From Haloarcula marina (GTDB taxonomy: Archaea > Halobacteriota > Halobacteria > Halobacteriales > Haloarculaceae), in NCBI RefSeq assembly GCF_024218775.1, contig NZ_CP100404.1, positions 372,001 through 436,000 of the forward strand: a stretch of DNA of 64,000 nt, read 5' to 3'. A program made the translations under genes and the position numbers. Positions 1 to 64,000 of the stretch are shown here, one piece after another; within the stretch, counting starts at the first letter, position 1; each line of letters starts with the position of its first letter. Below the pieces are notes generated by a model. That model made no database searches. It was not told the DNA's origin and saw only the letters and a list, made by a program, of their open reading frames with translations.

Positions 1-454
1 GCGTTATCGTGAACCGGTCTTCGGGGTCGTTCACCACTGGTTGTGAGTCGTCGTCGTCTTGCACCGTCGAGATGGTGAACTCACCGTCGGGGCCGGGCGG
101 AGAGGACCCGCTCGCCAACTGGTAGTACGACCCGGTCGGCCCGACCCACTGGACCGTCGCCTTGTCCAAGTCGACGCTTCCAGACCCCGGCCCGGCTTTG
201 ACGGTGATGTTGACGACGCCAACCTTGTTCCCCGCGAAGTGGTCGCCGGTCGTACTCACGATTTGGAGGCGGTTCGTCGTCGAGTCGCTGGCGCCCTCCC
301 CGGTCGCTTGGGCGGAACTCTGGAGGAACCCAGCGGTGTTGATGAGGACACCGGCGGCGATGGCCGCGACCAGCACCATCGCGATGAAGACGATGAGGGT
401 CCCGATACCGACTTGGGCGCGCTCGTCTTCGCGCCGGGCGTTCGCGCTGTGCAT
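1..454 (-). CDS. archaellin (archaeal flagellin), 3' end cut by window edge
   Basis: Structural filament subunit of the archaellum. The start ATG is at 454-452 and about 151 codons are visible before the sequence ends. The N-terminus is a class III signal peptide: a charged leader ending in an ERA|QVGIG-type processing site for the prepilin-like peptidase, then a hydrophobic assembly helix at about residues 14-38 ([17 protein letters not shown]) and the [12 protein letters not shown] continuation shared by haloarchaeal archaellins. A sequon N-I-T (VVNITVK) suggests N-glycosylation. It is related to, but clearly diverged from, the two archaellins at 48.5-50.0 kb. A TATA box (487-493) and a near-palindrome shared with the taxis locus lie upstream. 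The C-terminus is outside the window. Confidence 0.95.
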
Positions 455-486
455 TTCAGATACTGATATCGTACTTTCTACCACTG

Positions 487-493
487 TATAAAC
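487..493 (-). promoter_or_regulatory. TATA box of left-edge archaellin
   Basis: TATAAAC on the plus strand (GTTTATA on the minus strand), 33-39 bases upstream of the archaellin ATG. This suits a transcript with a very short leader. Confidence 0.55.
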
Positions 494-506
494 TTGAGTG
501 AGCAAT

Positions 507-520
507 TATCGATGGTGAAA
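507..520. promoter_or_regulatory. variant TATC-N6-GAAA palindrome (candidate motility operator)
   Basis: TATC GATGGT GAAA differs by one base from the perfect TATC-N6-GATA palindrome found upstream of several archaellum and taxis genes at 42.9-51.1 kb. It sits 13 bases beyond the TATA box, the same spacing as at cheY and cheW. Confidence 0.4.
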
Positions 521-777
521 ACAGGCCATTGCGGCCGCGAGGCGACGGTATCCGCACGCAGGCCAGCGATTCCACCAGCGCCGTCGGGACTTCCCGCCGC
601 GTACCGGTTCGTGCGTTCCGAGTTGCCGACCGGCCCAACGGACCCGACGTGGCGGTAAGCACGTCCCCACTGAGCGTCCGTCGGCGATAAGGCGGTCGTA
701 CCGGTGGCGGCCGCCGGATAACTATCCACGATGGCGGCGTGTGACAGCGAACGGTGGTCCCCACCGACACAGCACCC

Positions 778-1653
778 ATGAACCGACGGGCACTCACCAA
801 GGGCCTGTTCTCCCTCACCGGACTGGCCCTGTTCGACACCGCGGCCGCACAGCAACGATGGCGCACGCTCCGCATCGAGAACACCGTCGACCGGCGGAAC
901 GTGGTCGAAGTCGTCGTGACCGGCGACGTGCGTCTCGGTTCGGGAACCGAGGCCGAGGACAGCGCCGAGGACGGCCGTATCCGCTCGGTCCTCACCGACC
1001 GCAGCGCGACCGACAATTTCGAGTTCACCGGCCAGATTCGGCGCATCCGCTGGAGTCAGGCCGAACCGCGCGTCTACGTCGACGGGCGGCGCGTCGACCC
1101 GACCGACTACGACGGCGACGCGAACTACCGCGAGATGCGCATCTACAACACCATCGACGAGCGAAACGTCGTCGACGTGCGCGTCTCCGGCGAGGCCAGG
1201 AAAGGGGACCTCGCCGAGAACGAGGACGTGGCCCGGGACGGTCGCATCCGCTCGATTCTGAACGACCGCAGCGCGGTGGACTCCTTCGAGTTCACCGGGA
1301 GCATCACCGACGTTCGGTGGTCGGCCCGACGGCCGGAAATCGTCGTCGACGGCCGCACTATCGACTTAGACCGGTTCGACGATGACGATGACGACGATGA
1401 CGATGACGACGACGCGGCCAGTTACGTCCGGGTTACCGGTCCCCGGCGCGGGTCGGTGCGGGTGTACATCCGCACGACCGGTCCCATCAGAACGCTGTTC
1501 GGCGACGACGACAACCCCTCGAACCGCGTGGTCGACGTGCGGGTCGGCGGCGGGTCGGACGCCCGGGTCCGCGAGGTCCGCTACACGGGCCGCATCGTCC
1601 AACTGGCGACCGGCGAGGGCGACGTAGCTATCGACGTCCAACAGCGGGACTAA
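778..1653 (+). CDS. secreted protein with two tandem beta-rich repeats and a poly-Asp linker
   Basis: Function unknown. I take ATG 778 as the start; an in-frame GTG at 754 would add eight residues before a good signal peptide. The N-terminus (MNRRALTKG followed by a hydrophobic stretch and AAAQQ) reads as an export signal, possibly Tat because of the paired arginines. The mature protein holds two similar units of about 95 residues. Each has a DGRIRS(V/I)L-DRSA-FEFTG core followed by a V(Y/V)VDGR segment. A run of about 13 aspartates (codons near 1378-1416) follows, then a third beta-rich segment. The acid run is a codon repeat of GAC/GAT and could slip in replication. It stands alone, convergent with rfcS. 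I do not recognise a family. Confidence 0.75.
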   Translation: MNRRALTKGLFSLTGLALFDTAAAQQRWRTLRIENTVDRRNVVEVVVTGDVRLGSGTEAEDSAEDGRIRSVLTDRSATDNFEFTGQIRRIRWSQAEPRVYVDGRRVDPTDYDGDANYREMRIYNTIDERNVVDVRVSGEARKGDLAENEDVARDGRIRSILNDRSAVDSFEFTGSITDVRWSARRPEIVVDGRTIDLDRFDDDDDDDDDDDDAASYVRVTGPRRGSVRVYIRTTGPIRTLFGDDDNPSNRVVDVRVGGGSDARVREVRYTGRIVQLATGEGDVAIDVQQRD

Positions 1654-1679
1654 GGGGTCTCGCGCTTCCCGCGACTGCC

Positions 1680-2657
1680 CTACTTCCCCTGTGCGAGCGA
1701 CGCCAGCATCGCTTCCAGTTGGACCGTCTCGTTGGCCCCTTGCGTGATGCGATAATCGGTCTCGCCGACGCGTTCGAGGATACGCACCGCGGCCTCGTCG
1801 TCGATGTCGAACTCCCAGACAGAGCGGTGGAGTTGGTCGATGACGTCGCCGCCAGCGATGCCCTCCTCGGTGAGCAGTCGGTCGAGCGTCGCGCGGGCGG
1901 CAGTGAAGTCGCCGTCCAGCGCCGACTGAACCATCTCGCGTATCTCCTCGGGACGGGCCGTGGAGGTGATGGCGTACACCGCCTGCTCGTCGACCACGTC
2001 GCCGCTGACCGACGCCGCCTGCAGGCCGTTGATGGCCTTGCGCATGTCGCCGTCGGCGGCGTAGACCAGCGCCGCCATCCCGTCGTCGGTGAGTTCGATG
2101 TCCTCCTCGGCCGCGATGTGGCGAATCTCCTGCTCGACGGCGTCGTCCGACAGCGGCGAGAACCGGAAGACGGCACACCGAGACTGGATGGGGTCGATTA
2201 TCTGACTGGAGTAGTTACACGAGAGGATGAAGCGGACGTTGTTCGAGAACTGCTCCATCGTCCGACGCAGCGCCGACTGGGCGTCGCTGGTCAGCGCGTC
2301 GGCCTCGTCCAGGAAGATGATGCGGTACTCCACGCCGCCGAAACTCGTCCGCGCGAAGTTCTTGATGCGGTCCCGGACCACGTCGATACCGCGCTCGTCG
2401 GAGGCGTTCAGTTCGAGGAAGTGCTCGCGCCAGTCCTCGCCGTACAACTCGCGGGCGATAGCCGTGGCGCAGGTGGTCTTGCCCGTTCCTGCCGGGCCCG
2501 AAAACAGCATGTGCGAGAGGTCGTTGCGCCGGACGTAACTCTGCAGACGGCCCACGATGTCCTCGTGGCCCATCACGTCGTCTAAGGACTCCGGGCGGTA
2601 CTTCTCTATCCACACTTCTTCGCGCCCCGCCCGCGACTCGGACTCGGCCTCACTCAT
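1680..2657 (-). CDS. rfcS: replication factor C small subunit
   Basis: AAA+ subunit of the clamp loader that opens and loads PCNA on primed DNA. The product is 325 residues, the normal archaeal RfcS length, starting at MSEAESESR; the open frame upstream of this Met is an artefact of high GC. Visible motifs are [14 protein letters not shown] at the N-terminus, Walker A GPAGTGKT, Walker B IIFLDEAD, sensor 1 ILSCNYSS and the SRC motif QSRC (arginine finger), followed by the C-terminal collar domain. The neighbours (GNAT and samp2) match the arrangement around rfcS in Haloferax, which supports vertical descent. Confidence 0.97.
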
Positions 2658-2752
2658 GGTCGTGGGGAAGCGCGGGCTAGCCTTAAACGCCCCGCTCGCG
2701 GTGTCAGATAGGACGTTCGGTCCGCCCCCGGTTCCCGCCGAAGTCGGCGGGC

Positions 2753-3358
2753 CTACGCCGTCCCGACCGACGCTCGATACTGCTCGCGCGTGACGGTGTA
2801 GCGGTGGTGGTCGACGACGCGCCCGTCGGGCCGGACCGTCGAGTTCCGGACGACGCCGTCGTACTGGCCGCCGTGAGCCTCGACGTATTTCTCGACGGCG
2901 CGCCGCGACCGCTCGTTGCCGTCCTCGACCGGCACCGCGACGAGGGGTACGTCGAGGCGGTCGAAGGCCAGTTCCAGCATCGCCGCCGCTCGCTCGCCCC
3001 CGTAGCCGCGGCCCCAGAACCGCTTGCGGAGCCAAATCGCGGGCTTGGCCGTCTGTCGCTCCCAGTCGAGGACGAGGCCGCCCGCCCCCGCGATTTCGCC
3101 GGCGCCGTCCTCGCCCGATTTGGGCCGGATGACGTACTCGGCGCGGGTCCCCGCTTCCCACTTCGCTTCGAGTTCGTCGAGGTAGTCGTGGGTCTCTTTG
3201 ACCGTCTCGTGTGGGTCCCACGGGAGATAGGCGGTCACGTCCTCGATACCGGGTTCGTGGCGCGAACACAGGCGGTAGTACTCGATTGCGTCGACCGTCT
3301 CGTGGGAGAGGCGACGCAATCGAAGCCGGTCGGTCTCTATCTCCTCGGGGAACAGCAT
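2753..3358 (-). CDS. GNAT family N-acetyltransferase (RimJ/RimL type)
   Basis: Transfers an acetyl group from acetyl-CoA, possibly to a protein N-terminus or small amine; the substrate is unknown. The 201-residue product starts at [17 protein letters not shown], the classic RimJ-type opening. The acetyl-CoA loop is visible as the segment [32 protein letters not shown] is the usual helix near the C-terminus, where N-x-(R/A)S is typical; this copy has [11 protein letters not shown]. It lies between rfcS and samp2, transcribed with rfcS. Confidence 0.85.
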
Positions 3359-3485
3359 GGCCGCGACTACCGAGACGGGACGGAAAACTCCCGCGGTGGT
3401 GTGTGCCGTCTTCGCACGGCAGTCGCCGTCGTTCGCGCCGCCCGTAGCCGACACACTCAAGCCGCCAATCCCGGTACGGTCACGC

Positions 3486-3686
3486 ATGAACGTCACCGTC
3501 GAGGTGGCCGGCGAGGAGACGCACGAACTCACCGTCGGCGACGATGCCACCTACGCCGACCTCCTCGCGCCGCTCTCGCTCTCGCCACACGAGGTGTCGG
3601 TGCTGGTCGACGACCGGACGGTGCCGACGAACCAACCGGTCGAGAGCGACCACGTGCGCGTCGTTCGCCTCATCAAGGGCGGATGA
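3486..3686 (+). CDS. samp2: small archaeal ubiquitin-like modifier protein SAMP2
   Basis: Beta-grasp protein of 66 residues ending in the diglycine (LIKGG) needed for adenylation by the E1-like UbaA. It is close to Haloferax SAMP2 (MNVTVEVxGEET opening, YADL, LSPHEVxVLVD, DHVRVVRLIKGG). SAMP2 serves both as a protein modifier joined to lysines and as the sulfur carrier for tRNA 2-thiouridine. The start ATG at 3486 gives the family length. It is divergent from the GNAT gene at 2753-3358 and followed 20 bases later by a second GNAT gene on the same strand. Confidence 0.93.
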   Translation: MNVTVEVAGEETHELTVGDDATYADLLAPLSLSPHEVSVLVDDRTVPTNQPVESDHVRVVRLIKGG

Positions 3687-3706
3687 CGCGCCCCGCCTGA
3701 GTGACC

Positions 3707-4081
3707 ATGTACGTCCGCGAGGCCACCGTCTCCGACCTGCCCGACGCGATGAACGTCCTCGACGGCGCGGCGCTGTCTATCGACGTCGAGACGGTGCGGG
3801 CCGGTATCGCCGACGACGGCACCCTCGTCGCCGTCTCCGAGAACGGCGAGCGCGTGCTGGGAGCGGTCGTGCTCGACGGCGAGCACATCGTCGCCGTCGC
3901 GGTCCGGCGACGACGGCGGGGACAGGGTATCGGGACGGCGCTGGTCGAGGCGGCGGCCGACCGACGCGAACGGCTGACCGCCGACTTCGACGCCGACGTG
4001 CGCCCGTTCTACGAGGGGCTGGGATTCGACATCGAGCGCGCCGACGAGGCCGGACGCTGGCGCGGTGAACGGGATTCGTAA
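3707..4081 (+). CDS. GNAT family N-acetyltransferase, small
   Basis: A 124-residue single-domain acetyltransferase. The acetyl-CoA binding motif is clear as VAVRRRRRGQGIGTALVEAA (R/Q-x-x-G-x-G/A), and the C-terminal FYEGLGFD matches the FYExxGF motif of GNATs. The substrate is unknown. ATG 3707 is preferred over an in-frame GTG two codons upstream. The proximity to samp2 is conserved-looking, but no functional link is known. Confidence 0.85.
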   Translation: MYVREATVSDLPDAMNVLDGAALSIDVETVRAGIADDGTLVAVSENGERVLGAVVLDGEHIVAVAVRRRRRGQGIGTALVEAAADRRERLTADFDADVRPFYEGLGFDIERADEAGRWRGERDS

Positions 4082-4147
4082 CCGAGCTATTCGACCGGCC
4101 GGTACGTCTGACCGAGGATTAAGGACGGGGCGCACGAAGCACCGACC

Positions 4148-4813
4148 ATGCCGTCCATCGCGGACTTCACGCTTCCAGCGACCGAGTTCCCCCTCGGGCG
4201 GGTGTTCGAGGACCGGCCAGACGCGACGTTCGAACTCGACCGGGTCGTCCCCAGCGGCGACACCGTGATGCCGTACTTCTGGGTCTCGGACGCCGGGGCG
4301 GACATGGCGGCCATCACGGCGTTGCTCACCGAGTTACCGGAACTCCGGTCGGCCGAACTGCTCGTCGACACGGGGACGAAGGGGCTGTTCCGTGCCGAGT
4401 GGGAACCGGAGTTCATGGGCATCATGGCGGCCATCGCCGCCACGGGCGTCACCGTCCTCACCGCAAGCGGGTCCGCCGACGGCTGGCGCTTCGAGATTCG
4501 CGCGACTCAACTGGGCCAACTGTCGACGTTCCAGCGCCACTGCGCGGACAGCGGCGTCAACGTGACGCTCGTCCGCATCAGCCAACTCACCGAGGCGGGG
4601 TCGGACACTGCGTACGACCTCACGCCCGAACAGCGAGAGGCGCTCTTGCTCGCGTTCGAGCGTGGGTATTACGACGACAAACGCGGCGTCGACCAGACGG
4701 AACTCGCCGCCGAACTCGGCATCTCGCGACAGGCCTTTGCCTCTCGGCTCCGCCGGGGCTACCGCGCGCTCATCGGGAGTACCGTCGCCGCCGACTCGCC
4801 ACCGTCCGACTAG
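4148..4813 (+). CDS. HTH-10 (bacterio-opsin activator type) transcriptional regulator
   Basis: 221 residues with the two-part layout of haloarchaeal Bat-like regulators. The N-terminal half (about 1-150) is a beta-rich sensor-like domain without obvious ligand motifs. The C-terminal HTH-10 domain starts at YDLTPEQREALLLAFERGYY and continues into the recognition helix region ELAAELGISRQAFASRLRRG. The target genes are unknown. It probably acts as a DNA-binding regulator alone, since no PAS or receiver domain is attached. A second gene of this type is at 31235-31882. Confidence 0.9.
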   Translation: MPSIADFTLPATEFPLGRVFEDRPDATFELDRVVPSGDTVMPYFWVSDAGADMAAITALLTELPELRSAELLVDTGTKGLFRAEWEPEFMGIMAAIAATGVTVLTASGSADGWRFEIRATQLGQLSTFQRHCADSGVNVTLVRISQLTEAGSDTAYDLTPEQREALLLAFERGYYDDKRGVDQTELAAELGISRQAFASRLRRGYRALIGSTVAADSPPSD

Positions 4814-4854
4814 CGGCGTCGGGTCCGAACGCGGGCGACATCGCCTGCCACGCC

Positions 4855-5307
4855 CTAATTCTGCCTGCCCGACAGTTCCTCGATGCGCAGCTCGTAGAGG
4901 GTCAGCTCCATCTCGTCGATGGCCTCGTCGAACACCCGGATGGGGGCGAACCGCTCGTTGATGGTGACCGCGTCGTAGGCGGGGTCGTCCTCGGGGACTG
5001 CCCGGACGGGGCCGCGCGCGAGGACGCTCCAGCCCCGCTGTTCGTCCGGGCCGCCCGTCGGGTCGGCGTCGTAGACGACGTAGGTGGCCGTCGCCGTCGT
5101 CTCGATGTAAGCGGCCTTCTCGCTGTCGGGCGTCTCGCCGAGTCGGAAGTACAGCGACCCGTCCTCGTAGTGGTGAAAGACGGGAATCGCGTACGACTCG
5201 CCGTCGTCGGCCAGCGCGAGGACGCCGTGGACCGTCTCGCGCAGGCGCGACTCGACGTCGGCTTCGGTCATGCCCTCGGTGTAGGCGAACGATACGTCGG
5301 GGTCCAT
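4855..5307 (-). CDS. pyridoxamine 5'-phosphate oxidase family protein (FMN-binding split barrel)
   Basis: 150 residues with the split-barrel pattern of small haloarchaeal flavin-binding proteins: a helix (MTEADVESRLRETVHGVLAL), then YAIPVFHHYEDGSLYFRLG, where FMN phosphate contacts normally fall. The segment ATYVVYD and the barrel strand WSVLARGPVRAV follow. The true substrate is unknown, and it should not be read as a vitamin B6 enzyme on this evidence alone. It converges with the HTH-10 gene. Confidence 0.8.
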   Translation of the reverse strand: MDPDVSFAYTEGMTEADVESRLRETVHGVLALADDGESYAIPVFHHYEDGSLYFRLGETPDSEKAAYIETTATATYVVYDADPTGGPDEQRGWSVLARGPVRAVPEDDPAYDAVTINERFAPIRVFDEAIDEMELTLYELRIEELSGRQN

Positions 5308-5331
5308 ACCGGACGGACGCGCGCAGGCGTG

Positions 5332-6720
5332 TTAAACGAGTGGGACGACCAGCTCTCGACCGGCGCGCAGGAGTTCGGTCACGCGCTGGTCGCTGTCGGC
5401 CTCGGCGTAGACCCGCAGTTTCGGCTCCGTCCCGGAGGGGCGAATCAGCACCCACGTCCCGTCGGCCAACCGGACTTTGAACCCGTCGACGGTGTTGATT
5501 CCGTCCACGTCGACGCCCGCGAGCGAGTCGGGGAGTTCGTCCTCTAGCGCGTCGAGGACGGCGGCTTTCCGGTCGTCGGGGCAGTCGACGCTGACCTTGT
5601 TCTGGTGAATCTCGCCGTGTTCGTCCAGCAGACGGTCGACGCGACTGTCAAGCGATTCCTCGTCTTCGGCGGCCGCCGCCAGCAGCGCCAGCAACACGCC
5701 GTCCTTGTTGCGGAGGTGGTCGGTGAGGCCGAACCCGCCCGACTCCTCGCCACCCATCAGGGTGTCGTGGTCGCCCATCGACTCGGCGACCCACTTGAAC
5801 CCGACGGCCGTCTCGTACACCGACTGCCCGTGCGCTTCGGCCACTCGGTCGACGATGCTGGACGTGGAGACGGTCCGCACCACGTCGCCGTCGCGCGTTT
5901 CGAGCAGATAGTCGTAGACGGCCGCGAAGAAGAGGTTCGGGTCCAGATAGCCGCGCTCGGGCGTGACGACGCCGATGCGGTCGGCGTCGCCGTCGTTGAC
6001 GACGCCCAGCGCCGCGTCGCCCGACTGGACGCGCTCGACCAGTTCCTCGACGTTCTCGGCGGCCGGTTCGGGTGACCCCCCGCCGAACTCGGGGTCCTGC
6101 TGGTCGCGGAGCGAGGTCACGTCCGCGCCCGCCCGCGAGAGGAGCGCGTCGGTGACGCCGCGACCGCTCCCGTGCATCGCGTCGTAGGCGACCGAGAGGC
6201 CCGAGAGGTCGGCGTCGACGTACGCGACGGCGTGGTCGGCGTAGTCGGCGACGAGGTCTGTCTCGGTGACCTCGCCCCACTCCTCCTCGGGGAGGGCGGT
6301 CGGGTCCCCGAGGTTCTCGACGATGTCGCCGGTCGTCTCGGGGAGGCCGGGCGCACCCGTGTTCGGGATGAACTTCACGCCGTTGTACTCCGGCGGGTTG
6401 TGGCTCGCGGTAATCTGGAGCGCCCCGAGCAGTCCGCGCTCTTTGACGGTCCACGCGACGACGGGCGTCGGCGTGTCTCGTTCGGGGAGCAGCACGTCGA
6501 AGCCGTTGGCACACAGCACCCGGGAGAGTTCCTCGGCGAACCCGCGGGACGTCTCGCGGGCGTCGTAGCCGACGGCGACCGTTCCCGACTCGTCCCGCTC
6601 TCGGAGCGTCGTCGCGACGGCCTGCCCGACCATGCGCACGCGCGGTGCGGTGAACTCGTCGAGTGTCGCTCGCCACCCGTCGGTCCCGAACGCTATCGCC
6701 GCGGCGTCGTCTTCGTCCAT
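5332..6720 (-). CDS. phosphoglucomutase/phosphomannomutase (alpha-D-phosphohexomutase)
   Basis: Interconverts hexose 1- and 6-phosphates for sugar-nucleotide and glycan synthesis. 462 residues from ATG 6720; an in-frame ATG three codons upstream is less likely. All four active-site loops are present: the phosphoserine loop TASHNPPEYNG, the metal loop NDGDADRIG, the sugar-binding loop GGEESGGFG and the phosphate-binding loop RPSGTEPKLR. Sugar specificity cannot be set from sequence. A second, more diverged family member lies at 9537-10856. Confidence 0.93.
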   Translation of the reverse strand: MDEDDAAAIAFGTDGWRATLDEFTAPRVRMVGQAVATTLRERDESGTVAVGYDARETSRGFAEELSRVLCANGFDVLLPERDTPTPVVAWTVKERGLLGALQITASHNPPEYNGVKFIPNTGAPGLPETTGDIVENLGDPTALPEEEWGEVTETDLVADYADHAVAYVDADLSGLSVAYDAMHGSGRGVTDALLSRAGADVTSLRDQQDPEFGGGSPEPAAENVEELVERVQSGDAALGVVNDGDADRIGVVTPERGYLDPNLFFAAVYDYLLETRDGDVVRTVSTSSIVDRVAEAHGQSVYETAVGFKWVAESMGDHDTLMGGEESGGFGLTDHLRNKDGVLLALLAAAAEDEESLDSRVDRLLDEHGEIHQNKVSVDCPDDRKAAVLDALEDELPDSLAGVDVDGINTVDGFKVRLADGTWVLIRPSGTEPKLRVYAEADSDQRVTELLRAGRELVVPLV

Positions 6721-6751
6721 GCGCGACACGTCGCGGGGGGCGGTGAAAAAA

Positions 6752-7042
6752 TCACCCGTCGCCGGACACGTCGGGGCTGTCGCTCCCCGCCACTAGCGAC
6801 TCCTTCTGGTCTCGGGAGAGCTGTTTTATCTCGTACTCGCGGCTCATCGCCGCCGACTTCGACTCGAAGCGCTCGACGTGGACGAGTTCGACTGGCGTCC
6901 GGCCACGGGTGTATTTCGCCCCGTCGCCGGTGTCGTGTTCACGCACCCGGCGCTGTACGTCGGTCGTGTAGCCGGTGTAAAAGCTTCCGTCACTACACCG
7001 CAGCACGTAGGCGTAGTGAACAGGGCTCCGCGTGGTGGTCAT
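6752..7042 (-). CDS. GIY-YIG domain protein (UPF0213/YhbQ-like)
   Basis: 96 residues consisting of one GIY-YIG nuclease-fold domain. It opens with HYAYVLRCSDGSFYTGYT, where YVL and YTG are the two strands that name the fold. R33 and the later E56-Y60 region (VERFESKSAAMSREYEIKQLS) match the catalytic arginine and glutamate positions of the YhbQ group. Small free-standing members are associated with DNA handling, but their role is not settled. It lies 31 bases from the mutase gene on the same strand. Confidence 0.85.
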   Translation of the reverse strand: MTTTRSPVHYAYVLRCSDGSFYTGYTTDVQRRVREHDTGDGAKYTRGRTPVELVHVERFESKSAAMSREYEIKQLSRDQKESLVAGSDSPDVSGDG

Positions 7043-7069
7043 CGCACGATGCGGGCGGCCCAGTGGGCC

Positions 7070-7219
7070 TCACACTTGGTGGGCGCGCTCTCGTGACACC
7101 TCGGCAATGCCAGCGTTTGCCGAGCAGTTCGGGCAGGCCCTGATGTGTCCGCGCTCGTCAGCGAACACACGGGCGAACTGGTCTGAGACGTGCGCGCCGC
7201 AATGGTCACATTCAGGCAT
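7070..7219 (-). CDS. small CPxC zinc-finger protein (DUF7563-like)
   Basis: 49 residues with two knuckles, MPECDHCGAHV and ACPNCSANAG, giving a four-cysteine zinc site. It is a paralogue of the 52-residue protein at 10915-11073: both begin MPEC-x2-CG, share the ARVF segment and end with a second CPxC. Small zinc-finger proteins of this kind are common and highly conserved in haloarchaea, often with regulatory phenotypes, but this one has no known role. Confidence 0.75.
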   Translation of the reverse strand: MPECDHCGAHVSDQFARVFADERGHIRACPNCSANAGIAEVSRERAHQV

Positions 7220-7324
7220 CGTGTTCGTCGGCGACACCACCGCCGACGTTCATATCGAGGGGTGCCAGAGGCATATTCGTTTACCCAAATGTGTGGGTAT
7301 TCTCGCCCAATTACACGTCCGGTG

Positions 7325-8098
7325 CTACGCATCGTCGGCCCGCGCGTCGTCGAGTCGTCTGGCGATGAGGCCCGCTTGAGTCCCCGCCGTGAACCCCGCG
7401 TCGATGTTGACCACCGTGAGGGCGGTACACGACTGGAGGAGTCCCGAGAGGGCGGCCTCGCCCTCGCCGCCGTGGCCGTACCCCGTCGAGACAGGCAGGG
7501 CGATGACCGGGGTGTCGACCAGTCCGGCGACCACCGTCGGAAGCGCGCCCTCCCGTCCGGCGGCGACGATGAGCACGTCTTGGTCTCGCAGTCGGGCAAC
7601 GGCGTCGACGGTGCGTTCGAGGCTGGCGACGCCCACGTCGTCGATTCGCGTCACCGTCGCGCCGATTTCCTCGGCTATCATCGCCGCCTCGCCCGCGGGA
7701 ACGGCGTCGGACGTGCCCGCGGTGACGACGCCGACGGCGGCATCGAGGTCGGGTCGCTCGAAATCGGGGGCTGTGGCGACCAGCCAGTTCGACCGGTCGG
7801 ACCACCGCACCGTGGCCTCTGGTTCCTCACCGGCGAGTTCCCGGCGGACGGCCCCGGCGTCGGCGTCGTCGAGACGCGTGACGATGGCCCGGCCCGTCGT
7901 CTCGATGGCTATCGCCGCGAGGTCGGCTATCTCGTTCGGCGTCTTCCCGTCGCCCAGTACGGCCTCGGGGACGCCCGACCGGGATTCCCGGGCGGCGTCG
8001 AACCGACCCGCACCGCTGGTGGCGTACCCCGCGAGTTCCGCTTCGGCCTCGGCGGGCGTCACGTCGCCCGCCGCGAGTGCGTCGAGTAGGTCGCGCAT
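7325..8098 (-). CDS. larB: nickel pincer cofactor biosynthesis protein LarB
   Basis: 257 residues. LarB carboxylates and hydrolyses nicotinic acid adenine dinucleotide in the first step of nickel-pincer cofactor synthesis, the cofactor of LarA-type racemases. The N-terminal helical segment MRDLLDALAAGDVTPAEAEAEL is typical. The C-terminal half is a PurE-like (AIR carboxylase) fold with VVTAGTSDAVPAGEAAMIAE and the glycine-rich VAAGREGALPTVVAGL and PVSTGYGHGGEGEAAL. larC, larE and larA are not seen in this window, so the pathway must be completed elsewhere or the protein serves another carboxylation. Confidence 0.9.
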   Translation of the reverse strand: MRDLLDALAAGDVTPAEAEAELAGYATSGAGRFDAARESRSGVPEAVLGDGKTPNEIADLAAIAIETTGRAIVTRLDDADAGAVRRELAGEEPEATVRWSDRSNWLVATAPDFERPDLDAAVGVVTAGTSDAVPAGEAAMIAEEIGATVTRIDDVGVASLERTVDAVARLRDQDVLIVAAGREGALPTVVAGLVDTPVIALPVSTGYGHGGEGEAALSGLLQSCTALTVVNIDAGFTAGTQAGLIARRLDDARADDA

Positions 8099-8317
8099 GT
8101 CGGGCCCTCGGCGTCCCGCCTACTCCTATCCGTCGGTCTGTGACGGGCGCGCGACCGTCGCGTGCGGGCGACGACGGCCCGCGGCCCGCCGGTTTCTGTC
8201 TATCAATCGACTCGTCACCCTGATATGTGCCTCGCGAACGGGGGTTTATATAGAGTCTTTCGGCCAAAAACCTCTCAAACCCCCGTGAATACCGGCGAGA
8301 GGCATCACATTGGGGAA

Positions 8318-8327
8318 AGTATTTAAG
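8318..8327 (+). promoter_or_regulatory. TATA box of the DUF1931 gene
   Basis: AGTATTTAAG, an archaeal TATA element in a locally A/T-rich stretch. It is about 26-35 bases upstream of the ATG at 8353, so the transcript is probably leaderless or nearly so. Confidence 0.7.
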
Positions 8328-8352
8328 CAACCCCTGCGGAAGAATGCCCTGT

Positions 8353-8520
8353 ATGGCAGACCTAATCGTCAAAGCCGCCGTGAAGGAAGAGCTCGATGAC
8401 ATGAACGTGGCCTCGGACTTCTACGATGCACTCGACGCGGAAGTCGAAGAGCTGCTCGCCGACGCAGCCCGACGCGCCGAGGAGAACGACCGGAAGACGG
8501 TCCAGCCGCGCGACCTGTAA
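8353..8520 (+). CDS. DUF1931 histone-fold protein
   Basis: 55 residues, too short for many gene finders. The sequence MADLIVKAAVKEELDDMNVA followed by a strongly helical, acidic segment and a closing KTVQPRDL is that of the haloarchaeal DUF1931 family, whose relatives adopt a histone-like fold. The closing motif resembles the histone helix-3 region RKTVxxxD. It is likely an abundant DNA- or protein-binding factor with its own strong promoter. A T-rich tract at 8538-8550 may end its transcript. Confidence 0.85.
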   Translation: MADLIVKAAVKEELDDMNVASDFYDALDAEVEELLADAARRAEENDRKTVQPRDL

Positions 8521-8537
8521 GTCGGTCACCCACACCC

Positions 8538-8550
8538 ATTTTCTTTCTTT
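8538..8550 (+). terminator. T-rich tract after the DUF1931 gene
   Basis: TTTTCTTTCTTTC directly downstream of the stop codon. Archaeal termination commonly occurs on such U-rich stretches. No stem is required or seen. Confidence 0.45.
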
Positions 8551-8577
8551 CGAGCGACCGGATAGCGACTGCGCCGC

Positions 8578-9264
8578 CTATTCCGACAGTTCGTGAACGG
8601 TGACCCCGTCCTCGGTCCCGACGTAGACGGCGTCGGCGAGGCCGACGAACAGGCCGTGTTCGACGACGCCCGGGAGCGATGCGAGGTCCGCCGCCAGCGC
8701 GCCGGGGTCGGAAATCTCGCCGAACGCGCAGTCCAGCACGAGGTTGCCGTTGTCGGTGACGACCGGCCCGTCCTTGCGCTCGGCCCGGCGGAGGTCGGGG
8801 TCGCCGCCGAAGTCCCGGACCGACTCGGCGACGGTGGTCCGGGCGGACGGGAGCACTTCGAGTGGAACCGGGTACGACAGCGTCTCGGCCTCTTTGGTCG
8901 GGTCGGCGACGACGAGGAAGCGGTCGGCGCTCGCGTCGACGATTTTCTCGCGGGCGTGGGCCGCCCCGCCGCCTTTCACGAGGTCGCCGTCGGCCACCTC
9001 GTCGGCCCCGTCGATGGCGAGGTCGACGCTCGCCTCGTCGAGGTCGACGAGCGGGATGCCCGCCTCGCGGGCGAGTTCTCGGGACTGGAAGGAGGTCGGC
9101 ACGCCCGCCACGTCGAGTCCGGCGTCGACCTGGCGGCCGATGGCCCGGATGGCGTGGGCCGCGGTGCTCCCCGTTCCGAGACCGACGACCATGCCGTCCG
9201 CCACTTCCTCGGCCGCCGCCTCGCCCGCCGCGCGTTTCGCCGCGTCGGAACCGCCCTGTTTCAT
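8578..9264 (-). CDS. rpiA: ribose-5-phosphate isomerase A
   Basis: Interconverts ribose 5-phosphate and ribulose 5-phosphate. 228 residues from ATG 9264 (MKQGGSDAAKRAAGEAA); a frame extension of nine residues upstream is not supported. Family motifs are VVGLGTGSTAAHAI, the phosphate-binding loop, then VPTSFQS, DLAIDGADEVADG with the catalytic aspartate, and LVKGGGAAHAREKIV with the catalytic glutamate/lysine region. In haloarchaea, which lack an oxidative pentose phosphate pathway, this enzyme supplies ribose for nucleotides. Confidence 0.95.
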   Translation of the reverse strand: MKQGGSDAAKRAAGEAAAEEVADGMVVGLGTGSTAAHAIRAIGRQVDAGLDVAGVPTSFQSRELAREAGIPLVDLDEASVDLAIDGADEVADGDLVKGGGAAHAREKIVDASADRFLVVADPTKEAETLSYPVPLEVLPSARTTVAESVRDFGGDPDLRRAERKDGPVVTDNGNLVLDCAFGEISDPGALAADLASLPGVVEHGLFVGLADAVYVGTEDGVTVHELSE

Positions 9265-9323
9265 GTCCAGCAATGCCGCGGACGCGGACAAAACGTTTGT
9301 TGCTCGGTCCCGTTCTCTCGCCT

Positions 9324-9497
9324 ATGGAATGTACCTACTGCGGGTGCTCGGTCGAGGACCACGACCCGTTGTACCTCTCGCCGACACCGGCCGGCGACCC
9401 GACCGCGCAGTTCTGTAACTACGGCTGTCTCTCGGCCCACATCGACGAGGCTGACCTGACGACGGGGACGACCTGCCAGTGGTCGCCGGAGTCGTAG
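9324..9497 (+). CDS. small cysteine-rich zinc-binding protein
   Basis: 57 residues opening MECTYCGCSV and continuing to FCNYGCLSAH, giving C-x2-C and C-x3-C pairs that probably bind zinc. It closes TGTTCQWSPES. It is divergent from rpiA and 39 bases before the glmM-like gene. It belongs to the large set of short haloarchaeal cysteine-pair proteins. No function can be assigned. Confidence 0.7.
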   Translation: MECTYCGCSVEDHDPLYLSPTPAGDPTAQFCNYGCLSAHIDEADLTTGTTCQWSPES

Positions 9498-9507
9498 ACC
9501 CGATACG

Positions 9508-9513
9508 TTTTTT
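9508..9513 (+). terminator. T6 run after the small zinc-binding protein
   Basis: Six consecutive thymines lie 11 bases past the stop codon and 23 bases before the next ATG. This is a plausible U-tract terminator, although a role as part of the next promoter is not excluded. Confidence 0.35.
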
Positions 9514-9536
9514 CCGTCTCCCGACGCCTTGCGGGT

Positions 9537-10856
9537 ATGACACTGTTCGGGACGAGCGGTATCCGCGGCCCCGTGGGCGAGACGGTCACCGCCGACCTCG
9601 CGCTGTCGGTCGGGCGAGCGCTGGGCGTCGACAGCGACCGGGTCGTCGTCGGTCGGGACCCACGTGCGAGCGGCGAGTACCTCCAGTCGGCGCTGGTCGC
9701 TGGTCTGCGCGAGAGCGGGACCGACGTGGTCGACGTGGGCGTGGCGTCGACGCCGACGGTCGGGCGGGCGGTCGGGTGGCGCGACGCCGACGCGGGCGTC
9801 TCCGTCACCGCGAGCCACAACCCCCCGGAAGACAACGGCCTCAAACTGTGGCAACCCTCCGGACAGGCGTTCGACACCGAGCGCCGAGAGACTATCGAGG
9901 AGCGAATCGCCGCCGACGCCTTCGACCCTGCCGCGTGGGACGCCGTCGGCGCGCTGGACTCGTGGGACGCCCGCGCCCGTCACGCCGAGGCGCTCCGGGC
10001 CGAAGTCGACGGCGACTCGCTGGACCGCCACGTGATAGTGGACGTGGGCAACGGGGCCGGGGGTGTCACCGTCGGCGTCCTCCAGTCGCTCGGGTGTCGC
10101 GTCGAGACGCTGAACGCCCAACAGGACGGCGCGTTCCCGGGCCGCCCGAGCGAACCGACGCCGGAGAACTGCCAGTCGCTGGCGACGCTGGTGGCCCAGT
10201 CGGACGCCGACGTGGGCATCGCCCACGACGGGGACGCCGACCGGATGCGAGCGGTGGCGGCCGACGGCACGTATCTGACCGGCGACGCTCTCTTGGCGCT
10301 GTTCGCGCGGGACGCCGCCGACCCCGGCGAGCGAGTGGCCGTCCCCGTGGACACGAGTCTCGCCGTCGCGGACTACCTCGCGGAGATAGACGTGGACGTG
10401 GAGTACACCCCGGTCGGTGACGTGTACGTCGCGGAGGCGGCCAGCGAACCGGGCGTCGCCTTCGGCGGCGAACCCAGCGGCGCGTGGATTTGGCCCGACC
10501 GGACGCTGTGTCCCGACGGCCCGTTGGCGGCGATTCGGGCCGTCGCGCTCGACGCCGAGCGACCGCTGGCCGACAGACTCGCGGACGTGCCGACCTACCC
10601 CATCCGCCGGGACAGCGTCGAGGTTGCCGAGAAGGGCGCGGTCATGGACCGCGTTCGAGCGCAAGTCGCCGAGACGTACGACGACGTGACGACCTTAGAC
10701 GGCGTCCGCGTGGACCTCGGGGACGCGTGGTTCCTCCTGCGAGCGAGCGGGACCCAGTCGCTGGTTCGGGTCACCGCCGAGGCGAGAGACGCCGACCGGG
10801 CCGACGCGGTGCTGTCGACGGCGCGAGACCTGTTGGCCGACGCGCGGTCGGCGTAG
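9537..10856 (+). CDS. glmM: phosphoglucosamine mutase-like alpha-D-phosphohexomutase
   Basis: 439 residues of the same superfamily as the mutase at 5332-6720, but opening MTLFGTSGIRG like GlmM. The phosphoserine loop is TASHNPPEDNG and the metal loop is HDGDADRMR. The sugar loop is GGEPSGAWI, consistent with glucosamine-type enzymes where the second glutamate is replaced. The phosphate loop reads RASGTQSLVR, where GTEP is normal, so an invariant Glu-Pro pair is changed to Gln-Ser. The likely role is glucosamine-6-P to glucosamine-1-P for UDP-GlcNAc and surface glycans. Confidence 0.87.
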   Translation: MTLFGTSGIRGPVGETVTADLALSVGRALGVDSDRVVVGRDPRASGEYLQSALVAGLRESGTDVVDVGVASTPTVGRAVGWRDADAGVSVTASHNPPEDNGLKLWQPSGQAFDTERRETIEERIAADAFDPAAWDAVGALDSWDARARHAEALRAEVDGDSLDRHVIVDVGNGAGGVTVGVLQSLGCRVETLNAQQDGAFPGRPSEPTPENCQSLATLVAQSDADVGIAHDGDADRMRAVAADGTYLTGDALLALFARDAADPGERVAVPVDTSLAVADYLAEIDVDVEYTPVGDVYVAEAASEPGVAFGGEPSGAWIWPDRTLCPDGPLAAIRAVALDAERPLADRLADVPTYPIRRDSVEVAEKGAVMDRVRAQVAETYDDVTTLDGVRVDLGDAWFLLRASGTQSLVRVTAEARDADRADAVLSTARDLLADARSA

Positions 10857-10914
10857 GCGCTCGCGGCGCTCGGGACCCACCGCGATTCGAGAGAGAAAGG
10901 TGTGGTTACGTCCG

Positions 10915-11073
10915 TTACCGTCGCCGCGTCGACCGGGCCTCCCGGACGCTGGCCCCGTCGCGAATCTTGTCTTCGCACTGCGGGCAGACCCGTGGCTTGT
11001 CGACCCCGTTTGGCGTAAAGACACGCGCGTAATCCGCCGTTACAAAATTACCACAGTTCTGGCATTCCGGCAT
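10915..11073 (-). CDS. small CPxC zinc-finger protein (DUF7563-like)
   Basis: 52 residues, MPECQNCGNFVTADYARVF opening and VCPQCEDKIRDGAS following, so one four-cysteine zinc site. It is a paralogue of the protein at 7070-7219. The arginine-rich tail (REARSTRRR) could contact nucleic acid. It converges with the glmM-like gene, with 58 bases between the two stops. Confidence 0.75.
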   Translation of the reverse strand: MPECQNCGNFVTADYARVFTPNGVDKPRVCPQCEDKIRDGASVREARSTRRR

Positions 11074-11160
11074 ACAGGTGTCGATGACGGGCTATACCGT
11101 CTTAATGGTTGGCACTTTGGTAATTGGTGGCATACCAAATTCGCCGTGTGCGTACCCCGC

Positions 11161-11739
11161 TCAGAACTCGCTGGTGACGGTGCCGTCTTCCCCGAGTTCG
11201 ACGACGCCGTCGAACAGGTCCCGGAACGCCGTGACGGTGTCCTCGTCGTGGACGCCCTCCGCGAGGTGGAACATCCCGACGGCGTCGTACTGGTCTAAGA
11301 GTTCGAGGATGTCCTCGACGGCCGCGAGCGCCCGTTCCTCGTCGGCGTAGTAGATGAGTTCGGTCAGCGAGTCGAAACTCACGCGGAGCTTGCCGTCGTG
11401 TTCGCGCAGGAACGCCTCCGTCTCCTCGACGATGCCCGCCGTGTCGTCGGGTGCGGAGGCGTAGCGGACGTTCTCGGACTGCCGTCGGGTGTAGCCCCGT
11501 TCGACAGAGAGCGTGTCGAGAATCGTCGCCGAGTCCTCGTCGACTTCGTAGTACTCCAACTTCTGTTTGACCTCGCGAGCGGTCGTCCGGGTCGAGATGA
11601 CCAGCATCGCGTCGGTGTCTGTCGAGAGGAAGTCCGTGTCCAGTCGGTCCGTCTCGCCGGTACTCGGGTGCAACAAGAGGATACCGGTCCCGCCCTCGAC
11701 GGTGTCTGGCGTGTTGTCGATGGCCAGCGTATACTCCAT
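11161..11739 (-). CDS. RecA-superfamily-like protein without a proper Walker A (haloarchaeal HTR-like/DUF7504 type)
   Basis: 192 residues. The general layout is that of the KaiC/RAD55-like proteins numerous in haloarchaea: strand-helix units, the TRTTAREV segment, a switch-like LRVSFDSLTELIYYADEE and a final VVELGEDGTVTSEF edge. The place of the P-loop reads GGTGILLLHPSTGETD, lacking GxxxxGK(S/T), so it is probably not an ATPase. It may act as a regulatory partner. It lies upstream of no operon partner except the membrane protein at 11785, 45 bases away on the same strand. Confidence 0.6.
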   Translation of the reverse strand: MEYTLAIDNTPDTVEGGTGILLLHPSTGETDRLDTDFLSTDTDAMLVISTRTTAREVKQKLEYYEVDEDSATILDTLSVERGYTRRQSENVRYASAPDDTAGIVEETEAFLREHDGKLRVSFDSLTELIYYADEERALAAVEDILELLDQYDAVGMFHLAEGVHDEDTVTAFRDLFDGVVELGEDGTVTSEF

Positions 11740-11784
11740 ATACGCGCCAAAGCGGGGCGACAGTCATTAAGTCTGCGGGTATCG

Positions 11785-12225
11785 TCAGAACACGCTGTCC
11801 GCCGTCGCGGCCCCGACGACGCTGAACATCGCGCCGACGGAGACGGCTTTCAGCGTCGTCACGGCGAGTTCCGTTGTCGTCGGGTCGGGGAGGATACCGC
11901 CCTCGACGAGGAACGCCTCGGGTGCGGTGAACACCATCGCGAGGACGGCCACCGACCCGAAGGAGACGGTCATCAGCGAGACGAAGCGGACGGGGACGCC
12001 GCCGACTTCGGCCTCTCGGTCGATGTCCCGGTCCACGTCGGCCTTGTACAGTGCCCCGTAGCCGATGGCGAAGACGATGGTGGCGACGAGTCCGGCGTGG
12101 TACGTCGTCATATTCGCCGCCAGCACCCACACCTCCTCGGTGACGACGAACGGGCCAGCCAGCAGGAATCCTCCCACGACCTGCTGGGCGGTGTCCGCGA
12201 CTCGATAGCGGCGGCGGCGTCGCAT
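11785..12225 (-). CDS. DUF2391 family integral membrane protein
   Basis: 146 residues with four predicted membrane segments: about residues 16-36, 43-63, 80-101 and 119-143. They are separated by short charged loops (KADVDRDIDREAEVG between segments 2 and 3). The arginine-rich N-terminus (MRRRRRYR) fixes a cytoplasmic N-end. The role is unknown. It may be cotranscribed with the RecA-like gene 45 bases downstream. Confidence 0.7.
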   Translation of the reverse strand: MRRRRRYRVADTAQQVVGGFLLAGPFVVTEEVWVLAANMTTYHAGLVATIVFAIGYGALYKADVDRDIDREAEVGGVPVRFVSLMTVSFGSVAVLAMVFTAPEAFLVEGGILPDPTTTELAVTTLKAVSVGAMFSVVGAATADSVF

Positions 12226-12311
12226 ACCTGTCTCTCGTCCGTCCTGTCGGATAACGTTCTCGCCTCGTCGCCCATCGAAGGGTGTTTGGCCGGCCCCGAC
12301 GCACTGAGACC

Positions 12312-12989
12312 ATGAGCGTCAGCGACGAGTTCGACGACTGGGCGGCCCGCGGGAAAGACCGCGGGATGGAGGACCGCCACTGGCACACGGCCAAACACGT
12401 CCTCGCGCGGATGCCCGTCGAAGCGGGCGACACCGTCCTCGACTTGGGGTGTGGCAGCGGGTACGCGGGCCGCGCCCTCAAGGAGACGAAGGACGCGGGT
12501 CGGGCCTACGGTATCGACGCCTCGCCGGCGATGGCCGAGAACGCGCGGTCGTACACCGACGACCCCGACGTGGGCTTTCTCGTCGGGGACTTCGAACGCC
12601 TCCCGTTCGAGTCCGACAGCGTCGACCACTGCTTCTCGATGGAGGCGTTCTACTACGCGAGCGACCCTCACGCCGTCCTCGGCGAGGTGGCCCGCGTCCT
12701 GCGCCCCGGCGGCACGTTCCACTGCGCCGTGAACTACTACGAGGAGAACGTGCACTCGCACGCGTGGGACGACCTCGTCGACGTGCCGATGACTCGCTGG
12801 AGCGCCGCCGAGTACCGCCGGGCCTTCCGGGAGGCGGGCCTCTCGGTCGCGGTCCAGGACAACGTCCCCGACCGCGACATCGAGATTCCGCCCGCCAGCG
12901 AGTTCCCGACCGACGACTGGGAGACCCGCGAGGCGATGGTCGAACGCTACCGGGAGTACGGCACGCTGGTCACCGTCGGCGTCGTCTGA
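12312..12989 (+). CDS. class I SAM-dependent methyltransferase
   Basis: 225 residues starting MSVSDEFDDWAARGKDRG. The SAM site is clear: motif I VLDLGCGSGYAGRAL, acidic motif II YGIDASPAM, then VGDFERLPFESDSVDHCFSM and the post-motif EVARVLRPGGTFHCAVNYY. The pattern resembles the UbiE/Coq5 group, but the acceptor substrate is unknown. It is a single gene ahead of the AI-2E-type permease, from which a T-rich tract at about 13022-13026 separates it. Confidence 0.88.
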   Translation: MSVSDEFDDWAARGKDRGMEDRHWHTAKHVLARMPVEAGDTVLDLGCGSGYAGRALKETKDAGRAYGIDASPAMAENARSYTDDPDVGFLVGDFERLPFESDSVDHCFSMEAFYYASDPHAVLGEVARVLRPGGTFHCAVNYYEENVHSHAWDDLVDVPMTRWSAAEYRRAFREAGLSVAVQDNVPDRDIEIPPASEFPTDDWETREAMVERYREYGTLVTVGVV

Positions 12990-13050
12990 TTCGTTTCGCT
13001 GAATTGTCAGTTGTAGGAACGTTTTTCCCGTCCGATTGGAAATTCAGGCC

Positions 13051-14079
13051 GTGGTCACTCGACAGCGGCGGTACGTACTCGCCGGTCTGCTCGTCCTTTT
13101 GGGCAGTCTCACCACGGTCCTGCTGTTCAGCGTCTTAGCGACCGTCTTCTTCGCCATCACCGTCGCGTACGTCCTGTTCCCGCTCTCGGCGTGGTTCGTC
13201 GACCAGGGACTTCCGAAACGCGTCGCCGCGGGCCTGACGACGGTCATCGCGTTCGTCGGCGGGTCGGCTATCCTCGTCCCGCCGGTGGCGGTGCTGTACC
13301 TGCGACGACGCGACCTCTTTCGCTTCTTGCTCGAACTGCCGGAGACCATCACTATCGCGTTCGGGGAGATGCGGTACACCGTCGACATCCAGTCGACGCT
13401 GGTGGGCGCGCGGACCGTCCTCGCCGACGTGGCGGTCGGCCTCGCCAGCGAGACGCCCATCATCGCACTGAAAGTCGTCCTGTTCACCATCCTCGTCTAC
13501 GCGATGCTGTGGCGGCCGAGCGCTCCGGGGCGGGTGGTGTACCGGACCATCCCACAGCAGTACCACGACGTGGTAACGCGGTTTCACGAACGCCTGCGCG
13601 GGACGCTGTACGCCATCTACGTCTTGCAGGCGGCGACGGCCTTCGGCACCTTCCTCGTCGCGTGGGCCGTCTTCGCGGTGTTGGGGTATCGGGGGGCGTT
13701 CGCGCTGGCCGTCGTCGCGGGCATCCTCCAGTTCATCCCCGTCGTCGGCCCGAGCGTCGTCGTCCTCGCCATCGCCGCCGCGGAGGTGGTCGTGGGCGAC
13801 GTGGTCGGGGCGGTGCTCATCGCCGTCCTCGGCCTCGTTCTCGTCGGCTTCCTCCCCGACGCCGTCATCCGGCCCCGACTCGCCCGATACACGACCGGGA
13901 TGCCCGCCAGCCTCTACTTCGTGGGCTTCACCGGCGGGGTGCTGTCGCTGGGGCTGGTCGGGTTCATCGCCGGACCGGTCCTCGTGGCCATGTTGGTCGA
14001 GGCGGCGGACCTGTTGGCCGCCGAGCGCGGGCCGGAAGAGCAAGTGCTCGTCGACGATGACGGCGGCCAGCGCGGGTGA
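13051..14079 (+). CDS. AI-2E/PerM-family transporter
   Basis: About 342 residues from GTG 13051 (VVTRQRRYVLAGLLVLLG); a TTG at 13036 in the same frame is possible but weaker. Polytopic: an N-terminal pair of membrane helices, a third at about 65-85, a soluble amphipathic stretch at about 90-145, and a C-terminal bundle of five. The family core GILQFIPVVGPSVVVLAIA and the later LPDAVIRPRLARYTTGMP are visible. Members move small molecules or sodium/protons; the substrate is not known here. It converges with the sulfurtransferase gene, whose stop abuts its own. Confidence 0.85.
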   Translation: MVTRQRRYVLAGLLVLLGSLTTVLLFSVLATVFFAITVAYVLFPLSAWFVDQGLPKRVAAGLTTVIAFVGGSAILVPPVAVLYLRRRDLFRFLLELPETITIAFGEMRYTVDIQSTLVGARTVLADVAVGLASETPIIALKVVLFTILVYAMLWRPSAPGRVVYRTIPQQYHDVVTRFHERLRGTLYAIYVLQAATAFGTFLVAWAVFAVLGYRGAFALAVVAGILQFIPVVGPSVVVLAIAAAEVVVGDVVGAVLIAVLGLVLVGFLPDAVIRPRLARYTTGMPASLYFVGFTGGVLSLGLVGFIAGPVLVAMLVEAADLLAAERGPEEQVLVDDDGGQRG

Positions 14080-14868
14080 TTACTCCCCGACTCCGCCCGT
14101 CTCCAGCGGTCGGTCCTCGGCCTCCCACGCTGTCAGGCTTCCCTCGTAGAACGCGACGTTCTCGAAGCCCAGATGCCGGAGAACGACGTAGGTGTGGCTG
14201 ATGCGCCGGGCGGTGTTGCAGTAGAGGACGACGCGCTTCTCGGGGACGACGCCCACCGATTCGAGGACCGAGAGGGCGTCCTCGCGCGGGAGCAGGCCGC
14301 GGGTCTCGTCGTCGACGAGTTCCCGCCAGTCCAAGAGGACCGCACCGGGGATGTGGCCCGCTGCGTACTCCTCGTCCTCGCGGGTGTCGACGACGACGGC
14401 GTCGGGGTCGTCCGTGGCCGCGGCGACAGCGTCGGCGTCGACCAGCGGCGTCGCCTCGGGCGGCGAGACGGCGTACGTCGTCGGGTCGATTTCGGGCGCT
14501 TCGCTCGTCGTCTCGCGTTCGAGTTGCCAACTGGAGAAGTCGCCGTCGAGTAAGTGGAGATTCGCGGGGTCGTGTCCCAGCAGTTCCGCCGTCACGAGAA
14601 AGCGCGCGGCGAAGACGCCGTGATGGTCGTCGTAGGCGAGGACGTCGCTGTCGGCGGTGATGCCCGCCTCGCCGAGTAGGTTGGCCCACTCGGACTCGCT
14701 CGGCAACATCCCCTCGCCGCCGGACCCGGTCCGGAACCGGTCGAACGGGACGCTCACCGCACCCGGCAGGTGGCCGAGGCCGTCGTACTCCCACCCGTCG
14801 CGCACGTCGACGAGTCGCAGGTCCGCCAGGTTGTCGGCGACCCACGACGCGGAGACGATATCTGTCAT
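14080..14868 (-). CDS. tssB: thiosulfate sulfurtransferase (two-domain rhodanese)
   Basis: 262 residues with two rhodanese domains (about 1-120 and 140-258). The C-terminal domain carries the active-site cysteine loop VVLYCNTARRISH. The N-terminal domain (DVRDGWEYDGLGHLPGA) has the CH2A-type DxR signature but lacks the catalytic loop cysteine, reading LAYDDHHGV there. It transfers sulfane sulfur from thiosulfate to an acceptor such as cyanide or a thiol. It is divergent from a second rhodanese at 15135. The symbol follows haloarchaeal usage for such paired genes. Confidence 0.9.
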   Translation of the reverse strand: MTDIVSASWVADNLADLRLVDVRDGWEYDGLGHLPGAVSVPFDRFRTGSGGEGMLPSESEWANLLGEAGITADSDVLAYDDHHGVFAARFLVTAELLGHDPANLHLLDGDFSSWQLERETTSEAPEIDPTTYAVSPPEATPLVDADAVAAATDDPDAVVVDTREDEEYAAGHIPGAVLLDWRELVDDETRGLLPREDALSVLESVGVVPEKRVVLYCNTARRISHTYVVLRHLGFENVAFYEGSLTAWEAEDRPLETGGVGE

Positions 14869-15098
14869 TGGCCGCCCGTTTCCGCTCCGCCCGCTTGAAG
14901 ACTCGCATCACGGGCGGTCGAAGGTGGCGGCAACTGTTGCCGAATATATCTCCGCGGGACAGACGAAGGGTGACAGTGCGCTCGCCCTCCCCGTGTTGGG
15001 ATAGCGGCCGTGATATTCGGTCACGTGACACAGTCGTGTAGTAGGGGCAACATATGCCGTCAGGGGGGAGGAGTGGCCGTACATGCCGCCATTCGTGG

Positions 15099-15107
15099 TA
15101 ATATATG
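15099..15107 (+). promoter_or_regulatory. TATA box of tssA
   Basis: TAATATATG, 28-36 bases upstream of the ATG at 15135, within the 266-base divergent region between the two sulfurtransferases. This indicates a leaderless or very short-leader transcript. Confidence 0.65.
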
Positions 15108-15134
15108 GGTGGTAACCCAATGGGATAACGCACA

Positions 15135-15989
15135 ATGACTGATTACGCCAACGACGTGCTCGTCTCGGCCGACTGGGTCAGCGAGCATCTGGACGAGTTC
15201 CAGAGCGACGACGCCGCCCACCGTCTCGTAGAGGTGGACGTCGACACGGAACTGTACGACGAGAGCCACATCCCCGGTGCCATCGGCTTCAACTGGGAGA
15301 CACAACTGCAGGACCAGACCACACGCGACATCCTCACGAAAGAGGACTTCGAGGACCTGCTGGGTTCGCACGGCATCAGCGAGGACTCCACCGTCGTCCT
15401 GTACGGTGACAACTCCAACTGGTTCGCCGCCTACACCTACTGGCAGTTCAAGTACTACGGTCACGACGACGTGAAACTGCTCGACGGCGGCCGCGAGTAC
15501 TGGGTCGAGAACGACTACGAACTCACCGACGAAGTGCCCGAGTTCGACGCCGTCGACTACGAGGCGGCCGGACCGCGCGAGTCCCTCCGCGCCTACCGCG
15601 AGGACGTCGAGAACGCCATCGAGCGCGAACTGCCCCTCGTCGACGTTCGCTCGCCCGAGGAGTTCTCCGGCGAGATTCTCGCACCCCCGGGACTGCAGGA
15701 GACGGCCCAGCGCGGCGGCCACGTCCCCGGCGCGAAGAACATCTCGTGGGCGGCCGTGACCAACGACGACGGCACGTTCAAGACCCGCGACGAACTCGAA
15801 GCACTCTACGCCGAGGAAGGCATCGACGGTGACTCTACCGTCGTCGCCTACTGCCGCATCGGCGAGCGCTCCTCCGTCGCCTGGTTCGCGCTCCACGAAC
15901 TGCTCGGCTACGACGACGCCATCAACTACGACGGGTCGTGGACCGAGTGGGGCAACCTCGTCGGCGCGCCCATCGAGAAGGGCAACTAA
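15135..15989 (+). CDS. tssA: thiosulfate sulfurtransferase (two-domain rhodanese)
   Basis: 284 residues. The C-terminal rhodanese domain has the catalytic loop VVAYCRIGERSS, the typical CRxGxRS form, while the N-terminal domain has VVLYGDNSNWF in the equivalent place and so is inactive. DVRSPEEFSGEIL is the second-domain signature. Codon use is strongly biased to C-ending codons, suggesting high expression. It is paired head-to-head with tssB. The last six codons, including the stop, are part of an 18-base direct repeat. Confidence 0.92.
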   Translation: MTDYANDVLVSADWVSEHLDEFQSDDAAHRLVEVDVDTELYDESHIPGAIGFNWETQLQDQTTRDILTKEDFEDLLGSHGISEDSTVVLYGDNSNWFAAYTYWQFKYYGHDDVKLLDGGREYWVENDYELTDEVPEFDAVDYEAAGPRESLRAYREDVENAIERELPLVDVRSPEEFSGEILAPPGLQETAQRGGHVPGAKNISWAAVTNDDGTFKTRDELEALYAEEGIDGDSTVVAYCRIGERSSVAWFALHELLGYDDAINYDGSWTEWGNLVGAPIEKGN

Positions 15990-15992
15990 GCC
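15975..15992 (+). repeat. 18-base direct repeat, copy 1 (3' end of tssA)
   Basis: GAGAAGGGCAACTAAGCC spans the last codons and the stop of tssA. An exact second copy lies at 16103-16120, so 128 bases (start to start) separate them. Confidence 0.85.
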
Positions 15993-16220
15993 ACCGAGCG
16001 TTTCAGCGCGAGGTCGTAGTTCCCTTCTCGCAGAGAAAGGCGAGGCTGAGTACGCGTAGCGCACGAAGCCTCGAATCGAAACGGCGACCGTCGGGAGCCG
16101 TGGAGAAGGGCAACTAAGCCGCCTTCGCATCTCTGTATTCTTTCGATGCCCGCCCGGATAGCCGCGGCGCTCGGCGGTCCTCGACCGTGGATTGAATAAT
16201 CTGCGTCCCCGAGTACGAGT
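15993..16220. other. intergenic region with small inverted repeat
   Basis: It contains the segment between the 18-base repeats, including an inverted pair CGAGGCT near 16031-16038 and AGCCTCG near 16055-16062 that could form a hairpin. No convincing coding sequence is seen. Confidence 0.4.
16103..16120 (+). repeat. 18-base direct repeat, copy 2
   Basis: An exact copy of the repeat at 15975-15992, here outside any gene. The following bases (gcc versus acc) keep two of three positions. Confidence 0.85.
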
Positions 16221-16505
16221 GTGGACAGACAGGAACTCGAAGCGGCGCTGCGCGAGGCGTTCGACGGCGCGGACGAACCGGTGAGCGTCGTCGCGCGGCA
16301 AGCCCGGGACTTGGCCGAGGCGGGGCAGTTCGACGCCGACTTCGACGGCGAACTGACCGTCGACACCGTCCTCGACAACCTGCGGGACGCCCCCGAGGGC
16401 TACTCGCTCGTCGAGCGATGGAACTGGTGGTTGGGGGCGCTGGACCTCTCGCACGGGGGATACGCCCGCTTCAGCGTCCGCCCGGACGTGGACACGCACT
16501 CGTAG
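16221..16505 (+). CDS. conserved-looking haloarchaeal hypothetical protein
   Basis: 94 residues from GTG 16221. Mostly helical at the N-terminus (DRQELEAALREAFDG, SVVARQARDLAEAG), followed by an unusual tryptophan-rich core VERWNWWLGALDLSHGGYARF. No signal peptide, membrane segment or metal motif. I do not recognise the family. The coding call rests on codon bias and the lack of competing frames. Confidence 0.6.
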   Translation: MDRQELEAALREAFDGADEPVSVVARQARDLAEAGQFDADFDGELTVDTVLDNLRDAPEGYSLVERWNWWLGALDLSHGGYARFSVRPDVDTHS

Positions 16506-16547
16506 CGGTCGCTCCCGAGAACGTTCGAAGCGGGACCGCGATGCCAG

Positions 16548-16667
16548 TCAGAATACGCTGAGTCCGTGTGCCTCTCGTGCGTGTTCGAGGAGGGCCTCCG
16601 TCGTCTCGAACTGCTCACCGCAGGTGCACGTGTGGTACGTCGTCGGTGTCTGCTGGCGTGTCGCCAT
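16548..16667 (-). CDS. very small C2H2-like zinc-finger protein
   Basis: 39 residues: MATRQQTPTTYHTCTCGEQF, then a helix ending LEHAREAHGL. C-x-C followed by H-x4-H fits a single C2H2-type zinc finger. An A/T-rich stretch (16687-16700) that can serve as a TATA element lies about 20-33 bases upstream. Many such mini-proteins in haloarchaea are expressed and conserved. The role is unknown. Confidence 0.65.
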   Translation of the reverse strand: MATRQQTPTTYHTCTCGEQFETTEALLEHAREAHGLSVF

Positions 16668-17018
16668 GACAGTTTCATCTTACTGCTAATACATAATAAT
16701 TGTTTGTGTGAGAAAGCTCACCGTGGCACAAACGACACTGTAACATGGTACTAGTACGCACACCTTATCGGCCAGGCACCGTCGTCTCGATACTGTTGGC
16801 CGAGTCACACTTTTGCCCGTTGCGAACCCCTCTCGGTATGAACGCACGACTCCGCTCGCTGTTCGCATCGGTCGGCGTCGACGAGGACACCCTTCCGTCG
16901 GCGTGAGTCGGCCGCGACCCCCGGACGCAGCGACTGCTGAACTATCTAATTTCGCACGCTCTCCCCATAGAATCATACGGCTGGAGTCCTGAGTTACCGT
17001 CGATACCACGGACGGACT
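16668..17018. other. 351-base gap with hairpin and a doubtful mini-ORF
   Basis: It holds the A/T-rich promoter of the 39-residue zinc finger and an imperfect hairpin at 16702-16733 (GTTTGTG paired with CACAAAC, with an inner TGAG/CTCA). A 22-codon ORF at 16839-16907 (MNARLRSLFASVG onward) follows. I see no promoter clearly assigned to the histidine kinase that follows. Confidence 0.45.
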
Positions 17019-18977
17019 ATGACTGAGGAGTCGCAATCCCGAGCGCAGTCCGACGCCCGGGAGCAGGTGTACGAGGCGTTCGCCGACCGAACCCGCGCGT
17101 TCGGAGACGCGGTCGAGACGGCGCTCACGGCGGGCACTCGCCGACTGAGCGTCGAGTTGGGGTTTCTGACGCGGATTCACGACGGGACACAGCACATCGA
17201 ATACGCCGTCGGCGACCACGACGGTATCCGGCCCGGACAGCAGTGTCCGCTGGAGGAGGCGTACTGTCGGCGGACCGTCGCCACCGACGGCCACCTGAGC
17301 GTGCAGGACGCACAGGCGTCGGCGGCGGTCTCGGAGGCGGCCTACGACGCGTTCGGCCTCGGGTCGTACATCGGGTGTCCGGTGACCGCCGACGGCGAGG
17401 TGTACGGCACGGTCTGCTTCGCCGACGCCGACCCGCGAGCGACGCCGTTTTCCGAGGCCGAGGAACTGTTCGTCGAACTGCTCGCCGGACTGGTCGGCCA
17501 GGCCATCGAACGCCGGGAGCACGAGCGCCTGCGCGAGGAGCGGACCGCCGAACTCCGCGCGGAGAAGCGCCGCTTGGCGGGCATCGCGGAGACGAGTTTC
17601 GACGTTCTCTTTCAGGTGGGTGCGGGGGGACGGTTCACCTACGTCTCGCAGGCGGCTGAGCACGTCCTCGGGTACGACCCCGAGACGCTCGTCGGCGACG
17701 AGTTCACGACGTACCTCCGGCCGGTCGCGTCCGTCGCCGCCGTCGACGCGTACGAACGCGTCCTCGCCGGGGAGGCGGTCCAGGGACTCCAACTCACGTT
17801 CGCACACCGCGACGGGAGCGACGTGGTCGTGGAGGTGAACGCGACGCCGGTCGTCGAGGACGGCGAAGTCACCGCGATACAGGGCGTCGGCCGCGACGTG
17901 ACGGACCGCCGCGACCGGGAGGCGCGACTCCGGATGCAGACCCGAGCGATGGACGAGGCGGAGATGCCGATAACCATCGCGGACGCGACGACGCCGGACA
18001 ACGAGATTATCTACGCTAACCGCGCGTTCGAGACGGTCACGGGCTACACGGCGTCGCAGATTCGGGGGCGCAACTGCCGTATCCTGCAGGGGCCGGAGAC
18101 CGACCCCGAGGCCGTCGCGACGCTCCGGGACGGCATCGAGAACTCCCGGTCGGTCACGACGGAACTGGTCAATTACAGACGTGACGGGACCCCCTTCTGG
18201 AGCCGCGTCACCGTCACGCCGATAGCGAACGACGACGGCGTGACCACCCACTACGTCGGCTTCCAGCAGGACGTGACCGACCGCAAGCGGACGGCCCAAC
18301 TCATCGGCCTGCTGAACCGCGTCCTCCGGCACAATCTCCGGAACGAACTGACGGTCATCCACGGCTATACCGAGTTCGTCGAGGAACGGCCGGAGGATGT
18401 CGACGTGGTATCGGGTATCCGCCGCCCCGTCAAGCGGTTGGTCGCGCTGAGCGAACGCGCCCACGAACTCGAAACCTACGCCCGACGGGACCGCAAGCCC
18501 GAGCGACTGTGGCCGTGCGACATCGTCGAGACGGTCGCCGAGGCGCACCGCGAGCGATTCCCCGAGGCGACGGTTCGCGTCGACGTCGACGCAGACTGCG
18601 GCGTCTGTGTGGGCCGAGAAATCGAGCGCGCCGTCTCGGAACTGGTGACGAACGCGCTCGAACACGCCCCGTCGTCCGACACTGCGGTCGATGTTCGCGT
18701 CCGGCGGGACGGCGAGTGGGTCGAAATCGCAGTCGCGGACGACGGCCCGGGCATTCCCGAGATAGAGGCGACAGTCGTCGAGACGGGCGAGGAGACGCCC
18801 CTCCAGCACGGGACGGGACTCGGTCTGTGGCTGGTCAACTGGATCGTCACGCAGTACGGCGGGTCGTTCCAACTCGCGGGAGACGACGGGACTGTGGCGA
18901 CGCTTCGCCTCCCGGCTATCGAGGACGGGCAGTCGGTCGCCGACGCCGCCCGCCGCCCCACCGTGCTGTTCCGGTGA
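17019..18977 (+). CDS. GAF-PAS-LOV sensor histidine kinase
   Basis: 652 residues, no membrane segments, so a soluble sensor. Order: GAF domain about 26-165, PAS about 190-295, a second PAS of LOV type about 305-425, then the kinase core. The LOV signature is GRNCRILQGPETDP with the flavin-adduct cysteine at C353, plus Q357, N385 in NYRRDG and Q416-Q417 in GFQQDVT, i.e. all main FMN contacts. The kinase has H438 in VLRHNLRNELTVIHGY, N545 in the N-box, DDGPGIP and GTGLGLWLV. It probably phosphorylates itself in response to blue light. No response regulator is adjacent. Confidence 0.93.
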   Translation: MTEESQSRAQSDAREQVYEAFADRTRAFGDAVETALTAGTRRLSVELGFLTRIHDGTQHIEYAVGDHDGIRPGQQCPLEEAYCRRTVATDGHLSVQDAQASAAVSEAAYDAFGLGSYIGCPVTADGEVYGTVCFADADPRATPFSEAEELFVELLAGLVGQAIERREHERLREERTAELRAEKRRLAGIAETSFDVLFQVGAGGRFTYVSQAAEHVLGYDPETLVGDEFTTYLRPVASVAAVDAYERVLAGEAVQGLQLTFAHRDGSDVVVEVNATPVVEDGEVTAIQGVGRDVTDRRDREARLRMQTRAMDEAEMPITIADATTPDNEIIYANRAFETVTGYTASQIRGRNCRILQGPETDPEAVATLRDGIENSRSVTTELVNYRRDGTPFWSRVTVTPIANDDGVTTHYVGFQQDVTDRKRTAQLIGLLNRVLRHNLRNELTVIHGYTEFVEERPEDVDVVSGIRRPVKRLVALSERAHELETYARRDRKPERLWPCDIVETVAEAHRERFPEATVRVDVDADCGVCVGREIERAVSELVTNALEHAPSSDTAVDVRVRRDGEWVEIAVADDGPGIPEIEATVVETGEETPLQHGTGLGLWLVNWIVTQYGGSFQLAGDDGTVATLRLPAIEDGQSVADAARRPTVLFR

Positions 18978-19095
18978 CTACGAGGTGACCGGGAAACCAT
19001 TCTCCCGACGTCATGCAGTCTGGGTGTGATCGGCCCTCGTGAAACATACGACAGTCAGTCGGCACATTTTAGCCGACATGAATGCATGCCTGGAT

Positions 19096-19809
19096 ATGCG
19101 AATCGTCACGCTACTGGTCGTTCTGTTGCTCCTCTCTGGCTGCAGTCAGTTGTTCGAGCAGTCGTCGGGAGAGACGAACATACCCACTACTGACCGTCCC
19201 GATCGAACTACGACAGCGACCGACGACTCGGATCAACTGGGCCCGACCGAACCCACCCGCGAGGAGGGGGAATCGACGAGTAGCGATGCGACGCCCTCGA
19301 CCGCCACGACCGACACCACGTTCTCGCCGGACAACATCGATACCGAGCGCATGCAAGTCTCCCTGTCAGAGCTTCCGGACGAGTTCTCGGTCGTTGGCGA
19401 CACACTCGATCGCCGCGAGCAAGCGACCGGTGAGACCTACGTCCGGATGGAAGAACGCGGGGTCCAGTTACTGCACGAGCGGGCCTTTTCGGGCGAGGGC
19501 GATACTCGAACGGCCTACGTCTTCGCCTCGGTAGCGGTGTACGATGCGGAAGCGGATGCGGCCGGGTGGCTCCAGACACACCTCGAACAGATCGACGAGA
19601 ACGGCGGCACTGTCCAGACACGCGACGTGACGCAATCGGAGACCGCCACGGCGGTCCGGTTCCAAAACGACCGTGGACTGCGGACCGTCGGCCTCTATCA
19701 GCGCCACTCCAACGTCGTGTTCTACGTTGCGGTCTCCGGCGACGAATACGACGATGAGATGGTCGAGCGACTGTTCGTCACCATGCGCAACGATTTCGAC
19801 GCCGAATAG
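19096..19809 (+). CDS. lipoprotein with Thr/Ser-rich linker
   Basis: About 237 residues. The start is uncertain: ATG 19096 gives MRIVTLLVVLLLLSGCSQ, a textbook lipoprotein signal with lipobox LSGC, while ATG 19078 adds six residues. A TATA-like stretch near 19064-19071 favours 19096. After the cysteine comes a Thr/Ser/Glu-rich linker of about 75 residues, typical of haloarchaeal cell-surface lipoproteins. A mixed alpha-beta domain of about 150 residues follows (QVSLSELPDEFSVVGDTLD onward). GC is lower than in the surrounding chromosome. It is convergent with the candidate immunity gene and may belong to the same island. No known family. Confidence 0.75.
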   Translation: MRIVTLLVVLLLLSGCSQLFEQSSGETNIPTTDRPDRTTTATDDSDQLGPTEPTREEGESTSSDATPSTATTDTTFSPDNIDTERMQVSLSELPDEFSVVGDTLDRREQATGETYVRMEERGVQLLHERAFSGEGDTRTAYVFASVAVYDAEADAAGWLQTHLEQIDENGGTVQTRDVTQSETATAVRFQNDRGLRTVGLYQRHSNVVFYVAVSGDEYDDEMVERLFVTMRNDFDAE

Positions 19810-19846
19810 CCGTACCGACAGTGCTCAGTCGGCGCGCTGTGCTCGC

Positions 19847-20350
19847 TCACAGTTCCGAGAGTTCCGAAACGAGGGCAGACAGCCGTTCGAATTCGTCACA
19901 ACCACGCAACTCCGGGTTTATCGATTCACAGGTCCGTATGAACTCCTCAGTCGCCCGAGCGAATTCGCGGACGATCGTGTCTCGGGGAACCGCTACCAGC
20001 TCGGAGCTGGAAATGGCGGATGCAATGTCTGACCCGCGGAAGAGCCCGATGTGGATGGCGTCGTCCTCCGGAATCAGTGCGAGTGTCACATTCGTCGCGT
20101 AGAATGTTGCTTCCTCTCTTTCACCGCTTGTGACAGCGTTCTTGAGTTTCTGTAGTATGTTTGCCAGATTGTAGTGGACATAATCGTCAACATGGTACGT
20201 ATCGGTTTTTCCCGATGCTCCGCCGAGGTCTTGGCCACCGACGAGAACGCGAATGCCGGTCAGTGGATTGGGGTCGCCCGCAGATACTTGCTCCTGGAAC
20301 TGGTCGCCGTACTGGATGTCGTACTCGAAAGACAGACTTCGCTCAATCAA
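19847..20350 (-). CDS. candidate immunity protein of the adjacent toxin
   Basis: 167 residues. The only plausible start is TTG 20350-20348, which overlaps the last eight bases of the large toxin-like gene, so translation is likely coupled. The protein is acidic and soluble, with neither signal peptide nor membrane segment. It opens MIERSLSFEYDIQYGDQFQE and has a beta segment ATFYATNVTLALIPEDDAIHIG and a helical C-terminus REFARATEEFIRTCESINPE. I recognise no family. Its position just after an exported protein with a C-terminal nuclease-like domain, its cytoplasmic nature and its low GC are the usual marks of an immunity gene. That role is inferred. Confidence 0.6.
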   Translation of the reverse strand: MIERSLSFEYDIQYGDQFQEQVSAGDPNPLTGIRVLVGGQDLGGASGKTDTYHVDDYVHYNLANILQKLKNAVTSGEREEATFYATNVTLALIPEDDAIHIGLFRGSDIASAISSSELVAVPRDTIVREFARATEEFIRTCESINPELRGCDEFERLSALVSELSEL

Positions 20351-23300
20351 TGTTCCACCCAGTCTCTGGGCTCCAGTCTGCCGTCGGTCTTTCGGACTTG
20401 GGATACGCAGTGATCACGTCCCCGTCCGGCCCGGTAACGACTCTGATAGTCCCGATATCGTACTCGCCGGGATAGTCCTCGGGGTCGAGCGTGTACACTA
20501 CCCCTGGACCATCGTCGCTGGTATCGATATCTCCGTCCCGTATCGTCCGTGCGATGAGTCGCTTGACTTCCTCGCGTGAGAGCTTTGCGTCCAATCGCTT
20601 GGTTACTCCGTCTCTAGTGATGCGCTGTCCGACCGGGAAGAAGTCGGTCGGCTTGTTGGTGCCCAACTCGCCGTCGATGTGACGGCCCTCGATGTGGGCC
20701 ATACCCTTTTGCTCGGACCCCTCGGGAATCCATTTCGGTTCGCCGCCTCGTTTCGTCACCACGACAGCTTCTTGGATGTTTCCGCCGCTGTCCGCTATCT
20801 TCAGCAGGTCGTCCGCCGTCAGGTCCTGATCGACGAGCGGGTCGTCGGCCTTCGTCTCCAGTATCCCGAGCAGGCGTTGGACATCTGCCTGATCCATGTC
20901 ACCGCTGTCGAGGAGTCGGTTGGTCCGCCGGATGGCGTCGCCGTCGAGTCGACCCGCGTTGTACTGTCGGACTGTGCGAGTGGCAGTCGGCCCGTCGAGG
21001 CGGTTCAGTAACGTCGCGCCCTGCTCGCCGGTGGCGGCGAGATAGCTGTTGAGGTCCCCGGAGCGTCGGAGTTCGCCGAGTTGTTCGCGCTTCTCAGGGT
21101 CGAGGTCGTCCAGCGCGTCGGGCGCGTCTCCGATATCGCTGCGCCCGTCCGTCTGTCGGCGGAACGCCCGTTGCTTCGCCGATTTCGAGAGGTCGCTGGC
21201 CTTGTTCGCGACCTTACTGAACTTCGAGGAGGTGGAGAACGCTTTGCTCGTCGCGCTCGCAGCGCCGCTGGACGCGACACTCGAGACGAGGAGGAACGAT
21301 CCGTACCCGCCGTACCAGCCGTTGGCGAACGTCTCGTTCTCCACTTTCCCAGCGTCGTACGGATTGTCGGTGCGTTGGGCCTCGTTGATCTGCTGTGGAA
21401 TCGCGGCCATGAGTTCCTCGATCAACCCCAGATCACGGATGATTTCCATGGCCAACGTGAACAGTTGGCTGAGATACTCGATGGGTTTGAGCAGCTGTTT
21501 GAACCCGTTTATCGTCTCCTCACCGCCGTAGATGAACCCCGAGACGACCCCCTCGTTGAGCGCGCGGCTGGTCGATTCGGTCCCGCCTTCCGTGACCTTC
21601 GAAGCCTCACATTGGTCCTCGGAGTTGTACCAGGCACACGGACCGGACGTGTAGTAGCTTCCGTCGTCGGCGACGAAATATTCCGAACCTCCACTCGAGG
21701 GGACGGTCATGTCTGCCTCCGTGACCTCGCCGTATATTTCGTCACGTACCATCGCGGTACCGTCGTCTCTGAAGGCCTCATCGACGACGCTTCGGACGTA
21801 GTTGTCGAGTCCCGTCGCCGATTCGTAGCGCGACGCCGGCACTTCGAGGTGGACGTTCGTGTATCCCTTCTCGAGGGACGTAATCGTGTTCAGAACGACC
21901 TCGTCGTTCTTCTTGACCCGGACGTAGTAGCGCCCCGGCGAGAGTCCCTCGTCGATTTCGAACCGTCCGTTCTGGTCGACGTAGGCCGATTCGTCGCCGA
22001 CGAACACCTCGACGTCGGTGAGTCGCTCCCCGTCGGCGGTGACGCGCCCGCCCATCTGTGAGCGAGAAGGTAGCTCGATAGTCGCTCGCGTCGTCGCACC
22101 GCGACGAACGTCGACTCGCTTGATGTCGTCGACGCCGTATCCCTCAACCGCGTACTGGATCATCGTCGTCCAGCTATCGACTGGCCCGTCATCCGCACTG
22201 AACGTCGTCGACGGCGGCGTCAGCGGAATCGTCACGATGCCCGCGTCGTTGGTCGTGTGTGGTTTCGGTCCCGTGAGTCCGAGGCCGAGGTCCGCACCAG
22301 CGACGGGGTCGCCACTAGGAGTGACGACGGTGACCTGCACCAGCGTCGGCGCTTCCGTTACGGTCACCGATCGCTCGTCGACCACAGTCCCGTCTTCGCT
22401 GCGGAGTTCGACACCGATGGTCTGGTCACCAGCCCCTTCGTCGAGGACGACTTCGCGCGTGACGCGTCTCGTCTCCCCCGGCGGGACAGTGACTGGGCGG
22501 ACTTCCAGCGTACTGGCCCCGGAGTCGTTGAAGTCGAGCGTAAACGTCGCCTCTGAAGCCGCGTCGTTTCGGATGGTGACCGGTATCGAGATTGGCTCGC
22601 CGACGGTGTACGTCGGAGGCGCGTCGACAGCACGGATCGAACCCGAGGCCCCGGTCTGTATCTCGACCGAACGATCCGAGCCCGATTCGAGTGTCACCGA
22701 ACGCGTCGTCGCCACGCCGCTGGCAACGACTTCGAGGGTGACCGTCCCGGCTGGCACATCAGCGAGACGGAACTGCCCGCTTCGGTCGACGCCGGTCTCG
22801 CGTCCATCTACTGTGACTGTCGCGTCAGTGACGGGCGCGCCGCTGGCGTCGACGACCACGCCGCTAAGGGTGGCGTTCGCGGTGGCCAGCGTGCGGGTGT
22901 AGGTGACTGTCTGCCCACGCTCGGGCGATGCTTCGACCGCCAGTTCGCGCAGCCCATCGGACGGGGCCGTCAGCTCGACTGCGACCGTCCGGGTGTCAGA
23001 CTCCGGGACAGCGACGGTTCGCGAGGCGGTTCGCTCGCCGAGTGCGACTCGTACCGTGACGTCCGTCGCCTGCGCTCCAGCGCTCGCGAGCGTGACCGCA
23101 ACTGTCGTCGAATCGCCGGGAACGACTCGGTCCGGTGTCACGTCGACCGACTCGATGGTGACGGTGTCGGACGAAATCGTGATGTCGTCCTGTGAGCGAA
23201 GCGTCTCGATTCGGTCGACACGCCCGCTATCGGCGATGCGTTCGACCGTGAGCACGCCGTCGTAAGACCCGGAAGGCGCGTCGTCCGGAACGGTGCTGTC

Positions 23301-26030
23301 GACCGCTATTGTCCGCCGCTCGCCCGGACGGAGGTCCACGTCACGGACGGCCCGCTCACCGCTCTCACGCGTCTGGACGCCTTCGAGTGCGAATCGCACC
23401 CCGAGCGTCGCCGTCGCCGTGCCGGTGTTCTCGACGGTCACCGACCCCGGTATCGTCTCGCCTCGGTAGTACGTCCCAGTCGGAATCTCGTGGTCGACGA
23501 CCACGACGTTGGTGGTTCCCGATACGTCGAACGCGTTGGTGAGCGTCGACTCGTCCACTCGCTCGTCCGTCGCCGCGGAGCGATAGACTGCGGTGCCCGC
23601 GTCGTATTCACCGGCCGGCGCGTCGTCGGGGAGCACCACGTCGAGCGTCACCGTCCGCTCGCTGTTTGGTGATAGCTCGACCACCCGACCTTCCCCGGCG
23701 ACCCAGATGCCATCGGGGAGTCGCAGACTGGCGTCGGCGTAGAACGACGCCCCTGCGCGACCGTCGTTCGCGAGCGTCACTTCGACCGGGACTTGTTCCC
23801 CCGGGCCGAACGACTGTCCTGTAACAGTTTGTTCGACGATGGTCACGCTGGCCGTCGGTTCCTCGACGACGAACGCGTCGCGTTCTTCGCTGCCACCGAA
23901 CCGCTCGTCCTTGGCGTCCGATCGGAAGACGGCTGATCCGACGGTGTAACTGCCCTCGCTGGCATCGTCGGGCACCGTGGCGTCGAGCGTGACGGTCTGC
24001 TGGGCACCGGGGCGTAATTCGACGGTCGTGCCTTCGCCGGTGACCCAATCTCCGTTGGGCCGTTGGAGGCTGGCGTCGACGTAGAACTCGTGAGTCGTGT
24101 CTCCCGTGTTCTCGACGGTCACGTCGACGGGCACCCTCTCACCTGGCGCGTACGTACCGCCAGCGTCGGTGGTAGTGATGGCGGCGTCGGTCGTCGGTTC
24201 CTCGACGACGAATGCATCGCGCTCTTCGTCACCGCCGAACTTCTCGTCCTTGTTACTCGACCGGAACACACCCGCGCCGACGGTGTACCTGCCTTCGGCA
24301 GCGTCGTCGGGTACGGTGGCGTCGAGTGTGACCGTTCTCTGGGCACCCGGTCTGAGTCCGACGGTCGTGCCTTCACCGGTGACCCAGTTGCCGTTCGGGC
24401 GCTGGAGACTGGCGTCGACGTAGAAATCGCGGGTCGTCTCACCCGTGTTCTCGACCGTTACGTCGATCGGAACGTTCTCTCCGGGCGCATAGGTACCGCC
24501 AGCGTCGGTGTGGGTGATAGCGGCGTCGGTCGTCGGTTCGTCGACGACGAACGCGTCGGCGACGCCGTACCCGTCGTATCGGTCGGTCTTGCGACTGGTG
24601 CGGTAGATAGCGCTTCCCGCACCGTAGGTCCCCTCGTCCGCGTCATCGGGCAGTCGGACCTCGAGAGCGACCGCCTCTCGCTCGCCCGGGGAGAGTCGCG
24701 GCGTTGCCGCCTCGCCGGTGACCCAGTCGCCGTTCGGCCGCTGGAGGCTGGCGTCGACGTAGAACTCGTGGGTCGTGTCACCGGTGTTCTCGACTGTGAC
24801 TTCCATCGGCACGGTCTCGCCCGGTCGGAACGTGCCACCGTCGACGGTCTGACCGACGATGGCTGCCGCGGTGGTCGGTTCGTCGACCGTGACCGCGTCA
24901 CGCTCGGACCCGTAGTCGTACCGTTCGTCCTTCGCGCTGCTGTGGAAGACGCCAGATCCGACGGTGTAGCTCCCCTCGTCGGCGCCGTCGGGTACGGTGG
25001 CGTCGAGCGTGACGGTCTGCTGGGCACCCGGTCGGAGCCCGACGGTCGTCCCCTCGCCGGTGACCCAGTCGCCGTTCGGCCGCTGGAGACTGGCGTCGAC
25101 GTAGAACTCGTGGGTCGTGTCACCGGTGTTCTCGACTGTCACGTCGATGGGCACCCTCTCACCGGGTGTGTATGTACCGCTGGCGGTAGTCGCCGTGACG
25201 GCGGCGTCGGTCGTCGGCTCGTCGACGACGAACGCGTCGCGCTCTTGGCTACCACCGAACCGCTCGTCCTTCGCGCTGCTGTAGAAAACGGCGGACCCGA
25301 CGGTGTAGCTCCCCTCGTCGGCGTCGTCGGGCACCGTGGCGTCGAGGGTGACGGTCTGCTGGGCACCGGGGCGTAATTCGACAGTCGTGCCTTCGCCGGT
25401 GACCCAATCGCCGTTCGGCCGCTGGAGGCTGGCGTCGACGTAGAACTCGTGGGTCGTATCACCCGTGTTCTCGACGGTCACGTCGATTGGAACGTCTTCG
25501 CCGGGCGCGTACGTGCCCGCAGCGTCCGTGCTGGTGACGGCGTCGATCGTCGGTTCTTCGACACTGAACTGCTGGAGCCACCCCGACGTGTCGAACATCT
25601 CGGCGTCGTTACCCGTCCAGACGTCGACCGTCAGTTCGTAGTCGCCTTCCGGCGCATCGCTGGGAATCTCGGCTGTGTAGTCGAGCCTTACCCGCTCCCC
25701 GACGGCGATATCGTACGCCTTGTCGCCGCTGGGATACGTCTTACTCCCGTCGGGCCGCCGGATACCCAGATAGGTACTGATGCTCCCTTGCTTCGAGCCA
25801 CGATTCTCCACGACGGCGTGGACGTTCACCGACTGACCCGGCGCGACGGTTCCCTGTTCGGTCCAGACGTCGACGAGACAGTACCTGTGCCCGTTGATTT
25901 CTCGACACGAATCGGCGACGCTCGAACCGGCGACGCTGACGGGAGCCGTCACGGTGGCCAGAACGACCAACACCGCCATGAAAACGGAGACCACCCACCC
26001 TCGCGAACGGTCCTCCCCCTCGGCTATCAT
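20343..26030 (-). CDS. giant exported Ig-repeat protein with C-terminal RNase-like polymorphic toxin domain
   Basis: 1,895 residues from ATG 26030. A frame extension to 26066 is rejected because a TATA box at 26053-26060 places the transcription start at this ATG. Order: signal segment about 12-35; an Ig-like domain; six CARDB-like units of 112-114 residues from residue 159 to about 835, several nearly identical (DVTVENTGDTTHEFYVDASL); more Ig/carboxypeptidase-regulatory-like domains; a predicted helical, partly hydrophobic region near 1510-1600; a charged helical linker. The C-terminal domain is about 1751-1895. That last domain has KGMAHIEGRHIDG (H1779, H1784) and a closing DVITAYPK, a pattern I associate with Barnase/EndoU/colicin-type RNase folds. 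Probably displayed at the surface and released or delivered to neighbours. Confidence 0.75.
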   Translation of the reverse strand: MIAEGEDRSRGWVVSVFMAVLVVLATVTAPVSVAGSSVADSCREINGHRYCLVDVWTEQGTVAPGQSVNVHAVVENRGSKQGSISTYLGIRRPDGSKTYPSGDKAYDIAVGERVRLDYTAEIPSDAPEGDYELTVDVWTGNDAEMFDTSGWLQQFSVEEPTIDAVTSTDAAGTYAPGEDVPIDVTVENTGDTTHEFYVDASLQRPNGDWVTGEGTTVELRPGAQQTVTLDATVPDDADEGSYTVGSAVFYSSAKDERFGGSQERDAFVVDEPTTDAAVTATTASGTYTPGERVPIDVTVENTGDTTHEFYVDASLQRPNGDWVTGEGTTVGLRPGAQQTVTLDATVPDGADEGSYTVGSGVFHSSAKDERYDYGSERDAVTVDEPTTAAAIVGQTVDGGTFRPGETVPMEVTVENTGDTTHEFYVDASLQRPNGDWVTGEAATPRLSPGEREAVALEVRLPDDADEGTYGAGSAIYRTSRKTDRYDGYGVADAFVVDEPTTDAAITHTDAGGTYAPGENVPIDVTVENTGETTRDFYVDASLQRPNGNWVTGEGTTVGLRPGAQRTVTLDATVPDDAAEGRYTVGAGVFRSSNKDEKFGGDEERDAFVVEEPTTDAAITTTDAGGTYAPGERVPVDVTVENTGDTTHEFYVDASLQRPNGDWVTGEGTTVELRPGAQQTVTLDATVPDDASEGSYTVGSAVFRSDAKDERFGGSEERDAFVVEEPTASVTIVEQTVTGQSFGPGEQVPVEVTLANDGRAGASFYADASLRLPDGIWVAGEGRVVELSPNSERTVTLDVVLPDDAPAGEYDAGTAVYRSAATDERVDESTLTNAFDVSGTTNVVVVDHEIPTGTYYRGETIPGSVTVENTGTATATLGVRFALEGVQTRESGERAVRDVDLRPGERRTIAVDSTVPDDAPSGSYDGVLTVERIADSGRVDRIETLRSQDDITISSDTVTIESVDVTPDRVVPGDSTTVAVTLASAGAQATDVTVRVALGERTASRTVAVPESDTRTVAVELTAPSDGLRELAVEASPERGQTVTYTRTLATANATLSGVVVDASGAPVTDATVTVDGRETGVDRSGQFRLADVPAGTVTLEVVASGVATTRSVTLESGSDRSVEIQTGASGSIRAVDAPPTYTVGEPISIPVTIRNDAASEATFTLDFNDSGASTLEVRPVTVPPGETRRVTREVVLDEGAGDQTIGVELRSEDGTVVDERSVTVTEAPTLVQVTVVTPSGDPVAGADLGLGLTGPKPHTTNDAGIVTIPLTPPSTTFSADDGPVDSWTTMIQYAVEGYGVDDIKRVDVRRGATTRATIELPSRSQMGGRVTADGERLTDVEVFVGDESAYVDQNGRFEIDEGLSPGRYYVRVKKNDEVVLNTITSLEKGYTNVHLEVPASRYESATGLDNYVRSVVDEAFRDDGTAMVRDEIYGEVTEADMTVPSSGGSEYFVADDGSYYTSGPCAWYNSEDQCEASKVTEGGTESTSRALNEGVVSGFIYGGEETINGFKQLLKPIEYLSQLFTLAMEIIRDLGLIEELMAAIPQQINEAQRTDNPYDAGKVENETFANGWYGGYGSFLLVSSVASSGAASATSKAFSTSSKFSKVANKASDLSKSAKQRAFRRQTDGRSDIGDAPDALDDLDPEKREQLGELRRSGDLNSYLAATGEQGATLLNRLDGPTATRTVRQYNAGRLDGDAIRRTNRLLDSGDMDQADVQRLLGILETKADDPLVDQDLTADDLLKIADSGGNIQEAVVVTKRGGEPKWIPEGSEQKGMAHIEGRHIDGELGTNKPTDFFPVGQRITRDGVTKRLDAKLSREEVKRLIARTIRDGDIDTSDDGPGVVYTLDPEDYPGEYDIGTIRVVTGPDGDVITAYPKSERPTADWSPETGWNID
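23520..25560 (-). repeat. tandem coding repeat, six units of about 340 bases
   Basis: Inside the large toxin-like gene. Unit boundaries fall at the EPT(T/I)DA motif, near 25558, 25218, 24879, 24540, 24200 and 23860. Units 1, 2, 4 and 5 are nearly identical over stretches of DNA (e.g. the segments encoding HEFYVDASLQRPNGDWVTGE). Unit 6 is the most diverged. Such near-identity suggests recent unit duplication or gene conversion and predicts length variation between strains. Confidence 0.85.
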
Positions 26031-26052
26031 ATCCAAATCGTTAGCAGCCGAG

Positions 26053-26060
26053 TACTTAAT
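26053..26060 (-). promoter_or_regulatory. TATA box of the toxin-like gene
   Basis: TTAAGTAC on the minus strand within an A/T-rich stretch, 23-30 bases upstream of the ATG at 26030. It decides the start codon in favour of 26030 over 26066 and implies a leaderless transcript. Confidence 0.65.
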
Positions 26061-26201
26061 TGACACGAATATCCAACTACTTGATACAAACGAGTGGCGG
26101 TCGTTCGGTTCCGGAAGTGACCGACCTCGAGCGCGCGATTCGGGCGGGGTGGTGTCGCTCGACCGACGGTGTCAAACGCGGTGACGCCGTAGCCACGCGC
26201 G

Positions 26202-27434
26202 ATGAAGATTCGGCTGCTGGGCGGGGCCGACGAAATCGGCCGAAGCGCCGTCCTCGTCGACGACTCGCTCCTGCTCGACTACGGAATCGCGAGCGAGTCG
26301 CCCCCGCAGTATCCCGTCGGCGAGGTGGACCCCGACGCCGTCGTCGTCAGCCACGGCCACTTAGACCACGCGGGGGCGGTGCCGGCGCTGATGTCCAGCG
26401 GCGACCTCCCGCCGGTCCACTGGACGCCGCCGACCCGCGATTTGGCGACGACGCTCGCCGAGGACACGCTGAAGCTTCACGGGTCGACGCCGCGCTGTCC
26501 CTTTACCGACACGGACGTGCGCCGCCTCACGCAGGCGTCGGTGACCCACGGCTACGAGGAATCGTTCGAGGCCGCGGGCTACGAGGTGACGCTGTTCAAC
26601 GCGGGGCATATCCCGGGGAGCGCGCACGTCCTCGTCGACGACGGGGACATCCGGTTGCTCTATACGGGCGACTTCCACACCGGCGACCAGCGCCTCGTCG
26701 CGCCGTCGACTGCCCGCCCGGAGGCAGACGCGGTCATCTGTGAGTCGACGTATTCGGACGTGACTCACGAGGCCCGCGACAGGGTGGAAAAACGGTTCGC
26801 CGAGAGCCTGCAACAGACGGTGTGGCAGGGCGGCACCGTCGTGGTACCGGCGTTCGCCATCGGCCGGACGCAGGAGGCGATGTTGGTGTGTAACGCGCAC
26901 GACATCGACTGTTACGTGGACGGGATGGGCCAACGCGTCACCGAGCAGTTGAAGCGCCACCCCGAGTTTCTCCGGGACGCCGACGCCTTGCGGGGCGCGA
27001 CGTCGAGCACCCGGTTCGTGACGGGCCGAGACGGGCAACGGAGACGCATCGCCGAGCAGAATACGGTGATAATCACCACGTCGGGGATGCTCAACGGTGG
27101 CCCAGCGATGACCTACGTCCCCGCTATCCGCCACCACCCGACGAACAAGGTGGCCCTCACCGGGTATCAGGTAGAGGGGACGCCGGGCCGCGAACTCCTC
27201 GAGACGGGCAGTGCCGAACTCGACGGCCGGGTGATGCCGGTCAGCGCGCAGGTGGAACTGCACCAGTTCTCGGCGCACGCCGACCGCGAGGGGCTATTCG
27301 ACTTCCTCGATAGCTACCGGGAGGTGCCAGTCCTCGTCAACCACGGCGACCGGACGGGGGCCTTCGCCGGGGAACTCCGAGAAGACGGGTTCGCGGCGAG
27401 CGCGCCCGAACTCGGCGAGACGGTCCGGGTGTAA
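26202..27434 (+). CDS. beta-CASP metallo-beta-lactamase ribonuclease (aCPSF2-like)
   Basis: 410 residues. Metal site motifs: VVSHGHLDHAGAVPAL (motif 2, HxHxDH), NAGHIPGSAHVLVDDG (motif 3), YTGDFHTGD (motif 4), then beta-CASP motif A CESTYSD, motif B NAGHIPGSAH region, and motif C near GYQVEGTPGREL and HQFSAHADREGL. No KH domains at the N-terminus, so this is the short aCPSF2-like form rather than aCPSF1. Proteins of this group process or degrade RNA. It is divergent from the toxin-like gene and transcribed alone. Confidence 0.88.
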   Translation: MKIRLLGGADEIGRSAVLVDDSLLLDYGIASESPPQYPVGEVDPDAVVVSHGHLDHAGAVPALMSSGDLPPVHWTPPTRDLATTLAEDTLKLHGSTPRCPFTDTDVRRLTQASVTHGYEESFEAAGYEVTLFNAGHIPGSAHVLVDDGDIRLLYTGDFHTGDQRLVAPSTARPEADAVICESTYSDVTHEARDRVEKRFAESLQQTVWQGGTVVVPAFAIGRTQEAMLVCNAHDIDCYVDGMGQRVTEQLKRHPEFLRDADALRGATSSTRFVTGRDGQRRRIAEQNTVIITTSGMLNGGPAMTYVPAIRHHPTNKVALTGYQVEGTPGRELLETGSAELDGRVMPVSAQVELHQFSAHADREGLFDFLDSYREVPVLVNHGDRTGAFAGELREDGFAASAPELGETVRV

Positions 27435-27602
27435 TCAGTCGTCGGCCGCGTCGCGGGTCTTCAGCCACTCGTCCAGTAAGTCGCGGATGGCGGCGTCGCG
27501 GTTGTCGCGGTGGTCCGCGAACGCCTTCTCGTCGACTGCCTCGAGCACCGCTTCGTCCAGTTCGATTTCGACCGCTTCGAGGTCGAGATATGCCTCGTCC
27601 AT
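27435..27602 (-). CDS. small ribbon-helix-helix-like protein
   Basis: 55 residues, acidic: MDEAYLDLEAVEIELDEAVLE and then KAFADHRDNRDAAIRDLLDEWL. The pattern of one strand (VEIELD) followed by two helices, with a hydrophobic x3-x4 spacing in the second, fits ribbon-helix-helix DNA-binding proteins or antitoxins. No toxin partner is next to it: the neighbouring gene is the nuclease, convergent and abutting its stop. Confidence 0.6.
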   Translation of the reverse strand: MDEAYLDLEAVEIELDEAVLEAVDEKAFADHRDNRDAAIRDLLDEWLKTRDAADD

Positions 27603-27684
27603 CAGATTCGAACCGTGGGTGTCCGCGGGTAAATACCCTCGTCAGACGGGTGTCGGGCGTTCGTGTGACGCGGCCGAAACCGCC

Positions 27685-28458
27685 TTACTCGCCGACCGCT
27701 GGGACGGCGTAACAGCCGGTTCCGACCACGACGAAGCCGTAGCCACCGTCACGAAGCGCGCGTGCCGTCGCGGCCGGAACGGTCAGGTCGCCATCGTCAT
27801 GGCGGGCCGCCTCGACGGCGTCGCGGTGGGTTCCATCGAGTTCGAGTCCCGCGACCGTCGGGCACGCGTCGCTCTCGCCGTCGACCCGTTCGAGGACACG
27901 CACTCGCTGGGTCGGGAAGTCGGCATGTCGCGTCTGTTCGAAGGCGTACTCGGTCCCGTCGTACGCCAGCACCGTTCCGTTCGGGCGATAGCCGCCCTCG
28001 GTCGAGTCGAACGCGTACTCGCCGAGCTCGATGCCACGAACCACGGCCGCGCGGTCTTCGGCGGGCAGCGCGGACACCGGGACGACCGTGTCGTTGCCCG
28101 CGTCGGTGACCGGGGTCACGTCGTACGTGTTCTCGTAGCCGCCGCCGCGAACCGCGTCGGTGACGGCGTAGGGCGTCCCGTCGACGGTGAGGCAGTCGAA
28201 GGCGGCCACTGGGCCCCACCAGTGACCGTCGCCCGCCGTCGTCGGGGCGTCGGCGGCGCTCGACCGGAGTGCGTCGGCCGCCGCGGGGAGCAGTCCGACC
28301 GTCGCGTCTGCGGGTACGCGTTCGGGTGGCGTCGGCGTGAGCGCGACCGGTGCGGGGGTCGCCGTGGTGGTCGGCGTCGCCGCGTCGCCGCCGAACTCGG
28401 CACAGCCACCGACCGCGACGGCCGCGAGCGACGCGAGGAAGGCGCGTCTGGAGGACAC
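27685..28458 (-). CDS. Tat-exported lipoprotein
   Basis: 257 residues. The N-terminus SSRRAFLASLAAVAVGGCAE combines a twin-arginine motif with a lipobox (VGGC), so export is by Tat and the cysteine is lipidated, the usual haloarchaeal arrangement. A Thr/Pro-rich linker (ATPTTTATPAPVALTPTPP) follows, then a soluble domain with three or four cysteines. The function is unknown. It is divergent from queD. Confidence 0.8.
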   Translation of the reverse strand: MSSRRAFLASLAAVAVGGCAEFGGDAATPTTTATPAPVALTPTPPERVPADATVGLLPAAADALRSSAADAPTTAGDGHWWGPVAAFDCLTVDGTPYAVTDAVRGGGYENTYDVTPVTDAGNDTVVPVSALPAEDRAAVVRGIELGEYAFDSTEGGYRPNGTVLAYDGTEYAFEQTRHADFPTQRVRVLERVDGESDACPTVAGLELDGTHRDAVEAARHDDGDLTVPAATARALRDGGYGFVVVGTGCYAVPAVGE

Positions 28459-28516
28459 GGTTCGGGAATCGATGGCTCGCGGTAAGTGCCTTCTCGTGAA
28501 CCGAGCGGTTCCGAGC

Positions 28517-28525
28517 GACTTATTG
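28517..28525 (+). promoter_or_regulatory. TATA-like box of the queDEC operon
   Basis: GACTTATTG lies about 23-31 bases upstream of the queD ATG at 28548 and suits a leaderless operon transcript. Confidence 0.45.
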
Positions 28526-28547
28526 CCACCTCTGATAATCTCTGGAT

Positions 28548-28997
28548 ATGTCTCAGGGAATATCGCCGATAGAGGACCCGGTCGCCAGCGCCGGTGAGCG
28601 CGAACTGGTCGTCGGCGGGGACCGGCCGATTCGCATCTCGGCGGGCCACCGCCTCATGCACCACGACGGGAAGTGTTCCCGCCCTCACGGGCACAACTAC
28701 GAGGTGAGCGTCCGCATCACCGGCGAGTTGACCGCGGAGGGGTGGGTCGTCGACAAGGGCGACGTGACGAGCGTCATCGACGAGTGGGACCACCGCTTCC
28801 TCGTCGAAGACGGCGACCCCCTGATAGCGGCCTTCGAGGACAGCGGCGACGGCGACGCCCTCGTCGTCCTCCCACACCCGCCGACGGCGGAGGTGATGGC
28901 GGCGACGCTGGAACACCGACTCGGCGAGCGCCTCCCGGACACCGTCTCGGACGTGTCCGTCACCGTCAGCGAGACGAGCGAACTCTGTACGCGCTGA
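28548..28997 (+). CDS. queD: 6-carboxy-5,6,7,8-tetrahydropterin synthase
   Basis: 149 residues. Converts 7,8-dihydroneopterin triphosphate to 6-carboxytetrahydropterin, the second step toward preQ0, the precursor of archaeosine in tRNA. Zinc ligands H34, H47 and H49 (SAGHRLMHHD, RPHGHNYEVSV) and the catalytic C43 (GKCSRPHGHN) are present, as is the KGDVTSVIDEWDHRFL segment. Its stop overlaps the queE start in TGATG, indicating translational coupling. Confidence 0.95.
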   Translation: MSQGISPIEDPVASAGERELVVGGDRPIRISAGHRLMHHDGKCSRPHGHNYEVSVRITGELTAEGWVVDKGDVTSVIDEWDHRFLVEDGDPLIAAFEDSGDGDALVVLPHPPTAEVMAATLEHRLGERLPDTVSDVSVTVSETSELCTR

Positions 28998-29761
28998 TGC
29001 CCGTCGCCAGCGACGCCGACGGCCTCGGACAAGCCGAGGATGGCGACCTCCCCATCAACGAACTGTTCTGCTCCCTGCAGGGCGAGGGCCGACTCGCGGG
29101 CGTCCCCTCCGTGTTCGTCCGCACGAGCGGTTGTAACCTCCGGTGCTGGTTCTGTGACTCCTATCACACCTCGTGGGAACCCAGCGGGGAGTGGCAGTGC
29201 GTCGAGGAAATCGTGGCCGCAGTTGAGGAGTACGACGCCGACCACGTCGTCCTGACGGGCGGCGAACCGCTGGTCCACGACGCCAGCGTCGACCTCCTCG
29301 ACGCGCTGGACGGCCGGGGCTACCACACCACCGTCGAGACGAACGGGACCATCTTTCGCGAGGCACCTATCGACCTCGCGAGCGTCAGCCCGAAACTCGC
29401 CACCAGTACGCCGACCGCGGAGCGCGACCCGAAAGGCGAGGGCGAGTGGGCCGACCGCCACGAGGACCGACGCCTGGACGTGCCGACGCTCGCGGCCCTC
29501 GTCGACGCCTACGAGACGCAACTGAAGTTCGTCGTCACCGGCCCCGAAGACATGGCCGAAATAGAACGGCTCGTCTCGCGCGTGCGGGACGCCGCCGACA
29601 CGCCGCTTCACGACCAGCAGGTCCTCCTGATGCCCGAGGGACAGACCCGTACCGAACTCGAAACCACCCGGAGCGTCGTCGCTGACCTCGCGTTGGAGTA
29701 CGGCTATCGCTACACGCCGCGGCTCCACGTGGACCTCTGGAACGACGCGCCCGGGACCTGA
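28997..29761 (+). CDS. queE: 7-carboxy-7-deazaguanine synthase (radical SAM)
   Basis: 254 residues. Radical-SAM rearrangement of 6-carboxytetrahydropterin to 7-carboxy-7-deazaguanine. The N-terminal INELFCSLQGEGRLAGVPSV is the family signature, and the iron-sulfur motif CNLRCWFCDS is C-x3-C-x2-C. The glycine motif VLTGGEPLVHD and VETNG follow. The start ATG 28997 overlaps the queD stop codon. It is the middle gene of queD-queE-queC. Confidence 0.95.
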   Translation: MPVASDADGLGQAEDGDLPINELFCSLQGEGRLAGVPSVFVRTSGCNLRCWFCDSYHTSWEPSGEWQCVEEIVAAVEEYDADHVVLTGGEPLVHDASVDLLDALDGRGYHTTVETNGTIFREAPIDLASVSPKLATSTPTAERDPKGEGEWADRHEDRRLDVPTLAALVDAYETQLKFVVTGPEDMAEIERLVSRVRDAADTPLHDQQVLLMPEGQTRTELETTRSVVADLALEYGYRYTPRLHVDLWNDAPGT

Positions 29762-29777
29762 CCACCGACACCAACTC

Positions 29778-30485
29778 ATGACCGACGACTCACGCGCCGT
29801 CGTCCTCGCCTCCGGCGGGATGGACAGCGCCACGGCGGCTTACGAGGCACAGGCACGCGGGTACGACCACCTGTATCTGCTCCACACCAGTTACGGGCAG
29901 AACACCGAACAGCGCGAGTACGAGTGTGCGGACGCGCTGGCCGAGTCGGTCGACGCGGCCGACTTCTGTCACGTCGAGACGAGTCATCTCCGGCAAATCG
30001 GCGGGTCGTCGCTGACCGACGACGAGATGGCCGTCGCCGAGGCCGACACCGACAGCGACGAGATTCCCAGTTCCTACGTCCCCTTCCGGAACGCGAACCT
30101 GCTGTCGATGGCCGTCTCCTACGCTGAGGCCAACGACTGCGGGGCCGTCTTCATCGGCGCACACAGCGAGGATTTCTCCGGCTATCCGGACTGTCGACCC
30201 GCCTTCTTCGAGGCGTTCCAGCGGGTGGTCGACGTGGGGACGAAACCCGAGACGGATATCACGCTGGTCGCGCCGTTCGTCGAGTGGTCGAAGACGGACA
30301 TCGCCGAGCGCGGACTGGAACTGGGAGTTCCCTACGGGGAGACGTGGAGTTGCTACCGCAGCGACGAACCCGCCTGCGGGACCTGTGACGCCTGCGCGTT
30401 CCGCCTCGAAGCGTTCCAGCGCCTCGGCGAACGGGACCCGATAGCGTACGAGACGCGCCCGGATTACACCGCTCAGTCCTCGTAA
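29778..30485 (+). CDS. queC: 7-cyano-7-deazaguanine synthase
   Basis: 235 residues. ATP-dependent conversion of 7-carboxy-7-deazaguanine to preQ0. The pyrophosphatase P-loop is [17 protein letters not shown]. The substrate segment [19 protein letters not shown] and the zinc cysteines near the C-terminus ([19 protein letters not shown]) are present. The last 13 bases overlap the 3' end of the convergent mgsA gene. preQ0 then goes to arcTGT for archaeosine in tRNA. Confidence 0.95.
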
Positions 30486-30853
30486 TCGGCGACGAGGCCG
30501 TCGAGGACGTACTCGGCGGAGGTGCGCGTCGTCGCCAGCGGCACGTCGTGCACGTCACAGATTCGCAACAGCGCGGAGATGTCGGGTTCGTGCGGTTGGG
30601 CGGTCAAGGGGTCCCGAAGGAAAATGATGCCGTCCATCCGGTCCTCGGCGACCAGCGCGCCGATTTGGGTGTCGCCGCCGAGCGGGCCGCTCTGCTTGCG
30701 GTCGATATCGAGACTCGTCTCGTCCATGATGCGCTGGCCGGTCGTTCCGGTGCCGACGAGGTCGAACCGGGCGAGTTCGTCCTCGTAGTCCCGCACGAGG
30801 TCGATCATCTCCGGCTTCTCGTCGTCGTGCGCGATGAGTGCCACGCGAGTCAT
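30473..30853 (-). CDS. mgsA: methylglyoxal synthase
   Basis: 126 residues from ATG 30853 ([16 protein letters not shown]). It converts dihydroxyacetone phosphate to methylglyoxal and phosphate. Family motifs are the opening LIAHD, the GTGTTGQRI phosphate loop, [12 protein letters not shown], and the catalytic aspartate region [16 protein letters not shown]. In halophilic archaea this bypass is thought to relieve phosphate-sugar stress. It shares 13 bases with queC at the 3' ends. Confidence 0.92.
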
Positions 30854-30892
30854 GTCCCCCACGACACGGCCCGACGGGAAAGAGATACCGCC

Positions 30893-31165
30893 CTACGCGA
30901 CGGTCACGTCGTTCTCGGCGGTGACGGTCACGTCGTGACCCTCCACCTCGAACGTAATCGACTCGGACTCACCCTCGCCCACCACGGCCCGCAGGTCCGC
31001 CTCGTCGACGTAGGACGCGATGGCGTCCACATCCGCCTCGGTGAGGGGGGTTTCCCGAAGCACCGCCGCGGTGATGACGTCGTCGGCGGGTTCGGGACTG
31101 ACCCACTCCTCGTCGCCTTCCGGGTCGCCCGGAAGCATGTACACTGTGCCGTCCTCGGAGTTCAT
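30893..31165 (-). CDS. HalOD1-like small protein
   Basis: 90 residues, acidic. The core resembles the haloarchaeal output domain HalOD1: a helical segment ADDVITAAVLRETPLTEADVDAIASYVDEADL followed by the beta hairpin ITFEVEGHDVTVTAENDVTV. No sensor is attached. HalOD1 proteins are abundant in haloarchaea and thought to act in signalling, but without a known mechanism. It is upstream of mgsA on the same strand, 39 bases apart. Confidence 0.6.
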   Translation of the reverse strand: MNSEDGTVYMLPGDPEGDEEWVSPEPADDVITAAVLRETPLTEADVDAIASYVDEADLRAVVGEGESESITFEVEGHDVTVTAENDVTVA

Positions 31166-31234
31166 ACCAGTCGATACTTCAGCGGAGGTAATAACGGGGC
31201 AGGCGTGGTTTCAGAACGTGAAACAACCGGCAGG

Positions 31235-31882
31235 TCACCGGTAGCGGGACCGGACGCGGGGCTGTGCCGGTTCGGCGAGCGTGTTCGAGACGAGCGTCTG
31301 TGTCCCCCGCCGAAGCCGTTCTGAGGCGGCCTGACTGGAGATGCCAAGTGCCGTCGCGAGGTCCGAGAGCGACGCGTCCCGGGGGACGGTGAAGTAGCCC
31401 CGCTCCAGCGCGAGCATGAGCACTTCGCGCTGTGGGTCGGTCAGCCCGAAGTCGTGGTCTCCCTCTTCGTCGATTGCGCGCACGTCCACGTCGAAGCCGT
31501 CCGCGACGAGGGCGTCGCGGAAACTGAGCACGTCGCTCCGGTCGGGGAACCGCGCCCGGACCGTCCAGTGGTCGTCGGCCAGTGACGCGCGGAGCAACGC
31601 CCCGTCGGCGGTGAGGAGGGCGCGGCCGACGCTCGAAAGCGGCGGGTCCGTCGTGTTCAGGACGTACCAGTGGCCGCCCGCTTCCGCCCCGGTGTACGAC
31701 TGTCGGGTGAGGCTGTCGTCCGCCGCCAGCGCCTCGTCTATCTCGGACTTCGCATCGTGGTCGACCCAGACGACGGCGCGACACCCCGTTTCGGTACACT
31801 GCAGTTCGTCGAGGACAACGTCCGTCACCACGTCGGCGAGGGGGTGAAGGAACGCTGACTCGAATTGAAACTCAACCATCAT
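31235..31882 (-). CDS. HTH-10 (bacterio-opsin activator type) transcriptional regulator
   Basis: 215 residues with an N-terminal sensor-like domain (about 1-150) and a C-terminal HTH-10 domain starting GLTDPQREVLMLALERGYF. The helix-turn-helix is LSDLATALGISSQAASERLRRG. It is similar in plan to the gene at 4148-4813. A strong TATA box at 31904-31913 places the start at the first of two adjacent ATGs. Its targets are unknown. Confidence 0.9.
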   Translation of the reverse strand: MMVEFQFESAFLHPLADVVTDVVLDELQCTETGCRAVVWVDHDAKSEIDEALAADDSLTRQSYTGAEAGGHWYVLNTTDPPLSSVGRALLTADGALLRASLADDHWTVRARFPDRSDVLSFRDALVADGFDVDVRAIDEEGDHDFGLTDPQREVLMLALERGYFTVPRDASLSDLATALGISSQAASERLRRGTQTLVSNTLAEPAQPRVRSRYR

Positions 31883-31903
31883 GATTGGAGTACCGTCCGG
31901 GGG

Positions 31904-31913
31904 TTATATAAAG
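31904..31913 (-). promoter_or_regulatory. TATA box of the HTH-10 gene
   Basis: TTTATATAAC on the minus strand, 22-31 bases upstream of ATG 31882. It is a near-ideal archaeal TATA element for a leaderless message. Confidence 0.7.
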
Positions 31914-32073
31914 CTCTGCCAGCGGTACTCGGAATCGGTGCGGGAGAGGCGACCCGTTCGAGTGACTGTCAGAGGCACACCCGGGGCGCTCCCGAAACAC
32001 CAAGTGGTATTACGGGAGAATACAAAATAAATCTATTTGATAGCTCGATGAGAGAAGTCGCTCGGCAACGCGC

Positions 32074-32538
32074 TCAGTCGAGATTCTCGCGCTGGTAGGA
32101 CCCCTCGTAGGTCCCCGCGTGGGCCGCCTCGGCGAGGACGAGTTGCGCGATTCGCGCGCCGCGTTCCAGTTCGATGGGGTGGTGGACCTCCAGCAGTCCC
32201 TCGCCGCGGCCCTCGTAGCCGGCGTCCCACACCGCCGTATCCAGCATACAGGAATTTCGGAGCAGGGACGAGCGCGGGTAGAGGAAGCCGACGTGCCCCT
32301 CCGGAATGACCACGCGGTCGGCGTATTCGACGACGTAGCCACCCCGGTCCAGCGAGTACATGCCGTCCTCGGCGTCGAGTTCCCGACGCTCGCCGACGGT
32401 CTTCCCACCCCGTTCGATACGGCCCGGTTCGACCTGTTCGAACACCGCGCCAAGCGTCAGGTCGACGCCGTTCGGTTGCACCTGTGCGTCTCGCACGTCA
32501 CCGAGTTTGTCGGCGACGAACTCCCCGCTCTTGAACAT
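32074..32538 (-). CDS. dut: deoxyuridine 5'-triphosphate nucleotidohydrolase (Dcd/Dut family)
   Basis: 154 residues from ATG 32538 (MFKSGEFVADKLGDV). It hydrolyses dUTP to dUMP and pyrophosphate, keeping uracil out of DNA. Conserved blocks are QVQPNGVDLTLG, VGFLYPRSSLLRNSC (the phosphate-binding RSS motif) and LDTAVWDAGYEGRG, followed by ELERGARIAQLVL. It is shorter than dCTP deaminase and has TAVWDAGY, matching the archaeal monofunctional Dut group, although deaminase activity cannot be excluded. The open frame continuing upstream through aconitase is spurious. Confidence 0.88.
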   Translation of the reverse strand: MFKSGEFVADKLGDVRDAQVQPNGVDLTLGAVFEQVEPGRIERGGKTVGERRELDAEDGMYSLDRGGYVVEYADRVVIPEGHVGFLYPRSSLLRNSCMLDTAVWDAGYEGRGEGLLEVHHPIELERGARIAQLVLAEAAHAGTYEGSYQRENLD

Positions 32539-32644
32539 GGGAAGGCATGGACACCCCACAGCGAAAACATTGCTGTTCGTTCGATACGGCTCGAAACCGG
32601 GCGACGGCAGTAACGATTGGTGAAAAATAGGGTGGAATACGCGG

Positions 32645-32651
32645 GATTTAT
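32645..32651 (+). promoter_or_regulatory. TATA box of the aconitase gene
   Basis: ATTTATA, 29-35 bases upstream of the ATG at 32680. It supports that start over the open-frame extension to 32617. Confidence 0.65.
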
Positions 32652-32679
32652 ACGCTCGCACCGTCCACGTTCGGACGTT

Positions 32680-34653
32680 ATGGGACAGACGCTCACGGAA
32701 AAGATTCTCGACGACCATCTCGTCGAAGGGGAGCTGACACCCGGCGAAGAGATCGGCATCGAGATCGACCAGGTGCTCACACAGGACACGACCGGTACGC
32801 TCGTTTGGCTGCAGTTCGAGGCTCTCGGCCTCGAAGAGGTCCAGACGGAACTGGCCGCCCAGTACTGTGACCACCAGACCTACCAGTTCGACTTCAAGAA
32901 CACGGACGACCACCGCTTCCTCCGCTCGGCCGCGGGGACGTTCGGCGCGCACTTCTCCCGTCCCGGCAACGGTATCTGCCACAACGTCCACAAGGAGAAC
33001 TTCGCCGCGCCCGGCAAGACGATGCTCGGGTCGGACTCCCACACGCCGACCCCCGGTGGCCTCGGCGAACTCGCTATCGGGTCCGGTGGCCTCGACGTGG
33101 CCGTCGCGATGGGCGGCGGCGCCTACTACATCGACATGCCGGAAGTCGTCAACGTCCGCCTCGAAGGCGAACTGCCCGAGTGGGCCACCGCCAAGGACGT
33201 CATCCTCGAGCTGCTCCGTCGCCTGTCGGTCAAGGGCGGCGTCGGCAAGGTGCTCGAATACACCGGCCCCGGCGTCGAGACGCTGACCGTCCCCGAGCGG
33301 ACCACTATCACCAACATGGGCACCGAACTCGGTGCTACCTCCTCGATATTCCCGACCGACGAGCAGACCGAGGACTACCTCTCCCGCCTCGGCCGCGAGG
33401 ACGAGTTCGTCGAAATCGGCCCCGACGAGGACGCCGAGTACGACGACGAAATCGTCGTCGACCTCTCGGACCTCGAACCGCTCATCGCCGAACCGTCGAT
33501 GCCCGACAAGGTCGTGCCGGTCAGCGAGGTCGAGGGCGTCGACGTCGAGCAGGTCATCATCGGCTCCTGTACGAACGGTGCCTACGAGGACATCCTCCCG
33601 TCCGCGAAGATGCTCGAAGGGCGTAACATCGACAAGAAGACCGAGATGATCGTCGCACCCGGTTCGAAGGTCGCCTCCGAGATGCTGGCCCGACAGGGCT
33701 GGACCGCGGAGATGATGGCCGCCGGCGTCAACTTCTCCGAGGCGACGTGTGGTGCCTGTATCGGCATCGGCCACGTCCCGGCTTCGGATTCGGTCTCCCT
33801 GCGGACCTTCAACCGCAACTTCGAGGGTCGCTCCGGTATCGAGGACGACAACGTCTACCTCTGCTCGCCGGAAGTCGCCACCGCGGCCGCCCTCGCCGGC
33901 GAAATCGTCGACCCGCGCAACCTCGCCGAGGAACTCGGCGACCTCGAAGCGCCCGGTCTGGAGATGCCCGACGAGTACATCGGCAACTCCGAATCGGACC
34001 TCATCGCCCCCGACGAGGCCGTCGACGACGACCTCATCAAGGGCCCGAACATCGGCGACGTCCCGCTGAAGGACCCGCTCGAGACCGAAGTCGGCGGTGA
34101 AGCCCTCCTCAAGATGGAGGACAACATCACCACCGACCACATCATCCCGGCCACCCAGGACATCCTGATGTACCGGTCGAACATCCCGAAGCTCTCGGAG
34201 TTCACGCTCTCGCGCGTCGACGACACGTTCGCAGAGCGCGCGCTCGAATCCGACGGCGGCGTCCTCGTCGCAGGCGAGAACTACGGACAGGGCTCCTCGC
34301 GTGAACACGCGGCCCTCTGTCCGATGTACCTGGGCATCGAAGCCGTCTGTGCCCAGAGCTTCGCCCGCATCCACAAGGCGAACCTGTTCAACTTCGGTAT
34401 CGTCCCCCTCGAAATCGACGAGGACACTTACGAGAAGATCGAGCAGGGCGACGACATCCAGATCGTCGACGACGTCGCCGAGGCCGTCCGCTCCGGGCAG
34501 GAAGAGTTCACCATCCGGATCAACGACGACTGGGAAGCGACCGCAGCGCTCGACGCCTCCGAGCGAGAGCGCGAAATCCTCGCCGCCGGTGGCAAACTGT
34601 CGCACACGAAGGCCCAGCACGAAGAGGGCGGCGCCGCACCCGCCGACGACTAA
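32680..34653 (+). CDS. acnA: aconitate hydratase
   Basis: 657 residues. Interconverts citrate and isocitrate in the TCA cycle. The [4Fe-4S] ligands are visible as GSCTNGAYED and ATCGACIGIGH (C-x2-C). The substrate loop GSDSHTPTPGG and the swivelling-domain active-site serine loop GENYGQGSSREHA are present. It is of the compact archaeal/homoaconitase-like type rather than the 900-residue bacterial AcnA type. Codon use is very strongly biased, as expected for an abundant central enzyme. Monocistronic, with its own TATA box. Confidence 0.95.
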   Translation: MGQTLTEKILDDHLVEGELTPGEEIGIEIDQVLTQDTTGTLVWLQFEALGLEEVQTELAAQYCDHQTYQFDFKNTDDHRFLRSAAGTFGAHFSRPGNGICHNVHKENFAAPGKTMLGSDSHTPTPGGLGELAIGSGGLDVAVAMGGGAYYIDMPEVVNVRLEGELPEWATAKDVILELLRRLSVKGGVGKVLEYTGPGVETLTVPERTTITNMGTELGATSSIFPTDEQTEDYLSRLGREDEFVEIGPDEDAEYDDEIVVDLSDLEPLIAEPSMPDKVVPVSEVEGVDVEQVIIGSCTNGAYEDILPSAKMLEGRNIDKKTEMIVAPGSKVASEMLARQGWTAEMMAAGVNFSEATCGACIGIGHVPASDSVSLRTFNRNFEGRSGIEDDNVYLCSPEVATAAALAGEIVDPRNLAEELGDLEAPGLEMPDEYIGNSESDLIAPDEAVDDDLIKGPNIGDVPLKDPLETEVGGEALLKMEDNITTDHIIPATQDILMYRSNIPKLSEFTLSRVDDTFAERALESDGGVLVAGENYGQGSSREHAALCPMYLGIEAVCAQSFARIHKANLFNFGIVPLEIDEDTYEKIEQGDDIQIVDDVAEAVRSGQEEFTIRINDDWEATAALDASEREREILAAGGKLSHTKAQHEEGGAAPADD

Positions 34654-34856
34654 TCGACGGCCGCGACCCGCGAAAAGCACGGTTCCGACGGCGGCTTTCG
34701 CCGTGTGACGGACGAACCTCGTTTTCTTTCGCTCCGTCTCGTGAGCGACTGCGACCCGCACTGAACCGAACGAGCCGGAGCACGTCGTTCTTCCTCGGGT
34801 GGCCGGCCGGCGCTCGGATTCGTTTGACGGTCGGTGGTGCGTGGCCCCGGGCCGTC

Positions 34857-36041
34857 TCAGCGTCCCGGAACCGCGTTCAGACAGTCGCGGACGAACGGGC
34901 GCGGGTCGTCGAGACTCAGGAAATCGAAGTGCGGTTGCGTGACCATCGACCCCAGCATCGTCCCGGCCGTCCGCGCGAGCGAGGGCTTGTCGACGAACGC
35001 GTACTCCTCGGTGGCGACGCTGAGCAGGTGGACGAGTTCGCCGCGGAGGAAGTGTGACGCCGTGCCGGGTCGATACGGGGGGTCGAACGGGCCGGTGTCG
35101 CCGGTCGCGAGTTGCCAGTAGTAGTACGGGTAGTCGACGCCCGCGTGGAGGTCACACGGGAGCGACGACCAGAACCGGGGATTTATCTCCAGCAGTTTGA
35201 ACTCGCCGGTCTCCTCGTCGCCGATGAACCCCACGGACGCGAGGCCGTGCCACTCTAACTCGTCGAGGACCGCACGCGCCGCGTCCCAGAGTTCCGGGAT
35301 GTCCACCGCCTCGTGGTAGACGCTGGGGCCGCGCGGGTACTTGAACCCGCGGCGGAGCGCCTTCTGCGTGCTGAACAGCGGTTCGCCCTCGTGGTAGAGC
35401 GCCCGGACCGTGTACTCCGTGCCGGGGACGTACTCCTGCACGATAGGGACGTGCCCCATCCGGTCGATGAGCGCATCCGTATCCGGGGGCTGGTTCGGCT
35501 GGAAGTACTGCGTCTTGGGCATCGAACGCGATTCCGTCGGCGGGATGTCGGCGACGTAGTGGTTGGTGAGAATACCGTACCGCCCCTTCGCGATGAGTCG
35601 TCTGTCCCAGTCGTCCACGTCGGTCAGCAGTTCGGTGTCCGGCACGGCGACCCCGGCGCGTTCGGCCGCCGCCACGAGTTCCACTCGGTCGTGTGCCCGC
35701 GCCAGCGTCTCCATCTCCGGCCAGACGACGTTCAAGTGTTCGGCGAACTCGTCCCGGTACTTCGCGAGGACGTAGATGTCCTCCTCGCGGACGGGCGCGA
35801 TGGCTTTCACCGACGGCCGGGCGGCGAGGTCCAGCAGTACGTCGCGATACGACAGCAGGTCGGTGTACGGACTCGGGAGCATCACGCGCTCGTCGCAGTA
35901 CTTCGAGTCGAATGCCGGGGACCGAGGGCTGTCGGATGCGACGATGGTTCTGATACCACGCTTCCCGAGCGACCGGACGACAGTGACCGCCCCGGGTGCG
36001 TCGTTCGAGATGACCACTACGGACTCCGCGGCGTCGTTCAT
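34857..36041 (-). CDS. ATP-grasp family ligase (carboxylate-amine ligase-like)
   Basis: 394 residues. N-terminal Rossmann-like preATP-grasp domain (VVVISNDAPGAVTVVRSLGKRG), then the ATP-grasp core with IAKGRYG, VPIVQEYVPGTEYTVRALY and the metal-binding FKLLEINPRFWSS. It ligates a carboxylate to an amine or thiol; haloarchaeal members of this group are often found near cell-surface or cofactor genes, and the substrate is unknown. It lies between aconitase and the archaellum operon and has no operon partner. Confidence 0.85.
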   Translation of the reverse strand: MNDAAESVVVISNDAPGAVTVVRSLGKRGIRTIVASDSPRSPAFDSKYCDERVMLPSPYTDLLSYRDVLLDLAARPSVKAIAPVREEDIYVLAKYRDEFAEHLNVVWPEMETLARAHDRVELVAAAERAGVAVPDTELLTDVDDWDRRLIAKGRYGILTNHYVADIPPTESRSMPKTQYFQPNQPPDTDALIDRMGHVPIVQEYVPGTEYTVRALYHEGEPLFSTQKALRRGFKYPRGPSVYHEAVDIPELWDAARAVLDELEWHGLASVGFIGDEETGEFKLLEINPRFWSSLPCDLHAGVDYPYYYWQLATGDTGPFDPPYRPGTASHFLRGELVHLLSVATEEYAFVDKPSLARTAGTMLGSMVTQPHFDFLSLDDPRPFVRDCLNAVPGR

Positions 36042-36235
36042 ATCCAGAGAGTGTCGTCGGGATAGGTAAGAATGAGACAGATAACCCGAAACAGGAGGTT
36101 ACTAACTGCCGATGGGACCGGGTCGGCGCAGTGGCCCCGAACGACGTGCCGCTACGGAAACGCGACGAACGTCGCCCGTGCGTCGGTAGCCACCTCCTAT
36201 GCGGCCGCGTTCACGAGGAGAGATCCGGCGTGGGA

Positions 36236-37984
36236 TCAGATAGCGAGGAACTGCGTCACCAGCCACTTCGTGAACGTGCCGGTGATAGCGCCGATCCACG
36301 AGAGCACGACGAAGTGCATGTAGGTGTTGGCCTTGTGGCCGCCGTCGACGGTCCGAATCATCAGCGAGGAGAGCATCGCCGAGAACATGATGATGATGAC
36401 CAGCAGGAACTCGATGAGCGGGATGTTGTAGACGCCCGTGTTGATGAGCGAGTTCACGTCGAGTCGGCTCCCGGCATTGAGGTCTAAAGACATCTGCGCG
36501 AGGATGTTGACGACCTGTAAGCCGATGAAGAAGGCGAACGTCGACGCCGCCGTAATCCCGTACAGCAGGCCGACCAAGGTGGTCGTCGCCTGTTTGCGCT
36601 TCTGCCGTAACTGGAGCACTTCGTTCATGTTGGCGGCGATGAGTTCGCCCAGTTGCTTCGGAGACCCCCCCATCTCGCGGCCGATGAGGTACATCTCCGA
36701 GAACGTCTGGATGAGGTAGGAGCGACAGTCGGCGGTGAAGTAGCGCCACGCCGCCGACGGTTCGATGCGCATGTTCAGGCGCTTGTACAGGTCGTCGATG
36801 TTCTGGGTCAGCGGACCGAAGTCCTTCTTGCGGAGTGTGCGAAGCACCATCCCGGTCGTCGACTGTTTCGCGCCCTCGGTGGCCCCAAGCGCGCGGATGA
36901 AACTCGGGAACTCCTCGTCGCGGGACTTGATGCGCTGTTCCTCCTGCCGGAAGACGATACCGGGGATAATCATCGGCGTGATGGGCGCGACGGCGTAGAA
37001 CGGCAGCGGGACGCTGTCGAGGAAAAAGAGCAGGTCCCCCAGCGTAATCGGGGAGACGCCGAGCATCCCGCCGAGCGTGACGAACAGGAGCACCATCGAG
37101 AGGCCGACGCCAGCGTACATCGATTTATCGAGGCGCTCCTCGATGGGGGAGGGGTACTCCTCCGGGTGGTACCACACCGGGTCGTACGGGGCCATCGAGC
37201 GGATGGCGAGGAAGAATCCCGACTGGACGAAGACGAACATCACGATGACGGCGCTGACGGTCATCGTCGGGTTCGTCCCGGTCAGCACCGGCAGGACGAC
37301 GGCGAACACGAGCGCGAACGTCATCGACAGAATCATCGACAGGTAGAGATCTTTCATCACTTCCAGACTGTCCAGCGAACTCCGGTAGACGGTGGTGTAG
37401 TGCTGGATAATCTGCTCTTGTTCGGACAGCAGGTAGTCCTCCAGTGACTGCCCCGCCCCGAGCGTGTAGGCCAGTCGGTCGAGGAAATCCGAGAAGGCGT
37501 CGCTCGGGACTTCCTTCGCGCGGCGACGACAGGCGTCGTCGAGGCTCTGGTTCCACGTGTCGACGAGTTGCGTGATACGATGCATCTCCATGGCGAGTTC
37601 GCCGTACTCGTCTTCTTTCGCGAGGGTGCGGAACACCTCCATGCGGTCGATTTTCGTCGTCGCCAACACCGTCATGTGGGTGATGAGGAGGTGAAAGCGG
37701 TTGTTGAGTTCGCGCTTGCGCTGGGAGAGTAGAATCTTCGGATAGAACACGGCCGACGCCATCGCGAGGAACCCGAGTAGCGGGATGGGCGCTCGAATCG
37801 TCATCGGTTGGTCTAACAGGAGCGCGGCGACCACCGAGAGGACGAAAAAGCCGACGGACGGTAACAGGATGAAAAAGAGATACCGCTCCAGCGGTATCGT
37901 CATCTGCCGGTAGGACTCGACCAACCCCTGGACCGTCTCGGTGATGGTCAGGTCGATGCCGTTGTCGGCTTCGCTCTGGGCCAT
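36236..37984 (-). CDS. arlJ: archaellum membrane platform protein ArlJ (FlaJ)
   Basis: 582 residues. TadC/GspF-type polytopic protein on which the ArlI motor ATPase works. Two T2SSF-like halves are each preceded by membrane helices: about 36-85, 215-265, 295-345, and a C-terminal set near 485-565. Between them lie long cytoplasmic helical stretches rich in charged residues. It begins two bases after the stop of arlI, the last gene of arlCE-F-G-H-I-J. The C-terminal LIRTVDGGHKANTYMHFVVL is typical of haloarchaeal ArlJ. Confidence 0.95.
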   Translation of the reverse strand: MAQSEADNGIDLTITETVQGLVESYRQMTIPLERYLFFILLPSVGFFVLSVVAALLLDQPMTIRAPIPLLGFLAMASAVFYPKILLSQRKRELNNRFHLLITHMTVLATTKIDRMEVFRTLAKEDEYGELAMEMHRITQLVDTWNQSLDDACRRRAKEVPSDAFSDFLDRLAYTLGAGQSLEDYLLSEQEQIIQHYTTVYRSSLDSLEVMKDLYLSMILSMTFALVFAVVLPVLTGTNPTMTVSAVIVMFVFVQSGFFLAIRSMAPYDPVWYHPEEYPSPIEERLDKSMYAGVGLSMVLLFVTLGGMLGVSPITLGDLLFFLDSVPLPFYAVAPITPMIIPGIVFRQEEQRIKSRDEEFPSFIRALGATEGAKQSTTGMVLRTLRKKDFGPLTQNIDDLYKRLNMRIEPSAAWRYFTADCRSYLIQTFSEMYLIGREMGGSPKQLGELIAANMNEVLQLRQKRKQATTTLVGLLYGITAASTFAFFIGLQVVNILAQMSLDLNAGSRLDVNSLINTGVYNIPLIEFLLVIIIMFSAMLSSLMIRTVDGGHKANTYMHFVVLSWIGAITGTFTKWLVTQFLAI

Positions 37985-37986
37985 CG

Positions 37987-39660
37987 TCAGTTGGGACGGC
38001 TGATGTTGAAGGGAATCCCTTCGATGCCGTCGCGCTGGAAGTCAGAGATGAAGTCGTTGACCTCGTGGTAGCCCAGAATCCCTTCCTGCATGGCGCGCTC
38101 TATCATGTTCGCGCGGAACTGCAGGTCGTCGTAGATGTCGCGGGTGTCCTCGTACCCCAACAGCGTCGCGATTTGCTCTTCGAGGACGTAGGAGTTGTTC
38201 ATCCCCTGGAAGACGATTTCGTCCTCGACGGGGTCCCAGTTGAACACCTGCCGGGTGACGACCCCGTCCATCTCCTTGGAGTAGCCTTCGATTTCCTGGA
38301 CGCTCGTGACCCGGCGCAGGACTTGGTCGCCCTGCTTGACGCGGTTCTGGAACAGGGCCACGTCGGCCACGTCCATGAACGTCTCGGGGACGTTGATGGG
38401 TTCGCCGGTGAAGCGCTGAATCATCGAGACGATGTCGCTCGCGTGGAAGGTCAGCATGACCGGGTGACCGGTCTGGGCGGCCTGGAAGGCCATCCGCCCC
38501 TCCTCGCCACGGACCTCGCCCACGATGATGTAGTCGGGGCGCGACCGCAGGGCGGCCGCGACGAGGTCGAACATGTCGATGCTCGTCCCCTCGTCTTCGC
38601 CCTCCCGGGTCAGCAGTTGCTGCCACGTGTTGTGCGGGGGCAGGACCTCGGCGGTGTCCTCCGCGGTGTATATCTTCGCGTCGTCAGGGATGAAGGAGGT
38701 GATGGCGTTCAGCGTCGTCGTCTTCCCGGACGCCGTCTCCCCGACGACGAACACGGTCTGTTCGTTCTCCAGACAGAGCCAGAGGTACGCCGCCAGTTCC
38801 GGCGAGAGGGTCATCCACTTCGTAATCTGGAACACCGACAGTGGGACTTCGTCGCCCTGCCGGATGGTGAGCGACGGGCCCTTGACGCTCACGTCGTCGG
38901 AGTAGATGAGGTTCAGACGCGACCCGTCGGGGAGCGTCGAGTCGACGATTGGGTCGGAGTCCGAGACGGGGTCGCCCATCCGTTCGCCCATGTTCCGAAG
39001 CCACTGGTCGAAGGCCTCCTCGCTCTTCCACTCCACGGTCGTCTCCAGCATGCCGTAGACGCCGTGGTCGACGTGGCACTCGCTGCGGCCGATGACGTGA
39101 ATGTCCTCGTTGGCCGGGTCGCGCATCACCGGTTCCAGCGGGCCCAGACCAACGATGTCGCGGTTCAAGCGGTAGAGGATGTTCTCGTAGGTGGACTGGG
39201 TGACCTCGACGCTCCCGACGTTGGTGAGGTTCGACAGGCGGGTGAGGACGCCGCTGTCGCTGTCCTCGTCGCGAATCTTCGTCGTCTCCTGGAGGAGTTC
39301 CTCGATTCGGTCGTCGTATTCGGCCTCGTTTTCGGGGGCAGGCTTGTTGACGCTCTTCTGGAGGAGGCGGTTGCGGACCTTCCCGAAGACCGCTCGCTCG
39401 TCCTGGTCGAGTTCCGGTTCGATGGCGTAGTACTTCGTGTCTTGCCCCACGTCGCCGTAGACGTGACAGAAGATGGGACCGCCGACGGGGTAGAGGACGT
39501 TCGGCCGGTCGGACTCGAAGTCGCTGTCGGCCTCCTCGATGAGCATCGGGAACTCCCCGGTAATCTGCTTGAACTTCTTGAGGTGGTCTCGCAGGTGGGG
39601 CCGCCGGGCCGCAATCTGTCGAAGTTCGTCCGAGGGTTTCGCGCGTCCGTGGTCTGTCAT
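37987..39660 (-). CDS. arlI: archaellum motor ATPase ArlI (FlaI)
   Basis: 557 residues. Hexameric secretion-type ATPase that powers archaellum assembly and rotation. N-terminal domain about 1-270. Walker A GETASGKT at 307-314, Walker B with IIVGEVRGEE at about 378-387 and the His box TGHPVMLTFHA at 397-407. The start MTDHGRAKPSDEL lies 15 bases from arlH. It is the largest cytoplasmic partner of ArlH and ArlJ. Confidence 0.97.
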   Translation of the reverse strand: MTDHGRAKPSDELRQIAARRPHLRDHLKKFKQITGEFPMLIEEADSDFESDRPNVLYPVGGPIFCHVYGDVGQDTKYYAIEPELDQDERAVFGKVRNRLLQKSVNKPAPENEAEYDDRIEELLQETTKIRDEDSDSGVLTRLSNLTNVGSVEVTQSTYENILYRLNRDIVGLGPLEPVMRDPANEDIHVIGRSECHVDHGVYGMLETTVEWKSEEAFDQWLRNMGERMGDPVSDSDPIVDSTLPDGSRLNLIYSDDVSVKGPSLTIRQGDEVPLSVFQITKWMTLSPELAAYLWLCLENEQTVFVVGETASGKTTTLNAITSFIPDDAKIYTAEDTAEVLPPHNTWQQLLTREGEDEGTSIDMFDLVAAALRSRPDYIIVGEVRGEEGRMAFQAAQTGHPVMLTFHASDIVSMIQRFTGEPINVPETFMDVADVALFQNRVKQGDQVLRRVTSVQEIEGYSKEMDGVVTRQVFNWDPVEDEIVFQGMNNSYVLEEQIATLLGYEDTRDIYDDLQFRANMIERAMQEGILGYHEVNDFISDFQRDGIEGIPFNISRPN

Positions 39661-39675
39661 GTCTTATGTCACTCC

Positions 39676-40437
39676 TTATGCAACGCTTCTCGATTCGATG
39701 ACGATGCCGGTGCCCGACCGCACCGAGAACCCGACGGTGTCACCGACCTGTTCGCCCATCCCGGCGAACCGGAGGACGTTGATCTGTCGGCGCACGTCGT
39801 TGCCGACTTCGATCATCTCCAGTTCGATGAACACGTCGGCGATGGCGCGGAACGGGCCGATGGCCTCTTCGGCCAACGTCGACGGGTCGACGGTGAGCAT
39901 GATGCACTTGCCCTGCGAGATGACGTCCCGGAAGAAGGAGATGACCTCCAGTGCGGCCTGTCGCTCCTCGTTCTGCCGGACGAGCGCCTCGAACTTGGGG
40001 TCGTTCCGCAGAATGGCGTCGAACGTGTCGATGACGATGACGTCTGCGTCCCACATCACCTCGGCCTCCATCAGTCGTTTCAGGAGTTCCTTGCGCTCGG
40101 TCGGTTCGTCGCCGCCGGTGAGGGCGTTGGACTCGCCGATGTCCGCGTGGAGGAACAGGACGTTCTCGTCCAGCATGTGGTCGACCATGTCGTAGGACAG
40201 CGAGTGCATCTGGTCTAAGAAGCTCCCGACGGTGAGTTCCGTCGAGAGGTAGGTCACGTCGTGACCCTCCTGGCAGAGGCCGTAGGTGAACCGCTGGCTC
40301 ATCGCGGACTTCCCGGCCCCGTAATCGCCTTCGACGAGGATGATGCTCCCCGGCGGGATGCCGCCGCCCAGTTCTTTGTTCAGTCGGTCGTGGTCGTCTA
40401 ACCCCAGCGAGAAGAGGTTCTTGCTCGCGATGCTCAT
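39676..40437 (-). CDS. arlH: archaellum regulatory ATPase ArlH (FlaH)
   Basis: 253 residues, RecA/KaiC fold. Walker A GDYGAGKS at 37-44 and Walker B VIVIDT at 133-138. It binds ATP and docks on ArlI inside the ArlCDE ring. It overlaps arlG by four bases (ATGA), a sign of translational coupling. A second KaiC-like ATPase lies at 51169-51894 in the same locus. Confidence 0.96.
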
Positions 40438-40886
40438 GTTCGGAACTCGAACACCTCCTCGTCGCCGTTGACCACGAGTTTCACGCGGTGGTCACCGGCC
40501 GACAGCGACCGCGAGATTTCGAGGCGGACGACGCTGCCGGGCCGCCACGTGGTGTCGCCGCCGACGACGGTCACCTCGTACGCCGAGACGTACTGGCCGT
40601 CGACGAACAGGTCTATCTGCGTCGGGTCGGCCGCTAAGTCCTCACTGCCGGTGTTCTTGACGTGGAGCGTGATGTTCCCGTTGCCGTCGCTGTCGTAGAT
40701 GGCGTCGCTGCCGCTGTCGGAGATGATTTCGATGTCCGTCCGCACGTCGCTGCTCACGTCGAGTCCTTGTTCGGAGACGGCGCTGCTCAACTGCCCGATG
40801 GTGTCGGTGAACACGCCCGCGACGCTGGCCGCGACCATCATCGAGGCGATAAAGAGGATGAGGTGCGACGCGGAGACGCCCGCCAT
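40434..40886 (-). CDS. arlG: archaellum stator-like protein ArlG (FlaG)
   Basis: 150 residues. One N-terminal membrane helix ([22 protein letters not shown], about 4-27) and an extracytoplasmic Ig-like beta domain. With ArlF it forms the complex that anchors to the S-layer. Stop and start with arlF are separated by one base. Confidence 0.93.
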
Positions 40887-40887
40887 C

Positions 40888-41340
40888 TCAGCTCACCACC
40901 GTGGTCGTTTCGACGGCCGAGACGCCCGGTCCGGTGACGATTTTCACGCGGCCGGGGTCCGGGCTTACGCCGGTGACGTTGATGACCAACTGCTCTTCTG
41001 GGAGCCACAGGCCCGTCGTCTCGTCGCCGTCGACGGCGGTCCGGTAGCCGGTGAGGTAGTCGTCGTTGGCGAGAACGTCGATGTCCTCGACGGCCAACTC
41101 CGTCGACCCGGCGTTGACCACCGTGACGTTGAGCGACGGCGTCGTGCTGTTGTAGGTTACGTCGGTCACGGTAATCTCGGTGTTCTGTTGTTCGAGCGTT
41201 CGGTCGGTCTGTGCCTCGCGGGCGTCGTTGATGTTCTCGAAGCCGTTGGCCGTCGCAGAGTAGAACATCCCGAATCCGATGAACGTGGCGACGAAGATGA
41301 TGGCCGCAGAGCCGCTAACGCTGAAGCCCATCCGAACCAC
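40888..41340 (-). CDS. arlF: archaellum stator-like protein ArlF (FlaF)
   Basis: 150 residues. Membrane helix at about 8-30 (AAIIFVATFIGFGMFYS) followed by a beta-sandwich domain whose strands TEITVTDVTYNSTTPSLNVT are clear. It binds the S-layer and acts with ArlG. Its first 26 bases overlap the end of arlCE, so it is probably translated by coupling. Confidence 0.93.
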   Translation of the reverse strand: MVRMGFSVSGSAAIIFVATFIGFGMFYSATANGFENINDAREAQTDRTLEQQNTEITVTDVTYNSTTPSLNVTVVNAGSTELAVEDIDVLANDDYLTGYRTAVDGDETTGLWLPEEQLVINVTGVSPDPGRVKIVTGPGVSAVETTTVVS

Positions 41341-42937
41341 CTCCGACGAGTTTCGAGAGGGCGACGGCGTCCGCCCCGCTGTCGTCGTCGAGTTGCGAGA
41401 TGTAGTGGAGGCTCTCGGTGTGGTGGTCGATGGTCAGCCCCGCGCCGTCGTCGTCGATGTCCTCGAAGCCGCGGAGGTACTCGGTCAGCGTGTCGGCGAC
41501 GGACTCGTCTATCCAGCCGATGGTCTCGTAGTAGTCGATGGCGCGGGCCGTCTCGCGGTAGCCCGCCTGCTGGACGAGGAACTCCAGCCATTCGATGACG
41601 ATGAGGTCCGCCGCGAAGCCCTCGGGCATCGTCGCCAGATAGGGCTTGCCGTCGCCGCTGGCGTCCGCCGTCTCTGTCGTCGTAGCCGCCTCGGCGGTGT
41701 CGCTCGTCTCGCTCGCCGCGGGGTCAGGCTCGGGTTCGGGTTCCGGCTTCGCGTCCGGTTCTGGTTCAGGCTCAGGTTCAGGTTCAGGTTCGGGGTCCGC
41801 TTCCGCTGGCGTCTCCGTCGCATCGATGTCCATCGGGGATTCGGTATCCTCGTCCATCGCGTCGTCTTCGATGACCTCGTCGAACAGGTCGTCGTCCTCC
41901 AGTCCACCGTCGTCCTCGGCGATGAGGTCACCGTCGTCTTCGAGTAAGTCGTCGCCGTCGTCCGCGATGAGGTCGCCGTCGTCCTCGACGGCGTCGCCGT
42001 CCTCGTCTCCCTCCGCCCAGTCGGCTTCGCCGGACTCGTACTCGTCTTTGAGTTCGGCGAAGGACTTGCCGCCGTCGCCGTCCCCGTCGTCGCTACCACC
42101 CTCGTCCATGTCGAGTCCGTCGTCCATACTCATGTCTTCCTCCGTGTCGTCGAACTCGTCGAACTCCTCGTCGAACGAGCCCCCGTCGTCCTCGAAGCCG
42201 CCGCCGAGGTCGTCGTCGCCGAACATGTCGTCGGTGTCGCCCATCGACATCTCGTCGCCGCCGTCGTCCTCGACGAGGTCTTCGTCGAAAAAGCCCTCCG
42301 CGTCCGCGTTGGCGACGTTGTCGTCGATTTGCTCTTCCTCGTCGCCGCCGTCGTCGTTGTCGAAGAGGCCGAACGAGCCGTCGCCCATGCCGCCGCCGGC
42401 CATCCCGCCGTCGACGTCGTCGGCGAAGGGGTTGACCCCGCGCGTGACCATCTCGTAGATGTCGAGCAGTTTCCGGACGTTCTCCTCGACCTCCTCGACG
42501 GATTCGGAGATAGACTCGTTCTCGGTCCGGACCGTGTTGACCGTCGAGGAGAGGCTCCCGACCTCGTTTTCCAGTTCGTCGAGGCGGTGTTCGAGTTCGT
42601 CCGTGTCCGGGCCGGTGGCGTCTTCCATGTCGCCGAACTCGTCGTCGCCGAACCCGCCCATGTCGTCGCCGTCGTCGAGGCCGCCGAGGCCGCCGAGGTC
42701 GTCGCCGCCGCCCTCCTCGGCCATCAGGCCGCCGCCGTCGGCCATCTCGTCGTCAGTGTCGTCGTCGCCCTCGTCGTCCGACATTATCGAGTCGAACATG
42801 TTCTTGATGCTCATACCGACGAGTCCCCCCGAGAGGAGAACCAGTAACGCGGGCACGACCGCAACCACGTCGGGAGCGAGTGCCTGCAGCGTCGGTGCGA
42901 GGGCGAGACTACTCATCGTCCCTGAGTATAAGTTCAT
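41315..42937 (-). CDS. arlCE: fused archaellum cytoplasmic-ring protein ArlCE
   Basis: 540 residues from ATG 42937; ATG 42916 is an alternative start. Fusion of ArlC-type and ArlD/E-type domains that links the taxis adaptor CheF to the motor. Order: a hydrophobic helix at about 22-43, a coiled coil with the ArlC domain at about 110-172 (ELEHRLDELENEVGSLSS), and a very long Asp/Glu/Gly linker of about 230 residues. Near 385-425 is a Pro-Glu repeat, then the ArlE domain at about 460-520 (PEGFAADLIVIEWLEFLVQQ). The N-terminal hydrophobic helix is unusual for a protein described as cytoplasmic. The acidic linker is DNA of low complexity. Confidence 0.92.
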   Translation of the reverse strand: MNLYSGTMSSLALAPTLQALAPDVVAVVPALLVLLSGGLVGMSIKNMFDSIMSDDEGDDDTDDEMADGGGLMAEEGGGDDLGGLGGLDDGDDMGGFGDDEFGDMEDATGPDTDELEHRLDELENEVGSLSSTVNTVRTENESISESVEEVEENVRKLLDIYEMVTRGVNPFADDVDGGMAGGGMGDGSFGLFDNDDGGDEEEQIDDNVANADAEGFFDEDLVEDDGGDEMSMGDTDDMFGDDDLGGGFEDDGGSFDEEFDEFDDTEEDMSMDDGLDMDEGGSDDGDGDGGKSFAELKDEYESGEADWAEGDEDGDAVEDDGDLIADDGDDLLEDDGDLIAEDDGGLEDDDLFDEVIEDDAMDEDTESPMDIDATETPAEADPEPEPEPEPEPEPDAKPEPEPEPDPAASETSDTAEAATTTETADASGDGKPYLATMPEGFAADLIVIEWLEFLVQQAGYRETARAIDYYETIGWIDESVADTLTEYLRGFEDIDDDGAGLTIDHHTESLHYISQLDDDSGADAVALSKLVGGGSDGLQR

Positions 42938-43170
42938 ACACTCTTGAAGATTCCGTCTAGCCTATCATCGCTGATAATAATCTACCATATTTCGGACTAC
43001 ACAGGGTGAAATAATATTTTTACCGGCAAATATCTCTCCCGCTAGCTCTGTTTCGAGTGGAAATCGCCGCCGAGACGCCCTGATATGCGCGTTTGCGGCA
43101 GACGAACGACTGCCGTCCGTCAGACATCAATTTCGATAGCGACCCTCTGGGTGGGTATCAGCGACGGGAA
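42938..43170. other. region between cheD and arlCE, likely internal promoter
   Basis: A 233-base A/T-rich region between genes of the same strand. It contains the perfect palindrome at 42963-42976 and an A/T-rich stretch (43011-43031), so arlCE and the following genes probably have their own promoter in addition to read-through from cheY. Confidence 0.55.
42963..42976. promoter_or_regulatory. TATC-N6-GATA palindrome upstream of arlCE
   Basis: TATC ATCGCT GATA, a perfect match to the motif shared by the motility locus. Here no clear TATA box sits at the usual 12-13 base spacing, so the arrangement differs from the cheY and archaellin promoters. Confidence 0.5.
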
Positions 43171-43692
43171 TCAAAGCGTCGTCGACTCCGCGTTCGCGCT
43201 CTTGACGACGAGGTCGCCGGTCGCCGATTCGAGTCGGAGCGAGCGGCCGTGGTCGCCGCCCACGTCCTCGCCGACGAGCGGAATGTCGTACTCCTCCAGG
43301 GTCTTTCGGACCTGCGTGGAGTTGCGCGACCCGATAGACGACCCGTTCTCGGAGAAGTCGAGCATGTCGCTCCCCCCGGCTATCTTCGCCCGCATCCCCT
43401 CGCGAGAGGCCCCTTCCGCTTCGAGGGCCTCGACGAGCGCCGCGACCCCGGTGTCGGCGAACTTCGCTCTGTTGCCGCCGCCGACGTCTTCTGCGGTCGG
43501 CAGCATGATGTGGACGAGTCCGGCAGCACCCGACACCTCGTCGTGGATGGCGATACCGATACAGGACCCCAAGCCGCTGGTGGTCAGCACGGCCGCGTCT
43601 GTGGTCACCTTGTACTCGGCGATACCGACCTTGATACGCTCGGGCGTGCTGCTCTGTGAACTGTCAGTCTGGCTGCCGTCGTAGACTTTCAT
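43171..43692 (-). CDS. cheD: chemoreceptor glutamine deamidase CheD
   Basis: 173 residues. Deamidates receptor glutamines and binds CheC. The catalytic pair C44 (GLGSCIGIAIHD) and H61 (GLVHIMLP) is visible, as is the threonine/serine stretch near the N-terminus. The ATG overlaps the cheC stop by one base (TAATG). It is the third gene of cheY-cheC-cheD. Confidence 0.94.
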   Translation of the reverse strand: MKVYDGSQTDSSQSSTPERIKVGIAEYKVTTDAAVLTTSGLGSCIGIAIHDEVSGAAGLVHIMLPTAEDVGGGNRAKFADTGVAALVEALEAEGASREGMRAKIAGGSDMLDFSENGSSIGSRNSTQVRKTLEEYDIPLVGEDVGGDHGRSLRLESATGDLVVKSANAESTTL

Positions 43693-44909
43693 TATTCGAA
43701 TATCTGTTCGACGTCGGCGTCGGTCTGGTCGGCCCGGTCGACGTCCAAGTCGTCGAGTGCCGCCCGCAGTTCCTGCTCGTTGGGTAGCGCGTGAATCTCC
43801 GCGCTGAACTCGATGTCGTCGGTCCGCATCTCCGAGTCGATGATGAAGGCGTGTTCCTGATGCTGGCCCACCTGCGCCGCGAGCGGGTCGACGATGGACC
43901 GGCCCATGTCGTGGACCAGTCGCGGAGGCGTGTGGTCGACCGAGGTCTGGAGCACGTTCGCCCACCCGTCGACGAACCCGCTGGTCATGATGTTGCCCAG
44001 TTCCTCGATGGCCGCCTTGTGCTGGTCGGTCAAGCCCTCGCCCTCGACCTCGACGGGCATCATCGCCTCGGCGACGTTTATCGCCGAGATTTCGTCGAAC
44101 AGCACCATCAGATAGCCGCTCGGGACCCCCGTGAACTCCACCACCGTCCCGACGTAGGTGTCCGTCCCGATTTGCTTGGGCACGTCCTCGATGGGCGCGA
44201 AGCTTATCTGGGTCACCTCCGCGTCCGTCGGAATGCCGGTCATCATCTCGACGTTGTCGGCGGCCTGTTGCGTGCCGTTGGTGGTCATCTCGTTGAACGT
44301 CTGGAGTTTGTCGATGGGGATGGCGTCGCCGTCCGTGTCGGCGTGTTCCATCATCGCCGTCGTGAGCGAGTCGTACTCCGGCAGCATGTAGATGTAGAAG
44401 TTCACCGACTCCCCGACCCACTCGATTTCGGACTTGAAGACGAACACCTGCGTGTGTTCGTCGGCCTCCGGTGCCTCGGGAAGTACGTCTTTCCCGGTTC
44501 GCTCGATGTACTCCGGCGGCGAGTGGTCGATGGTGGAGTCGAGGTAGTCGGCCCACCCGTCGATGAATCCGCTCATCATGATGTTGCCGATCTCCTTGAC
44601 ACCGCTCTGTGCCATCGCCGGATCGTCGCTACTCCCCGGCATCAGGGCGTCGGCGATAGTGTCCGCCGAGTCTGCGTCGAAGACCAGCACCGTCTCACCC
44701 CCCAACACCCCGTCGAATCCGAACTGGACGCCGACGAACTCCTGTCCGGTGAGTTCCTCACCGATATCGGCCCTGTCGAGGAGCGTGATTTTCGTCACGT
44801 CCACGGCGGCGTCGATGCCCGTCATCTGGGCCATCGACTGCGTCGCCTGTTCGGCCCCCTCGTGTGCGAGTTGGTTGAACGTGCCGAGCGACTGAATGTC
44901 GACGTTCAT
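43692..44909 (-). CDS. cheC: tandem-domain CheC phosphatase
   Basis: 405 residues, twice the length of a usual CheC, with two CheC/FliY-type domains (about 1-190 and 200-385). The phosphatase motif [S/D]x3Ex2N is intact in the first domain (SGVKEIGN). The second keeps the E-x2-N (IEELGN), but its first position is not S or D. Each is followed by the conserved proline region HSPPEY or HTPPRL. It removes phosphate from CheY-P and pairs with CheD. It lies one base pair beyond cheY on the same strand. Confidence 0.92.
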   Translation of the reverse strand: MNVDIQSLGTFNQLAHEGAEQATQSMAQMTGIDAAVDVTKITLLDRADIGEELTGQEFVGVQFGFDGVLGGETVLVFDADSADTIADALMPGSSDDPAMAQSGVKEIGNIMMSGFIDGWADYLDSTIDHSPPEYIERTGKDVLPEAPEADEHTQVFVFKSEIEWVGESVNFYIYMLPEYDSLTTAMMEHADTDGDAIPIDKLQTFNEMTTNGTQQAADNVEMMTGIPTDAEVTQISFAPIEDVPKQIGTDTYVGTVVEFTGVPSGYLMVLFDEISAINVAEAMMPVEVEGEGLTDQHKAAIEELGNIMTSGFVDGWANVLQTSVDHTPPRLVHDMGRSIVDPLAAQVGQHQEHAFIIDSEMRTDDIEFSAEIHALPNEQELRAALDDLDVDRADQTDADVEQIFE

Positions 44910-45269
44910 CTATGACGGGACGACGTCCTCGATAGCCTCCATCACGCTCGGTTTCTGGAACGGTTTGGTGATGTAGCCGTCGGCCCCGGCCTTGACGGCC
45001 TCTTTCATCTTCTCTTCCTGGCCGACGCTCGTACACATGATGACGTTGGCGTCGGGATTGGCCGATTTGATTTCGCCGGTCGCTTCGATGCCGTCGCGAA
45101 TGGGCATCACGATGTCCATCATCACGAGGTCGGGCGTCTGCTCTTTGTACACCTCGACGGCCTCTACGCCGTTCTCGACTTCCCCGACGATGGTGTGGTC
45201 CTCTTCGAGAATCTCCCGAAGGAGGTTTCGCATAAACTCCGAGTCGTCGGCTATCAGTACGTCTGGCAT
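44910..45269 (-). CDS. cheY: chemotaxis response regulator CheY
   Basis: 119 residues, single receiver domain. D8, D9 and D52 (phosphorylation site, VMMDIVMP), T80 (MCTSVG) and K102 (ITKPF) are all present. Phospho-CheY signals through CheF and ArlCE to the archaellum motor. It is the first gene of the minus-strand taxis operon, preceded by a TATA box at 45301-45308 and the palindrome at 45322-45335. Confidence 0.96.
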   Translation of the reverse strand: MPDVLIADDSEFMRNLLREILEEDHTIVGEVENGVEAVEVYKEQTPDLVMMDIVMPIRDGIEATGEIKSANPDANVIMCTSVGQEEKMKEAVKAGADGYITKPFQKPSVMEAIEDVVPS

Positions 45270-45300
45270 GACCTATCGACCCGAAGTACCGTGATGAGCC

Positions 45301-45308
45301 AAATAAAG
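45301..45308 (-). promoter_or_regulatory. TATA box of the cheY operon
   Basis: AAATAAAG on the plus strand (CTTTATTT on the minus), 32-39 bases upstream of the cheY ATG. Confidence 0.6.
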
Positions 45309-45321
45309 GTGTCCCGTAAAT

Positions 45322-45335
45322 TATCGCGTGTGATA
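45322..45335. promoter_or_regulatory. TATC-N6-GATA palindrome upstream of cheY
   Basis: TATC GCGTGT GATA, a perfect copy, starting 13 bases beyond the TATA box, in the position where archaeal activators bind. Confidence 0.6.
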
Positions 45336-45372
45336 CCGCTGAGTGTGGGAGGGCGTCGCCCTCGTCGAATCC

Positions 45373-47322
45373 TCACAGCGTCGGCAACACGTCGGCGACC
45401 ACGCGAACGAGGTCGAAGGCGTACGTCCCGTAGTCGAAGTACACCAGCCCCGACAGCAACAGGAACGCCGTGGCGAACCCGGCGGGGAGGGCGAGACCGG
45501 CGGCGACAGTCCGCGGCGAGATGCGGTCGGGGGCGAGCGTGTGGGCGACGACGACAGCGCCGCCGACCGCTGCCGCCGCGAGGTTCCACAGCGCGTGGTA
45601 CTGGACCGCCTCGCCGAGGGCCAGTTCGAGTCCGGCGATACCGCCGAGGACGACGGCCAGCGCGAACGCGAGGGACACGAGATACGACCCGACGAGCCGT
45701 CCCGTCGCCTCGGTGGCGGCGGTCCGAACCGCCGGTATCCGGCAGACGCCGTACGTCGCGAGCGGCACCATCGGATGGAGGTATCGCACGGTGAGTTGGC
45801 TGTAGGTCAGCGCCCGAGAGAGGTACACGACGGTCAGGACGGCGGCCACTGCAACGACGAGGAGGTCCGTCTGTCGAATCGGCGAGAGCGTTCGCGGGTC
45901 AACGCGTGCGAGCGCGTCTCGTCCGTCCTCGCGCAGTCGCCGTCCGACCAGCGCCGGGAGCGCGAGGAGCGCCCCCAGTATCGGCGTCGATTCCAAGACG
46001 GTGAGTTCGATGACCTCGTAGCTGTTGAGTCGGTAGGGAATCCCCGGGATATGGCCGCTCCGGACGAACGTGTGCCACATCTGCGTCGGGTTCCCCAGCG
46101 TCGCCACACCGTCGACGACGGCCCCGACCACGAACTCCGATACGGGACCGGCGGTGTCGCGGGCCGTCGAGAGGAACCCGCCGTCGGAATCTCTCCCGAC
46201 TCGCTCACCGCCGCCGGACTCGCTGCTCGTGCCCGCGGACCCGTCCGCCGCGGGACCGCCCGAGTCACCGCCGGGCGCGTCGGTCCCGCCGTCCGCCGAC
46301 GGCGAGAACTCCACGTCACCGCCCTCGACGTTCGGGAGCAGGCGCGGCGGTTCAGCGGGGTTCCCGGAGATGGCGTAGTTGGTCGCCAGCATCGGTGCCG
46401 TCGCCAGCAACAGCGCCGCGCCGAGGACCGCCAGCGTCCGGGTGTCGGTCCGCCGAGCGGTCGCGAGGTCGACGACGGCGAGCGTCCCGACGAGGAAGAA
46501 CGCCTCGAAGGCGTGAGTCCACGTGACGAACCCCGCGAATCCGTACGCGAACGCCCGCGCTACCAGCGCGGTCCGTCCCTCCCGGCGTCGACTCACCGCG
46601 AACGCGTACACCGCCCAGAGGGTCAGCGCCGCCACGAGCGTGTGCCGTTTCGGAATCGTCGCCCAGAAGCCGACCGGCGTCGCGACGCCAAGCGCTACCC
46701 CGGCAACGAGGCCGAGACGCCGCCCGTGGAACTCACTTACCAGTCGGTACATCGCCAGTCCCGCGGCCGCCGCGGCCAGCATCGTCGACAGTTGGTAGGC
46801 CGCGAGCGCGAGGCGGTCGGTGTCGAGATCCGTCGCCACCGGGAGGGTCGCGACGAACAGCACTGCGACGACCAGTCCGCCCATGGGCCGTATCCACCCC
46901 GCGTCGACGGTGTCGAGGCGGTCGAGTTGCCCGACGAAGACGAGGGCGACGCCCGCCCACAGTCCCGCCAACAGAAGGCGCGGGTCGACGACGACGGCCA
47001 GCGCCTCCAAGGCCCACACCAGCGGGACCGCGAGCGCGAGCTGACCGTAGTTACGGCCGTACAGCAACCCGTCGTACCGGTGCAGACCCGGCTGTGACCC
47101 CAGCGTGAGCGAGTAGGGAATCCGCGTGACGTGCAACTGGCCGTCGGCCAGCGCGACGAGCGTGTTCGCCGTCGCGTACGTGTCCTGGATGAAAAACCCT
47201 ACTCGCCACGTCAGCCCGAACCAACAGAGCAGACCCAGCCAGAGGACCAGTCCGTGTCGGTCGCCGAAGACGAGGCGGCCGACCGTTCGAGCGCGGTCAC
47301 GGATGGTCGCCGAACGGCTCAC
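45373..47322 (-). CDS. polytopic membrane protein, GT-C glycosyltransferase-like
   Basis: 649 residues with about a dozen membrane helices and a long Gly/Ser/Asp-rich loop near 335-400. The first external loop carries an aspartate after WRVGFF (FIQDTY), resembling the catalytic loop of GT-C lipid-sugar-dependent transferases. The helix-edge block VGFWATIPKRHT is shared exactly in position with the paralogue at 58593-60542 (also 649 residues). Stop and start overlap by four bases with its small secreted partner. Glycosylation of archaellins is a reasonable but unproven role. Confidence 0.75.
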   Translation of the reverse strand: MSRSATIRDRARTVGRLVFGDRHGLVLWLGLLCWFGLTWRVGFFIQDTYATANTLVALADGQLHVTRIPYSLTLGSQPGLHRYDGLLYGRNYGQLALAVPLVWALEALAVVVDPRLLLAGLWAGVALVFVGQLDRLDTVDAGWIRPMGGLVVAVLFVATLPVATDLDTDRLALAAYQLSTMLAAAAAGLAMYRLVSEFHGRRLGLVAGVALGVATPVGFWATIPKRHTLVAALTLWAVYAFAVSRRREGRTALVARAFAYGFAGFVTWTHAFEAFFLVGTLAVVDLATARRTDTRTLAVLGAALLLATAPMLATNYAISGNPAEPPRLLPNVEGGDVEFSPSADGGTDAPGGDSGGPAADGSAGTSSESGGGERVGRDSDGGFLSTARDTAGPVSEFVVGAVVDGVATLGNPTQMWHTFVRSGHIPGIPYRLNSYEVIELTVLESTPILGALLALPALVGRRLREDGRDALARVDPRTLSPIRQTDLLVVAVAAVLTVVYLSRALTYSQLTVRYLHPMVPLATYGVCRIPAVRTAATEATGRLVGSYLVSLAFALAVVLGGIAGLELALGEAVQYHALWNLAAAAVGGAVVVAHTLAPDRISPRTVAAGLALPAGFATAFLLLSGLVYFDYGTYAFDLVRVVADVLPTL

Positions 47323-47795
47323 GTCGCGACCTCCACGGTGGCGTTCTCACGGTACACCGTCTTTGCGTCGGTAAAGCTCTGGACGCGAACTGCTACCCGC
47401 CCCTCGTACTGCGTCGCCGTGGCTGACCCGCTTTCGAGTCCGCGGTCGCCCGGGTCGAGTCGGTAGGTCCCCGCGTCGGTCACCACCACGCTGTCGGTCA
47501 GTTCGATGTCGAGTCCCGGGACCGCGACGACGTAGACGAGTCGCGGTCGGTCGGTTACGGTCGCGACCGTCACGGTCGCCGTCGGAACTCGGACGTACTC
47601 GACGCCGGTCCCGAATCGCCCCCCTGTGACCCGCAGCGTCTCCGTTTCGACGGCGACCTCGTCGACCGTCGCGGTCCCGTCGCCGAACGCCGACGGCGGG
47701 TCACTCGTTACGTCGACACCGACGACCGGCCCGGTGACGAGCGCGACGACTACGACGAGGAGCGCGACACTACTCGACAGGTACCGGCGGGCCAT
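47319..47795 (-). CDS. small exported protein, partner of the GT-C-like membrane protein
   Basis: 158 residues from ATG 47795. The N-terminal helix (SSSVALLVVVVALVTGPVVGV) is a signal peptide or anchor. The rest is a beta-rich domain with ETLRVTGGRFGTGVEYVRVP, LVYVVAVPGLDIELTDSVVV and RVAVRVQSFTDA. Its paralogue at 60539-61003 keeps the same blocks (LTLDRGRFGSGRYHLDAP, VRYVIDVPGLW), and both overlap a 649-residue membrane protein by four bases. The two probably form one extracytoplasmic complex. Confidence 0.75.
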   Translation of the reverse strand: MARRYLSSSVALLVVVVALVTGPVVGVDVTSDPPSAFGDGTATVDEVAVETETLRVTGGRFGTGVEYVRVPTATVTVATVTDRPRLVYVVAVPGLDIELTDSVVVTDAGTYRLDPGDRGLESGSATATQYEGRVAVRVQSFTDAKTVYRENATVEVAT

Positions 47796-47853
47796 CGCTT
47801 GCCCTACCAACGACACTCGGCGGTGTTAAACATCTCGGCACGCCGAATCGGCC

Positions 47854-48417
47854 TCAGAACTCCGCGCCGTCGCGCTCCTCGACGTGTTCGACGAGGTCGG
47901 CGATGCTGTCGTCGGGAGCGAGTCCCGTCGAGCGAACCATCGCTTTGAAACTGCCCGGCGGGAACTTCACGGGGACGTTCGACTCCGAGAGGAGGATGCC
48001 GAGAACGTCCTCGACGGCCGTCGAGCCGTCTATCTGCCGCCCGTACCAGAGCATAAAACTCTCGAAGACGGTGACGATATCGTTCGAAACGAGCTGTTGC
48101 TGGTCGACGTTTCCGTCGAACTTCGCGGTCACGTCGAAGCCGTAGCGACCGTTCGAGTCGGCCATCTGCTCGGCCAGCCACCGATGAACGTTCGCGTCAG
48201 TGAATTCCGGCGTTGCCGGTTCCGGCTCCGGTTGGGGCTCGGGTGTCGCATCCGAATCGACCTGATTGCCGTAGGCGTCGTCCGTTCGCACGTCCGGCGA
48301 GACGACGTACCGGTCCTCGTCGATCTCCGTGACGTGCTCGTCGTCGGCGATATCCAACTCTTCGGGGGAGAGTATCTTGCCGTCTTCTGGATTTGGTTCG
48401 TCTGACCCCCGGGCCAT
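47854..48417 (-). CDS. archaellin-linked DUF7500-like protein
   Basis: 187 residues from ATG 48417. The acidic N-terminus ends in ILSPEELDIADDEHVTEIDE and RYVVSPD, a block I associate with a haloarchaeal family found beside archaellin genes. A Pro/Glu linker and a helical domain of about 110 residues follow (VHRWLAEQMADSNGRYGFDV to the end). No signal peptide, so it is cytoplasmic. It may act in archaellin handling or regulation. Function inferred from position. Confidence 0.65.
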   Translation of the reverse strand: MARGSDEPNPEDGKILSPEELDIADDEHVTEIDEDRYVVSPDVRTDDAYGNQVDSDATPEPQPEPEPATPEFTDANVHRWLAEQMADSNGRYGFDVTAKFDGNVDQQQLVSNDIVTVFESFMLWYGRQIDGSTAVEDVLGILLSESNVPVKFPPGSFKAMVRSTGLAPDDSIADLVEHVEERDGAEF

Positions 48418-48493
48418 ACCGTCTAGTGTGGTAGGGAGTGGTATAATTCCGTCGCTGGTCGGGTTGGTGCGAGAAAAGAGAGAGCGCGCCTGC

Positions 48494-49105
48494 TTAGAGC
48501 GTGACGGCGGAGTTGCCGGACAGGGTTTCCGGAACGACCAGACGGACGGTGGTGGTACCACCAGACTGGGTGTTCAGTTGGATGGTGGCCGTCGCACCTT
48601 CACCGAGGCCCGACGAGCCGAGGTCGACTGCGCTGAACGTCAGCGTCGCGCGGTCGGACGGGTCGTTGAGGACTTGGCTGTCGGTAATCGAGGAGTCGTC
48701 GTCTTGGACTGTCGAGACGCTGTACGCGGTCCCGTTGGGTGCGCCGTTGGCGCTCGCCCCCTGCACGAGGTCGTAGGATCCAGAGGAATCGACCCACTGT
48801 GCAATCGTGCTACCGAGGTCGATGTTCGCCGCGCCGGGCGCTTTCTTGACGGTGATTTCCACGGTATCGACTTGCTTGTTGGTGTTGTCGATGTCCGTCC
48901 CAACCGTACTGACGACTTCGAGGCGGTTGGTCACTTGGTCACTGCTCTGTTGTCCGGTTTCCTCAGCGCTGCTCTGGAGGAATCCGGCGGTATTGATGAG
49001 GACGCCCGCGGCGATCGCCGCGACCAGCACCATCGCGATGAACACGATGAGCGTACCGATACCGACCTGCCCGCGGTCGTCGTCGTTTCGTAGTTTCCTA
49101 ACCAT
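48494..49105 (-). CDS. archaellin, copy A
   Basis: 203 residues. Class III signal [17 protein letters not shown] followed by the hydrophobic assembly helix. The rest is the beta-sandwich filament domain, with one N-glycosylation sequon (NGT in APNGTAYS). It differs from copy B at 49381-49992 at only two residues (V2 versus F2; K-Q versus K-E in NTNK(Q/E)VDT). The promoter has a TATA-like box at 49154-49162 and a perfect palindrome at 49175-49188. Confidence 0.96.
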
Positions 49106-49153
49106 TGGTATTCCGGGCCTGTCTGACCCTAGCAACACTCTACATTTCACCAG

Positions 49154-49162
49154 TAATAATAC
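49154..49162 (-). promoter_or_regulatory. TATA-like box of archaellin A
   Basis: TAATAATAC on the plus strand (GTATTATTA on the minus), 49-57 bases upstream of the ATG, leaving a 5' leader of about 25 bases. Confidence 0.5.
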
Positions 49163-49174
49163 CTCTCCTCGAAA

Positions 49175-49188
49175 TATCTCTGCTGATA
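49175..49188. promoter_or_regulatory. TATC-N6-GATA palindrome upstream of archaellin A
   Basis: TATC TCTGCT GATA, perfect, 12 bases beyond the TATA-like box. The wider context AAATATCTCTGCTGATAACAG resembles that at archaellin B and at the DUF7521-like gene. Confidence 0.6.
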
Positions 49189-49380
49189 ACAGGGGTTTCG
49201 AACCGCCTAACTGCCATATAACATAATTCCTACGAAGAAATATGGCGCCACAGTCTCCTGTTACGACCATCCGCGTCCCGTGTATCGGGAGTCGGTGTAT
49301 GTAGGCTTCTGTATCGGCCGAAGCAGTCAGAAGTGCCACCGCTGGTCGGGCTGGTGCGAGAAAAGAGAGAGCGCGCCTGC

Positions 49381-49992
49381 TTAGAGCGTGACGGCGGAGT
49401 TGCCGGACAGGGTTTCCGGAACGACGAGGCGGACGGTGGTGGTGCCACCGGACTGGGTGTTCAGTTGGATGGTGGCCGTCGCACCTTCACCGAGGCCCGA
49501 CGAGCCGAGGTCGACCGCGCTGAACGTCAGCGTCGCGCGGTCGGACGGGTCGTTGAGGACTTGGCTGTCGGTAATCGAGGAATCGTCGTCTTGGACTGTC
49601 GAGACGCTGTACGCGGTCCCGTTGGGTGCGCCGTTGGCGCTCGCCCCCTGCACGAGGTCGTAGGATCCGGAGGAATCGACCCACTGTGCAATCGTGCTAC
49701 CGAGGTCGATGTTCGCCGCGCCGGGCGCTTTCTTGACGGTGATTTCCACGGTATCGACTTCCTTGTTGGTGTTGTCGATGTCCGTCCCGACTGTACTGAC
49801 GACTTCGAGGCGGTTGGTCACTTGGTCACTGCTCTGCTGTCCGGTTTCCTCGGCGCTGCTCTGAAGGAATCCGGCGGTATTGATGAGGACGCCCGCGGCG
49901 ATCGCCGCGACCAGCACCATCGCGATGAACACGATGAGCGTACCGATACCGACCTGCCCACGGTCGTCGTCGTTTCGTAGTTTCCTAAACAT
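49381..49992 (-). CDS. archaellin, copy B
   Basis: 203 residues, identical to copy A except for two positions. [17 protein letters not shown] leader, same sequon. Nucleotide identity extends into both flanks, with only scattered mostly synonymous changes, which points to recent duplication or ongoing gene conversion. TATA-like box at 50040-50048 and perfect palindrome at 50061-50074. Confidence 0.96.
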
Positions 49993-50039
49993 TGGTATTC
50001 CGGGTTGGATTACCCTACCGGCACACTGTATTCCACCAG

Positions 50040-50048
50040 TAATAATAC
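50040..50048 (-). promoter_or_regulatory. TATA-like box of archaellin B
   Basis: TAATAATAC on the plus strand, 48-56 bases upstream of the ATG, the same layout as in copy A. Confidence 0.5.
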
Positions 50049-50060
50049 CATTCCCCAAAA

Positions 50061-50074
50061 TATCCCAGTTGATA
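50061..50074. promoter_or_regulatory. TATC-N6-GATA palindrome upstream of archaellin B
   Basis: TATC CCAGTT GATA, perfect, 12 bases beyond the TATA-like box. The six inner bases differ from copy A while the half-sites do not, which suggests selection on the half-sites. Confidence 0.65.
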
Positions 50075-50307
50075 ACAGCATTCGTAGGCACTCTATTGCG
50101 CGAATTCGTCGAAGAATGGTTCTAGATGCCTGTTTATTCTCCATTTGAGAGTTGGTCCGGAAGAAAGTCACAGTCGCTGGGTGAGCGGTCGGCGTCGGGG
50201 TGATTGTCGCCGCGATTGCACAGGTCCAAACGGGGTCGGTTCTCACGCGTGCGCGCACGAGAGTGTATACAGGAAAGCAAGCGATGCGACTAGCCGCGGT
50301 CGTCGCG

Positions 50308-50583
50308 CTATTCGTAGGTGACGAGGCTATACATCACGAACAGGTATCCGAACGTCGTCAGTCCGCTGTTGACCAGCAGGAGCGATTTCACGCCTTCGAA
50401 GTCGTTGATGAACGCGCTAATCATCGTCGCCGCCGCACCCGCGACGGCGAGCGAGAACCCCAGCGAGAGGTGGAGCATCGCCTGTCGGGACGTTTGGACG
50501 TACGCCCGCATCGCCATCCCGACCATAGTGAGGCCAGCGACGACGAACACCAGCGTCGAGATAGCATAGAGGAGTTCGATCAT
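50308..50583 (-). CDS. small membrane protein (DUF7521-like)
   Basis: 91 residues from ATG 50583 (MIELLYAISTLVFVVAGLTM). Three membrane helices, about 3-23, 36-60 and 66-88, with short loops. Haloarchaeal proteins of this plan often lie beside winged-helix regulators, as here (50676-51011), suggesting a membrane sensor that pairs with a DNA-binding partner. It has its own palindrome and TATA element. Confidence 0.65.
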   Translation of the reverse strand: MIELLYAISTLVFVVAGLTMVGMAMRAYVQTSRQAMLHLSLGFSLAVAGAAATMISAFINDFEGVKSLLLVNSGLTTFGYLFVMYSLVTYE

Positions 50584-50614
50584 CGGCACTGTCTACGGTT
50601 ACGCCGAACCCTCT

Positions 50615-50621
50615 CTTAAAT
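50615..50621 (-). promoter_or_regulatory. TATA box of the small membrane protein
   Basis: CTTAAAT on the plus strand (ATTTAAG on the minus), 32-38 bases upstream of ATG 50583. Confidence 0.5.
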
Positions 50622-50634
50622 CCACGCACGGAAA

Positions 50635-50648
50635 TATCTGTCCTGATA
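50635..50648. promoter_or_regulatory. TATC-N6-GATA palindrome upstream of the small membrane protein
   Basis: TATC TGTCCT GATA, perfect, 13 bases beyond the TATA box. It is embedded in AAATATCTGTCCTGATAATT, similar to the archaellin promoters outside the half-sites too. Confidence 0.6.
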
Positions 50649-50675
50649 ATTAGGAGATAATGCGAATTTCGGACG

Positions 50676-51011
50676 CTATCCGTCGGAAAGCGTGCGCCAC
50701 GCTTCGTCGAGCTTGTTGGTCACTTCCGAACGCTCCTCGACGTGGACCGTCAGGTCGTCTTCGAAGTCGACCCGCACTTCGTCGACGTTGCGGCGGTAGA
50801 CTTTGATGCGTCGGCGGTCGTCTGAGAGGATATTGTCGTGGAGTTCGAGAAGGTCGTGTTCGGTGAGTTCGTCGATTCGACGGTAGCAGGTCGCAATCGG
50901 AATTCCGAGTTCGTCGCTCAAGTCTTGCGCCGAAACCGGTTCGTCGGTGGCATCGAGGATTTCGGCGCTGTATTTATTCCCCAGCGTCTGTAGAAGATCC
51001 GCTGAAGCCAT
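50676..51011 (-). CDS. winged-helix (ArsR-like) regulator in the motility locus
   Basis: 111 residues from ATG 51011 (MASADLLQTLGNKYSAEILD). Winged helix-turn-helix: PVSAQDLSDELGIPIATCYRRIDELTEHDLLELHD with ATCYRRIDEL as recognition helix, then the wing (SDDRRRIKVYRR) and a C-terminal extension with a coiled segment for dimerisation. A dimer of such a protein would read a short palindrome. Its own promoter carries a perfect TATC-N6-GATA directly against the TATA box. It is my candidate regulator for the motility palindromes. That role is inferred. Confidence 0.8.
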   Translation of the reverse strand: MASADLLQTLGNKYSAEILDATDEPVSAQDLSDELGIPIATCYRRIDELTEHDLLELHDNILSDDRRRIKVYRRNVDEVRVDFEDDLTVHVEERSEVTNKLDEAWRTLSDG

Positions 51012-51036
51012 CGTTATCACATCATGAATTTTGAAT

Positions 51037-51044
51037 TTTATAAA
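51037..51044 (-). promoter_or_regulatory. TATA box of the winged-helix regulator
   Basis: TTTATAAA, 26-33 bases upstream of the ATG, strong. Confidence 0.7.
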
Positions 51045-51046
51045 AC

Positions 51047-51060
51047 TATCGCCGATGATA
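51047..51060. promoter_or_regulatory. TATC-N6-GATA palindrome abutting the regulator's TATA box
   Basis: TATC GCCGAT GATA, perfect. Only two bases separate it from the TATA box, over the BRE position, unlike the 12-13 base spacing at the other genes. Binding here would block TFB and so repress, compatible with autorepression. Confidence 0.6.
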
Positions 51061-51168
51061 CTTGCCGATATGGGCCATTGAAACGTTTTTCTCCCAAAGT
51101 GCGGTAATCTGCGTTATGAACCGTCGAGCGGAGCGTTTTAAACGATAATAATGGGGGTAACGGGGGGC

Positions 51169-51894
51169 CTAAATCGGTGATTCCTCCTCGCTCATCATCG
51201 AGAAGGCACTGGCGTTCTGATGGACCTGAATCCCGCCCCAATCTATCTCCATCGGATAGATATCGGTCTCGATATTCTGCTTGCGCATCTTCGCGACCCA
51301 GACGTAGCGGCTGACCCCGGAGTCGGTGGGAGTCTGGATGAGGTAGATGTTCCCGTCGGTGAGGTAGTTCTCCAGTCCGATTTCGGTGTCCGGGAAGACG
51401 GCTCCCTGCTCGTTGGTCATCAGCGTCGTCAGGCCGTTGCTCCGAAGGATGTCGGTGAACTTCAGGAGGTAGGTCCGCTTCTCGGTCTCGTCTTCGAAGA
51501 AGAGGTTGAACATCGCCAGCGAGTCGAGGACGAGTCGGTCGTAGGACTCGTCTTCGAGGTCGTCCAACAGGAGGTCGAGCGAGGACGAGAAGTCGTTCTC
51601 GCGGAGGAGGACCTGCTTGTCGTACACCTTGATGTCGCCGTTGTCGACGTACTCGGGCCACTTATCGAAGCCGATGGACTCGGCTGCCTGCCGGAGGTCC
51701 GACTCGTTCTCTTCGAAGGAGAGGTAGATGCCGGATTCGTCGAACATCTCGACACCGTTGTAAATGTACTGGAGACAGAGGATGGATTTCCCCGCGCCCG
51801 GGTTGCCGCTGATGAGCGTCGTCGAGTTCTTCACGATACCGCCGTTGAGGATGTCGTCGAGGCCGTCGATGCCTGTCTTTGTGAGTTCAATCAT
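51169..51894 (-). CDS. KaiC/RAD55-like RecA-superfamily ATPase in the taxis locus
   Basis: 241 residues, one RecA domain. Walker A GNPGAGKS (about 30-37), a glutamate pair EEN in the switch region (LSFEENESDLRQ), Walker B RLVLDSLAM, and a C-terminal VWVAKMRKQNIETDIYPMEI. It is related in fold to ArlH but lacks ArlH-specific features. It sits between cheW and the winged-helix gene on the same strand. A signalling or motor-regulating role is possible; none is known. Confidence 0.85.
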   Translation of the reverse strand: MIELTKTGIDGLDDILNGGIVKNSTTLISGNPGAGKSILCLQYIYNGVEMFDESGIYLSFEENESDLRQAAESIGFDKWPEYVDNGDIKVYDKQVLLRENDFSSSLDLLLDDLEDESYDRLVLDSLAMFNLFFEDETEKRTYLLKFTDILRSNGLTTLMTNEQGAVFPDTEIGLENYLTDGNIYLIQTPTDSGVSRYVWVAKMRKQNIETDIYPMEIDWGGIQVHQNASAFSMMSEEESPI

Positions 51895-51939
51895 ATCGGA
51901 TGTGTGGGTGGTTAAGTTAGTTAACGGTGGGTAGCGGGT

Positions 51940-51948
51940 CGTAAAAAG
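51940..51948 (-). terminator. T-run after cheW
   Basis: ACTTTTTAC on the minus strand, about 30 bases past the cheW stop and before the KaiC-like gene. Possible U-tract terminator. Confidence 0.4.
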
Positions 51949-51978
51949 TCTTTTTCACGGGTTCCGCGGTCCGTACGC

Positions 51979-52413
51979 TCACCCGTGGCTGTGGACGATT
52001 GCGGGGTCGACCCAGATGACGAAGTCGTCGTCCCGCTTGACGACGCCGCGAATCGACCCCGTGTCGTTGCCCGGCGACTGGTCGACCTGTTCCGGGGAGA
52101 TTTGGACGACTTGGAACACCTCGTCGACCAGCCATCCGGCCGCACCCTGGTCGCGGACGATGTCCGGGTCGAAGACGATGATGCGCTTTCCCTCGCTGTC
52201 GTCGTCGATGCCGAACACGACTTTCGGGTTGACGATGGAGGTGGTCCGTCCTCTGAGGTCCATGACGCCCTCGACGTGGGGCGGCGCGTTCGGGACCTGT
52301 GTCAGATCGCCGATATCGACGATCTCGGTCACGTAGTCGATGCTGACGCAGTACGTTTCCTCGCCGAGTTTGAATTCGAGTACTTGCCCGGTGGTTGCTG
52401 ACTGTGCTGACAT
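51979..52413 (-). CDS. cheW: chemotaxis adaptor CheW
   Basis: 144 residues from ATG 52413. Couples transducers to CheA. The SH3-like fold pattern is visible: VLEFKLGEETYCVSIDYVTEIVDI, then VPNAPPHVEGVMDLRGRTTSIVNP (the conserved NLRG-type block) and the closing DDFVIWVDPAIV. It is divergent from cheB, with 169 bases between and one near-palindrome midway between the two TATA boxes. Confidence 0.95.
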   Translation of the reverse strand: MSAQSATTGQVLEFKLGEETYCVSIDYVTEIVDIGDLTQVPNAPPHVEGVMDLRGRTTSIVNPKVVFGIDDDSEGKRIIVFDPDIVRDQGAAGWLVDEVFQVVQISPEQVDQSPGNDTGSIRGVVKRDDDFVIWVDPAIVHSHG

Positions 52414-52449
52414 AGGTCCCGGAGTATCTGGAGGTAGGGCGGGACGCGC

Positions 52450-52457
52450 GTATAAAG
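52450..52457 (-). promoter_or_regulatory. TATA box of cheW
   Basis: GTATAAAG on the plus strand (CTTTATAC on the minus), 37-44 bases upstream of the cheW ATG. Confidence 0.6.
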
Positions 52458-52470
52458 CTACCCGCTGTGC

Positions 52471-52484
52471 TATCAACTTTGATT
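52471..52484. promoter_or_regulatory. near-palindrome TATC-N6-GATT between cheW and cheB
   Basis: TATC AACTTT GATT has one mismatch to the motif. It sits 13 bases from the cheW TATA box on one side and about 12 from the cheB-side TATA box on the other, i.e. at the midpoint of the divergent promoters. Confidence 0.5.
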
Positions 52485-52496
52485 ACGTGGGCGGAG

Positions 52497-52505
52497 TCTT
52501 TATTT
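52497..52505 (+). promoter_or_regulatory. TATA box of the cheBAR operon
   Basis: TCTTTATTT. The predicted start of transcription (about 25 bases on) falls close to a small ORF at 52533, well before cheB at 52583. Confidence 0.5.
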
Positions 52506-52532
52506 CGGGCGGAACGGGAGTACGGCGTAGGA

Positions 52533-52580
52533 ATGCAGATGCTCCGCTCGCAAACGACCTCGTCGCAGGGGCGCGTGTGA
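52533..52580 (+). CDS. possible leader peptide upstream of cheB
   Basis: A 15-codon ORF, MQMLRSQTTSSQGRV, with its ATG where a leaderless message from the TATA box at 52497-52505 would begin and its TGA two bases before the cheB ATG (GTGTGACGATGG). It is in a different frame from cheB. The layout suggests that ribosomes entering the leaderless small ORF reinitiate at cheB. The peptide itself need not have a function. Confidence 0.35.
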   Translation: MQMLRSQTTSSQGRV

Positions 52581-52582
52581 CG

Positions 52583-53653
52583 ATGGCCGGTCCCACGCGT
52601 GCAGTCGTCGCCGACGACTCCCATTTCATGCGAAGCGTCATCTCCGATATCTTGGCGGAGGGGGGAATCGACGTCGTCGCACAGGCGAAAAACGGCCGTG
52701 AGGCCGTCGATGCGGTCGTCGAGCACGAACCGGACGTGGTGACGATGGACGTCGAGATGCCCGAGATGAACGGCATCGAGGCCACAGAACGCATCATGGC
52801 CGAGCGACCGACGCCCGTCCTGATGCTGTCGGCGCATACGGACGAGAACGCCGACGTGACCTTCGAGGCGCTGGATAAGGGGGCGGTCGACTTCTTCACC
52901 AAACCCGGCGGGGAGGTGTCGATGGAGATGTCCCGGCTGAAGGACCAACTCGTCGACATCGTCGTCTCCGTCGCCAGCGTGGAGGTCGGTGGGCGAACCC
53001 GTCGACCGCGGCGGCCGACGCAGGGCGGTGGCGGCGCGTCGACCGTCGAATCGGCGTCGTACGCGACCAATCCGACGCTGGTTATCGGGTCGTCGACCGG
53101 CGGCCCGAAGATGGTCGAGCAAGTGCTGTCGGACCTGCCCTCCTCGGCGGACCTCCGAATCCTCGTCGTCCAGCACATGCCCGAGGGCTTTACGGGGCGA
53201 TTCGCCGAGCGTATCGACGCGCGGAGCGGGTACGACGTGCGAGAAGCGACTGACGGGGCGCGAATCGGTGGCGGCGAGGCCCTCGTCGCCGCCGGTGACT
53301 ACCACATGGAGATAAAGAACTACCGGAACGGTCGACTGCGGGTGAAACTGACCCAGGACGAACCGGTCAACAGTGTCCGGCCCGCGGTCGACGTGACGAT
53401 GGAAACGGCGGCCGACGTTATCGACGACACCCTCGTCGGCGTCATCCTCACCGGGATGGGCGAGGACGGTGCGGACGGCATCCGCCGCATCAAGGCGGCC
53501 GGTGGCCGGACTATCGCACAGGACGAAGCCACGTCGGCCGTCTACGGGATGCCCAAGCGGGCGGTCGAGACGGGTTGTGTCGACAGCGTGCTTCCCATCG
53601 ACGACATCGCGAGCGGTATCTTGGACACGATTCGGACTGAGGTGACCTCATAA
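52583..53653 (+). CDS. cheB: chemotaxis methylesterase CheB
   Basis: 356 residues. Receiver domain (D11, D12, D56 in MDVEMP, lysine in FFTKP) joined by a basic glycine-rich linker (about 137-152) to the methylesterase domain. The catalytic triad is S171 in GSSTGG, H198 in QHMPEGFTGRF and D295 in GMGEDGADG. It demethylates transducers. The start ATG 52583 is two bases after a short upstream ORF; a GTG at 52577 is an in-frame alternative. Its stop overlaps the cheA start (TAATG). Confidence 0.96.
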   Translation: MAGPTRAVVADDSHFMRSVISDILAEGGIDVVAQAKNGREAVDAVVEHEPDVVTMDVEMPEMNGIEATERIMAERPTPVLMLSAHTDENADVTFEALDKGAVDFFTKPGGEVSMEMSRLKDQLVDIVVSVASVEVGGRTRRPRRPTQGGGGASTVESASYATNPTLVIGSSTGGPKMVEQVLSDLPSSADLRILVVQHMPEGFTGRFAERIDARSGYDVREATDGARIGGGEALVAAGDYHMEIKNYRNGRLRVKLTQDEPVNSVRPAVDVTMETAADVIDDTLVGVILTGMGEDGADGIRRIKAAGGRTIAQDEATSAVYGMPKRAVETGCVDSVLPIDDIASGILDTIRTEVTS

Positions 53654-55611
53654 TGGACGACCAGTATCTCGACGCATTCATCCGTGAGAGCGAGGAGGCG
53701 ATTACCGAACTGAACAATTCACTGCTGGACTTGGAGTCGGATCCGTCCGACCAGGCGGCGATGGACTCCATCTTCCGGACCGCCCACACGCTGAAGGGGA
53801 ACTTCGGCGCGATGGGGTTCGACGACGCGGCGAACCTCGCACACGCGATGGAGGACTTGCTGGACGCGATGCGGCAAGGCGAGATGGCGGTGTCGTCGGA
53901 CGTGATGGACCTCGTCTTCGCCGGTGTCGACCAGATAGAGGTCATCGTCAACGAGATAGAGGACGACGGCGAGTCACACACCCAGACCGACCAGATGGTC
54001 GCCGAGTTACGAACGGTGTTAGAGGAAGGGGCCGACGCCGCGGTGGATGCCGAGAGCGGCGACCCGGCGGCGACAGCGGCGGCGGAAACCGGGGCCGCGA
54101 CGGTTGACGCGGATATCGACCCGAACGCGGCCGACGGCCGCGTGGTTCACGCGACCGTCAGCGTCGGCGAGTCGGACATGCTCGGCGTCGACGCGATGCT
54201 GGCGCTCGACGCGGTCGAAGACGTGTTCGACATCCTCGAGATGGCCCCCGAACGGGCGGCCATCGAAGACGGCGAGTTCGAGGCGACGTTCGACCTGTAC
54301 CTCGACGCCCCGGACGCCGCGACCGTCGACGCGGAACTCGGTTCCATCGGGAAAATCGAGTCCTTCGAGGCGAGGGACGTGACCGATGCGCTGGCGACGG
54401 CCGACGCCGGGAGCGCCGTCGGTGGCGGGAACGCCGTCTCGGGGTCGGCGGCCAACGAGGAGGAACACAGCGTCGACGAAATCAAATCGGTGCGGGTCGA
54501 CGTTGACCAACTCGACGACCTGCACGGACTGGTCGAGCAGTTGGTGACGAGTCGCATCAAACTGCGCCGCTCGGTCGAACAGGACGACCTCGATTCGGCG
54601 GGCGAGACGCTGAACGAACTGGACAAGATTACGGCCAACCTCCAGAACACGGTGATGGACATGCGGCTCATCCCGCTGAAGAAAGTCGTCGGGAAGTTCC
54701 CGCGACTGGTCCGTGACCTCGCACGGGAACTGGACAAGGACATCGAGTTCGAAATCGAGGGCGAGGACATCGAACTCGACCGGACCATCCTCACCGAGAT
54801 TTCGGACCCGCTGATGCACATTCTGCGGAACTCGGTCGACCACGGCATCGAGCACCCCGCCGACCGGGAGGCCGCCGGAAAGCCCGCGACGGGTCACATC
54901 ACCCTGCGGGCCTCCCGAGAGCGCGACCACGTCATCATCGAAGTCGAAGACGACGGGGCCGGTCTCGACGTGACTGGCATCAAACAGAAGGCCATCGAGA
55001 AGGGCGTCCGCTCGCCCGAGGAACTGGAGGCGATGGACGACTCCTCGATTTACGACCTCATCTTCCACCCCGGGTTCTCGACGGCCGACGAGGTGACCGA
55101 CACCAGCGGTCGCGGCGTCGGGATGGACGTGGTCCACGACACCGTCACGCAACTGGACGGGTCGGTCAACGTCGACTCGACGGAAGGCGAGGGGACCACC
55201 GTCGCGCTCCGCCTGCCGGTGACGATGGCCATCGTGAAGGTGCTGTTCGTCGAGGTGGGCGACGAGGAGTACGGCGTCCCCATCAAGAACGTCGACGAGA
55301 TTACCGCGACGGAGGCGGTCAAACAGGTCAACGGGAAGGAGGTCATCAAGCACAACGACGACATCTACCCGGTCATCCACCTGGACGACACCTTCGACGT
55401 ACCCGGCGAGACGGCCAACGGGGACGGGATGCTCGTCCGCATCCGGGAATCCGAGCGACAGGTGGCGCTGCACTGTGACTCCGTCAACAGTCAGGAGGAA
55501 GTCGTCGTCAAACCGCTGGAGGGCATCCTCTCGGGGACGCCCGGTCTTTCGGGGACGGCGGTGCTCGGCGACGGCAATATCGTCCACATCCTCGACGTGG
55601 TGACCCTATGA
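53653..55611 (+). CDS. cheA: chemotaxis histidine kinase CheA
   Basis: 652 residues. P1 (Hpt, phosphorylation site H45 in FRTAHTLKGNFG), P2 (about 165-250, CheY/CheB docking), P3 dimerisation (about 275-350), P4 ATPase (N-box HILRNSVDHGIEHP, DDGAGLD, GRGVGMDVV) and P5 (CheW-like, to the end). It receives signals from transducers through CheW and phosphorylates CheY and CheB. It overlaps cheB by one base and cheR by four bases (ATGA). Confidence 0.97.
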   Translation: MDDQYLDAFIRESEEAITELNNSLLDLESDPSDQAAMDSIFRTAHTLKGNFGAMGFDDAANLAHAMEDLLDAMRQGEMAVSSDVMDLVFAGVDQIEVIVNEIEDDGESHTQTDQMVAELRTVLEEGADAAVDAESGDPAATAAAETGAATVDADIDPNAADGRVVHATVSVGESDMLGVDAMLALDAVEDVFDILEMAPERAAIEDGEFEATFDLYLDAPDAATVDAELGSIGKIESFEARDVTDALATADAGSAVGGGNAVSGSAANEEEHSVDEIKSVRVDVDQLDDLHGLVEQLVTSRIKLRRSVEQDDLDSAGETLNELDKITANLQNTVMDMRLIPLKKVVGKFPRLVRDLARELDKDIEFEIEGEDIELDRTILTEISDPLMHILRNSVDHGIEHPADREAAGKPATGHITLRASRERDHVIIEVEDDGAGLDVTGIKQKAIEKGVRSPEELEAMDDSSIYDLIFHPGFSTADEVTDTSGRGVGMDVVHDTVTQLDGSVNVDSTEGEGTTVALRLPVTMAIVKVLFVEVGDEEYGVPIKNVDEITATEAVKQVNGKEVIKHNDDIYPVIHLDDTFDVPGETANGDGMLVRIRESERQVALHCDSVNSQEEVVVKPLEGILSGTPGLSGTAVLGDGNIVHILDVVTL

Positions 55612-56420
55612 ACAGCGCCGAACAGCGGCAGTTCGACCAGTTGCTCGCGTTCATCGAATCGGAGATGGACTTCGAGTCGGGCTTTTACAACGACTCGTAC
55701 CTGGACCGACGCATCACCGCGCGGATGCGCCGGACCGACACCGACAGTTACCGCGCGTACAAGCGGTTGCTCGAACACGACGAGGACGGCGAGCGAGAAG
55801 CCTTGCTGGACTCGCTCTCGATAAACGTCACCGGGTTCTTCCGGAACCCCGACGCGTGGGAGCAACTCCGGCCGGTCCTTCGGGACCTGACCGCGAACAA
55901 CCGCCGCGTGAAGATTTGGTCGGCCCCGAGCGCCGACGGGCGTGAGCCCTACTCGGCGGCGATGCTGGCCCACGACGACCCAGATATCGACGAGCGTCGC
56001 ATCGAGATTACCGGGACCGACATCAACGCCGACATCCTGCGGGAAGCGCGGAACGCGACCTACGAGACCTCCCAGACGACCGATATCGCGGAGGAACTGG
56101 CACCGCTCCAGGACTACTCGGAGTACGTCGAGACGGACGGCAACACCTTCACCGTCAAGGACCGCGTCACGGACATGGTCTCCTTCCAGCAACACGACCT
56201 CATCCGCGGCGACCCCAAGCGGGACTTCGACCTGGTGTTCTGTCGGAACCTACTCATCTACATCGACGCCGAGTTCAAGGTCCCCATCTTCGAGACGATT
56301 CGGAACTCGCTCCGGGAGGGCGGCTACCTCATGATAGGGATGACCGAGACGCTCCCGGCGGAGTGTCGGGACGCCTTCGAAGCGGTGGACAAACAGCACC
56401 GCATCTACCGCCGGGTATGA
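55608..56420 (+). CDS. cheR: chemotaxis methyltransferase CheR
   Basis: 270 residues. N-terminal helical domain (EQRQFDQLLAFIESEMDFES), then the SAM domain with VTGFFRNPDAWEQL. The SAM loop reads SAPSADGREPYSAAML, where the common form is SAGCSTGEEPYS; the change is seen also in other haloarchaeal CheR. DLVFCRNLLIYIDAEFK and the closing GMTETLPAEC follow. It methylates glutamates in transducers. Its stop overlaps the start of the HEAT gene in ATGA. Confidence 0.95.
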   Translation: MNSAEQRQFDQLLAFIESEMDFESGFYNDSYLDRRITARMRRTDTDSYRAYKRLLEHDEDGEREALLDSLSINVTGFFRNPDAWEQLRPVLRDLTANNRRVKIWSAPSADGREPYSAAMLAHDDPDIDERRIEITGTDINADILREARNATYETSQTTDIAEELAPLQDYSEYVETDGNTFTVKDRVTDMVSFQQHDLIRGDPKRDFDLVFCRNLLIYIDAEFKVPIFETIRNSLREGGYLMIGMTETLPAECRDAFEAVDKQHRIYRRV

Positions 56421-57649
56421 GCCTCTACGAACTCGAACGGGACGGGGAGGTGCAGGAACTCATCCGCGTCCTGCGCGAGAGCGACAACGAACGCGTCCAG
56501 GCCCGGGCCGCCGAACTCCTCGGGAACTTCGCGGACCACGAGGACCGGCGCGACGTGGTCAGCGCCCTCGTCCAAGCCGCCCAGGGAGACAGCGCCGCCG
56601 TCACCGCCGCGGCCATCGACTCGCTGGACGAACTGGGCGGGGACGCCATCGAGCAACTCATCGGGAGCATGGCGGGCATCGAACTGGCGGACGACGCCGC
56701 CGACTGGGTGACCGCCAAGGCGTTCATGCGGGCCTTGGACGCCGACACGCCGGAGTTGCGGATGGCCGCCGCCAACGGGTTGGGTCGGCTGGAACAGGCC
56801 GACTCGATTCCAAAGCTCACCGAACGTTTCGCGGACTCCGACCCTCGCGTGCGGGCCAGAGCGGCCCGCTCGGCCGGAAAAATCGGGGATTCGCGGGCGA
56901 CCAGTCCGCTCGAATCGCTGCTCACCGACCCGAAGGGGGCGGTGCGCCGCGAGGCCGCCGAGGCGCTGGGCAACATCGGGAACCGACAGGCGTTGCAGGC
57001 GCTGCTCCCGATGTACGAGGACGACAACGAACGCGTTCGCCGCGTCGCCGTCGACGCCTTCGGCAACTTCGAGAACGGCCGCCCGGTCGACTACCTCGTG
57101 GAAGCGCTGGGCGACGAATCCGCGGCGGTCCGCCGGACGGCGGTGTACTCGCTCATCCAACTGCTCTCGAACGTCCCGACCGACCAGAGCCACGACATCC
57201 GCGAGACCATCGTCGAGAAACTCTCGAACACCGAGGACCGAAGCGTCGTCGTCCCGCTCGTCGAGATTCTCGAAGAGAGCACGCAGGCCGCACAGCGGCG
57301 CAACACCGCGTGGTTGCTCGGCCGCGTCACCAGCGAACAGGAGCGGAGTCGGGTCATCGACGCTCTCGTGACGGCGCTCTCCGACGAGGGACAGATGCTC
57401 CGGCAGTTCGCGGCGACCAGTCTCGCTGAGTTGGGCGACGACGACAACATGGTCGAGCGCCGTCTCCTCACGCTCGTCGAGGACGCGGGCGTCGACCCGA
57501 ACGTCCGTGGGCAGGCTATCTTCACGCTCGGGAAAGTCGGGGGCGAGCGCTCGCGGAAGGTGCTCGACAAACTCATCGACGAGACGGAGCACGACGTGGT
57601 CCGCAAGAAGGCGTTTTCGGCCATCTCGAAGCTCGGTGGTCGCGGATGA
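56417..57649 (+). CDS. HEAT-repeat protein of the taxis operon
   Basis: 410 residues made almost wholly of PBS-lyase-type HEAT repeats, about ten units. Each holds two antiparallel helices with the A-A-x-x-L-G/I motif, e.g. RRDVVSALVQAAQGD, VRREAAEALGNIGNRQALQA and VRRTAVYSLIQLL. No catalytic motif. In haloarchaea a HEAT protein is found beside CheF and contributes to taxis signalling, perhaps as a scaffold between the Che proteins and the motor. Overlap with cheR argues for co-expression. Confidence 0.9.
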   Translation: MSLYELERDGEVQELIRVLRESDNERVQARAAELLGNFADHEDRRDVVSALVQAAQGDSAAVTAAAIDSLDELGGDAIEQLIGSMAGIELADDAADWVTAKAFMRALDADTPELRMAAANGLGRLEQADSIPKLTERFADSDPRVRARAARSAGKIGDSRATSPLESLLTDPKGAVRREAAEALGNIGNRQALQALLPMYEDDNERVRRVAVDAFGNFENGRPVDYLVEALGDESAAVRRTAVYSLIQLLSNVPTDQSHDIRETIVEKLSNTEDRSVVVPLVEILEESTQAAQRRNTAWLLGRVTSEQERSRVIDALVTALSDEGQMLRQFAATSLAELGDDDNMVERRLLTLVEDAGVDPNVRGQAIFTLGKVGGERSRKVLDKLIDETEHDVVRKKAFSAISKLGGRG

Positions 57650-57719
57650 TCGCCGACCGGCGCGTCGGGCCGGTTAAGTCGAGGCGGGTCGTATCGCCGA
57701 CGGAGAGACGGGGATAGCG

Positions 57720-58592
57720 ATGAGCGACGGAGAACGCGTTCTGATCGACACGAAGGGGAAGTTCGTCCAAGTCATCTCGGACGGGAACAAGCGCAACAAC
57801 ATCGAGTGGACGGCGGGCCGCGTCCTCCTCTCGAACAAGCGCCTCGTCCTCGCGACCAATCAGGGCAAGCGGACCATCCCGCTCGCGAAACTCACGAGTG
57901 TCACGGCCAGTCAGATGAACCAGGCGCTCGCGCAGGTCGACAGCTACGTCAAACTGCAGGCTGGCCGCGACGTGACTCTCGTCTCGACGCAGGCCACCGA
58001 CGAGTTCGAGGACGCGCTCTATCGGACGCTCCTCGACCAAATCGTCGTCCTCGTCAAACACCCGGCCGTCGAGGGCGGCGTCGTTCAAGACACCAGGTGG
58101 GAGAAGGCCCGCCTCAAACTCGACGACGAACACGAAGACACCGTCAACCTCGCCATCGCGAGCGGGACGTTCGTCGAACTCGACGTGGACGACGTGGGGA
58201 CGGTCGAGGCCAAGGAGAAAGAGATTCGCGGGACGGAACGCTCCCTCCTCGAAATCGAGCACACCATCGACGGGACCAGCGTGGAGACCCACCTCTCGGG
58301 AGGCCGTCGGCACGTCTCGCTCATAGAAGGGCTGGTCCGGCAGGGCGAACAGCGCAACGCCGCCGACGACGTGGACCTCTCGCCGGAGGAGACGCAGGTG
58401 TTGATGGCCCTCTACACGGGCATCTCGCCGTTCGAGATTCCGGACTTCGTCGGCATGGACACCGAGGACGTGGAGGACGCGTACGACCGCCTCATCGAGG
58501 CGGACATCCTCGAACCCGTCAGGACTCGCCGCGAGGTCCAGTTAGAGGCCCGCGGCCGGTCTATCGCGGGCGACGCCATCGCCGACCAGTAG
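57720..58592 (+). CDS. cheF: archaeal taxis adaptor CheF
   Basis: 290 residues, DUF439 family. CheF binds phospho-CheY and the ArlCE protein and so links the taxis cascade to the archaellum. The N-terminal half is beta-rich and PH-like (VLIDTKGKFVQVISDGNKRN onwards, DGTSVETHLSGGRRHVSLIEG). The C-terminal part is a winged-helix-like segment (LSPEETQVLMALYTGISPF to the end). It is the last gene of the plus-strand operon, 70 bases after the HEAT gene. Only one cheF copy is seen here. Confidence 0.93.
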   Translation: MSDGERVLIDTKGKFVQVISDGNKRNNIEWTAGRVLLSNKRLVLATNQGKRTIPLAKLTSVTASQMNQALAQVDSYVKLQAGRDVTLVSTQATDEFEDALYRTLLDQIVVLVKHPAVEGGVVQDTRWEKARLKLDDEHEDTVNLAIASGTFVELDVDDVGTVEAKEKEIRGTERSLLEIEHTIDGTSVETHLSGGRRHVSLIEGLVRQGEQRNAADDVDLSPEETQVLMALYTGISPFEIPDFVGMDTEDVEDAYDRLIEADILEPVRTRREVQLEARGRSIAGDAIADQ

Positions 58593-60542
58593 TCACGCGG
58601 GCGGCGAACTCCCCAGGAGTCGGGCGTAGTGGACGTGTTCACCGAGCAGGCGCGACAGCGGGAGGAGGAATTCCCCGGTGACCGGAAACAGCGACAGACC
58701 GGCGACCAGCAGGTACGTCGTCGTCGCACCGGCGGCGACGCCCAGCGCGAACGGGCCGCCCCGCCGATAGTCGCCGGTCACCGTCGTCACCGCCGCCCAC
58801 GCCACGACGCCAGCGCTGGCGGTGAGTGCGGCGAGCGCGTACAGTTGGACCGCCTCGCCGAGGACGAGTCCGCCGACGGCTATCGCACCGAGATACGCGG
58901 GGACGGCGACCGCGACAGTTACGGCGTAGGCAGTGGCGAGCGACCGTCCGTTCTCGGTGACGACGCCGCGGACTACGGGCAAGCGGACGAGCCAGTACGC
59001 GCCGAGGACGTACAGCGGGTGGAGGTAGCGGACCGTCAGCATGTGGTAGGTCGGGAGCGCGCGGAAGAAGAGGCCGAGGAGGCCGAGGGCGTAGACGACG
59101 GTGAACGCGTCGAGGACGCGCGCGGGCGACCACGCTCGCGGGTGGGGCCACTCCACGCCTCCGAATCGCCGTCGGACGGCGAGTATCGGATAGCCGACCA
59201 GCGCGCCGAGTGCGGGCATCGAGGCGAGGACGCTCAGGTTGATGGCGGCGTCCTTTCCCGGCGGGAGCGCCGGGACGTAGCCGGTGCGGACGAACACCCG
59301 GACCAGGCGCACGGGGTCGAACAGGGCGGCGTAGGAGGCGGTGAACTGGCCGAGGACCCTTCCGGCGGGGAGCGACGCGAGCGACGGCAGTCTGAACCCT
59401 CGTCCGCTGGTGGTGTCGCCGCCGCTTGCCCCAGCAGTATCGACCGGCGTCCCGCCGCCCGAGTCCCCATTCGCACCGCCCGTCGTCGCGCCGTCGCCGG
59501 TCCCGCTCAGCACGTCACCGGTGTAGGCGTCCAGCAGGCGGGGCGGGGCGAGCGGGTCGCCCGAGATAGCGACGTTCGTCAGGACGAACGGGACGAGCGA
59601 GAGCGCGAGCGCCGCCACGACGGGACCGAGGTCGCGCGGCCCGTTCCAGCGGGCCGTCGGCAGGTCGACGGCGGCGACGGCGAGCAAGAGGACGAACCCC
59701 TCCGCCGCGTGGACCCACGCGGCGAGGCCGACCCAGACGTAGGTGAGGGCGCGGAACCGGGTCGCCGTCCGACGGGTTGAGGCCTCGCGGCTTCGGTACA
59801 GCGTGTACATCGCGGCGGCGACGAACAGGGCCGTCACCGTGTGGCGCTTCGGGAGCGTCGCCCAGAAGCCGACCGGACTGGCGAGGACGAGGGTCAACGC
59901 CGCGGCCGTCCCGATTCGCCGGTCGTACAGCCGCGTCACGAGGCGGTAGCAGACGACGGCGAGCAGGGCGGCCGAGAGCGCCGTCGTCAGTTGGAGCGCC
60001 ACCAGCGGGAGCCAGCGAGTCGAGAGCGGCGTCGCGACGAACAGCGACGCGACGAACAGGGTTCCGCCGACCGTGAGGCCCGCCAGCAGGCCGTCGCGGG
60101 GCCGGTCGTGCCACCGACCGACGCCGCGGCCCACGCCAACGACGGCGAGCGCCCACAGACCGGTCAGCAACACGCCCACGTCGGCGACGGCGGCGAGCGG
60201 TCGCAGGAGGACGTACCACAGCGCCGAGACGAGGACGACGCCGTAGTTGCGGCCGTACACCCGGCCGTCGACGAGGACCGCACCGGGGGTCGCCCCCGAC
60301 GGCGGGCCGTACACGGGGTCGACGATGTGCAGGTGGCCGTCGACGACGGCGAGCAACGCGTTCGCGAAGGTGTACTGGTCGTTCGAGAAGAAGCCGAGTC
60401 GCCACGTCAGGCCGACCCACGCGAGCGTGCCGAGAAACACGGTCACGCCGACCCGGTCGCCGAAGACCGCCCGCCAGGTCGCGGTGCGGAGTTCGTCGAC
60501 GGTGACCGTCTCGCCCGCGAGCAGTCGGTCGGCGACGCTCAC
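58593..60542 (-). CDS. polytopic membrane protein, GT-C glycosyltransferase-like (paralogue 2)
   Basis: 649 residues, the same length as the paralogue at 45373-47322. Shared features: WRLGFFSNDQY (an aspartate in the first external loop), the VDGRVYGRNYG block, VGFWATLPKRHT and YHMLTVRYLHPLY near the end, and a Gly/Ser/Asp-rich linker at about 345-385. About a dozen membrane helices. It overlaps by four bases its small exported partner. It converges with cheF, whose stop abuts its own. GT-C-type lipid-sugar transfer is a reasonable guess. Confidence 0.75.
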   Translation of the reverse strand: MSVADRLLAGETVTVDELRTATWRAVFGDRVGVTVFLGTLAWVGLTWRLGFFSNDQYTFANALLAVVDGHLHIVDPVYGPPSGATPGAVLVDGRVYGRNYGVVLVSALWYVLLRPLAAVADVGVLLTGLWALAVVGVGRGVGRWHDRPRDGLLAGLTVGGTLFVASLFVATPLSTRWLPLVALQLTTALSAALLAVVCYRLVTRLYDRRIGTAAALTLVLASPVGFWATLPKRHTVTALFVAAAMYTLYRSREASTRRTATRFRALTYVWVGLAAWVHAAEGFVLLLAVAAVDLPTARWNGPRDLGPVVAALALSLVPFVLTNVAISGDPLAPPRLLDAYTGDVLSGTGDGATTGGANGDSGGGTPVDTAGASGGDTTSGRGFRLPSLASLPAGRVLGQFTASYAALFDPVRLVRVFVRTGYVPALPPGKDAAINLSVLASMPALGALVGYPILAVRRRFGGVEWPHPRAWSPARVLDAFTVVYALGLLGLFFRALPTYHMLTVRYLHPLYVLGAYWLVRLPVVRGVVTENGRSLATAYAVTVAVAVPAYLGAIAVGGLVLGEAVQLYALAALTASAGVVAWAAVTTVTGDYRRGGPFALGVAAGATTTYLLVAGLSLFPVTGEFLLPLSRLLGEHVHYARLLGSSPPA

Positions 60543-61003
60543 GATTCGACCTCCACGGTGATGCGCCGCTGGAGAAGGTCCCGGTCGCGGCTCCCGGTTC
60601 TGACCCAGACCGCCACGGTGGCGTTGTACCGCCGCCGGTCGACGCGGTCCGGGCTGACCGTGGCGGGACTCGCGGCCAACGCGAGGCGACCCTCGCGTCC
60701 GGCGAGGTCCCGTCGCGTCGTCGCCGTCATCCAGAGGCCCGGGACGTCGATGACGTAGCGAACCGACGGCGTCCCCGAGACGTTCGCGGCGGTGACGACG
60801 GCGGGGGGCGCGTCGAGGTGATAGCGACCGCTTCCGAAGCGCCCCCGGTCGAGCGTGAGCGTGTCGGTCGGTACGGACTCGACGGTGACTGTCGCCTCGT
60901 CCGGGGTTGTCGGGGACTCGCCGACGGCGACGCCGAGTGGGCCGACGGCGACGGCGGCGACGAGGACGAGGACGAAAACGCCGCTCAGGAGCCGGGCAGC
61001 CAT
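60539..61003 (-). CDS. small exported protein, partner of the GT-C-like membrane protein (paralogue 2)
   Basis: 154 residues with an N-terminal hydrophobic segment (LLSGVFVLVLVAAVAVGPLGVAV) that is a signal peptide or anchor. The beta-rich domain shares with the protein at 47319-47795 the blocks TLTLDRGRFGSGRYHLDAP and VRYVIDVPGLW, and a similar close. The two-gene cassette is thus duplicated at the two ends of the taxis region. Confidence 0.75.
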   Translation of the reverse strand: MAARLLSGVFVLVLVAAVAVGPLGVAVGESPTTPDEATVTVESVPTDTLTLDRGRFGSGRYHLDAPPAVVTAANVSGTPSVRYVIDVPGLWMTATTRRDLAGREGRLALAASPATVSPDRVDRRRYNATVAVWVRTGSRDRDLLQRRITVEVES

Positions 61004-61145
61004 GTTACCGGCGGTTTGTGAGCGCGATATAAGTGTGTGATGGGGCGGTTATCGGTCGGGATAACGAGAACGGATAGAAGGACTACCAGGGAGTATAGAC
61101 ACCTCCTAGGCAGACGCTTTTAGTCTGGCGACGAACCGTCCGACG

Positions 61146-61448
61146 ATGACCGCCCAGAGTCCTCCCGCGCCGGACGACCCGCCGCCGAAAGCGACGCTGT
61201 TCTGCCCGGCGTGCGACCACCGCAGTCACGTCGACGGCGATTGGTTGGTGCGAGAGACCGCCCGCGGGACGCGGTATCGGTGTCCGGACTGTCGGACGGA
61301 ACTCACGCACCGACCCGCCTTCGAGGGGTCGCGGCCCCCGCGGCCCGGAACCCACTGGCCCGCGGTCGTTCGGGCGTGGGGAGACAGCGTCCGGACGTGG
61401 CAGGCCCTCTGTCAGCGATTGACGTGGCTCGCCGTCGGCCGGACCTGA
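61146..61448 (+). CDS. zinc-ribbon protein
   Basis: 100 residues. LFCPACDHRS and YRCPDCRTEL give a four-cysteine zinc ribbon at about 19-52, preceded by a proline-rich N-terminus and followed by a helical tail. It resembles the small haloarchaeal CPxC family with an extended C-terminus. The role is unknown. Confidence 0.7.
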   Translation: MTAQSPPAPDDPPPKATLFCPACDHRSHVDGDWLVRETARGTRYRCPDCRTELTHRPAFEGSRPPRPGTHWPAVVRAWGDSVRTWQALCQRLTWLAVGRT

Positions 61449-61449
61449 C

Positions 61450-62976
61450 TCACTCCGCGCGGTCGGTCCCGCCGTCGGCCACCTTTACCGACCCGGTGTC
61501 GGCGAGGCTGTCGAAGTCGAAGGTGCCCCCGGAGACGCGAGCGGCGACCAGCGCCAGCCCTGTCGAGACGAGGAACGCTCCGGCGAACGAGGTGAGATAC
61601 AGCGGGTCCGCCGGGGGCAGGAGCGACCCGAGGCCCGGAACCGCCGCCAGCATGCACCGGAGGTCCGGGAAGTACGCCAGTCCGACGGCGAGGCCGCCGA
61701 GACTGCTCGCGAGCGCGCCGAGGCCGGTGATGCGACGGGAGTACAGACCGTAGACTAGGGGGAAGGCGACGGCCGCGCCCAGCAGGTCCGCGAAGAAAAA
61801 GAGGCGGAGGACGCTCCGGGCGCGCAGGCTGACGTAGACGGCGGCGACGGCGACGACGACGGTGAACACCCGCGCGCCGAGTCGGAGCGTGCGGTCGTCC
61901 GGGTCCGCGAGCAGTCGCGGCAGGTCCGCGGTGACGAGGCTGGCGAGCGCCGAGAACAGCGAGTCGACGGAACTGACGACCAAGAGGAGCGCCAACAGGA
62001 CCACCGCGAGCAGAATCCACTCGCCGAAGGCGCTCTGCAACAGGACGAAGAAGGCCACGTCGGCGTTGTAGGCGCTACTCGTAACGTCCGTGACCACGTC
62101 CGCGTGACCGACGGCGACCACACCCAGCAACGCGGCGACGAAGACCAACCCCGCGTTGAGGACGCTCGCGTTGCGGAACCCGCGAGCGACCGTCTCGCTG
62201 TCCCGGCCCGCGTAGATGCGCTGCCACCACGTCTGGTTGACCAGTTCCGCGCCGAGGATGGCGAAGGCGAGGCCCAGACCGAACTGCAGGCCCGGCAGGA
62301 ATCCGGGGTCGACGAGGGTCGGGTTCGCCTCGACGACGCCCTGATACACCGCGGTGGGGCCGCCGAGCGTGAGGACGACGCCGCCGACGACGAGGGCCAA
62401 CAGCGGCAGGACGAGCACGGCCTGCACCGTGTCCGTGACGATGGTCGCCCGGAGGCCGCCGTAGCCCGTATAGAGGAGGACGAACCCGCCGACGAGGACG
62501 GCGGTCTGCCACTGCGGGACCCCGGCGACGAGCGAGAGCGCCCCCGCGATACCGGTGAGTTCGGCGGCGACGAAGACGAACATGTAGAGCGCGCTGACCA
62601 GCACCACGAACCCGTACATCGCCGACCCGTAGCGGGCGTGGGCGTACTCCGTCAGCGAGTGGCCCTCGGGGAGGAGTTCGCGCACGCGCGGGCCGAGACG
62701 AGAGTAGGCGAGCATCGGCACGGCCTCACCGATGGCGTAGCCGACGACGGCGGCGATACCGAACCCGGCCCCCGCCTCCGGCGCGGCGAGCAGAATCCAG
62801 ACGCCCATCACCGAGGCCACCATCGTCGCCGTCGTTCGCCGCTCGCCGACGGAGTTTCGGGCGGTGAGGAAATCGTCGACGGACCCGGAGCGCCCGCGAC
62901 TGTACCAGATACCGAGGGCCGCGAACGCGACGAGCGTCAGCACGGTCAGGCCCAGCGCGACGGCCGAACTCACCAC
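61450..62976 (-). CDS. sodium:solute symporter (SSS family)
   Basis: 508 residues, about 13 membrane helices. SSS hallmarks are SVDDFLTARNSVG in the first loop, the LGAELVNQTWWQRIYAGRDSE segment and VSSVDSLFSALASLVTADL. The start is one of two adjacent GTG codons at 62976 or 62973. It overlaps the 3' end of the tenA-type gene upstream by seven bases, so it is part of that operon. Uptake of a thiamin precursor (pyrimidine moiety) is a context-based guess. Confidence 0.88.
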   Translation of the reverse strand: MVSSAVALGLTVLTLVAFAALGIWYSRGRSGSVDDFLTARNSVGERRTTATMVASVMGVWILLAAPEAGAGFGIAAVVGYAIGEAVPMLAYSRLGPRVRELLPEGHSLTEYAHARYGSAMYGFVVLVSALYMFVFVAAELTGIAGALSLVAGVPQWQTAVLVGGFVLLYTGYGGLRATIVTDTVQAVLVLPLLALVVGGVVLTLGGPTAVYQGVVEANPTLVDPGFLPGLQFGLGLAFAILGAELVNQTWWQRIYAGRDSETVARGFRNASVLNAGLVFVAALLGVVAVGHADVVTDVTSSAYNADVAFFVLLQSAFGEWILLAVVLLALLLVVSSVDSLFSALASLVTADLPRLLADPDDRTLRLGARVFTVVVAVAAVYVSLRARSVLRLFFFADLLGAAVAFPLVYGLYSRRITGLGALASSLGGLAVGLAYFPDLRCMLAAVPGLGSLLPPADPLYLTSFAGAFLVSTGLALVAARVSGGTFDFDSLADTGSVKVADGGTDRAE

Positions 62977-63707
62977 GCGGCCTCACCCCCCTGGTCCGCC
63001 CCGATTCCCTCGTAGGCGGCGTCGAAGAACGCGACTTCGAGGTCGACGGTCCGACAGAACAGGTCGGCGAGACGGGCCTGTCGGCGCTCGCTCGCGGCCG
63101 CGCCCTCGCGGTCCAGTTCGCTTCGGAGCCAGTCGACGAACGACGCGAACGCGGGGACGGCGTGGAGGTCCACCCACTCGGCGAGGTAGAACCGCTCGGG
63201 TCGCTCCCCGTCGCCCGCGCTCGCCCACGCGAGGTACACCCACTCGGCGGGGACGAGGACGGCCAGCGTCTCCGCGTAGCCGCCCTCGCGCGCCGCGCGC
63301 TCGACGAGGTCGCGGAACGCGGCGGTCGTCTCGGTCAGCGGCGGGTCGCGGTACGTCGACTCGGGCACGTCGAGCGCCGCGAAGGAGCGCTGGAAGTAGT
63401 CGTCCTCGTCGTCGGTGAGCGTTCCGAGGAAATCCGCGAGGCGAGACTTCGCGGCCATCGTCGGCGCGTCGCCGAGGGTGTGGCCGAACGCGCCGACCAG
63501 CGTCTCGACGAAGGCGTAGTCCTGTACGAGATATCGGGCGAACACCGCATCGGCGAGTTCGTCCGAACGGAGTTCGCGCGCGAATCGGTGGTCGGTGGCG
63601 TCGTCCCACGACGGCCCCGCCCGAGCACGGAGCCACTCGGTGAATCGCGGGTTCGAGCGGTCGGCCGCGTAGGCGGCGTATCTGTCCGGCACGCCGTCAC
63701 CCGTCAC
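62970..63707 (-). CDS. tenA: TenA-family protein lacking the active-site cysteine (TenA_E type)
   Basis: 245 residues from GTG 63707, which overlaps the stop of the upstream gene in GTGA; a further in-frame start at 63743 would run into that gene. TenA fold of helices: RYLVQDYAFVETLVGAFGHT and the C-terminal CRTVDLEVAFFDAAYEG. Where TenA_C enzymes have LPC, this protein has LVPAEWVYLAWA, so it lacks the catalytic cysteine and fits the TenA_E group. TenA proteins hydrolyse degraded thiamin or pyrimidine derivatives for salvage. Confidence 0.88.
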   Translation of the reverse strand: MTGDGVPDRYAAYAADRSNPRFTEWLRARAGPSWDDATDHRFARELRSDELADAVFARYLVQDYAFVETLVGAFGHTLGDAPTMAAKSRLADFLGTLTDDEDDYFQRSFAALDVPESTYRDPPLTETTAAFRDLVERAAREGGYAETLAVLVPAEWVYLAWASAGDGERPERFYLAEWVDLHAVPAFASFVDWLRSELDREGAAASERRQARLADLFCRTVDLEVAFFDAAYEGIGADQGGEAAW

Positions 63708-64000
63708 ACCGACCACTCCTCTTCGCGCCACGCGGCGTCCCAAAAGCGGTACTCGTAGCGGGCCGAGGTCCGGAAGATATCCCGATAGCGGTCGCGTTCG
63801 GACTCGGTCGCGTCGGCGGCCACGTCGTCCAGCAGGTCTTTACACCACGCCGTGAGGTCGGTGAACTCCTCGCCGACGTACATGGCTATCCACGCGGCGT
63901 ACTGCTCGTGGTCCGGCCGACCCCGCTCTTCGAGGCGGCGGGCCGTCTCGTTGAACCCCCACATACAGGGGAGCAAGGCGGCCACGAGATCGCCGAACGT
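63704..64000 (-). CDS. tenA: TenA-family thiaminase/aminopyrimidine hydrolase, 5' part outside window (TenA_C type)
   Basis: The C-terminal 98 residues are visible; the start lies beyond the right edge. AALLPCMWGFNETARRL carries the active-site cysteine of TenA_C enzymes, and the closing SARYEYRFWDAAWREEEW is characteristic of TenA. It hydrolyses aminopyrimidine from degraded thiamin. The GTGA overlap couples it to the TenA_E-like gene, forming a tandem pair with the symporter behind. Confidence 0.9.
   Translation of the reverse strand, partial: TFGDLVAALLPCMWGFNETARRLEERGRPDHEQYAAWIAMYVGEEFTDLTAWCKDLLDDVAADATESERDRYRDIFRTSARYEYRFWDAAWREEEWSV

Follow-up and report, generated by a model that had tools for sequence, protein, structure and literature searches.

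The gene for a 111-residue winged-helix protein at positions 50676–51011 (minus strand) of the window, the 64,000-nucleotide stretch of DNA analyzed here, is, as judged from sequence comparison, an ortholog of csmR, and its promoter carries a CsmR-type palindrome that adjoins the TATA box and covers the position of the TFB-recognition element (BRE). We put at roughly two in three the probability that this CsmR ortholog acts through target sites that precede the TATA boxes of motility genes by 14 nt, and limits its own synthesis through the BRE-covering self-site, by excluding TFB/TBP.

CsmR (HVO_1209) of Haloferax volcanii was described in June 2026 in PLoS Genetics as a 13-kDa winged-helix protein, encoded next to arlA1/arlA2, that controls swimming and cell shape jointly (PMC13286277). 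According to the main text of that report, the ChIP-seq analysis yielded the semi-palindrome TATCA(N4)TGATA, which 50 of 65 peaks contained next to the TATA box, and the csmR transcript level was steady across conditions. Deletion of csmR abolished motility, yet archaellum and chemotaxis transcripts increased; deletion of the KaiC-like gene cirA resulted in hypermotility. The authors left open whether CsmR is an activator or has a dual function. CsmR has so far been described in this one species, with a paradoxical sign of action.

The open reading frame in the window (ATG at 51011, stop at 50676) matches Pfam HTH_20 with 46.8 bits (cut-off, 27), in agreement with the winged-helix gene proposed in the original prediction. 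Its product is a small winged-helix protein with the sequence of CsmR: identity to the CsmR of Haloferax was about 60% in an alignment with twelve loci of other Haloferax, the HVO_1209 record itself not being among the loci returned, and the recognition helix, PIATCYRRI, showed no variation across 36 CsmR orthologs. The gene order in the window is cheW-kaiC-csmR-DUF7521-arlA1-arlA2, all on the minus strand, with cheB and cheA divergent, so that csmR is linked, as in H. volcanii (PMC13286277, main text), to the archaellin genes and to a KaiC-like gene (51169–51894, minus strand), which Pfam and synteny identify as the likely cirA ortholog. The same order was seen on a Halovenus contig, whose CsmR is 81% identical, and we accordingly place the window in the Haloarculaceae; its genus is probably Haloarcula. 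In the Haloferax loci the order differs (cheY-csmR-arlA-arlA-kaiC, matching PMC13286277), and csmR was not seen to have a DUF7521 gene beside it. By eye, the Haloferax gene beside csmR (the HVO_1208 position; L065:5600-6350) resembles the window ORF at 47854–48399. The synteny, the 60% identity and the invariant recognition helix together identify the gene as a csmR ortholog, and the regulator itself is therefore already known. Natrialbaceae loci labeled as CsmR were excluded from the main statistic; they share about 50% identity and lie mostly distant from motility genes.

The predicted structure of the protein (mean pLDDT, 87) is closest among PDB folds to Phr, the heat-shock regulator of Pyrococcus furiosus (2P4W, E = 1.5e-5), followed by ArsR-like proteins; a sequence search of the PDB with the csmR product returned no matching chain. 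Phr, which is also named as the nearest fold in the main text of PMC13286277, is a palindrome-binding negative regulator (PMC10746257), but differs from CsmR in its regulon and signal, in its length (198 residues) and in its sequence (22% identity). The Lrp/AsnC label used in PMC13286277 was supported neither by the fold nor by Pfam, in which the HTH_AsnC-type match reached 16.2 bits against a cut-off of 27 and no match was obtained in the csmR product for the RAM domain, the C-terminal ligand-binding domain that marks Lrp/AsnC proteins. In being a winged-helix regulator of archaellin genes, CsmR also resembles EarA, the euryarchaeal archaellum activator.

A search of the window with the independently derived ChIP motif TATCA(N4)TGATA, allowing one mismatch at most, yielded 7 sites, all at motility promoters, as compared with a mean of 0.07 in 100 shuffled sequences, none of which reached 7. 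On the minus strand, boxes precede cheY (45322–45335), arlA2 (49175–49188), the archaellin gene arlA1 (50061–50074) and the DUF7521 gene (50635–50648), with a TATA box or, for DUF7521, a TATA-like element about 14 nt downstream. The divergent cheW (minus strand) and cheB (plus strand) genes have a common box (52471–52484), located 14 nt from each TATA, and the spacings at arlA1, arlA2, cheY and DUF7521 equal this value within one base. The sole box without a mismatch (42963–42976, minus strand) lies upstream of an ArlC/E-like gene and has no clear TATA 14 nt downstream. Apart from the ArlC/E-like gene, where a TATA-like element is weak or absent, the site lies further from the TATA box at the other promoters than at csmR, as had been proposed. 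The placement of TATCA(N4)TGATA sites ahead of the TATA boxes in arl and che promoters matches CsmR of H. volcanii, which shares the binding motif, the target genes and the position of the motif upstream of BRE/TATA (PMC13286277, main text).

The spacing was also retained in other genomes. In a survey of up to 90 csmR-centred sequences, the TATA box was located at 14 nt in 33 of 33 scored loci for cheY, 14 of 15 for cheW and 8 of 8 for cheB, and at 14–15 nt in 34 of 36 for DUF7521, where the values of 15 stem from the scoring of TTTAATA. When compared with 29 permuted palindromes of equal make-up, the TATCA palindrome held the top rank upstream of cheY, where it was present in 20 of 23 genera and the runner-up permutation in 0.5, as well as upstream of DUF7521, arlA, cheW and cheB. 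The same analysis found no TATCA palindrome upstream of the operon-internal cheC-like gene. The proposed role of the protein as a regulator of the motility regulon is strongly supported, since this palindrome is the ChIP-seq motif of CsmR, to which the protein is orthologous.

The two archaellin genes (48494–49093 and 49381–49980) are nearly identical over most of their length, which suggests a recent duplication or gene conversion, and their boxes differ in the centre.

For the csmR promoter, the gene strand reads, 5' to 3', TATCATCGGCGATA-GT-TTTATAAAA. The self-site TATCATCGGCGATA is located at 51047–51060 (minus strand) and the TATA box, TTTATAAA, which was assigned by inspection, at 51037–51044 (minus strand), leaving the two bases between them that had been claimed. 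The original description of the palindrome as perfect holds for its 4-bp arms, TATC/GATA, whereas comparison with the 5-bp arms of the motif TATCA(N4)TGATA as published reveals one mismatch. The self-site, with a gap of 2 nt to the TATA box, was observed in all 21 sampled genomes, 15 from the same genus and 6 from a sister genus, which are mutually related and thus do not represent 21 independent events of conservation. Over the 19 distinct sequences, 10 of 10 columns were invariant in the half-sites, as compared with 2 of 4 in the centre, 0 of 2 in the spacer and 0 of 30 in the upstream flank. A further genus, g5, has a degenerate self-site, TTTCATCGTCGATA. The main text of PMC13286277 contains no mention of a self-site at csmR, and relative to that text the conservation of the site at an exact position is a new finding from sequence comparison.

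In the archaeal core promoter, a dimer bound to the BRE beside the TATA box would compete with TFB/TBP, whereas a dimer bound 14 nt away would leave both BRE and TATA free. A CsmR dimer at the target sites of the archaellin, chemotaxis and DUF7521 genes would thus stay outside the BRE/TATA footprint and could cooperate with TFB/TBP. At the csmR promoter, the predicted site lies 2 nt from the TATA box, so that it overlaps the core promoter and covers the BRE, as expected for a negative autoregulator, and bound CsmR should shut out TFB/TBP. We infer that CsmR occupies this site in the present organism and, by excluding TFB, exerts negative feedback on its own synthesis. Autorepression, whose geometry is supported by the comparative footprint, is the best reading of the self-site; it predicts negative feedback on csmR without settling the sign at the 14-nt targets, where published data argue against a simple activator. 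The original prediction, which further held CsmR to be a positive regulator of motility, is partly supported overall; on this last point the H. volcanii deletion points both ways, with loss of swimming but raised arl/che transcripts.

In other lineages, the self-site was found elsewhere. Many other genera have a palindrome of the TATCA type, with two mismatches at most, immediately before the csmR start codon, as exemplified by TATCTATATTGATA in Haloplanus and AATCANNNNCGATA in the genus g17. This start-proximal palindrome was found in 14.25 of 38 non-Natrialbaceae genera, ranking first among 30 permuted palindromes (control median, 0.17). The window carries GTGATAACG at 51012–51020 (minus strand), directly before the start codon, which by comparison is a residual half-site where many genera hold the CsmR-like palindrome. 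The sampled csmR promoters of Haloferax, Halobellus and Halogeometricum had neither the start-proximal site nor a box at 2 nt, unlike the promoter in the window. Since the box is present in the own and sister genera and the start-proximal site in others, while Haloferax, Halobellus and Halogeometricum have neither, a predicted self-site located where it would obstruct is widespread without being universal, and the lineages that lack it include relatives of the model species. Lineages thus differ in whether the self-site covers the BRE, lies close to the start codon or is missing, and this variation in spacing to the TATA box provides a natural experiment for comparing activation with repression in archaea.

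Three other explanations of the self-site bear on these data. CsmR might act on its own promoter as an activator or dual regulator, since in archaea position alone cannot give the sign, and the sign at the targets is itself ambiguous in the main-text data on H. volcanii (PMC13286277). However, a dimer located 2 nt from the TATA box would overlap with the BRE, and the self-site that other genera have instead, between the TATA box and the start codon, would be obstructing too; we therefore consider this explanation unlikely. The conserved block might also be simply a strong BRE and TATA box, as the right half-site, GGCGATA, adjoins the TATA box, where TFB would read it in any case. The equally invariant left half-site, TATCA, is located 12–16 nt upstream of the TATA box, outside the BRE, the 2-nt spacer and the upstream flank vary, and GGCGATA is absent from most other csmR promoters, leaving only a small chance that no CsmR operator is present. 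Even so, the right half-site could be conserved partly as a strong BRE. Service of the self-site to a paralogous winged-helix protein is more improbable still: the genome encodes at least five CsmR-like paralogs, but their recognition helix differs, and the site fits the ChIP motif of CsmR itself.

Other observations count against autorepression by CsmR. With csmR following the KaiC-like gene on the same strand at a distance of 157 nt, transcripts that read through from cheW/cirA could escape the repression of csmR. In addition, the csmR transcript is stable in H. volcanii, though the Haloferax promoters lack the self-site.

The DUF7521 gene (PF24365; 50308–50583, minus strand) encodes a small membrane protein with at least two strongly hydrophobic segments, which we propose as a partner of CsmR. 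The 3.74-Mb haloarchaeal host genome has nine DUF7521 matches, eight of which follow a CsmR-like winged-helix gene on the same strand within a few hundred bases. In other genomes, such a gene was located upstream on the same strand in 35 of 40 sampled DUF7521 loci, a sample skewed to high-scoring members, with many of the gaps being 14–40 nt, and eight winged-helix proteins sampled from the pairs were HTH_20 proteins. A literature search on DUF7521 found no paper. This arrangement places csmR in a haloarchaeal group of winged-helix genes paired with a DUF7521 gene, which is a new finding. The recurrent pairing suggests a possible entry point for a signal to CsmR, with the hypothesis that the DUF7521 protein senses for CsmR. 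More tentatively, and less probably than not, CsmR may belong to a large haloarchaeal signaling family in which a small winged-helix regulator is encoded together with a DUF7521 membrane sensor that retains or frees it. CsmR would then form a double loop, limiting its own gene via the BRE-covering site and driving or gating its partner via the 14-nt site; if this is true, two feedbacks set the swimming state.

In the whole genome, the motif gave 42 sites as compared with 24 for a reversed control pattern, and many single matches outside motility promoters are therefore due to chance. Three sites stood out. A box without mismatch precedes a HemAT-like receptor gene (protoglobin and MCPsignal domains; C1:118006-118019), with the TATA box at about 13 nt, and another box precedes the gene of a soluble MCP-type chemoreceptor (C1:1070245-1070258). 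The third lies about 14 nt before the TATA box of the gene for salactin, an actin homolog (PF25229; C1:2479086-2479099), and recurs at that distance in the genomes sampled from the same genus, the sister genus and g5. This box may connect CsmR directly with the cytoskeleton, and these findings agree with the published role of CsmR in controlling swimming and shape together. As for a MinD-like gene, its box is not conserved in two sampled congeners, and the gene was dropped as a target.

The motility cluster is flanked by genes for two 649-residue membrane proteins (45373–47322 and 58593–60542) that look similar by eye; a gene for a small secreted-type protein precedes each of them on the minus strand.
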